IMG/VR virus record: IMGVR_UViG_3300042350_005590
Coordinates: 1-28,672 of that record
Strand: one strand, 5' to 3'
Source of the DNA: a virus
DNA length: 28,672 bases
Shown: piece by piece, positions 1 through 28,672 of the stretch
How the letters are laid out: every line of letters starts with the position of its first letter
Position numbering within the stretch: position 1 is the first letter of the stretch
Made by a program: the position numbers and the translations under genes
Notes under the pieces: generated by a model
Database searches by the model: none
What the model saw: only the letters and a program-made list of their open reading frames with translations
What the model was told of the DNA's origin: nothing

Positions 1-2
1 GG

Positions 3-296
3 ACTAAGACGGAGATCGACGAACTATTCCGTGATGATGTCGGGACTTTTGAACGTGGTGTTCTTCGACTTGTTCCCGGCGTATCTGGCCGTCAAGGCTC
101 TTTTGACGCTCTGGTCAGTTTTGCCTTTAATGCAGGGCTAGGCAACCTTCAGCGCAGCCAGATCAGGATGCGGGCCAACCGGGACGACTGGGGCGGGGCG
201 GCAGACGCCTTCCGCCAGTGGACGATGGGTGGTGGCAAAGTCCTGCCGGGTCTGGTAAAACGCCGTGAAGCCGAGATTGCCCTTTTTCTGTCTTGA
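3..296 (+). CDS. Phage endolysin (GH24 lysozyme family), C-terminal part
   Basis: This is the 3' end of a gene that begins left of the window; 97 codons and a TGA stop are visible. The translation has the hallmarks of the C-terminal lobe of P21/lambdoid-type phage lysozymes: 'LVSFAFNAGLGNLQRS', then a W-G-G-A-A-D-A-F-RQW segment, and a 'GKVLPGLVKRREAEIALF' end. Family members cleave the N-acetylmuramic acid-N-acetylglucosamine bond of peptidoglycan to release progeny. The catalytic Glu and any signal-arrest segment lie in the missing N-terminal half, so neither activity nor mode of export can be judged. The gene runs into the virion block with a 15-nt gap, so lysis and structural genes are probably co-transcribed. 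No holin or spanin is visible next to it in this window. Confidence 0.85.
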   Translation, partial: TKTEIDELFRDDVGTFERGVLRLVPGVSGRQGSFDALVSFAFNAGLGNLQRSQIRMRANRDDWGGAADAFRQWTMGGGKVLPGLVKRREAEIALFLS

Positions 297-311
297 CAGG
301 AAAATACCGCT

Positions 312-2147
312 ATGCCGCTCCAGAAAATCCTGTTTAAGCCCGGAGTCAACCGCGAGAACACGCGGTACACCACCGAAGGCGGGTGGTATGACTGCGACAA
401 GGTCCGGTTCCGCCAAGGCACCCCCGAAAGGATTGGCGGGTGGCAACGGATCTCGGGCAACACTTTTTTGGGCGTCTGCCGTTCAATGTGGAACTGGGTG
501 ACGCTACAAAGCGAGAACCTGCTGGGCCTTGGCACCAACCTGAAGTTTTACATCGAGCGTGGTGGCGAGTATTACGACATCACGCCGCTGCGCGCAACGG
601 CGACACTTGGCACTGATCCGTTTACAGGTAACGGCACCACCACCGTGACGGTGACGGCCAACTCGCATGGCGGCATCACGGGCGACTTTGTGACCTTCAG
701 CGGCGTCACGGGCACTTATGCTTCGGTGCTGAACGCAGAGTTTCAGATCACGGTCACAGGCGTCAACACCTACACCATCACCACGCCTTCGGTTGTTGCG
801 GCAGGCGCAACGGGCGGCTCAGCTGTTTCCGCGGCATATCAAATCAACGTCGGACCCGCCACTGAAATTCCCATCACAGGCTGGGGCGCGGGCACTTGGG
901 GGACGGGCAGTTGGGGCATCGGTACGCCGAGCACGACCCAGACCTCAATCCGCCTGTGGAGCCAAGCCAACTTTGGCGAGGACTTGATCTTTGCCCCGCG
1001 CAAAGGCGGCATCTACTATTGGGACAACTCGGCAGGTGTCACCACCCGCGCAGTGGCGCTGTCTTCTTTGTCCGGTGCGTCAGACGTGCCGACCGTCAAC
1101 AACATCGTCTTTGTGTCGGACATCAACCGGTTCGTGTTTTCGTTCGGTTGCAACGACTATGGCTCCGCTGCTCTGGATCCCATGCTGATCCGCTGGTCAG
1201 CGCAGGAAGATGCAGTTGATTGGACGCCTGCGGCCACCAATCAGGCGGGGAGCGTGCGCGTGTCGCACGGTTCCGAAATCGTGACCGTTGTACAGGCTCG
1301 TCAGGAAGTTGTGGTGTTCACCGACTCCGCGCTGTACTCACTGCAGTACCTGGGGCCGCCGATTGTGTGGGGTACCCAGCTACTAGGCGACAACATTTCT
1401 ATTCTGAGCCAGAACGCGGCTGTGATTGCTTCTGGCGTGGTCTATTGGATGGGCGTGGACAAGTTCTACGCCTACGACGGTCGCGTGCAGACGCTGCCTT
1501 GCGATGTGCGCCGCTACGTGTTCAGCAACTTCAACGCTTCGCAGGCGGGGCAGGTTTTTGCTGGCACGAACGAGGGCTTCAACGAGGTCTGGTGGTTCTA
1601 CTGCTCCGCGGGCTCCACGACGGTGGACCGCTATGTGGTCTACAACTACCTTGAGCGCATCTGGTACTACGGCACGATGGCCCGGACCGCGTGGCTTGAT
1701 TCGGGCCTTCGCGAATACCCGATGGCGGCAACCTACAGCAATAACGTCGTCAACCACGAGCAGGGCATTGACGACAATCAGACCGGAACTCCGACGGCCA
1801 TCAGCGCCAACATTTCGTCGTCTGAGTTTGACATCGGCGATGGCCACAACTTCGGGTTCGTGTGGCGCATGCTGCCCGACATTACGTTTGAGAACTCCAC
1901 CGCTAGCGGTGCCACGGTCAACATGACGCTCTACGGGCTGTACAACTCTGGCTCCGGGGCCGTGGACAGCTCAGGCAAGCCGGTGGTCAGAGGCAACACG
2001 TACGTGATTACCGAGGAGTTCACCGGGCAGATCTATACCCGTGTGCGTGGGCGGCAAATGATCTTCAAGATCGACTCCAACCAACTTGGCACGACGTGGC
2101 AGCTTGGCGCACCGCGGATCGACATTCGTCAGGATGGCCGTAGATGA
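312..2147 (+). CDS. Virion structural protein, tail-hub/stabilisation-like (P22 gp10-type architecture), with FCCH-like insert
   Basis: A 611-aa protein. The ATG follows an AGGAAAA ribosome-binding site. The body is rich in short aromatic beta-strand segments ('GGIYYWDNSAG', 'VVVFTDSALYSLQYLG', 'VYWMGVDKFYAYDGRVQ', 'EVWWFYCSAG'). This resembles beta-propeller proteins that plug the portal/tail hub of podoviruses, such as the P22 gp10 group. The link is by architecture rather than clear sequence identity, so it is inference. Residues of roughly 100-175 form an insert rich in T, V and G ('HGGITGDFVTFSGVTGTY...LNAEF') that looks like the FCCH-type beta domain recurrent in phage structural proteins. 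It overlaps the next gene by 4 nt (ATGA), so the two are translationally coupled. No transmembrane or enzymatic motif is seen. Confidence 0.6.
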   Translation: MPLQKILFKPGVNRENTRYTTEGGWYDCDKVRFRQGTPERIGGWQRISGNTFLGVCRSMWNWVTLQSENLLGLGTNLKFYIERGGEYYDITPLRATATLGTDPFTGNGTTTVTVTANSHGGITGDFVTFSGVTGTYASVLNAEFQITVTGVNTYTITTPSVVAAGATGGSAVSAAYQINVGPATEIPITGWGAGTWGTGSWGIGTPSTTQTSIRLWSQANFGEDLIFAPRKGGIYYWDNSAGVTTRAVALSSLSGASDVPTVNNIVFVSDINRFVFSFGCNDYGSAALDPMLIRWSAQEDAVDWTPAATNQAGSVRVSHGSEIVTVVQARQEVVVFTDSALYSLQYLGPPIVWGTQLLGDNISILSQNAAVIASGVVYWMGVDKFYAYDGRVQTLPCDVRRYVFSNFNASQAGQVFAGTNEGFNEVWWFYCSAGSTTVDRYVVYNYLERIWYYGTMARTAWLDSGLREYPMAATYSNNVVNHEQGIDDNQTGTPTAISANISSSEFDIGDGHNFGFVWRMLPDITFENSTASGATVNMTLYGLYNSGSGAVDSSGKPVVRGNTYVITEEFTGQIYTRVRGRQMIFKIDSNQLGTTWQLGAPRIDIRQDGRR

Positions 2148-3520
2148 GCTTCATCATTGAAGATGCAATCGTCCCTGCGCCTCCCAACCTGCCTCTGGCC
2201 CCACGGGACTACGAGTCGCGTTACCACGAGCAGTTCAACAACGTCCTGCGTCTGTACTTCAACCGTCTGGACGCACTGCTGAGGCAAATTGTGACCACAC
2301 CATCCCCCATCCCAATCTCTATTGGAGGCACCAACACGGATGCCTTTGGGCGGCTGCGGGTCAGTCAGCCCTACACGCTCTTTGATTCACAGCAACGCTA
2401 CGCTGCAGACAATCAGTTCGACACGAGCACAGTCAACGGCGCATCCACCACGTTCCTGAGCAACGAATCTACGGTGCAGATGTCGGTGGCGGCGACCACC
2501 AACTCCGAAGCAGTGCGGCAGACGTTCCGCTCTATGTCCTACCAACCGGGCAAGGGGCTGTTGGTGCTTGCCACCTTTGCCATGAACACGCCCACAGCCA
2601 ACATCCGTCAGCGTGTGGGGTACTTCAACACCCAGAACGGCGTGTTCTTTGAGGCCAACGGCACCACGCTGTCGATGGTCATGCGCTCTGATTCTCTGCC
2701 CACGCCGGGGACGCCAAGCGACATCCGCTCGATTCCTCAGTCTGCCTGGAACGGCGACAAGTTGGACGGCACCGGGGCATCAGGCTACACGCTTGATCCA
2801 AGCAAGACGCAGATTTTCTGGTGTGACTTTGAGTGGTTGGGTGTGGGCTCGGTGCGTACTGGGTTCGTGATCAACGGCCAGTACATCGTCTGCCATACCT
2901 TCAACAACGCCAACGAGATCGGCTCGGTCTACATGACCACGGCCATCCTGCCGGTGCGGTACGAGATCAAGAACCTATCAAACGCCGTTACCGCGAGCAT
3001 GAAGCACATCTGCTCAACGGTCATCTCTGAGGGCGGCTACGAGCAGTATTCCCCTAGCCACTTGGCGCGGCGCACGACCAGACTCAGCAACATCCAACTG
3101 ACGTTCAAGCCGGTTGTATCGATCCGTTTGGCGTCTACGGCGCTTGGTGCAGTGGTGCTCCCTGGCCGGATGCAGTTGCTCCCCATCACGAGCCAGAACT
3201 ATGAAGTTGGCTTGTTCTTGAACGGAACGCTAACTGGTGCTTCGTGGTCAGCCGTTCCATCGGATGCCAACGTGGAGATGGATACCTCTGCCACAGCCAT
3301 AACGGGCGGCACCCTGGTGCAGACGGACTATGTGTCCTCAAGCGGCTCTGGTGGCACGCAGCCCCTGGTTGACCCCGCCGGTTACAACTGGGCTTTGCAG
3401 TTGGGCGTGTCCTTGGCCGGGGCCAGTGATGTCTTGACGCTTGCCATCCGCACGGTGGATTCTGCAACTCCGCAAGGCGACTGCTACGGCACTATCGCTT
3501 TCTGGGACTTGACCCAATAA
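2144..3520 (+). CDS. Virion structural protein ('LRVSQPYTLFDSQ' family)
   Basis: A 458-aa protein starting inside the stop of the preceding gene (ATGA). Residues of about 60-85 carry 'GGTNTDAFGRLRVSQPYTLFDSQQRY', quoted here only by its core LRVSQPYTLFDSQ. The segments 'YQPGKGLL', 'QIFWCDFEWLGVG', 'FNNANEIGSVYM', 'LPVRYEI' and 'CSTVISEGGYEQYSP' follow. I recognise this pattern from structural proteins of marine and freshwater tailed phages, where it is usually named only as a structural, tail or neck protein. The exact position in the virion is unknown. Beta-rich composition and adjacency to the tail-hub-like gene suggest a neck, tail or fibre component. There is no catalytic motif and no collagen-like repeat. 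Confidence 0.6.
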   Translation: MSFIIEDAIVPAPPNLPLAPRDYESRYHEQFNNVLRLYFNRLDALLRQIVTTPSPIPISIGGTNTDAFGRLRVSQPYTLFDSQQRYAADNQFDTSTVNGASTTFLSNESTVQMSVAATTNSEAVRQTFRSMSYQPGKGLLVLATFAMNTPTANIRQRVGYFNTQNGVFFEANGTTLSMVMRSDSLPTPGTPSDIRSIPQSAWNGDKLDGTGASGYTLDPSKTQIFWCDFEWLGVGSVRTGFVINGQYIVCHTFNNANEIGSVYMTTAILPVRYEIKNLSNAVTASMKHICSTVISEGGYEQYSPSHLARRTTRLSNIQLTFKPVVSIRLASTALGAVVLPGRMQLLPITSQNYEVGLFLNGTLTGASWSAVPSDANVEMDTSATAITGGTLVQTDYVSSSGSGGTQPLVDPAGYNWALQLGVSLAGASDVLTLAIRTVDSATPQGDCYGTIAFWDLTQ

Positions 3521-3551
3521 AATGACTTCAACCTTTTTCTCGGGATAAATC

Positions 3552-6500
3552 ATGGCCACTGCTCAACAAGGGATCATGGCTTTGCCAGAAATGAGCCAAC
3601 AAGCGGCATCAGCGGCCATCAGCCCCGACCAAATGGCCGTGGTTGATCAGATGCGTCAGAACTTGTCCCCTAAGGAGGTCTCTGACGAACTGTTGGCAAA
3701 CGCTTCCCAGGTCGATCCGCAAGCAGTTGCCGAGTTCACGGCAGAGCTGCGCGAACTGGATGTTCCGCCCGAAATTCTCGATCTGCTTGACCGCCTAATC
3801 GACGAGGTGCTGGCAAACCCTGAGAACTACGAAGCCATTAAGGAAAAATATCGTGCCCAGGGTGTCACTGAGGACATCCTGCCGGAGGAGTTCGACGCTG
3901 AGCTTTTTGGTGCTCTGAACCTTGCTATTGAGCAACTTCGTGGAGAACCCGCCGGTCCCCAGGCCTTTGCCAAGGGCGGGATTGCTGAGCTCAAGCCTAT
4001 TGCCAAGGCCATGGCTTCTTATGGCCGCAACGGCGACACCATGCTGGCGCACATCACGCCTGCTGAAGCCCGCATGCTGAAGAAGCGCGGCGGCTCGGGG
4101 ACCATCAACCCTGTGACCGGATTGCCGGAGTTCGCAAACATTTTCAAGCGCATCGGCAAGGCCATCAAGAAGTTTGCTGGCAGCACGGTAGGCAAGTTGG
4201 TCATCGGCACTGCTTTGTTTATGGTGGCGGGTCCTGCTGCCGCCCAACTTTTAACACTCAGTTCCCCGATGGCAGTTGCTGGGGTCAGCGGTTTTGTCGC
4301 TGGAGCGGGAACCACCCTGCTTGCTGGCGGTAACTTGCGCGACGCCCTGAAGGCCGGTGCTATCGGTGGCCTCACCGCAGGCGCCATGCAGGGCCTCACC
4401 GGCATGGGTCCGACTCCCGCGGGCGGAGCTGAATCTGCTGCGGGTGCAGCGGGGACCACGGGTGCTGGGGCCGGCGCTGGAGCGGGCGCTACTCCACTGT
4501 CTTCGGCACCGCTTTCGCAGCCGTTGCCGACCCTTCCCTCCGCCCCCGCCATGCCGACTCTTCCGTCTGCTGTGGATCCGTTTGCCGGGGCCCGGTTTGC
4601 TCCCACCTCCGCCCCCATGGTTTCGGCGATGCCCCCGGCCGCGTCTCCGTTTGAGTTTGCGGGACGCCTTGACCTGGGCGCGGGGACTCGTGCACCAACG
4701 GCGGCCAACATCATGGCCCCGAATGTCGGCAGAGACATTGCAGTGGCGGCCCCTGGTGCTGCTCCTGCAGCTTCCGTAGTTCCCACCGTTTCTGGGGTGC
4801 AACCCCCGGTAGACCTCAGCTCAGTCGCGGCTCGTGATGCGGCCGCTCAAGTAGCGGGCACTCCGCAGACTGCCACGCAGGTGTCAAGCGCGATGCGCCA
4901 GGGGTTCGGGCAGGGGGCACCCACTGATTTCTTGGGCAAGGCAAAAGAACTCTACACCCAGTATCTTTCACCCTCGGGGATTGAGGCGCAAGGAATTCCT
5001 GCGGCTGAAAAGGCGGGGCGCGAGGCAATTACGTCCCTTACTCAACGCCTGCCTGATGCCACGCCTGCCATGAAGGAAGCGGCTTACCAAGCCGCCTACA
5101 AACAGGCGATGCCCGGCATGTTTGCCAAATACGGCCCCATGACTGCTGCTGGTTTAGGCATCATGGGTCTGGCTGGCGGTTTCCAGCAGCGCGAAGTCAA
5201 GTCCCCGTACTCGGACCTCTTCACCGGTGGCCCGGGTTCCGCGCAAGACTTGCTTGCCAAAAACCCGTATCTGTACTATCTCCAAAACCTCCCCGGCGTG
5301 ACTTATTACGGCGGATCTGTCGTTCCGCCGGCTCCTCCAGTCCCTCCCCCCCGCTACGCCCATGGTGGAGAGGTTCAGCATTTTCAAGAGGGCGGTAATG
5401 TGCTGCCTTCGGCTACCACGATTGGCCGAGAAGCCGGCCTGCAGACCCCGCTGGTGGGCACGGCAGCAGGCGCCCCTGCCGTAGCGCCTACTCCTCCCGT
5501 GGGCCAAGTAGGTGTGGCCGCGGCGCCTTTTACCCAAGTGGCAACGCCCGCTACCGGCGGCTACAACATGTACTCTCCCGCCGCGCAGAACATGTACTAC
5601 GGCGTGGTCAATCAGGGCCTGTTGGGCGGCTACCAGTACAACCCCCAAACGCGCCGCAACGAGCCGGTGACGTCGCTGCCCAGCGTGGAAGCCCCGTACA
5701 ACACGACTGCACCTTATGCCTCGCTGGTTCCTGCTGAGGCCCGGGCCACGGTCATGCCTCCGTCCCCCATGCCCCGGCGTGCCCCGATGCAGTTCCCCAC
5801 TGGGGAGCGTCTGGCAGAGATCGAAGGCAGCTACCGCAGCCTCTTGGGCCGCGATCCTGATGTAGCGGGCCTGATGGCATTTGGCAGCCCCCAGTACAAC
5901 CTGTCGATGGAAGACATCCGCGGCATGATGCTGGCGTCTCCTGAGCGGCAACGGTATTTGGCACAGCAGGCGGCTGCCCAGGCCCCGGCGCCCGAGGCGG
6001 TGGTCAAGCCCATTACGGTAACGATTCCGCCGGCGCCCCCAAGGGCTCCTGCCGACCCGGTTTCCGGCCTGCCTCGGATTGCTGCCCAGAATGTGGCGGC
6101 GGTGGAGCCAACCAAGCCCATCATCATTTCGTCCACGGCTCCGGCGGGCTACGACTACTCGGCAGCGGCACTTACAACGGATCGTGAGCGCCAGATCAAC
6201 GACCTGTACCGCTCCATCCTCAACCGCGACGCGGAGACGGCAGGCCTGAAGTACTGGGCGGGCTCCGGTTTGTCGATCTCTGAGATCGAGGCTCAGATCC
6301 GCAAAATCGCCGGTGATATCGGCGTGCCGCTGACTATTCCCCAGAATGTGCCGGTGGCTGACGTCTCGCGGCCCGTGACCATTTCGTCTACGGCTCCGGT
6401 GGGATATGACTACGCTGCCGCCCCAGTCACGAACGAGCGTGAGCAGCAAATCAACGACATCTACCGTCGCGTCCTGAACCGCGATGCTGAGTCCGGTGGT

Positions 6501-6896
6501 TTGAAGCACTGGCGGGACAGCGGCCTGACCATCCCTGAGATTGAGGCGCAGGTTCGCAAGATTGCAGGGGATATTGGTGTCACGGTTGCCGCTCCGCGGC
6601 CCGTGGCCTCCTCTGGTGGTATCTCGACTATTCCCAAGACACCAACTGGCGGCGTTGTCCAAAGAAACATGGGAGGCATTGCTTCCTTGGCCGCAGGCGG
6701 ATATCCTCGTCGCACGGGTCAAATCGACGGACCGGGGACCGAGACTTCCGATTCCATCCCTGCGATGCTTTCTGACGGCGAATTTGTCATGACCGCTAAG
6801 GCTGTCCGTGGGGCAGGGGGTGGTGACCGCCGCAAAGGAGCTAAGAAGATGTATGCGCTCATGCATCAACTCGAACGTAACGCATCACGGGGCTAA
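3552..6896 (+). CDS. Large internal/tail-associated virion protein with three DUF4214-like repeats
   Basis: A 1114-aa protein. An alpha-helical N-terminus (about 25-130) is followed by the phage motif 'GDTMLAHITPAEARMLKKRG' near 161-180. Hydrophobic Gly/Ala-rich stretches at about 212-285 could insert into a membrane. A long Pro/Ala linker follows. Three DUF4214-like units start near residues 751, 876 and 960, with the core 'INDLYRSILNRDAETAGLKYW' pattern. The C-terminus has the widespread phage motif 'GPGTETSDSIPAMLSDGEFVM' (core only) and ends in a basic helix. The mix of membrane-seeking segment, linkers and repeats fits an ejected internal or tape-measure-like protein. That role is inference, and no lytic transglycosylase motif is evident. 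Only 31 nt separate it from the previous gene and 2 nt from the next. Confidence 0.6.
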   Translation: MATAQQGIMALPEMSQQAASAAISPDQMAVVDQMRQNLSPKEVSDELLANASQVDPQAVAEFTAELRELDVPPEILDLLDRLIDEVLANPENYEAIKEKYRAQGVTEDILPEEFDAELFGALNLAIEQLRGEPAGPQAFAKGGIAELKPIAKAMASYGRNGDTMLAHITPAEARMLKKRGGSGTINPVTGLPEFANIFKRIGKAIKKFAGSTVGKLVIGTALFMVAGPAAAQLLTLSSPMAVAGVSGFVAGAGTTLLAGGNLRDALKAGAIGGLTAGAMQGLTGMGPTPAGGAESAAGAAGTTGAGAGAGAGATPLSSAPLSQPLPTLPSAPAMPTLPSAVDPFAGARFAPTSAPMVSAMPPAASPFEFAGRLDLGAGTRAPTAANIMAPNVGRDIAVAAPGAAPAASVVPTVSGVQPPVDLSSVAARDAAAQVAGTPQTATQVSSAMRQGFGQGAPTDFLGKAKELYTQYLSPSGIEAQGIPAAEKAGREAITSLTQRLPDATPAMKEAAYQAAYKQAMPGMFAKYGPMTAAGLGIMGLAGGFQQREVKSPYSDLFTGGPGSAQDLLAKNPYLYYLQNLPGVTYYGGSVVPPAPPVPPPRYAHGGEVQHFQEGGNVLPSATTIGREAGLQTPLVGTAAGAPAVAPTPPVGQVGVAAAPFTQVATPATGGYNMYSPAAQNMYYGVVNQGLLGGYQYNPQTRRNEPVTSLPSVEAPYNTTAPYASLVPAEARATVMPPSPMPRRAPMQFPTGERLAEIEGSYRSLLGRDPDVAGLMAFGSPQYNLSMEDIRGMMLASPERQRYLAQQAAAQAPAPEAVVKPITVTIPPAPPRAPADPVSGLPRIAAQNVAAVEPTKPIIISSTAPAGYDYSAAALTTDRERQINDLYRSILNRDAETAGLKYWAGSGLSISEIEAQIRKIAGDIGVPLTIPQNVPVADVSRPVTISSTAPVGYDYAAAPVTNEREQQINDIYRRVLNRDAESGGLKHWRDSGLTIPEIEAQVRKIAGDIGVTVAAPRPVASSGGISTIPKTPTGGVVQRNMGGIASLAAGGYPRRTGQIDGPGTETSDSIPAMLSDGEFVMTAKAVRGAGGGDRRKGAKKMYALMHQLERNASRG
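6126..6596 (+). repeat. Diverged tandem duplication, period 255 nt, inside the virion gene
   Basis: Two in-frame copies of an 85-codon unit start at 6126 and 6381. Each begins with 'ISSTAPxGYDY' and ends with 'IEAQxRKIAGDIGV'. The copies differ mostly at synonymous or conservative positions, so this is an old duplication of a DUF4214-like unit with its linker. A third, more diverged unit lies upstream near 5802-5940. Confidence 0.85.
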
Positions 6897-6898
6897 AG

Positions 6899-8209
6899 AT
6901 GGCAACCGATATCCAGACCCAATTCGTCCGCGAAGCGCCAGAAATTGAGGCGCAGAAACTTGCGCTGATGCAGGCGGCAAAGGCGCAAGTCGATGCCATC
7001 ACCACAGCAACGCAACAAGGTCGGTTTCTCACCCCCAGCTACCAGATTGCTGGTTTCTCCCCGGACCAAGTCCGGGCGATGGAAGCGGCCCGCATGGGCA
7101 TTGGCGCGTACCAGCCCTACATGAGTGCGGCCACGCAAGGCGTGATGGGTGGCCAGGAGGTGGTAGGCCGTGGCGTTGAGGCGCTGTTGGGTGCAGACAC
7201 CCGTCGCCAGTTCCTGGCAGCGCAAAATGCTCTGAATCAGGCGGTTTCCCCTATCCAATCGATGGGCGAAGCAGCGCAAATGGTCCGGGGCGCGCAACTT
7301 GGCGCAGCACCCTTGGCCACCGCAGCAGGGGACATCTCCACTCAGTCCTTTGTGGCCCCGGGCACCGCAGGCTCGTACATGTCCCCGTACATGCAGAATG
7401 TGCTGGACATCGAGAAGCGCGAAGCGCAGCGGCAGTCGGATATTGCCCGTCAGCAAGAGGCGGCGCAGTTCGCACGTGCAGGGGCCTTTGGCGGCAGCCG
7501 TCAGGCGATTGTGGAAGCTGAGCGCAACCGCAATCTGGCCACGCAGATGGGCGACATCCAGACTCGTGGTCTGCAGTCAGCCTTCCAACAGGCTCAGCAG
7601 CAGTTCAATCAAGAGCAAGCCGCTCGTCTGCAGGCCTCCCAGGCCAACCAACAAGTACAGCAGCAAGCCGCTCTGGCCAATCAGCAAATGATGGGTCAGT
7701 ATGGTCTGCAGGGCGCCCAGCTTGGGCTACAGCGAGCACAGCAACTGGGCAACATTTATGGCCAGCAATCTCAACTGGGTCAGGGCTTGGCGCAGGGTAT
7801 CGGCAGTCTGGCGGGCCAGCAGTTCGGCATTGGCCAACAGTTGGCACAGGGCCTGGGCGCTTTGGGTGGCCAGCAGGCCGCCCTTGGCAGCCAACTTGCT
7901 GCACTGGGAGCTCAACAGCAGGGCCTGGGTCAGCAGGACGTGAACTTCCTGTACAACATTGGTGCCCAGCAACAGCGTCAGCAGCAGGCCGTTTTGGATG
8001 CACAGCGCCAGAACCAACTGCAGCAGAGCATGCAGCCGATGCAGATGTTTGGCTTCCTGTCGGACATCTACAAAGGCGCGCCGACCACGCAGATGGCGAT
8101 GACGCAGCAGACGCAGGCACAAGCCAGCCCGTTCCAACAGATCGCTGGTCTGGGTATCGCAGGGGTGAGCGCCGCAGCGGCCGCTTCCAAAATTCCCGGG
8201 ATCCTCTAA
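6899..8209 (+). CDS. Glutamine-rich internal virion protein
   Basis: A 436-aa protein starting 2 nt after the previous stop. Residues of about 155-245 carry a motif I recognise from podovirus virion proteins: 'MSPYMQNVLDIEKREAQRQS', then 'GAFGGSRQAIVEAERNRNLA', then a helical 'QQAQQQFNQEQAARLQAS'. From about 245 to 385 the protein is a low-complexity Gly/Gln/Leu helix made of irregular GLxxQQ-type repeats, which suggests a long coiled or amphipathic rod. The C-terminus is a hydrophobic Ala/Gly segment ('IAGLGIAGVSAAAAASKIPG'). Together with its large neighbours it probably forms the internal core that is ejected with the DNA. This role is inferred from context, and there is no enzymatic motif. 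Confidence 0.6.
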   Translation: MATDIQTQFVREAPEIEAQKLALMQAAKAQVDAITTATQQGRFLTPSYQIAGFSPDQVRAMEAARMGIGAYQPYMSAATQGVMGGQEVVGRGVEALLGADTRRQFLAAQNALNQAVSPIQSMGEAAQMVRGAQLGAAPLATAAGDISTQSFVAPGTAGSYMSPYMQNVLDIEKREAQRQSDIARQQEAAQFARAGAFGGSRQAIVEAERNRNLATQMGDIQTRGLQSAFQQAQQQFNQEQAARLQASQANQQVQQQAALANQQMMGQYGLQGAQLGLQRAQQLGNIYGQQSQLGQGLAQGIGSLAGQQFGIGQQLAQGLGALGGQQAALGSQLAALGAQQQGLGQQDVNFLYNIGAQQQRQQQAVLDAQRQNQLQQSMQPMQMFGFLSDIYKGAPTTQMAMTQQTQAQASPFQQIAGLGIAGVSAAAAASKIPGIL

Positions 8210-8218
8210 GGAATCGTG

Positions 8219-10591
8219 ATGAAAGAAGAAATTCTCAAGCGGGCCATGTTCTCGATGCCGTTGTCGAAGGCGGCTCGCAACAGCGGCATCATGGAAGGCT
8301 TCGAGGACGAGGAAATCGAGGATCTGGAAAACCAGAACTACGAAGACATGCCTCCGATGGCGCGTAGTCCCCAGAACCCTGAGATTCTGATGAACACCCT
8401 GCGCGGTGATATGCGCTCGGTGGACGCCCGTTACATGGAACTGGCTCAGATGGTTGGCGAGGAAGCGGCGTATGAGACGCCGCCTGAGGTGCTTGCGATG
8501 CTGCAGCCTCAGCTTGCCCAACAGCAGCAAGGCGGGATCGGTGCGCTGCCGCAAGCAGCGAACATGATGCCCCCCGGCATGATGCCCCCAGAAATGGCGC
8601 CGCAAGGCATGCCGCCGGAGGGCGGCATCGCCCCTTTTTCCCAGGGCGGGGCTGAACAGGCTCCGCCGACGCCTGATGGCCTGCCTCCGATGCGGGCAGC
8701 GGTTGGTGCGTTCGTCACTCCACTGACGCGGGCCGCTCAGTACTTGGGCGATAAGGCGAGCTCCTTGGGCAGCATGGGAACGGCCGCGAATGCGGCCGCG
8801 GGGCGTTTCTTGTCCCAAGGTTTTCCGCAGACCTTCCGGCCTGTGTTTGAAAACGTCCGTGGCCCAGGCGGTCGGTTTACAGCCGAGCAAACCATCTCCT
8901 ACCCCACGCTGACTCAACACATGGCCAACTTGGCCGGTCCGCGGGCCACGGAGCTCGCGGGGCGTTTCATGCCTGGAGCAAGTACGGCTGTTGGCGGTAT
9001 TGGTGGTCTTGGCGTGGCAGGTCTGATGCGTGATGGCGCTCCTCAGGCGGATTTGGAGCGTGCTCAGCTTTTGAAAGCCTACGAGCAGATGTACTACCAG
9101 GACAAGGATCGCAGCATTCCGATGCCCTTCTTGTCTGATCGCACCAACGAGCAATTGATCCAGGACCTGCAGGGAATGGAGCGGGTGCAATCATCACAGG
9201 CCGCTAGAACCGGGTTGGGTGGACCGCGGCCCGGGGCTCCCGGCCCTGCTGCTGTTGCCCCAGAAGCCTCTCGCGATGAAATGGGCGATTTCATTAAGCA
9301 GGTTCTAGCTCGAGATGCGGCCAAAGAAGAGGCCGCATTGCCGCAAGCGTTTGGTGAAGCCGCTGCACGTCCCAAGCCTTTGACCCGTGCGGAGCGGACC
9401 AAGAAAGAGTACGAGGAGCTTGCACCGCTGTACAAGGAAATCCTTGGCGAGGACAAGGAATCGGCCAAGGTCAATGCGCTGTTGCTGTTGGCAGATGCAG
9501 GATTGAAGTTTGCCGGGAGCCGTCAGCGTTCTGTTGGCATGGCGCTAGCCGAGGCTGCTTCTGGTTTGCCCCGAGGCTTCGCTGCCATCGCTGCCCAGGC
9601 CAAGGAGCAGGAGGGCAAGATCAAGGCCGCTGCCCTCAGTCAGGCAATCAACACGATCTCGGAGCAGGACAAGTACGCACAGGCCGAACTGCTTGAGCAG
9701 ATCAAGGGCCGCAACCGTATCCAAGCGGAGCTGGTCAAGAAACTTGGTGAAAGTAACGTCGTCACCGAAAACGTGGGGCTTGGTGTTCGTATTCAGAAAA
9801 CGAAGGATGGGAGCTACATTGGTGCAAAGTACGATCCCGACGATCCCGCATTCAAGGCCGCTCTTGGTACGAACGAAGCCCCTAATCGATTTACATTGAA
9901 AGACACAGACAATCCGTTTGTTGTCAATCGCGGACCTTCGCCTACTCCCCTAGCGTCAACGCCGGAAGAGTTTAAGAAGATTAGCGCAAGCCTTCTTAGC
10001 ATCAACAATTCCTTGCAGGCCTTAGAAGAGGCAGAGTCCATCGTACAGAACCTGTACGGTCCCGGGGCGTTCTTCGTTGACAAGTACAACAAATTTATTG
10101 TTCCCATGACCGGTGGGCTAGCTCCTCCTAGCGTTGATCTGGAAAAAGCCTCTACGGCAATGGGCCGAGTTGTTAGTGGGCTTAGCAAAGGAATTGCGGC
10201 GGCAAATAACGACGGCCGAGTGTCAGTGCAGGAGGAAAAGTGGGCCCGCGACATTTATGAGGGGCTCATCAACCCGGTGGGCTTCCTTAGCAACCCGGAG
10301 ATTGCGGCTGCAGGCATTCAAAGCCAGAAGACACAGTTGTTGAATGCCCGCATGGCACTTCTCAATCAGGCAGGTCTTGTCAGAGATGAGTATGTAATGC
10401 GTACTCCCAACCTGGGGACGCCGAGCGACCCGTTTGTCTACCCAACTGACCCCGATCAGCAGAAGATCATGGACACGTGGCTGCGGAACACAATTGGTAA
10501 AGTGCGTTCGCCAGATGCAGGCGTCTACATCCGCATGCCCAATGGAAATGTGATCAAGGCATCCCCCGCGGACATCCTTCAAGGCCGTTAA
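8219..10591 (+). CDS. Internal virion protein, function unknown
   Basis: A 790-aa protein. A GTG at 8216 is also in frame, but the ATG at 8219 has better spacing (7 nt) from the AAGGA ribosome-binding site at 8207-8211. The N-terminal 100 residues are acidic. A Met/Pro-rich low-complexity patch ('MMPPGMMPPEMAPQGMPPEGG' core) lies near 120-140. A charged helical region of about 380-520 contains 'EELAPLYKEILGEDKESAKV'. The C-terminal third (about 585-790) looks globular and contains 'SINNSLQALEEAESIVQNLYG' (core) and a 'VSVQEEKWARDIYEGL' helix. I do not recognise a named family. Its position between two other large helical proteins, all with 3-10 nt gaps, suggests an ejection-core component. 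Confidence 0.55.
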   Translation: MKEEILKRAMFSMPLSKAARNSGIMEGFEDEEIEDLENQNYEDMPPMARSPQNPEILMNTLRGDMRSVDARYMELAQMVGEEAAYETPPEVLAMLQPQLAQQQQGGIGALPQAANMMPPGMMPPEMAPQGMPPEGGIAPFSQGGAEQAPPTPDGLPPMRAAVGAFVTPLTRAAQYLGDKASSLGSMGTAANAAAGRFLSQGFPQTFRPVFENVRGPGGRFTAEQTISYPTLTQHMANLAGPRATELAGRFMPGASTAVGGIGGLGVAGLMRDGAPQADLERAQLLKAYEQMYYQDKDRSIPMPFLSDRTNEQLIQDLQGMERVQSSQAARTGLGGPRPGAPGPAAVAPEASRDEMGDFIKQVLARDAAKEEAALPQAFGEAAARPKPLTRAERTKKEYEELAPLYKEILGEDKESAKVNALLLLADAGLKFAGSRQRSVGMALAEAASGLPRGFAAIAAQAKEQEGKIKAAALSQAINTISEQDKYAQAELLEQIKGRNRIQAELVKKLGESNVVTENVGLGVRIQKTKDGSYIGAKYDPDDPAFKAALGTNEAPNRFTLKDTDNPFVVNRGPSPTPLASTPEEFKKISASLLSINNSLQALEEAESIVQNLYGPGAFFVDKYNKFIVPMTGGLAPPSVDLEKASTAMGRVVSGLSKGIAAANNDGRVSVQEEKWARDIYEGLINPVGFLSNPEIAAAGIQSQKTQLLNARMALLNQAGLVRDEYVMRTPNLGTPSDPFVYPTDPDQQKIMDTWLRNTIGKVRSPDAGVYIRMPNGNVIKASPADILQGR

Positions 10592-10594
10592 ATC

Positions 10595-13500
10595 ATGATC
10601 ATCAAAGACGCATCCGGGGCCTACTACGACCTTGCGACGGGTGAAAAAGTTGGTGGGGCAGAGCCGCAGCCTGTTTCCAGCCCCTCACAGGCTCGGCAAG
10701 CCACGCCCCGGTCGCAGGAGGTTGAGACGACGGGGGCCCAGCGCGTCACTGATCTGGTCAAGAACTTTTCTTGGGGGTTCAACGCGGGCCTGTTTGCGCT
10801 TCCCGATGCTGCCCAACGCGCAATTGGTAAGGGTCTTGGCCTGAGTGATGACGAGACTTTTCAGTTCACCAAGTTCTTTAATCGTGGAGAACAGGCCCCA
10901 AAAAACATTGGAGAGCGATTTGCTCGAGCCACTGGCGAGGGTGCGTCTGCGGGACTGCCAATCACAGGAGTTCTTGCGGCCTTTGCTCTGAAAGCACCGG
11001 CGGTGAAAGCGGCCGAACCCGGCGCAGGCGTTTTGAAAGGGATTGCAAATGACGCTATTTCATTCATTCAAAAATACCCTAAGGCAGCTTTGGCAACGGA
11101 CGTTGCATTTGGTGCAGCGTATGAAGGATTCCGTCAAGCGGTCGAAGAAACAGTAGACCCTAATGATCCCTACAAGCAGATCTATAAGGACCTGCTGCCC
11201 ATGGGGGCCTTCCTTGGCTTGCCCGCGGCCATCTCATATCTGCCCAGCGTCCAAGCTGCTCGATTTGCGAAGAACAAAATGCAGGCGGCTTCTGCGAACC
11301 TGGGGGAGATCGAAAGCGGTATCCTCAAGGACCTGCCCGGCATCTATCAGATGCCGGTGGTTCGCGTTGTGCCAAAGCTGTTGATGAAGAATGCCGAGCG
11401 CAAGCTGGCGCAGGTGTTCGGGCCCATCAACGAAAGCAAGGAGGCGCAAGAGGCACTGCGTCTTCTGGACAACGCGCTGGCCGATCCGCGGATCGCGGAA
11501 GCCGGGTTCATGTTTGACGCTGCCGAGCGCACTCTCTATGCGCCGTTGCTGGAGCGCAAGGCAGAGTTGCTCAAGCAACTGGGGCCCAAGGAAATCGGTG
11601 TCGTCAAGAACCGTATCTCTGAGAACCAGCGCAAGCTCGACGAGCTGTTCAACACCTTTGCACCGGACACCCGAAAGCAGGTCGCAGACGCTTTCACAGC
11701 CGCTCAACAAGACCGCCAGAGCTTCTTCGAGGCACTTGCAAAGCAGAAGAAGGATTTGACTGAAGCAGAAGTCATGGCTGTCTCTGAGCGCCTGGGTCCG
11801 CAGAACCTGGACATGCTCAACGATGAGCTGCGTGGCGTGCTCATGGCCAACATGGAGATGGGCAACAAAGAACGGCAAATGATTTTGGACAGCCTGGGCT
11901 TGCGTGTTGGTACGAGTCCCGAGGGGCTGCCGATGCCTACGCGGGAAGGCGGTAAGTCTTTGTTTCCCGCCAAGAACATCGAGGCCCAAGCGCAGCAGAT
12001 CATCGAGAAGTACAAGATCGAGCGCCCGTCTCTGCGTGCAGGGTTACCTGAGCCGGTGCGGCTGCTCGACAACTTCGTTCGCACTCAGCAGATTGCTCGT
12101 GATAGGGCTGCAGCCGAAAACCTGGACATCCTAATCAAGAAGGCCATCGACGACGAGTTGGCCGGGGGCCGCGAGCTGCCGCCCGAGTTGTACGACCTGA
12201 CGCTGAAGAATGCCAAAGCCCTGTTCACCAAGAAGGGCACGTCCAAGAAGGTCGCCGACCAGCTTGCTCGCGAACTGAATCTGCAGCGCCAAGCTGGTAT
12301 CGATGTGGCCACCATGAAGGAAGGTCAGGTGGCCGTGGCCACCGGTCTGCCGGGCAAGCCGGTCTATATCAACCCGAAGCAAATTCAAGAAGATGCTGCG
12401 CGCTTGGCTGAAGAGGCCACGGGCGTTGACTTGAACCTGCCCGAGGCTCTGGACTACATCCAAGCAGCCATCCGTTTCCGCAACGATTCTCTGGCTCGCT
12501 ACAACGCGGCCATGAGCCGTGGCCGTGCACGGGTGACGGATGCACAGCGATTCCTTGACACCGGCGACGCGGTCTACAACGACATCGAGAAGCTGGTGCT
12601 GGGCAGCGTAGTAGATCGAGAGCAGGCTAACGCACTCAAGAGCGCGCTGGATTCTTATCGCAAGCAGTTCGAAAAGAACCTGCCCCTACTGACTACGCGC
12701 GAAACAACGAAGGGCGAATACCTGTTGCCCAACGAAGATTTGATGCGCCGGTCCTTTAGCAATGCAGGGAATCTCAGGCAGCTCCAAACTTCCCTGCAGG
12801 GCACTGCAGAAGGCGAAAGCCTGCTTCAACGCGGCGCCATGGATTGGCTGCGCAGCAAGAACGTGGTGGACAAGGACGGCCTTGTTGATCCCCGCAAGAT
12901 GCGTCAGGTGTTGGGCCAGAATCAAAACATCGTGGATGCGTTGCCTGCCAACATTCAGCAGCGTTTCCAGGATGAGCTGCAGATGGCCGACGATTTCATC
13001 GCTCGTCTAGGTCAGTTGGATCAGCGTAAGACCCAGGCCACGAACAACGAACTTGATCAGATCCTTACCAAGGCAGCGCGCCCTGATGCGGACCCTCGCG
13101 CTTCGCTTGAACAGGCCCTGAAGGATCCCGCCAAGATGCGGGTGCTGGTGGACCAGTTCGGCAAGGACCCGGAGAACCTTGCCGCTTTGCGGCGAGCTGT
13201 TTATGACGTGGCTACTGAGGGCACCCAGGGCGGAGGGGCGCTCAAGATCTTCATTGACAGGAATGAAAAGTCTCTGCAGGTCCTGTTCAAGGACACCAAA
13301 CATCTTGAGAACCTCAAGACCCTGGCTGACCTGCAGCGCCGGGTCAACGCTTTTGCAGACATCACTGGGCAGATCCCGGCGTTCGAGTCCTTGGACGACA
13401 CGCTGCGGCGCATGTTTGGCTCGGGCATCCAGTGGCTGACCACCACCGCCCGCGAGGCGGCTGTGGGTCGTATCAACCCCACCACCGGTGCACTGGCCAT

Positions 13501-13969
13501 GATGGTGCGACTGGCTGGCAGTCTTGAGAACAGCTTGTACCAGCGCATTTTCACAAAAGCCCTGGAAGACCCGAAGTTTGCCAGCAGCGTTGTCAAGGTC
13601 GGTACGCCCCAAGAAGCGGCCACGGCCGCAGCCCAGCTTAGCAAGATTGGCATCAGCCCCACCGCATATCTGCCCCAACGGGTAGTGCCATTGAAGGCGG
13701 AGGCTGCAGATGTGGCCAAGGAAGCAGGCCGTGAACCGCGGCCCGCGCCTGCCCCCGCCCCTGTACCTCCTGCATTCCTTAATCGCCCGCTGCCCCCGGC
13801 TGCGCCGTCTAGGGGAACCGGTGGCCAGTTGCCGGGTAGGTTGCCTGCGGTAACCCCGCAACCAACGGGGCCGACTGCTGCTCAAATGTATATGAGCCTG
13901 TTCCCAAATGACCCGCTCAGTGCGATGCTTCAGGCAAGGCAATCTCAATCACCTACCCCAGGACGATAA
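10595..13969 (+). CDS. Very large helical internal virion / DNA-ejection-like protein
   Basis: A 1124-aa protein, the last of four large structural genes. The N-terminal part is hydrophobic in patches: 'ASAGLPITGVLAAFALKAP' near 115-135 and 'LLPMGAFLGLPAAISYLP' near 195-215. Either patch could contact a membrane. The middle (about 250-950) is nearly all charged alpha-helix. The C-terminus is a Pro-rich tail ending in 'MYMSLFPNDPLSAMLQARQ'. Size, helicity and location match the T7 gp16/gp15 type of ejected core protein by analogy only. No lytic transglycosylase signature of the gp16 type is visible. The next gene starts 3 nt later. Confidence 0.55.
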   Translation: MIIKDASGAYYDLATGEKVGGAEPQPVSSPSQARQATPRSQEVETTGAQRVTDLVKNFSWGFNAGLFALPDAAQRAIGKGLGLSDDETFQFTKFFNRGEQAPKNIGERFARATGEGASAGLPITGVLAAFALKAPAVKAAEPGAGVLKGIANDAISFIQKYPKAALATDVAFGAAYEGFRQAVEETVDPNDPYKQIYKDLLPMGAFLGLPAAISYLPSVQAARFAKNKMQAASANLGEIESGILKDLPGIYQMPVVRVVPKLLMKNAERKLAQVFGPINESKEAQEALRLLDNALADPRIAEAGFMFDAAERTLYAPLLERKAELLKQLGPKEIGVVKNRISENQRKLDELFNTFAPDTRKQVADAFTAAQQDRQSFFEALAKQKKDLTEAEVMAVSERLGPQNLDMLNDELRGVLMANMEMGNKERQMILDSLGLRVGTSPEGLPMPTREGGKSLFPAKNIEAQAQQIIEKYKIERPSLRAGLPEPVRLLDNFVRTQQIARDRAAAENLDILIKKAIDDELAGGRELPPELYDLTLKNAKALFTKKGTSKKVADQLARELNLQRQAGIDVATMKEGQVAVATGLPGKPVYINPKQIQEDAARLAEEATGVDLNLPEALDYIQAAIRFRNDSLARYNAAMSRGRARVTDAQRFLDTGDAVYNDIEKLVLGSVVDREQANALKSALDSYRKQFEKNLPLLTTRETTKGEYLLPNEDLMRRSFSNAGNLRQLQTSLQGTAEGESLLQRGAMDWLRSKNVVDKDGLVDPRKMRQVLGQNQNIVDALPANIQQRFQDELQMADDFIARLGQLDQRKTQATNNELDQILTKAARPDADPRASLEQALKDPAKMRVLVDQFGKDPENLAALRRAVYDVATEGTQGGGALKIFIDRNEKSLQVLFKDTKHLENLKTLADLQRRVNAFADITGQIPAFESLDDTLRRMFGSGIQWLTTTAREAAVGRINPTTGALAMMVRLAGSLENSLYQRIFTKALEDPKFASSVVKVGTPQEAATAAAQLSKIGISPTAYLPQRVVPLKAEAADVAKEAGREPRPAPAPAPVPPAFLNRPLPPAAPSRGTGGQLPGRLPAVTPQPTGPTAAQMYMSLFPNDPLSAMLQARQSQSPTPGR

Positions 13970-13972
13970 ACC

Positions 13973-14338
13973 ATGGCTATCGGACAACTTCTGGCCATCA
14001 TGTTCCTGAGCCGGGACATGGCCCACCGTGCGCATTGGAAAACCAAGAGCTATTCGCAGCACGTGGCGCTGGGCTCGTTCTACGACGAGATCGTGGACAA
14101 CGCGGATGCCATCGCTGAGGCTTACCAGGGCCGTTACTACGTCATTAATGACATCCCCATCTTGACGGATGACGGAGAAAAGACCGAGATTGCGGACGTG
14201 CTCGAGTCCCATATGGAGGACATCGAGAAGCTGCGCTACATGGCCTGCGACAAGGAAGATTCCCCGTTGCAGAACCTGATCGACACAGCCATCGAAACGT
14301 ACCTATCCACCCTGTACAAACTGAGGAACCTCAAATGA
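13973..14338 (+). CDS. Small Dps/ferritin-like helical protein of phage
   Basis: A 121-aa, all-helical protein with an AGGA ribosome-binding site upstream. The segment of residues 18-53 ('HRAHWKTKSYSQH...FYDEIVDNADAIAEAYQG') resembles the Dps ferroxidase region. His21-Trp22, His30, Asp45 and Glu49 reproduce the Dps H-W, H, and D-x3-E pattern, and the His-to-Asp interval of 15 residues and Asp-to-Glu interval of 4 are the same as in classical Dps. The Dps Asp that lies 4 residues after the second His is replaced by Gly34, and the protein is shorter than Dps (about 160 aa). It may therefore be a reduced ferritin-like fold without full iron oxidation. I recall similar uncharacterised proteins in other phages. 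It follows the virion block and overlaps the next gene by ATGA. Confidence 0.5.
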   Translation: MAIGQLLAIMFLSRDMAHRAHWKTKSYSQHVALGSFYDEIVDNADAIAEAYQGRYYVINDIPILTDDGEKTEIADVLESHMEDIEKLRYMACDKEDSPLQNLIDTAIETYLSTLYKLRNLK

Positions 14339-14493
14339 AGAAGGAAGTCTGGGACAAGCCCCGCCCCAAGGGCCTGGGTGCGCCGAAGAAGCTGACGCCT
14401 GCCAAGAAGGCGGCGGCCAAAAAGATGGCCAAGGCCGCTGGGCGGCCTTATCCCAACCTTGTTGACAACATGCGAGCTGCGAAAAAGGGTTGA
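14335..14493 (+). CDS. Small basic protein, 52 aa
   Basis: A short gene starting in the ATGA overlap with the Dps-like gene. The product is very rich in Lys and Ala ('LTPAKKAAAKKMAKAAGRPY') and ends 'NLVDNMRAAKKG'. It could bind DNA or RNA electrostatically, or be packaged with the genome. The sequence supports only its basic character. I recall similar small basic proteins at the end of virion operons in related phages. Its TGA stop lies within a promoter-like -35 hexamer (TTGACG, 14490-14495). Confidence 0.65.
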   Translation: MKKEVWDKPRPKGLGAPKKLTPAKKAAAKKMAKAAGRPYPNLVDNMRAAKKG

Positions 14494-14517
14494 CGGCCCG
14501 CGGCGCGGGCGTATCAT
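14490..14517 (+). promoter_or_regulatory. Putative sigma70-type promoter upstream of a possible small RNA
   Basis: TTGACG (14490-14495) and TATCAT (14512-14517) are separated by 16 nt, and the spacer contains the GC palindrome GCCCGC-GGC-GCGGGC. The only thing downstream on this strand is a short non-coding stretch and a terminator. A second TTGACG-N16-TAnnnT promoter occurs at 16749. The spacer palindrome could also be read as a weak terminator-like hairpin. Confidence 0.4.
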
Positions 14518-14523
14518 GGAACC

Positions 14524-14606
14524 GCGGGGTAGCTCGCAGTAGTTGTGTCTATGTTTCTCCTGTAGACGATGAGTCTTTAAGCCCCGGTACCCCCGGGGCT
14601 TCTTTT
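14524..14606 (+). ncRNA. Candidate small RNA with an exposed anti-Shine-Dalgarno loop
   Basis: The stretch between the promoter-like sequence and the terminator has no plus-strand gene. It can form a hairpin GTCTA (14547-14551) / TAGAC (14563-14567) with the 11-nt loop TGTTTCTCCTG, followed by the terminator hairpin. The loop contains UCUCCU, complementary to AGGAGA, the Shine-Dalgarno core before the replication genes at 16809 and 17140. The transcript would also be antisense to the last codons of the minus-strand exonuclease gene. The transcript and its role are inference. Confidence 0.3.
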
Positions 14607-15271
14607 TGGGCGACGTACTGATCAACGCGCCGCATCCACTGATTTATGTAGCCGTCGAACTCGCGGCCACATGTTAGGAACTCCTTGGTTTCCCCGTCCT
14701 GGGCCACCATCAGGATGATGCCCTGGCGGATATTGGTGCCGTGGACCACGTTGTGCGCCGCAGCATAGGCGGCCAACTGAATGAAGTAGTCCTCAATCCA
14801 GCCCCGCTGCTTCATCTTGTTGGTCTGCTTGAAGTCGATGATTGACTCTGCGCCACGGTAGACGCCGATGCAGTCAGAGGTTCCAGCGTACTTCCCGGGG
14901 TAGTGCAGCGGGATCTCTGTGCCCCAGACTTCCTGGACGTTCGGGAAGAACGTCTCGATGAGCTTGTAACCCATCCAGTAGCCCTTGACGGCCAGCCACG
15001 TGCGGGGCACTTCTAGCGGGCGATTGAGCAGCAGGCGCTCCACCACGTTGTGCATGTGCGTGCCCACCGTAGCCGCTTCGTTGCGGATGCGATCAGCCTC
15101 TTCCTGCCCCACGCGCTCGGCCCAAGCCTTGAGCTCGGTCTTGTCCTTGGTCGCGGACAGGATGGTGGTGACACTGGGCAGCCGGTCAGGGCCGTAGGTG
15201 CGGCCGTTGGGGCTGTCGTTGCGATCCAGATGTTGGTACTGGAACTTCTTGCGGATAGGGATCAGTTGCAT
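14549..15271 (-). CDS. PD-(D/E)XK superfamily exonuclease (RecB/Cas4/MGME1-like)
   Basis: A 240-aa nuclease. The sequence shows 'LPSVTTILSAT' (residues 31-41), 'GTHMHNVVE' (70-78), Glu119 in 'GTEIPLHY', Asp133 in 'AGTSDCIGV', and Asp146-x-Lys148 in 'IIDFKQTNK'. Gln165 and Tyr169 follow in 'IQLAAYAAA'. This is the RecB-type active-site order (H, E/D, D, D-x-K, Q-x3-Y). Such phage enzymes degrade DNA from ends and serve recombination, host-DNA breakdown or end processing. The start chosen is the ATG in a TAATG junction with the upstream helicase, with AAGGAG 11 nt before it. A GTG 12 nt upstream would overlap that ribosome-binding site. The last ten or so codons run through the terminator of the opposing virion operon. 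Confidence 0.85.
   Translation of the reverse strand: MQLIPIRKKFQYQHLDRNDSPNGRTYGPDRLPSVTTILSATKDKTELKAWAERVGQEEADRIRNEAATVGTHMHNVVERLLLNRPLEVPRTWLAVKGYWMGYKLIETFFPNVQEVWGTEIPLHYPGKYAGTSDCIGVYRGAESIIDFKQTNKMKQRGWIEDYFIQLAAYAAAHNVVHGTNIRQGIILMVAQDGETKEFLTCGREFDGYINQWMRRVDQYVAQKEAPGVPGLKDSSSTGET
14579..14606 (+). terminator. Rho-independent terminator closing the virion operon
   Basis: AAGCCCCGG (14579-14587) pairs with CCGGGGCTT (14593-14601) over a 5-nt loop, followed by a run of five T. The T-run lies on the plus-strand side, so it would stop rightward transcripts. The opposite side lacks a U-tract. The hairpin lies within the 3' end of the convergent exonuclease gene, where it encodes about residues 222-231. 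Confidence 0.85.
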
Positions 15272-16722
15272 TAGATGAGCCACTCCTTCATTTGCTCGCC
15301 GAGCACCGCGCTGGCGATGTTGATCTTGTTGCGCAGGGCCTTGACGATGTGCTCGTCTACCGTGCCGGGGGTGATGAGATCGATGTAGGTCACCTTGCTG
15401 GTCTGGCCGATGCGGTGTGCACGGTCCTCGGACTGCAGGCGTACTTCCAGGTCGAAGTTGTTGCTGTAGTAGATGACGGTCTTGGCAGCGGTCAGGGTCA
15501 GGCCGTAGCCGCCAGTGCGGGGGTTGCCTACGAAGAAGCGCAGACTGTCGCCCGGGTCCTGGAAGCGGGTGACAATCTCCTGGCGCTCCTCAGCCTCGGT
15601 GTCGCCGTAGTAGGACGCCACGGACGTCATGCCGTAATCGTGCTGCAGGCGGTTTTTGATCCGCTCGATGTCCTTGCGATAGTTGGCCCAGATGATGACC
15701 TTGCCGTCCACTTCCTCGAGCGCAGCCAAGAGCTCATCGATGCGGTTGTTGGGGAAGTCCACCTCGCTGCCATCGTCGAGCTTGACGTGGCCACAGCAGA
15801 TCTGGTGCAAGCGCATCAACTGCGTCAGGGCATTGTTGGTGCTCACGATGCCTTCATCGATCACAGACAGAGCCATGAGCTTCATCTGGTCGTACGCCTT
15901 GCGCTGCTCCGCGGTCATCTCCACCTCGCGGCGGGTGTAGACCTTGTCGGGCAAGTCCAGGCACTCTTCCTTGGTCACGCGGAACGAGAAGTTGTCCAGG
16001 CGCTTTTGCAGCTCATCCAGGCGCCGGTAGCCGACGATCTGCTTGAACGTGTGCGTGGCCATCCTGCGTTCAACAAGGACCGCGTACCGTGCTTGGAAGG
16101 CGTAGTAACTGGCCATGTTCAGGCAGTCGGCGCTCAGGAACTCGCACTGGGCGTACAGGTCCAGCGGGCTCTTCGTCACCGGGGAGCCCGTTGCGATGCG
16201 CCTGAACCGCGCCTCGCGGCCCACCTTGATGATGTTCTTGGTGCGCTTGGCGTTGGGCGTCTTGATGGTGGTGCTCTCATCCACGGCCATGAAGCTGTTG
16301 GTCACGCGCAGGAAGGTGCGCGCGAAGGTCACGCCTTTCTCAGTGCTGAAGGCCTCGATGTTCATGATCAGGATGCGCAGGCCATCGACGTAGTTGAGCA
16401 TGGCCTCCATCTCCATCTTCTCCGCCTTGCGCGGTGACGGTGACCAGCAGGCCATCTTGTACGACACGTGCTCGGGCATGTGCTTGGGCAGTTCGGACTT
16501 GTACCAATTGCGGTACACGCCCTTGGGTGCCACGATCAGCATCCCGTTGATATCGCCGCGGTCGTAGAGCAGGGCTGCGTTGTTGATGAGCATGAAGCTC
16601 TTGCCCGTGCCCATCTCCGCAAACAAGGCGACGACAGGGTGCTTCCAGAAGCGTTGAAGGTACGCTGCTTGGTGGGCAAACGGCTGGTTGCGGTACGGGT
16701 ACCGCGAGAGGTCTTGGTCCAT
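15271..16722 (-). CDS. SNF2-family superfamily 2 helicase/ATPase
   Basis: A 483-aa protein. The start ATG at 16722 follows an AAGGAAG site. An upstream extension would run through the divergent control region and is rejected. Motif I is 'EMGTGKS' (36-42), motif II is 'VDEST' (147-151), motif III is 'ATGSPVTKSPLDLY', motif V is 'GGYGLTLTAAKTVIYYSNNFD' (core), and motif VI is 'QSEDRAHRIGQ' (430-440). The motif VI form is characteristic of SNF2-type translocases rather than of DEAD-box enzymes. Family members use ATP to move along double-stranded DNA and remodel bound proteins or branched DNA. Here it probably acts in replication, recombination or annealing. It is coupled to the exonuclease by a one-base stop/start overlap, so the two products may work as a pair. 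Confidence 0.88.
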   Translation of the reverse strand: MDQDLSRYPYRNQPFAHQAAYLQRFWKHPVVALFAEMGTGKSFMLINNAALLYDRGDINGMLIVAPKGVYRNWYKSELPKHMPEHVSYKMACWSPSPRKAEKMEMEAMLNYVDGLRILIMNIEAFSTEKGVTFARTFLRVTNSFMAVDESTTIKTPNAKRTKNIIKVGREARFRRIATGSPVTKSPLDLYAQCEFLSADCLNMASYYAFQARYAVLVERRMATHTFKQIVGYRRLDELQKRLDNFSFRVTKEECLDLPDKVYTRREVEMTAEQRKAYDQMKLMALSVIDEGIVSTNNALTQLMRLHQICCGHVKLDDGSEVDFPNNRIDELLAALEEVDGKVIIWANYRKDIERIKNRLQHDYGMTSVASYYGDTEAEERQEIVTRFQDPGDSLRFFVGNPRTGGYGLTLTAAKTVIYYSNNFDLEVRLQSEDRAHRIGQTSKVTYIDLITPGTVDEHIVKALRNKINIASAVLGEQMKEWLI

Positions 16723-16748
16723 CTTTCTTCCTTTCTGGTGGCGGGTAC

Positions 16749-16776
16749 TTGACGACCCGTGAAAGCAGTGTACACT
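16749..16776 (+). promoter_or_regulatory. Sigma70-like promoter for the rightward replication operon
   Basis: TTGACG (16749-16754), a 16-nt spacer and TACACT (16771-16776) lie 33 nt before the GTG start at 16809, with AAGGAGA (16794-16800) in between. The region is the only gap between the divergent minus and plus operons. A comparably good leftward promoter was not found: a TTGAAA exists on the minus strand but without a well-spaced -10. Confidence 0.6.
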
Positions 16777-16777
16777 G
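16766..16777. promoter_or_regulatory. Palindromic operator candidate over the -10 element
   Basis: CAGTGTACACTG is a perfect 12-bp inverted repeat that contains the whole -10 hexamer. The symmetry can be extended to 18 bp with one mismatched position on each side. A dimeric repressor bound here would block the rightward promoter and could affect the leftward operon as well. The cognate regulator is unknown. The winged-helix protein at 24693-25100 is one candidate, by inference. Confidence 0.45.
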
Positions 16778-16808
16778 TTTGCACGTTTCAAGAAAGGAGA
16801 GCGTAAAC

Positions 16809-17147
16809 GTGAACCAAAGTCCCTCTGTCTTCGTTGTCCAGGAGATGCCGAATCACGACATCGCCGCGGCAATGAAGTTCGGCGAGCTGAAGGTGTTGCT
16901 ACCCGCGACAACCCAGATCGCCTTTTCGACGGCCCCCACCATCCGCACACTCAAGCGCAAGTTGATGGAATTCAGCGACAAGGACTTCTTGCTGCTGACC
17001 GGGGACCCCGTGGCTATCGGCTTGGCGTGTTCGATAGCCGCGTTTTATAACGGCGGCCGCTTCAAGGTTTTGAAGTGGGATCGCCGTGAGCGCCTGTACA
17101 TCCCCATCGTTTTGGATACCACTGAGAAAGGAGAGCGTCATGAATGA
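16809..17147 (+). CDS. Conserved phage protein of unknown function, 112 aa
   Basis: The GTG start has an AAGGAGA site 8 nt upstream. An earlier in-frame TTG at 16749 lies on the promoter -35 and is rejected. The protein contains 'MKFGELKVLLPATTQIAFS', 'FLLLTGDPVAIGLACSIAAF' and 'GRFKVLKWDRRERLYIPI'. I recognise the 'LLLTGDP...IG.A...A...N.GR.K.LKWDR' pattern as a recurring phage hypothetical protein next to replication genes, but no function is known to me. It is the first gene of the rightward operon and overlaps the next by 8 nt. Confidence 0.7.
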   Translation: MNQSPSVFVVQEMPNHDIAAAMKFGELKVLLPATTQIAFSTAPTIRTLKRKLMEFSDKDFLLLTGDPVAIGLACSIAAFYNGGRFKVLKWDRRERLYIPIVLDTTEKGERHE

Positions 17148-17697
17148 CCTGAACAGTTTGTTTGAAGAAGATGCCAACGCCCTGACCGTCAAGGACGACG
17201 ATCTGTCGTCGGTCGGTGCTCTGGCCAAGCGCGCTAAGGAACTCGAGAAAGAGATCGAGGACCTGGACAAGGTGCTGAGCGAGCGCAAGGAACAGCAGCG
17301 CAAGTTGCTAGAGGATGCGATCCCCGCCAAGCTCGAAGAGTTGGGCATGAAGAAGTTCACCATGTCTGACGGCAGTCAGATCGAGGTCAAGCCCTTCTAC
17401 GGCGCCACCATCAAGGAAGAGAACCGCGCTGCAGCCTATGAGTGGCTGCGCAAGCACGGCTTCGACGACATCATCAAGAACACGGTTTCCGTGCGCTTCG
17501 GTCGCGGTGAAGACGACCTGTGCGCGGAACTACTGAATCTGCTGCGCGAGAAGAACTACCCTGTAGATCAAGCGCAGAAGATCGAACCCGCAACGCTCAA
17601 AGCGTGGGTTCGCGAGCGCGTGGAACGCGGCGACGCTTTCCCGCAAGAGCTTTTTGGCGCGTTCATCGGCCAGAAGGCAACCATCAAGTCCGCATGA
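17140..17697 (+). CDS. Coiled-coil phage protein of unknown function, 185 aa
   Basis: The ATG follows AAAGGAGAG at 7-8 nt. Residues of about 22-60 form a charged coiled coil ('KELEKEIEDLDKVLSERKEQ', core). A small globular part follows, with 'LEELGMKKFTMSDGSQIEVK', 'AYEWLRKHGFDDIIKN', 'GRGEDDL' and 'PATLKAWVRERVERG', ending 'PQELFGAFIGQKATIK'. The layout recurs in phage replication operons upstream of an SSB-like gene, so a role as a replication or recombination accessory protein is plausible. I cannot name a family with confidence. Confidence 0.65.
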   Translation: MNDLNSLFEEDANALTVKDDDLSSVGALAKRAKELEKEIEDLDKVLSERKEQQRKLLEDAIPAKLEELGMKKFTMSDGSQIEVKPFYGATIKEENRAAAYEWLRKHGFDDIIKNTVSVRFGRGEDDLCAELLNLLREKNYPVDQAQKIEPATLKAWVRERVERGDAFPQELFGAFIGQKATIKSA

Positions 17698-17713
17698 AAA
17701 AGGAAACACGAAA

Positions 17714-18478
17714 ATGGCTAAGAACGAAGTTGCAGTGAAGCAAGAAACCGCCCTGGCCCTGGCCAGTGATTTTGAGCAAGACGCCCACAGTGGGTTTGAA
17801 GGCATGGGCCAGGAAGACTTTGCTCTTCCCTTCCTACGCCTGCTGACCAACACCTCCCCCGAGGTCGGCGAGCTCGACGGGGCAATGCCCGGCATGGTCC
17901 TCAACACCGTGAGCAGCCAGCTCTACGATGGCAAGAAGGGCATCATGGTCATCCCCTGCGCCTACGTGCGCCAGTACATCGAATGGGCCCCGCGCGGCAG
18001 CGGCAGTGGTGCCCCCATCTCGATCTACCCGGCCACGTCTGACATCCTGAGCCGCACGCACCGCGAACCGGGCGACAACAAGGACTACCTGGACAACGGC
18101 AACTACATCGAGAACACCGCCAATCACTACGTGATGGTGATCAACGAGGACGGCGTACCTGCGCCCGCCCTAGTCACCATGAAGTCCACGCAGCTCAAGA
18201 AGAGCCGCAAGTGGAACAGCATGATGATGTCGGCCAAGCTCATGGGCGCCAACGGTCCGTTCACGCCTCCGATGTACAGCCACCTGTACCGTCTGACGAC
18301 TCAGGCCGAGTCCAACGACAAGGGCAAGTGGTTTGGTTGGGAGGTGGAGAAGGTTGGTCCCGTGACTGACAAGTCCCTGTACATGGCTGCCAAGGCCTTC
18401 GCTTCGCAGATTGGTGCGGGCGAGGTTAAGGTCAAGCACGAGACGGAAAACGGTACGCCTATCGATTCACCGTTCTAA
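17714..18478 (+). CDS. Putative single-stranded DNA-binding protein of phage
   Basis: A 254-aa protein. The start at 17714 has AAGGAAAC upstream; an in-frame ATG 60 nt earlier lies inside the previous gene and is rejected. The conserved-looking core includes 'FALPFLRLLTNTSPEVGEL', 'PGMVLNTVSSQLYDGKKGI' and 'VIPCAYVRQYIEWAPRG'. The C-terminus ends 'GTPIDSPF', similar to the tip used by bacterial SSB ('DIPF') and, more loosely, the acidic-aromatic tail of T7 gp2.5 to recruit replication partners. Position just before primase, helicase and polymerase supports an ssDNA-binding role. This is an inference from tail and context, since no OB-fold motif can be proven by eye. Confidence 0.5.
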   Translation: MAKNEVAVKQETALALASDFEQDAHSGFEGMGQEDFALPFLRLLTNTSPEVGELDGAMPGMVLNTVSSQLYDGKKGIMVIPCAYVRQYIEWAPRGSGSGAPISIYPATSDILSRTHREPGDNKDYLDNGNYIENTANHYVMVINEDGVPAPALVTMKSTQLKKSRKWNSMMMSAKLMGANGPFTPPMYSHLYRLTTQAESNDKGKWFGWEVEKVGPVTDKSLYMAAKAFASQIGAGEVKVKHETENGTPIDSPF

Positions 18479-18483
18479 TCTTT

Positions 18484-18596
18484 TGGGGGCGAATGCGCAG
18501 GCTGATGCGCTAAGAGGATACGCACTGGCACCGTTTCGACGCCTCCTCAGACGAGGTGCTCACCAGTAGGCCGGAGATCAGCACCGGCCGCCCCCA
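18484..18596 (+). ncRNA. Structured multi-branched RNA-like element between SSB-like and primase genes
   Basis: The 136-nt gap can fold into a closed multi-branch structure. The closing helix P1 is TGGGGGCG (18484-18491) with CGCCCCCA (18589-18596), 8 bp. Hairpin P2 is GCGC (18495-18498)/GCGC (18507-18510). The long arm is ACTGG (18524-18528)/CCAGT (18563-18567), with inner options CACC/GGTG or CGCCTC/GAGGTG. Hairpin P3 is GCCGG (18570-18574)/CCGGC (18584-18588), directly abutting P1. No U-tract follows, so it is not a terminator. It lacks a T-loop and a CCA end, so it is not an ordinary tRNA. It could be a cis-regulatory leader for the primase or an independent RNA. Confidence 0.5.
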
Positions 18597-18614
18597 TCCT
18601 CCATAGAGAGCAGC

Positions 18615-20144
18615 ATGACAGACATCACCCGGTTCAAAGCCATCTTTGCAGGCCTGGACATCGCGTATGGAACCTACCGGATCAAGTCAGAACGAGGCGA
18701 CGGCAAGCAAGCCGGTCAGGCCACGGTGGTTAGGAAACCCCCAACCGACGACCTTTGGGAAAAACATCTTGATGGTGTTGAGCCTTCCCTGGGCATTATT
18801 CCTATTCGTGCTGACAACACTTGCATCTGGGGTTGCATTGATATTGATCAGTATCCTCTTGACCATCGAGGACTGGTGGAAAAAATAGCGCAGCTCAAGC
18901 TGCCGCTGGTGGTCTGCCGCAGCAAGTCCGGCGGCGCACACGTCTTCCTCTTCACCCGCGAGCCGCAGCCCGCGCGTGAGTTTCAGGGCTACCTGAAAAA
19001 CGCCGCGGCGCTCCTGGGCGAGGCCGGGCGAGAGATCTTCCCCAAGCAAGCCGAGATCCTCGTGGACCGAGGAGATACCGGCAACTTCCTCAACCTACCG
19101 TACTTCGGCGGTGATAACGGGACGCGTTATGCATTCAATTCGGACGGCTCGGCAGCCACCCTTGAAGAGTTCTACGGCCTGTGGGCGGCCAATGTTCAGG
19201 AGTCGATATCGGCTTTTCCTGATCCGCCGAAGGCGCCTGATGCGCCCATCAAGGACGGGCCGCCTTGCCTACAGGCGCTATGTGCTCAAGGCATTCCGGA
19301 AGGCGGTCGCAACAATACCCTGTTCAACGTAGGCATCTTCCTGAAGCGCGCGCACCCGGCCGCGTGGGAGGACAAGCTGGTCGAACACAACATCAAGTAT
19401 GTTGGCCCGCCGCTGCCAAACAACGAAGTCCAGCTGATCATCAAGCAGGTCGGCAAGAAGGACTACAACTACAAATGCAAAGATGCCCCGCTCAACAGTT
19501 TCTGCAACAGCGGACTATGTCGTACCCGTAAGTTCGGAATTGGTTCCGCGGGCCCTGATGCTCCGCAGATCGCTTCCCTGTCAAAGTACGCCAGCGAACC
19601 GCCTCTGTGGTTTCTTGACGTTAACGGCCGCCGCCTGGAACTTGATACCGACAGTCTGTTTGTGCAGACTGCCTTCCAAAAGGCCTGTGTGGAGAAGCTC
19701 AACGTCCTCCCGCCAACGCTGCGAAAGCAAGACTGGGAGCACCTGCTCAATGCCCTGCTGAAGGAGATGGTGGAGACGGAGCAGATCTCTGAGGCCAGCG
19801 AGGACACGAGCATCACCGGCCGCTTCAGCGACCTGCTCGAAGAGTTCAGCACTCACATGCAGCAAGCGATGGAGCGCGACGAGATCATCATGGGTCGGCC
19901 CTACACCGACGACGATGAGGCCAAGACCTATTTCCGCATGAAGGACCTCGAGGCCCACCTGCTGCGCAACAACTTCAAGGGGATGACCACCCCCAAGATT
20001 GCCCAGCGCATGCGCGACATCGGCGGTGAGCCCATCAGTCTGTTCCTCAAGGGTCGGACCGTGCGCTGCTGGCGCATCCCCCGCTTCAACAAGCAGGACG
20101 CCCCGTTCACTACGCAGACCAAGCGCGAGGAGAGCCCGTTCTGA
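18615..20144 (+). CDS. Archaeo-eukaryotic primase-type primase-polymerase with PriL-like Cys cluster
   Basis: A 509-aa protein with a GAGAG ribosome-binding site. The catalytic motif D-x-D is seen at Asp76 and Asp78 in 'GCIDIDQYP'. 'SKSGGAHVFLF' (103-113) supplies the nucleotide-binding S-x-G-x-H-like motif with His109. 'NFLNLPYFGGDNGT' (157-170) follows, as in primase-polymerases of phages and mobile elements. A second domain contains 'GGRNNTLFNVGIFLKR' and Cys218, Cys288, Cys297 and Cys302 ('YKCKD...FCNSGLC'). This order resembles the Fe-S domain of archaeal/eukaryotic PriL. Metal or cluster binding is inference. The C-terminal 110 residues are helical and end 'REESPF', similar to the tail of the SSB-like neighbour. 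It should make RNA or DNA primers for the polymerase encoded 2 kb downstream. Confidence 0.8.
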   Translation: MTDITRFKAIFAGLDIAYGTYRIKSERGDGKQAGQATVVRKPPTDDLWEKHLDGVEPSLGIIPIRADNTCIWGCIDIDQYPLDHRGLVEKIAQLKLPLVVCRSKSGGAHVFLFTREPQPAREFQGYLKNAAALLGEAGREIFPKQAEILVDRGDTGNFLNLPYFGGDNGTRYAFNSDGSAATLEEFYGLWAANVQESISAFPDPPKAPDAPIKDGPPCLQALCAQGIPEGGRNNTLFNVGIFLKRAHPAAWEDKLVEHNIKYVGPPLPNNEVQLIIKQVGKKDYNYKCKDAPLNSFCNSGLCRTRKFGIGSAGPDAPQIASLSKYASEPPLWFLDVNGRRLELDTDSLFVQTAFQKACVEKLNVLPPTLRKQDWEHLLNALLKEMVETEQISEASEDTSITGRFSDLLEEFSTHMQQAMERDEIIMGRPYTDDDEAKTYFRMKDLEAHLLRNNFKGMTTPKIAQRMRDIGGEPISLFLKGRTVRCWRIPRFNKQDAPFTTQTKREESPF

Positions 20145-20146
20145 TG

Positions 20147-20176
20147 TTGCGTACCAGCATGTCGGCGCGTTATGAT
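20147..20176 (+). promoter_or_regulatory. Putative promoter for the HNH endonuclease gene
   Basis: TTGCGT (20147-20152) and TATGAT (20171-20176) are 18 nt apart, immediately after the primase stop. A nested hairpin follows in the leader: GGTGGC (20180-20185)/GCCACC (20209-20214) around GCTC-GACG-GAGC (20189-20200). Free-standing homing endonuclease genes often carry their own promoter and leader structure that restricts translation. That reading is inference here. Confidence 0.4.
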
Positions 20177-20263
20177 ATAGGTGGCCTAGCTCGACGGAGC
20201 GAAAAGCAGCCACCCTTACTGCCTGGCCAACTCTTCATTAGGGGTAGGTTTGAAGGGAAACCT

Positions 20264-20671
20264 ATGTCTACGCTCACCAAGTTGTGTGAGTGCGGATGCG
20301 GCCAGCCAGCGCCGATTGCCATCCGCACCAGAACCAACCGCGGCCAAGTCAAGGGCCAGCCTCTGCGCTTTATAAACGGCCACAACAGCCGTCTTTTGGA
20401 TTCAGACGAGCAGCGTCGTCGCAATTCTTTTCGCGACCCGAGTCTTGAACGATACACGGGCAGCCGCGCAAACTACATCAAGCTCATGGGCCGACACATG
20501 CACCGTGCCGTTGCCGAGCAGATGCTTGGCCGTCCACTGCAGAAAGGAGAAATCGTCCACCACAAGGACGGAGACAAGTGGAACAACGACCCCAGCAACC
20601 TGGAGGTCATGACGCAGGCGGAGCACGCCCGCATACATTGCCACATTCGGTGGCACGGGAAACACGAGTGA
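20264..20671 (+). CDS. HNH homing endonuclease
   Basis: A 135-aa protein. The ATG at 20264 has a GAAGGGAAA site; an in-frame ATG at 20144 overlaps the primase stop but would add 40 residues of poor character across the promoter and hairpin. An N-terminal Cys cluster ('CECGCGQPAP', Cys8, Cys10, Cys12) and 'KGQPLRFINGHNSR' are typical of phage HNH proteins. The active-site segment (97-116) has His99, His100, Asp102, Asn107 and Asn112, followed by 'EHARIHCHIRWHG'. Such enzymes cut DNA and drive their own spread into sister phages. It sits between primase and helicase, its stop overlaps the helicase GTG start (GTGA), and the helicase P-loop is disrupted about 55 bp downstream. Confidence 0.88.
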   Translation: MSTLTKLCECGCGQPAPIAIRTRTNRGQVKGQPLRFINGHNSRLLDSDEQRRRNSFRDPSLERYTGSRANYIKLMGRHMHRAVAEQMLGRPLQKGEIVHHKDGDKWNNDPSNLEVMTQAEHARIHCHIRWHGKHE

Positions 20672-20727
20672 AATTACCTTTTGGAGGGACCGGGCCGGAG
20701 ATCAATAAGATCTTCGGCCCACCGTAA
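20668..20727 (+). pseudogene. Detached N-terminus of the UvrD-like helicase, ending at a TAA inside Walker A
   Basis: Starting at the GTG that overlaps the HNH stop, 19 codons in the helicase frame end '...EINKIFGPP' and then TAA (20725-20727). The frame resumes directly with 'LGAGKTTYLLNVVD'. Removing the six bases TAACTG would restore the canonical P-loop GPPGAGKTT. The stop sits in the loop of a perfect hairpin, GCCCA (20717-20721)/TGGGC (20729-20733). This short piece is therefore part of the downstream helicase gene rather than a peptide gene of its own. Confidence 0.75.
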
Positions 20728-20760
20728 CTGGGCGCAGGCAAGACAACCTACCTGCTCAAT

Positions 20761-22200
20761 GTGGTGGATCGCGAGCTCGGAGCCGGGACATCGCCCCACA
20801 GCATCGGCTACTTCAGCTTCACCCGCAAGGCAGCGCACGAGGCGCGTGACCGGGCGGTGCAGAAGTTCCCCAAGCTCAACCCGCGCACGGACTTCCCATA
20901 CTTCCGCACGCTCCACTCCCTGGCCTTCCACGTTCTTGGAACGCGGACCCAGGACATCATGCAGGCGGAGAACTACCGTGAATTTGCCCAGCAGGCCGGG
21001 ATCGAACTCAACTTATCATCCGACGATGAAGAGGCGTTCGTTAAGGCGGACAACCCAATACTCAACGAGATCAACTTGGCGCGTATTCGAGGGGTTGATC
21101 TACGCCAACATTACAACCAAAGTGGGCTGGACATCGAGTGGCATCACTTCGAATTTGTCGAGCGAACTTATCGTCATTACAAGAACGCCAACTACCTGTT
21201 GGACTTCACCGACCTGCTCGAGCTTGCCGTGGTCGAGTCGGATCATCTGCCTGAGCTTGACGTCCTCATTGTTGATGAGGCCCAGGACCTAAGCCGATTA
21301 CAGTGGAATTTGGTCGAAGCCCTGGCCGAAAAGGCGAAAAGAGTCTTCCTCGCCGGAGACGACGATCAGGCAGTATTCACTTGGGCAGGCGCTGACGTCA
21401 AGAGCTTTCTGTCCTTCCGTGGCCACATCACCGTCCTGGAGCAGTCCTACCGCGTCCCGGCCCGTGTGCACACCCTGGCCAACGAGATCGTCACCCGCAT
21501 CCGCGAGCGCCAGGAAAAGACTTGGCGCCCCCGCGACTTCGCAGGCGAAGTCTGTACCTACTACCGCTTCGAAGACATCCCCATTGCCGATGGCCAGTGG
21601 CTGCTGCTAGCGGCCACCAACTACATGCTCAACCCCATCCACGAGTGGCTCAAGAGCCTGGGGCTGCTGTTCGAGCGCAACGGCATCCCAAGCCTGTCAG
21701 CCAACATCGCCCACGCCGTGGCGGACTGGGAGCGGCTGCGCAGGGGCAAGACCGTATCGGGCGAGGCCATCAAGAACATATACAAGTACTTAGATACGAG
21801 TGCCGTGGCCCGGGGCCACAAGACCTTCAAGCACGGCGAGGCGACCCAGCACTACAGCCTGGAGCAGCTCAAAGAGCACTTCGGCCTGCAGACGGACGTC
21901 ATCTGGCACGAAGCCCTGACCAAGATCCCCGACGACCGCCGGGAATACCTCATCGCGTTGCTGCGCCGCGGCACGAAGCTGTCAGAGGTCCCCCGCATCC
22001 GCCTGTCCACCATCCACGGCGCCAAAGGCGGGGAGGCGGACAACGTCATGCTGCTCATGGACCTGAGCCCCAAGTTCGCCAAAGAGTACGCCATCAACGG
22101 CGACAACGTCCACCGCCTGTTCTACGTGGGCGTGACCAGGGCCAAGAAAACCCTGCATCTCATCCTTCCCAAGCATCAAGAAAAAGGATTCCGCCTGTGA
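20761..22200 (+). CDS. UvrD/Rep-like superfamily 1 helicase lacking its Walker A (interrupted gene)
   Basis: From the first plausible restart (GTG at 20761, with another at 20758) a 479-aa product is open. It has motif Ia 'FSFTRKAAHEARDRA', 'RTLHSLAFHVLG', motif II 'LIVDEAQDLSRLQW', motif III 'LAGDDDQAVFTWAGAD', motif IV 'LEQSYRVP', motif V 'RLSTIHGAKGGEADNV' and motif VI 'RLFYVGVTRAKKTLHLI'. All SF1 motifs except motif I are therefore intact. Motif I lies upstream in the same frame and is split by TAA plus CTG at 20725-20730. As written, no ATPase can be made without readthrough and loss of two codons. The intact remainder suggests a recent lesion, a sequencing or assembly error, or an unusual expression mechanism. 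The gene overlaps the polymerase start by GTGA. Confidence 0.85.
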   Translation: MVDRELGAGTSPHSIGYFSFTRKAAHEARDRAVQKFPKLNPRTDFPYFRTLHSLAFHVLGTRTQDIMQAENYREFAQQAGIELNLSSDDEEAFVKADNPILNEINLARIRGVDLRQHYNQSGLDIEWHHFEFVERTYRHYKNANYLLDFTDLLELAVVESDHLPELDVLIVDEAQDLSRLQWNLVEALAEKAKRVFLAGDDDQAVFTWAGADVKSFLSFRGHITVLEQSYRVPARVHTLANEIVTRIRERQEKTWRPRDFAGEVCTYYRFEDIPIADGQWLLLAATNYMLNPIHEWLKSLGLLFERNGIPSLSANIAHAVADWERLRRGKTVSGEAIKNIYKYLDTSAVARGHKTFKHGEATQHYSLEQLKEHFGLQTDVIWHEALTKIPDDRREYLIALLRRGTKLSEVPRIRLSTIHGAKGGEADNVMLLMDLSPKFAKEYAINGDNVHRLFYVGVTRAKKTLHLILPKHQEKGFRL

Positions 22201-24062
22201 CCACGATCTCCCTCTTCCCTTCCAATGTCGAGTGGGTGGCACCGGAAGTTTTCCCCAACTTGTCCACAGCCAAGGAGATAGCGATTGACCTCGAGACATG
22301 CGATCCCAACATGGAGTCTATGGGTCCCGGTTGGCCTCGCCGCGACGGCTTTATCGTTGGCTACGCTGTCGCTGTGGATGGTTGGGCCGGTTACTTTCCC
22401 GTGGCCCACGGCGGTGGCGGCAACCTCGACAAAAAGCGCGTCGAGCGGTGGATTGCAGACGTCCTGGCCACACCTGCTGACAAGATCATGCACAACGCCG
22501 CCTACGATGCAGGATGGCTTCGTGCAAGCGGATTCACCATCAACGGCCGCATCATCGACACCATGCTGGCCGCCCCTCTCATCGATGAGAACCGGTTCAG
22601 CTACAGCCTCAACGCGCTAGGCTTTGACTACCTCAAGGAAGTCAAGTCCGAGCAGGGCCTGAAGCAAGCCGCAGCCGACTTCGGCGTGCACCCCAAAAAG
22701 GAACTCTGGAAGCTCCCGGCCATGTACGTCGGCGAGTACGCCGAGCAGGATGCCGCGCTGACCTTGAAGCTCTGGCAGAACCTGCGCACCAAACTGCGCC
22801 AGGAAGAAGTCGAATCCATCTTCGAGCTCGAATCCCAGGTGCTGCCGGTGCTCATCGACATGACGCTGCGCGGCGTGCGCTTTGACCGCCCCAAGTGCGA
22901 GCGCCTGATTGATCAGCTCCAAGCCCAGGAGAAAAAGCTCTACGCCGACATAAAGAATCTTGCAGGCACCAGCGTGGACATCTGGGCGGCCAAGAGCATC
23001 GCCCTGGCCTTCGACAAGCTGGCCATTCCCTACAGCAAGACCGAGAACGGCCTTCCCAGCTTCACCAAGAGCTTTCTGGATAGCTGCAGCCATCCGATTG
23101 CCAAACTCATCGTCGAGGCCCGGGAAACCAACAAGACGCACAGCACGTTCCTGCAGCCCTACCTGAACTTCAGCCAAGCCACCGGCCGCATTCACTGCCA
23201 CTTCAACCAACTGCGCTCTGATGACGGCGGCACGGTGACCGGGCGCCTGTCGGCGGCCAACCCCAACCTGCAGCAGGTGCCCGCCCGGCACGAGATCATC
23301 GGGCCCATGGTCCGGGGCCTGTTCCTGCCCGAGGAAGGCCAGCAGTGGGCATCCATCGACTTCTCTTCCCAGGAGCCCCGCCTGCTGGTGCACTACGCAA
23401 GCCTGCTGGAGCTCCCCGGCGCCGACCGGATGGTGGACGCTTACTGCAGCGACCCCAACACCGACTTCCACCAGATGGTGGCCGATATGGCCGGCATCAA
23501 ACGCAAGGCCGCCAAGACCATCGGTCTGGGGCTGATGTACGGCATGGGCAAGAACAAGCTCGCCGCCCAGCTCGACCTGGACGTGTCCGAGGCCAGCGAG
23601 CTGATCGACAAGTTCCACCTGAAGGTCCCCTTCCTGCGCGGAACGGTCAACGCGGTGATGAAGCGCATTGAGCACCCCGCGGCCGCCGGATCCATCCGCA
23701 CGCTGCTGGGCCGTAAGTGCCGCTTCCCGCTGTGGGAGCCCATGGAATGGGGCGTCAACAAGGCGCTGCCGCGCGAGCAGGCGGTGATTGAGTACGGCGT
23801 ACGCATCAAGCGCGCAGGCACCTACAAGGGCCTGAACCGTCTCATCCAGGGCTCAGCCGCTGATCAGACCAAGGCCGGAATGGTGGCCCTGGCCAAGGCC
23901 GGCTTCACCCTGCTGCTGCAGGTGCACGATGAGGTGGTGATCAGTGCAGACAACCGCGAGCATGCTCAAGCGGCTGCGGAGATCATGGCCAACTGCGTGA
24001 AGCTGGAAGTCCCCAGCCGGTGCGATGTGGAAGTCGGACCGAACTGGGGAGAAGCCAAGTAA
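22197..24062 (+). CDS. polA: Family A DNA polymerase with 3'-5' exonuclease domain, Leu762 type
   Basis: A 621-aa protein. The GTG start overlaps the helicase stop (GTGA) and has AAAGGA upstream. The open frame extends further left but only as a shadow of the helicase. Exonuclease motifs are Asp31/Glu33 ('AIDLETCDP'), Asn100-Asp104 ('HNAAYDAGWL') and Tyr181-Asp185 ('YAEQDAALTLKLW'), so proofreading should be intact. Polymerase motif A is 'DFSSQEPRLL' (Asp388), with Pro where Leu is common. Motif B is 'RKAAKTIGLGLMYG' (Arg436, Lys440, Leu444, Tyr448). Motif C is 'VHDEV' (His577-Glu579). Leu444 aligns with E. coli Pol I Phe762. There is no 5'-3' exonuclease domain, as usual for phage replicative enzymes. 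This is the likely genome replicase. Confidence 0.93.
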   Translation: MTTISLFPSNVEWVAPEVFPNLSTAKEIAIDLETCDPNMESMGPGWPRRDGFIVGYAVAVDGWAGYFPVAHGGGGNLDKKRVERWIADVLATPADKIMHNAAYDAGWLRASGFTINGRIIDTMLAAPLIDENRFSYSLNALGFDYLKEVKSEQGLKQAAADFGVHPKKELWKLPAMYVGEYAEQDAALTLKLWQNLRTKLRQEEVESIFELESQVLPVLIDMTLRGVRFDRPKCERLIDQLQAQEKKLYADIKNLAGTSVDIWAAKSIALAFDKLAIPYSKTENGLPSFTKSFLDSCSHPIAKLIVEARETNKTHSTFLQPYLNFSQATGRIHCHFNQLRSDDGGTVTGRLSAANPNLQQVPARHEIIGPMVRGLFLPEEGQQWASIDFSSQEPRLLVHYASLLELPGADRMVDAYCSDPNTDFHQMVADMAGIKRKAAKTIGLGLMYGMGKNKLAAQLDLDVSEASELIDKFHLKVPFLRGTVNAVMKRIEHPAAAGSIRTLLGRKCRFPLWEPMEWGVNKALPREQAVIEYGVRIKRAGTYKGLNRLIQGSAADQTKAGMVALAKAGFTLLLQVHDEVVISADNREHAQAAAEIMANCVKLEVPSRCDVEVGPNWGEAK

Positions 24063-24533
24063 TCAGGCGGTTACTTCGAGCAGCTTGTCCAGGTAGTGCC
24101 GGGCCTTCTCTAGGTCCTGGCGCCCACCCTTTTCCTGCCAGCGGCTGACGTACTTGACGACATTGCCTTCCAGGTACCCGAGGCGGTTGCTGACGATGTA
24201 GTCCCAGGGCTGGATTGCCTTGGTCTGGTAGTGACCACCACCAACCTGAACCGCGTTGGCCGAAACAGGAGACGGGCTGCTGATTGAAATCGTCTGCGTC
24301 TCCAGCAACGGGATCGTCTTGAGCATCTTCTGCTGCAGCGCCTTCTTCAGGTGCTCGACGTTGTCATTCTTGACTTTCTTGACCGGGGTCTTGCCCGAGC
24401 GAGCTGCCAACTTGTAGGCATAGCCCGCAGCGATCTTGTACTTCCTGGCCAGTGAATTGGTAGAAACACCCGCATTCTGCGGATCCTTCAGCGCCGACAA
24501 GAACATCTTGGTTTTAGGCGACATCTTTCTCAT
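24063..24533 (-). CDS. DUF3310-domain protein with basic N-terminus
   Basis: A 156-aa protein. The C-terminal 65 residues match the DUF3310 pattern: 'GGGHYQTKAIQPWDYI', 'LGYLEGNVVKYVSRWQEKGG' and 'DLEKARHYLDKLLE'. Members are common small phage proteins, sometimes labelled nucleotide kinase-like without firm proof. The N-terminal half is basic, and 'GVSTNSLARKYKIAAGYAYKLAAR' (core) looks like a helix-turn-helix, so DNA binding is possible. The ATG at 24533 has AAGGA 8 nt upstream. It overlaps the zinc-ribbon gene by 20 nt. Its stop abuts the polymerase stop with no gap. Confidence 0.8.
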   Translation of the reverse strand: MRKMSPKTKMFLSALKDPQNAGVSTNSLARKYKIAAGYAYKLAARSGKTPVKKVKNDNVEHLKKALQQKMLKTIPLLETQTISISSPSPVSANAVQVGGGHYQTKAIQPWDYIVSNRLGYLEGNVVKYVSRWQEKGGRQDLEKARHYLDKLLEVTA

Positions 24534-24759
24534 GATCTGATTCCTTAAAAAATGCTGCGTGGAGTGAGCCCCACGGACTGCAAACCTCCGGGACAGCGGG
24601 CTTGATGACTGGACCGCGGACCGGGGAGCGTTTGATAACTTGTTCCAGTGTCGTGAATCTATGGAGGTTGTGGCATTCGTATCTCCTTCTCTTCAAGCCG
24701 CCTGCAGCTCGTCTTGTTTCAACAACGCGGGTTGGGCAACCGCACTCGGGGCACTGCAT
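24514..24759 (-). CDS. NrdR-like zinc-ribbon protein, 81 aa
   Basis: The N-terminal 40 residues, 'MQCPECGCPTRVVETRR', then 'KRRRYECHNLHRFTTLE', resemble the zinc ribbon of the NrdR repressor (CPxCG...RRRxEC...RFTTxE). The second knuckle has Cys-x3-His instead of Cys-x2-Cys. The ATP-cone domain of NrdR is absent, so it cannot sense dNTPs in the usual way and is at most a small DNA-binding or adaptor protein. The start has a GGAGAAGAT site. It overlaps the 3' end of the winged-helix gene by 67 nt in another frame. Confidence 0.7.
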   Translation of the reverse strand: MQCPECGCPTRVVETRRAAGGLKRRRYECHNLHRFTTLEQVIKRSPVRGPVIKPAVPEVCSPWGSLHAAFFKESDHEKDVA

Positions 24760-25100
24760 ATCTTCTCCATCAACTCTCGATGTCTGATCTTCTCACGGTA
24801 CCTAGCTGACCGCTCTCGAGCACTCAACTTCTGCCTCTTCGCATCACGGCCTCTGCCGATCCGGTAGACCTTGATCAAGTCCCGCCCACGCTTGTCCTTC
24901 TCCCAGGCACAAATATGTGCAGCACCAGCCCTGTGCATCGCACGGGTGTAGTCCAGCACGGTCACGTAATGAAGGCCCGTGGCCCGGGCCAGCTCCTGGC
25001 AGGAATGCGTGCCGTCCAGCATCAGCTCCACCATGTGCGCATAGGCCATGGCGTTGACCTTGATGGTGGTCTTGCCTCGCTTAATCGTTGAGTTCAGCAA
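24693..25100 (-). CDS. Winged-helix DNA-binding protein
   Basis: About 135 aa. The segment 'YAHMVELMLDGTHSCQELA', then 'ATGLHYVTVLDYTRAMHRAG', then 'DLIKVYRIG' reads as a helix-turn-helix followed by a wing, so DNA binding is likely. The C-terminal 50 residues are basic and helical ('KRQKLSARERSARYREKIRH'). The start is uncertain. A TTG at 25100 has GGAGG 6 nt upstream and is chosen; a GTG at 25136 would overlap the previous gene by 56 nt; the first in-frame ATG is at 25049. It is a candidate regulator of the palindromic operator at 16766 (inference). Confidence 0.65.
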   Translation of the reverse strand: MLNSTIKRGKTTIKVNAMAYAHMVELMLDGTHSCQELARATGLHYVTVLDYTRAMHRAGAAHICAWEKDKRGRDLIKVYRIGRGRDAKRQKLSARERSARYREKIRHRELMEKICSAPSAVAQPALLKQDELQAA

Positions 25101-25317
25101 GCTGCGCCTCCAGTTTCTTGATGTGCCTGTAGGCACACTCGTAATGGTCCGCGCCCCGGGCCCAACACCGGGCAGAGTGGGTGCGTTCCTCGTTCAGGTA
25201 ATCGTTGATCGCCTTGGCCAGCTCATCAGCCGCGGGCTTGAGCACGCCGCTGGGCGTGTGGATCACCGCGCCACGAAGAATGTCGTGGCAGCGTTGGAGC
25301 AGTTCAATGTGTTTCAT
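25081..25317 (-). CDS. Small phage protein of unknown function, 78 aa
   Basis: The ATG at 25317 is inside the end of the previous gene (14-nt overlap), and the product starts 'MKHIELLQRCHDILRG'. It is helical, with a C-terminal 'ECAYRHIKKLEAQLAELN' that could form a short coiled coil. An in-frame ATG at 25350 exists but would lengthen the overlap. I do not recognise the family. It belongs to the coupled leftward operon. Confidence 0.6.
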   Translation of the reverse strand: MKHIELLQRCHDILRGAVIHTPSGVLKPAADELAKAINDYLNEERTHSARCWARGADHYECAYRHIKKLEAQLAELND

Positions 25318-25516
25318 CTTCGCAGGGGGTGGTGAATTTGAAGACCTCATCGAGGTTGGCTTTGACGTCCTCGACCTCGATGCCGTACATGCGGCAACGG
25401 ATGGCCAGGGATAGGGTCAGCGCCGTCAGGATGTCCTCCGGCGTTGTGTCAGTGTGTTGTTCGCAAAACTCCCGCATCGAGTTGTTGAGGTACTGGGCTA
25501 ATTGGGCATGTTTCAT
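25304..25516 (-). CDS. Small phage protein of unknown function, 70 aa
   Basis: It begins 'MKHAQLAQYLNNSMREFCEQ' after an AAAGGAAAC site. The open frame extends upstream, but that part overlaps another gene and lacks a good start. The middle 'EDILTALTLSLAIRCRMYGI' is an amphipathic helix. It ends in an acidic 'CEDETH'. Function unknown. Its start overlaps the end of the upstream 285-aa gene by 68 nt, which is unusual in this otherwise 4-nt-overlap operon, so one of the two boundaries may be non-standard. Confidence 0.6.
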   Translation of the reverse strand: MKHAQLAQYLNNSMREFCEQHTDTTPEDILTALTLSLAIRCRMYGIEVEDVKANLDEVFKFTTPCEDETH

Positions 25517-26306
25517 CGTCGTTTCCTTTGGGGGCTGCTTCGTAACTGTGGTGGATGTAGCCGAACTCAATACGTCCGACCATGGTGGGTTTGACCCAGG
25601 TAACCTTGCCGCTCTTGTACTTGCGCATGTGACCGCGGCGCTGATGGCGCCGGGGACTGGCATGCTTGCGCCCAGTCGGCGCGCCTGCTTCAGGCAGGAT
25701 CTGGTTGGCGGTCACGTCGATGACCTTCCATTCGAACAACGGCTTCTTACCCTTGGCCACACGCTTGGTGTTGCTGGGGTTGGGGATCGGCTGGTGGGCA
25801 ACAACCTTTGCTTTTTTGGTCACCAGCTCGATGTACAGCATCGCGTAGGTACGGCGGGCGTTGTCCGTGGCGTTCTCGAGAATGTCGTGCTTGGATTTAC
25901 CGCTGCGCTCCAGCTCGTCCACGATCTCCCCGTCAAACCACAAATCCGGGACATCTTCCCCCGCCTGCCGGCGTAAAGAGCGGTTCCCGTCCTGGTTCAG
26001 GATCAAGCGGTGGCCGTTATGACGCCAGTAAATAACCTGGAGGTTGTTGTCGAAACGGGAAAAGGTCTTGACAACAAGAGTAGGCGACTCCTTGAGGCCA
26101 ATCCCGTAGACCACACCAATGTCCTCAAACGGCAGCGGGATCTCGTCCGGGATGTTTTCGGTGTGCAGCACTTCAGGAACTTCGCCCGTCTGGTAGCTCT
26201 GGGTCACCTGGGCATGACGAGCTACGTCCACGAAGCCCAGATCGAACCACATGAAAACGTCCGCGTATCTCACAAACTTCATCGCTTCCAAAATGCTTGG
26301 TGTCAT
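25449..26306 (-). CDS. Phage protein of unknown function, 285 aa
   Basis: The start is an ATGA overlap with the gene above, with GGAG 5 nt upstream. The N-terminal part includes 'MKFVRYADVFMWFDLGF' and 'EIPLPFEDIGVVYG'. The C-terminal part has 'KKPLFEWKVIDV' and a basic patch 'GRKHASPRRHQRRGHMRKYK', then 'SGKVTWVKPTMVG'. I recall this last His/Arg-rich motif in other phage proteins of unknown function. The basic C-terminal patch could bind nucleic acid. No enzyme motif is recognised. Confidence 0.7.
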   Translation of the reverse strand: MTPSILEAMKFVRYADVFMWFDLGFVDVARHAQVTQSYQTGEVPEVLHTENIPDEIPLPFEDIGVVYGIGLKESPTLVVKTFSRFDNNLQVIYWRHNGHRLILNQDGNRSLRRQAGEDVPDLWFDGEIVDELERSGKSKHDILENATDNARRTYAMLYIELVTKKAKVVAHQPIPNPSNTKRVAKGKKPLFEWKVIDVTANQILPEAGAPTGRKHASPRRHQRRGHMRKYKSGKVTWVKPTMVGRIEFGYIHHSYEAAPKGNDDETCPISPVPQQLDAGVLRTTH

Positions 26307-26569
26307 TGGAACTCCTTCAGCAGTTTCAAAAATGTCGCGTTAGCGCGGCGATTCAGAGCACGGCGCCGGGCCCGCGCACCGCGGACCTTCTTGATCGGTG
26401 GGCGGTACATCAGGATGTCGAAGTACACGCGCGGGACGATGAGTTTGGTGGGGCGCCTTTGGATTGGCTGCAGCTCAGCGGCCTCATTGAGGAGCCTCAG
26501 CGCATCGGCCAGGGTTGTCTCGTCCAGGAAGGACTTGGGCTTCTGGTTTGCGTTGTGGTCGCCGCTCAT
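26303..26569 (-). CDS. Small basic phage protein of unknown function, 88 aa
   Basis: The ATG at 26569 is coupled to the preceding stop (ATGA) with GGAG 5 nt upstream. An in-frame ATG 42 nt earlier lacks such a site. The protein has 'LADALRLLNEAAELQPIQRR' and a strongly basic C-terminal helix 'KKVRGARARRRALNRRAN', which suggests nucleic-acid contact. No family recognised. Confidence 0.6.
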   Translation of the reverse strand: MSGDHNANQKPKSFLDETTLADALRLLNEAAELQPIQRRPTKLIVPRVYFDILMYRPPIKKVRGARARRRALNRRANATFLKLLKEFQ

Positions 26570-26817
26570 AGTGGCTCCGTCATTTGATCGATGTACTGGT
26601 GCTTCAGCCATTCGATGGCCCCGACAACTTCGTACACGTTGTTATGCGGGAACATGCAGGACATGCGCAGCCCATCGGCGCGAAACCCGGTGGCGTACAG
26701 CGACTGCAACAGGCCGGACTCCGCATCCGCCAGCATTCCTTTGATAGCATGTATCAGGTCTTCGTTGGGCTCGCTGGTTGGCACCACGGCACCGGGCAGT
26801 GCTTTAATGTTGGTCAT
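26566..26817 (-). CDS. Small phage protein of unknown function, 83 aa
   Basis: The start is an ATGA overlap after the repeated 'GCAAGGGGGCAGGA' ribosome-binding junction. The sequence is 'MTNIKALPGAVVPTSEPNED' followed by an amphipathic helix 'LIHAIKGMLADAESGLLQSL' and 'YEVVGAIEWLKHQYI'. It is probably a small soluble helical protein. Function unknown. Confidence 0.6.
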   Translation of the reverse strand: MTNIKALPGAVVPTSEPNEDLIHAIKGMLADAESGLLQSLYATGFRADGLRMSCMFPHNNVYEVVGAIEWLKHQYIDQMTEPL

Positions 26818-26831
26818 TCCTGCCCCCTTGC
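26814..26831 (-). repeat. 18-nt stop/start junction repeat, copy 1
   Basis: On the minus strand it reads GCAAGGGGGCAGGAATGA. It encodes the end of one protein ('ARGQE', stop), supplies the ribosome-binding site, and holds the ATG of the next gene. Copy 3 is identical and copy 2 differs at one base. Confidence 0.75.
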
Positions 26832-27083
26832 TCTAATGGCGGCAGAGGCTAGTTTTGGTGTGAATCCACAAACCATGCAGCCACCTTTATCGTTTTGAGA
26901 AAACTCGACCAGCGGTGGGGCGTCTTCAATCATCTGAGCTATTGCCTCACGCTCGGCAGCGGCGACAAGGGCGGCGAAGGTTTTGATGCGACCTTCAAAC
27001 ATTGGGTCTTGGTAGACAATGTTTTCTGGATGAGGCAGAAGCCCAGCCTTCCGCGCCATGCGGATCAGTTCTTCCTTGGTCAT
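26814..27083 (-). CDS. Small phage protein, paralogue-like to the gene at 27253-27621
   Basis: An 89-aa protein with a GGAGGGGGC site 4 nt before ATG. It starts 'MTKEELIRMARKAGLLPHPE', has 'FAALVAAAEREAIAQMIEDA', and ends 'CMVCGFTPKLASAAIRARGQE' (core). The same order (I/LIRxARxAGLxP, FAALVAAAExE, AAIRARGQ) recurs in the gene at 27253-27621, so the two look like diverged duplicates. The type is common in phage early regions. Function unknown. The final 'ARGQE' is encoded by the shared 18-nt junction repeat. Confidence 0.65.
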   Translation of the reverse strand: MTKEELIRMARKAGLLPHPENIVYQDPMFEGRIKTFAALVAAAEREAIAQMIEDAPPLVEFSQNDKGGCMVCGFTPKLASAAIRARGQE

Positions 27084-27256
27084 GCCCCCTCCTGCAATGG
27101 AGCCATACGGGTGGCAAGTACTCCCAACAGTTCAGGATTCTTCAATAACTCACACATGTCGTTAAAGTCAAACTCCCAGCGAACAACGCGCAATCCCATC
27201 GTTGGGGCCGTGGGGCGAATCTCCCGTGAAGTGCCGTCTTCAAAATGTGCAATCAT
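27080..27256 (-). CDS. Small phage protein of unknown function, 58 aa
   Basis: The ATG at 27256 lies in the ATGA overlap following the junction repeat. The product begins 'MIAHFEDGTSREIRPTAPTM' and continues 'GLRVVRWEFDFNDMCELLKN'. It is beta-then-helix in pattern and acidic in the middle. No family recognised. The open frame extends 11 codons upstream but that stretch overlaps the gene above. Confidence 0.55.
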   Translation of the reverse strand: MIAHFEDGTSREIRPTAPTMGLRVVRWEFDFNDMCELLKNPELLGVLATRMAPLQEGA

Positions 27257-27270
27257 CCCTGCCCCCTTGC
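27253..27270 (-). repeat. 18-nt stop/start junction repeat, copy 2
   Basis: The minus-strand reading is GCAAGGGGGCAGGGATGA, one base different from copies 1 and 3. It joins the 122-aa gene to the 58-aa gene. Confidence 0.7.
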
Positions 27271-27621
27271 GCGGATGGCGGCGGCGCATTCACTGCTGGT
27301 GTGCTTGTGCATCAGGTGCTGCCTACGTTCACCGACTTCCTCACACACCTTCGCGCAGGCTTCTCGTTCTGCCAGCACCGCCTTCTCCAACGCCTTGAGG
27401 CACGCGATAACCCGTTCCGCTTGCCATGACACTGATTCATGCAATGACTTGATGTAGGCGTCGTTGCGCTCACACTCAGCGGCGGCAACAAGGGCGGCGA
27501 AGCGTTCAAGTTCAGGCAACCATTGCTCATTAGGTGTTGGTATGCCGTATTCTTTTGACCATTTTTCTGTTGGCCATAACCCCGCCTGCCGCGCCAGTCG
27601 GATGATGGTGTCACGCTCCAT
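27253..27621 (-). CDS. Phage protein of unknown function with central helix, 122 aa
   Basis: The ATG at 27621 has GGAAGGA upstream and overlaps the 41-aa membrane peptide gene by 11 nt. It starts 'MERDTIIRLARQAGLWPTEK', has 'FAALVAAAECERNDAYIKSL' and a long charged helix with 'LKALEKAVLAEREACAKVCE', and ends 'CAAAIRARGQG'. It resembles the gene at 26814-27083 with an extra helical insert. The type is frequent in phage early operons and its function is unknown. Confidence 0.65.
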   Translation of the reverse strand: MERDTIIRLARQAGLWPTEKWSKEYGIPTPNEQWLPELERFAALVAAAECERNDAYIKSLHESVSWQAERVIACLKALEKAVLAEREACAKVCEEVGERRQHLMHKHTSSECAAAIRARGQG

Positions 27622-27736
27622 GTCTGTCCTTCCACCATGCTTCAAAGAAGCCCCAGATGACGCCGCCGATGGCGCTGCCAATGATGATGCTGATGATGGT
27701 TCCAAACAGGAACCCCGGGGAAATTTCGCAGGTCAT
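27611..27736 (-). CDS. 41-aa single-pass membrane peptide
   Basis: This short gene starts at an ATG in the ATGA overlap with the upstream gene, behind the strong GGGGGCAGGA junction, and ends TGA at 27611. After 'MTCEISPG' comes a hydrophobic helix 'FLFGTIISIIIGSAIGGVIW' followed by the charged tail 'FFEAWWKDRHGA'. This is one transmembrane segment with a positively charged, aromatic C-terminal end. A holin-like, superinfection-exclusion or inner-membrane accessory role is possible, and the sequence does not decide between them. Confidence 0.65.
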   Translation of the reverse strand: MTCEISPGFLFGTIISIIIGSAIGGVIWGFFEAWWKDRHGA

Positions 27737-27750
27737 TCCTGCCCCCTTGC
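27733..27750 (-). repeat. 18-nt stop/start junction repeat, copy 3
   Basis: Identical to copy 1. It joins the 70-aa gene to the 41-aa membrane peptide gene. Confidence 0.75.
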
Positions 27751-27945
27751 CGTGAGCATGGCGTCAGCAAGCCTGTAGGCCGCTCTAGCAAACTCCATTG
27801 AGTTTCCATACACGCGGTTGTCTTGGTTGGCGCAAATCCCGGCCAATGCTTGTGCTGCGAAGTAGTCGCGCAGGGTCATACCGTCGCTGCCGTTGATTGA
27901 ACGCATCAGCGGGAACGCTGCCCCACCGTCCTTGATCTCGCTCAT
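27733..27945 (-). CDS. Small conserved phage protein, 70 aa
   Basis: The sequence starts 'MSEIKDGGAAFPLMRSINGS' and continues 'DGMTLRDYFAAQALAGICA', ending 'RAAYRLADAMLTARGQE'. I recognise the 'GGxAFP...GMTLRDYFAA.AL...AY..ADAML.AR' pattern as a very common phage hypothetical protein. Its function is not known to me. The start overlaps the previous stop (ATGA) with a GGGGGTGA site. Confidence 0.75.
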   Translation of the reverse strand: MSEIKDGGAAFPLMRSINGSDGMTLRDYFAAQALAGICANQDNRVYGNSMEFARAAYRLADAMLTARGQE

Positions 27946-28259
27946 GCTTCACCCCCAATCCCGTGTGCGCGTTCAACGGCGCGGGCAAAACTCAAACGAT
28001 CATCCTGGATCATTTCGTAGTAAAGGTCCCAAATCTTTTCGTCTGACAAGGGCTTGCGTGCCATCGCATTTACAGCCCTGTCCACACTGGACTGGGCCTG
28101 ATGGGACATGCCATCCACAAAGCCCCGCTCGTAGTCGTTGCCGGGGAGGGCAAGCGCGGTGCGCAGGGCGATGATTGCGTCTGCTACACCCTCAGGGCAA
28201 ACCTTCCACGGGTCTTCCAACGTATCAAGCGCCTGCTGCGCTGCTTCTCGTAGGCTCAT
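27942..28259 (-). CDS. Small conserved phage protein, 105 aa
   Basis: Starts 'MSLREAAQQALDTLEDPWKV', has 'AIIALRTALALPGNDYERGF' and ends 'RKPLSDEKIWDLYYEM...SFARAVERAHGI'. The 'REAAxQALxxLE...ALRxAL' and 'RPLSDExI...FARAxExAHGI' patterns recur in many phage hypothetical proteins, often in tandem with the 'GGxAFP' gene as here. Function unknown. ATGA overlap with the gene above, AGAGGA ribosome-binding site. Confidence 0.72.
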   Translation of the reverse strand: MSLREAAQQALDTLEDPWKVCPEGVADAIIALRTALALPGNDYERGFVDGMSHQAQSSVDRAVNAMARKPLSDEKIWDLYYEMIQDDRLSFARAVERAHGIGGEA

Positions 28260-28444
28260 TCCTCTACCTCCATCGCCTTCTCATCGGCCTCGTCTTCCAG
28301 CTTCGCCAGCGCCTTGGCGTTCAGATCGTCGATATCAAACTCCAAACCGTTTATGGTCATGCTGATGATCTTGGCTCGGTAGTTCCTGCTGATCTTGGCC
28401 TCGACCTCAACCAAACAGTCGCCCATGTAAGTCTTAAAAAACAT
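28256..28444 (-). CDS. Small acidic phage protein of unknown function, 62 aa
   Basis: The ATG at 28444 has GGAG 8 nt upstream and is preferred over a TTG at 28456, which would sit on that site. It begins 'MFFKTYMGDCLVEVEAKISR', has a beta-rich middle and a strongly acidic helical end ('ALAKLEDEADEKAMEVEE'). No family recognised. A charged, DNA-mimic-like tail is visible but short. Confidence 0.55.
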   Translation of the reverse strand: MFFKTYMGDCLVEVEAKISRNYRAKIISMTINGLEFDIDDLNAKALAKLEDEADEKAMEVEE

Positions 28445-28456
28445 TTTTGGCTCCAA

Positions 28457-28672
28457 TCACTTTGCCCGCTTGCACGGCCACGCCGCGCTCAAAGCATCCA
28501 CAGCCAAAGCCGCAGCCGTCTTGTGCCGCGACTGAGGATTGAGCAATAGATGACGAAGGACCACGTCCCGCGCCTGACCCGTGGTTGCGTAGTCCGGCGA
28601 GCAGATCAGGATCCCTTCCATCGTGTCGGCCACCCCGGCTACAAAACCGAGCGCCACGGACTTCTCAATCAC
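28457..28672 (-). CDS. Phage protein of unknown function (may be 5'-truncated by the window edge)
   Basis: The open frame reaches the right edge, where the last codon is a GTG, so the true start may lie beyond. The visible 71 residues contain 'ALGFVAGVADTMEGILICSP', 'GQARDVVLRHLLLNP' and 'HKTAAALAVDALSAAWPCKR'. The Ala/Leu-rich start is moderately hydrophobic. The pattern 'Q.rdVV.r.L..nP..Rh..A..LV..AL..AWPC' recalls small phage imm/early proteins of unknown function. It leads the coupled leftward operon in this window. Confidence 0.55.
   Translation of the reverse strand: MIEKSVALGFVAGVADTMEGILICSPDYATTGQARDVVLRHLLLNPQSRHKTAAALAVDALSAAWPCKRAK

Follow-up and report, generated by a model that had tools for sequence, protein, structure and literature searches.

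The stretch of DNA analyzed here (the window) is a 28.7-kb viral contig, in which a helicase gene is flanked by genes for an AEP-type primase-like protein (PF22548) and a family A DNA polymerase. The helicase start is a GTG at position 20668, and the N-terminal segment that follows, VKLPFGGTGPEINKIFGPP (20668..20724, + strand; the counterpart of MTTEINKIFGPP in the related contig L005), is in frame with the main ORF. The latter resumes at 20731 with GAGKTTYLL (20731..22200, + strand) and encodes 489 amino acids of a UvrD-like SF1 helicase (PF00580, E = 2e-29). At the junction, the sequence reads ATC TTC GGC CCA CCG, TAA CTG, GGC GCA GGC AAG, so that GGC (20716-20718), CCA (20719-20721), and CCG (20722-20724) are followed by an in-frame TAA stop codon (20725-20727), CTG (20728-20730), and the GGC at 20731. 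An earlier note on this DNA had described a Walker A motif split by a stop codon and a 6-nt insertion, and our analysis bears this out: the coordinates match, and the sequence without TAACTG encodes GPPGAGKTT.

Directly upstream lies an HNH endonuclease gene (20264..20671, + strand) encoding a 135 amino acid protein with an HNH_3 domain (PF13392, E = 6e-16). As the same note had claimed, its stop codon (20669-20671) overlaps the helicase GTG, and the HNH ORF ends 54 nt before the TAA. An int-alpA RNA (RF02996; 20179..20244, + strand; 55.4 bits, E = 4e-9) forms the 5′ leader of the HNH gene and is preceded by TATGAT (20171..20176, + strand; TATACT or TACACT in relatives), which inspection of the sequence suggests as a putative -10 element of the HNH transcript.

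Recurrence of the interrupted helicase

The same six bases are present in L003, a contig from a different metagenome that is 99.96% identical to the window, and about 40 distinct viral contigs share the break, in the form of GPP, a stop codon, a few bases, and GxGKTT. In a comparison covering relatives with and without the HNH gene, this break recurs at the same place in UvrD-like helicases. Since L003 and about 40 distinct contigs carry it, the insert is, by sequence comparison, far beyond chance; on the same comparison the observation is real, and an assembly error, which the earlier note had offered as one explanation, is excluded by the presence of the same insert in many metagenomes. The source sequences are metagenomic, and most of the records are fragments.

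Among 80 helicase relatives retrieved by downstream peptides only, TAACTR was present at the same place in nine; the others that were displayed had an uninterrupted GPPGxGKTT, and no other kind of break at the P-loop was seen in the displayed set. A pattern scan of 2.9 million viral contigs that required TRR in the insert identified 39 stretches. A neutral scan of the same contigs, which accepted any 6-nt insert at this spot, returned the same 39 stretches with a stop as the first codon in all of them, and no 6-nt insert with a sense first codon. The GPP and GxGKTT codons were built into the search patterns, and their presence is no independent evidence. The 36 distinct 6-nt inserts use TAA, TAG, and TGA, all commonly, and their second codon is always CCN or CTN (CYN). 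A looser pattern added four further, more divergent loci. Two patterns run against 84,980 bacterial and archaeal genomes gave zero matches. Annotated phages were searched by protein; every one of the several homologues inspected was uninterrupted, and none of the isolated phages checked had the insert.

Insert length, codon choice, and RNA signals

All 6-nt inserts have a C right after the stop. A C in this position is a weak termination context, and these inserts keep the frame, as would be expected if a near-cognate tRNA decoded the stop to give GPP-X-L/P-GxGKTT, with two extra P-loop residues. A scan for inserts of variable length returned mostly 6-nt inserts, plus the variants L187 to L191. 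Three of these (L188, L190, and L191) carry the 7-nt insert TAATCCT (CCG, TAATCCT, GGT), after which the helicase goes on in the +1 frame, and L189 has an 8-nt insert (CCA, TGATGCCG, GGC), after which it goes on in the +2 frame. The 7- and 8-nt inserts begin with the stop and end with CCN, directly before a GGN codon, and downstream of them the shifted helicase frame is open. Readthrough therefore cannot restore the gene in these loci. It would also predict inserts with a sense codon if two extra residues were tolerated, and it does not explain the codon constraints described below; we regard readthrough as very unlikely.

In L189, an ATG overlaps the stop (ATGATG) and a Shine-Dalgarno (SD) sequence lies nearby, so that ribosomes might reinitiate at this locus, judging from its sequence. 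As a general explanation, reinitiation at a non-AUG or nearby start after the stop is extremely improbable: the other loci have CCN or CUN after the stop, which are poor start codons, the product would not have the β strand preceding the P-loop, and the constraints on the hairpin and on the last proline codon would be unexplained.

Based on sequence comparison, we consider it highly probable that translation is programmed to hop over the insert (a stop-hop, or short bypass). In the window, the predicted take-off codon is CCG (Pro; 20722..20724, + strand), the stop that would be bypassed is TAA (20725..20727, + strand), and the predicted landing codon is CTG (20728..20730, + strand). The main set is constant in having CCN, a stop, and then CCN or CUN directly before a GGN codon. 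Two loci fit the hop model less simply. The first, L187 (3865-3910), has CCU UGA C at the same place, which fits an RF2-like +1 slip to CUU giving GPPDGKTGTGKTT; it is the only locus that fits an RF2-type +1 shift, as the 6-nt inserts need +6. The second, L178 (3540-3860), has a UvrD helicase broken one codon later (GGT, TGAGC, ACA), with a 5-nt insert, a Gly take-off codon, and an imperfect landing codon; a divergent HNH gene lies alongside, and a strong hairpin abuts the take-off codon.

Codon choice on both sides of the stop is constrained. The take-off codon was CCG, CCA, or CCT at the 40 interrupted loci and never CCC, which is the commonest codon at this position in uninterrupted relatives (35/56 versus 0/40, p = 8e-12). 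Among the CUN landing codons, CUU occurs only after CCU (3/3) and CUR only after CCR (20/20; Fisher 6e-4). The loci are related to each other, and both p-values overstate the independent support. This third-base covariation is what re-pairing of a single tRNA would predict from the sequences. Landing and take-off codons are identical in 6 of 40 loci, and pairing of both with the same tRNA is possible in nearly all. A point against the hop is that CUN landing codons are commoner than CCN (23/36), and landing of tRNA-Pro on CUN needs a G·U pair at the middle position, where a matched CCN would be stronger.

Just 5′ of a hairpin that ends at the take-off codon there is usually an SD-like sequence, which in most relatives is AAGGAG. 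In the window, the SD-like element is GGAGG (20683..20687, + strand), and the stem-loop (GGGCCGGAGATC/GATCTTCGGCCC; 20692..20720, + strand; MFE z = -3.1) has 12 bp, with a 3′ arm that stops 1 nt short of the take-off codon. All 37 interrupted loci with enough upstream sequence have a long hairpin here: their longest helix up to the take-off codon measured 8-19 bp (mean 11.4), whereas the range was 3-12 bp (mean 6.3) among 57 relatives without the interruption (p = 4e-15, a value inflated as independent support by the relatedness of the loci). This helix outperformed 99% of shuffled sequences in 78% of the interrupted and 2% of the uninterrupted loci. Both arms vary in sequence, and compensatory pair types occur at several positions. 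When the hairpin is left out of the count, the SD and the take-off codon are 0-6 nt apart in 32 of 37 loci, most often 2 nt, and 5 nt apart in the window. Short SD spacing is typical of +1 shifts (PMC5009743), and hairpins shorten the SD spacing of T4 genes 38 and 25 (PMC3014915). Taken from the sequences, the SD and the 5′ stem-loop are likely to be stimulators of the hop. A different hairpin, of 5 bp (GCCCA/TGGGC), to which the earlier note had drawn attention, is indeed present at 20717-20733; it does not recur in relatives and so is not a conserved signal.

A dead gene, in which a scar of nuclease cutting and repair leaves a helicase that has no activity or is translated from a start farther downstream, would be in keeping with the adjacent HNH gene and with a stop inside an essential motif. 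The dN/dS values of interrupted loci against their nearest uninterrupted relatives are 0.02-0.17, much like those of uninterrupted pairs, and 0.02 for the window helicase against L005, indicating from sequence comparison that the downstream helicase is under strong purifying selection. Moreover, the downstream ORFs are full-length, the hairpin and stop are conserved, the break occurs in many lineages, and downstream starts would lose the Walker A strand. Usually there is no other UvrD-type helicase in the record: the interrupted gene was the only UvrD-type match in 10 of the 12 records examined, most of which are fragments. The two matches in G008 may be parts of one gene, and a clear second helicase is present in G010 only. 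Loss of function is thus a most improbable reading, and the pseudogene proposed in the earlier note is refuted by the dN/dS values together with the recurrence of the insert in many metagenomes. Of the four options in that note, which are partly supported overall, it is unusual decoding that gains strong support from sequence comparison, specifically as a hop over the stop.

The HNH gene, int-alpA, and probable mobility of the insert

Upstream of the helicase, an HNH gene was seen in 18 of 43 interrupted entries and in 0 of 57 entries without the interruption. The helicase tree requires 11 changes between the two states, of which at least nine gains or losses are forced by well-supported branches. 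L005, which is 96-97% identical to the window, represents an empty site: its sequence reads CCGTTCTGATG, ACCACC, GAGATCAACAAG, and positions 20147..20697 of the window (+ strand; 551 bp) stand in place of ACCACC. Relative to L005, TAACTG is added 27 bp beyond this block. In addition, the ATG that starts the helicase in the empty site is placed in frame with the HNH ORF in the window (20144-20671), which could give a 175 amino acid form of the HNH protein.

The predicted hop site can also outlast its neighbor. In L139, it is kept and the HNH gene is mostly lost, leaving a tail remnant. Its close relative L121 has both the HNH gene and int-alpA, and both are largely deleted in L139.

The HNH domain (PF13392) and the sporadic presence of the gene, seen in the tree and in the near-identical empty site, suggest by analogy that the HNH gene and the insert probably make up a homing cassette like the one suggested for T4 gene 60. 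Considering this likeness, the HNH genes found only beside interrupted helicases, and the empty site in L005, it is plausible that the break originated as an insert protecting the target site of the HNH endonuclease, which would have its cleavage specificity for the P-loop DNA.

Int-alpA is also present in L003, L013, L015, L020, L044, and L045, and was not detected in many interrupted loci. In many viral contigs (loci L083-L130), it is located just 5′ of the start codons of HNH-like and other genes. The RNA has a possible pseudoknot between its loop and downstream sequence (CCCUU/AAGGG), and its SD lies inside a small hairpin. It resembles a translation leader more than a free sRNA. No clear case of another broken neighbor was found beside int-alpA-led genes.

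The structured RNA upstream and a hairpin adjoining the inserted bases would suit RNA processing, in which an intron, a ribozyme, or a nuclease and ligase, perhaps with the int-alpA RNA, cut a few nucleotides from the mRNA. This reading is very improbable, as int-alpA is undetected in many interrupted loci and behaves as a leader preceding the starts of unrelated genes, and as processing does not predict a removed segment that always opens with a stop of any of three kinds. Neither an Rfam intron match, in the window or in six related loci, nor a group I intron core was found. We also considered an intron running from int-alpA to TAACTR, with an upstream ATG readable as exon 1, which would give a good P-loop. 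This candidate was rejected because a conserved -10 promoter is the better reading of the "exon", and because int-alpA precedes the starts of unrelated genes and was not detected at many interrupted loci.

A predicted hop and its relation to known bypass systems

In the proposed stop-hop, the ribosome would translate the short N-terminal segment as far as GPP. Once CCG occupies the P site and the stop has entered the A site, the peptidyl-tRNA-Pro would come off its codon, the mRNA would slide by 6 nt, and the tRNA would re-pair on CUG (C-G, U·G, and G with position 34). The next codon to be decoded would be GGC, and the product would have an intact Walker A motif, GPPGAGKTT. The SD would be near the P site only once the hairpin folds, and folding together with SD pairing may push the ribosome forward, in a manner that we liken to the 5′ stem-loop in T4 gene 60 and the close SD in RF2 +1 frameshifting. 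A Pro-Pro-stop context terminates slowly, which may give the hop time. The insert would spoil the nuclease site, and the bypass would keep the helicase working.

The closest known system is T4 gene 60 (PMC5009743; PMC3014915), which likewise has a stop right after the take-off codon, a 5′ stem-loop, an SD-like element, and an adjacent HNH homing gene, with an insert proposed to guard against cleavage. There, as predicted here, the same tRNA pairs again farther along the mRNA. The hop would be 6-8 nt here versus 50 nt in gene 60, the take-off codon is Pro rather than Gly (GGA), and the landing codon is CCN or CUN and often not identical to the take-off codon, unlike in gene 60. Only about 9-26 codons precede the stop, without the KKYK-like nascent peptide that acts from about 25-30 residues upstream in gene 60. 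In addition, the break recurs in many phages, whereas gene 60 is one gene.

Other systems share single features. In synthetic "stop hops" in E. coli, a tRNA hops over a single stop to an in-frame codon (PMC5009743); those are artificial constructs, and the sequences here are natural. The RF2 (prfB) +1 frameshift has an SD about 3 nt before the P-site codon, a stop followed by C, and a P-site tRNA that slips forward. Here, the shift would be +6 to +8 (+1 in L187 only), and a hairpin sets the SD spacing. The Magnusiomyces mitochondrial bypass elements are short blocks bypassed in many genes, with imperfect take-off and landing matches (PMC5009743); they are mitochondrial and apparently context-independent, in contrast to the conserved stop, SD, and hairpin of these phage genes. 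In T4 genes 38 and 25, a hairpin also brings the SD closer to the P-site codon (PMC3014915), at initiation in those genes, whereas here it would act in elongation.

A 2016 review stated of natural in-frame stop hopping that "no occurences are known" (PMC5009743), and a search of later literature, excluding most subscription journals, brought up no natural stop hop. Stop-skipping has long been known in artificial constructs; as far as we found, a natural recurring case is new. On balance, we think it likely that these are widespread mobile short bypass cassettes in phage helicases, in which an SD and a spacing hairpin drive tRNA-Pro from CCN to CCN or CUN over a stop. If so, they would be the first stop-hops to be found recurring in nature outside mitochondria, and HNH homing to conserved P-loop DNA would have spread them.

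T4 gene 60 has been close to being the only well-studied bypass in bacteria and their viruses, and so its rules could not be told apart from the accidents of one gene. The roughly 40 natural variants described here differ in stop, hop length, and codons, and each fits a single oligonucleotide; such short variants would make the take-off trigger, the choice of landing site, and the roles of the 5′ hairpin and SD directly testable. Gene callers truncate such genes, which serves as a warning. The locus also suggests that the protective insert of a homing endonuclease may be tolerated in an essential motif because translation skips it.
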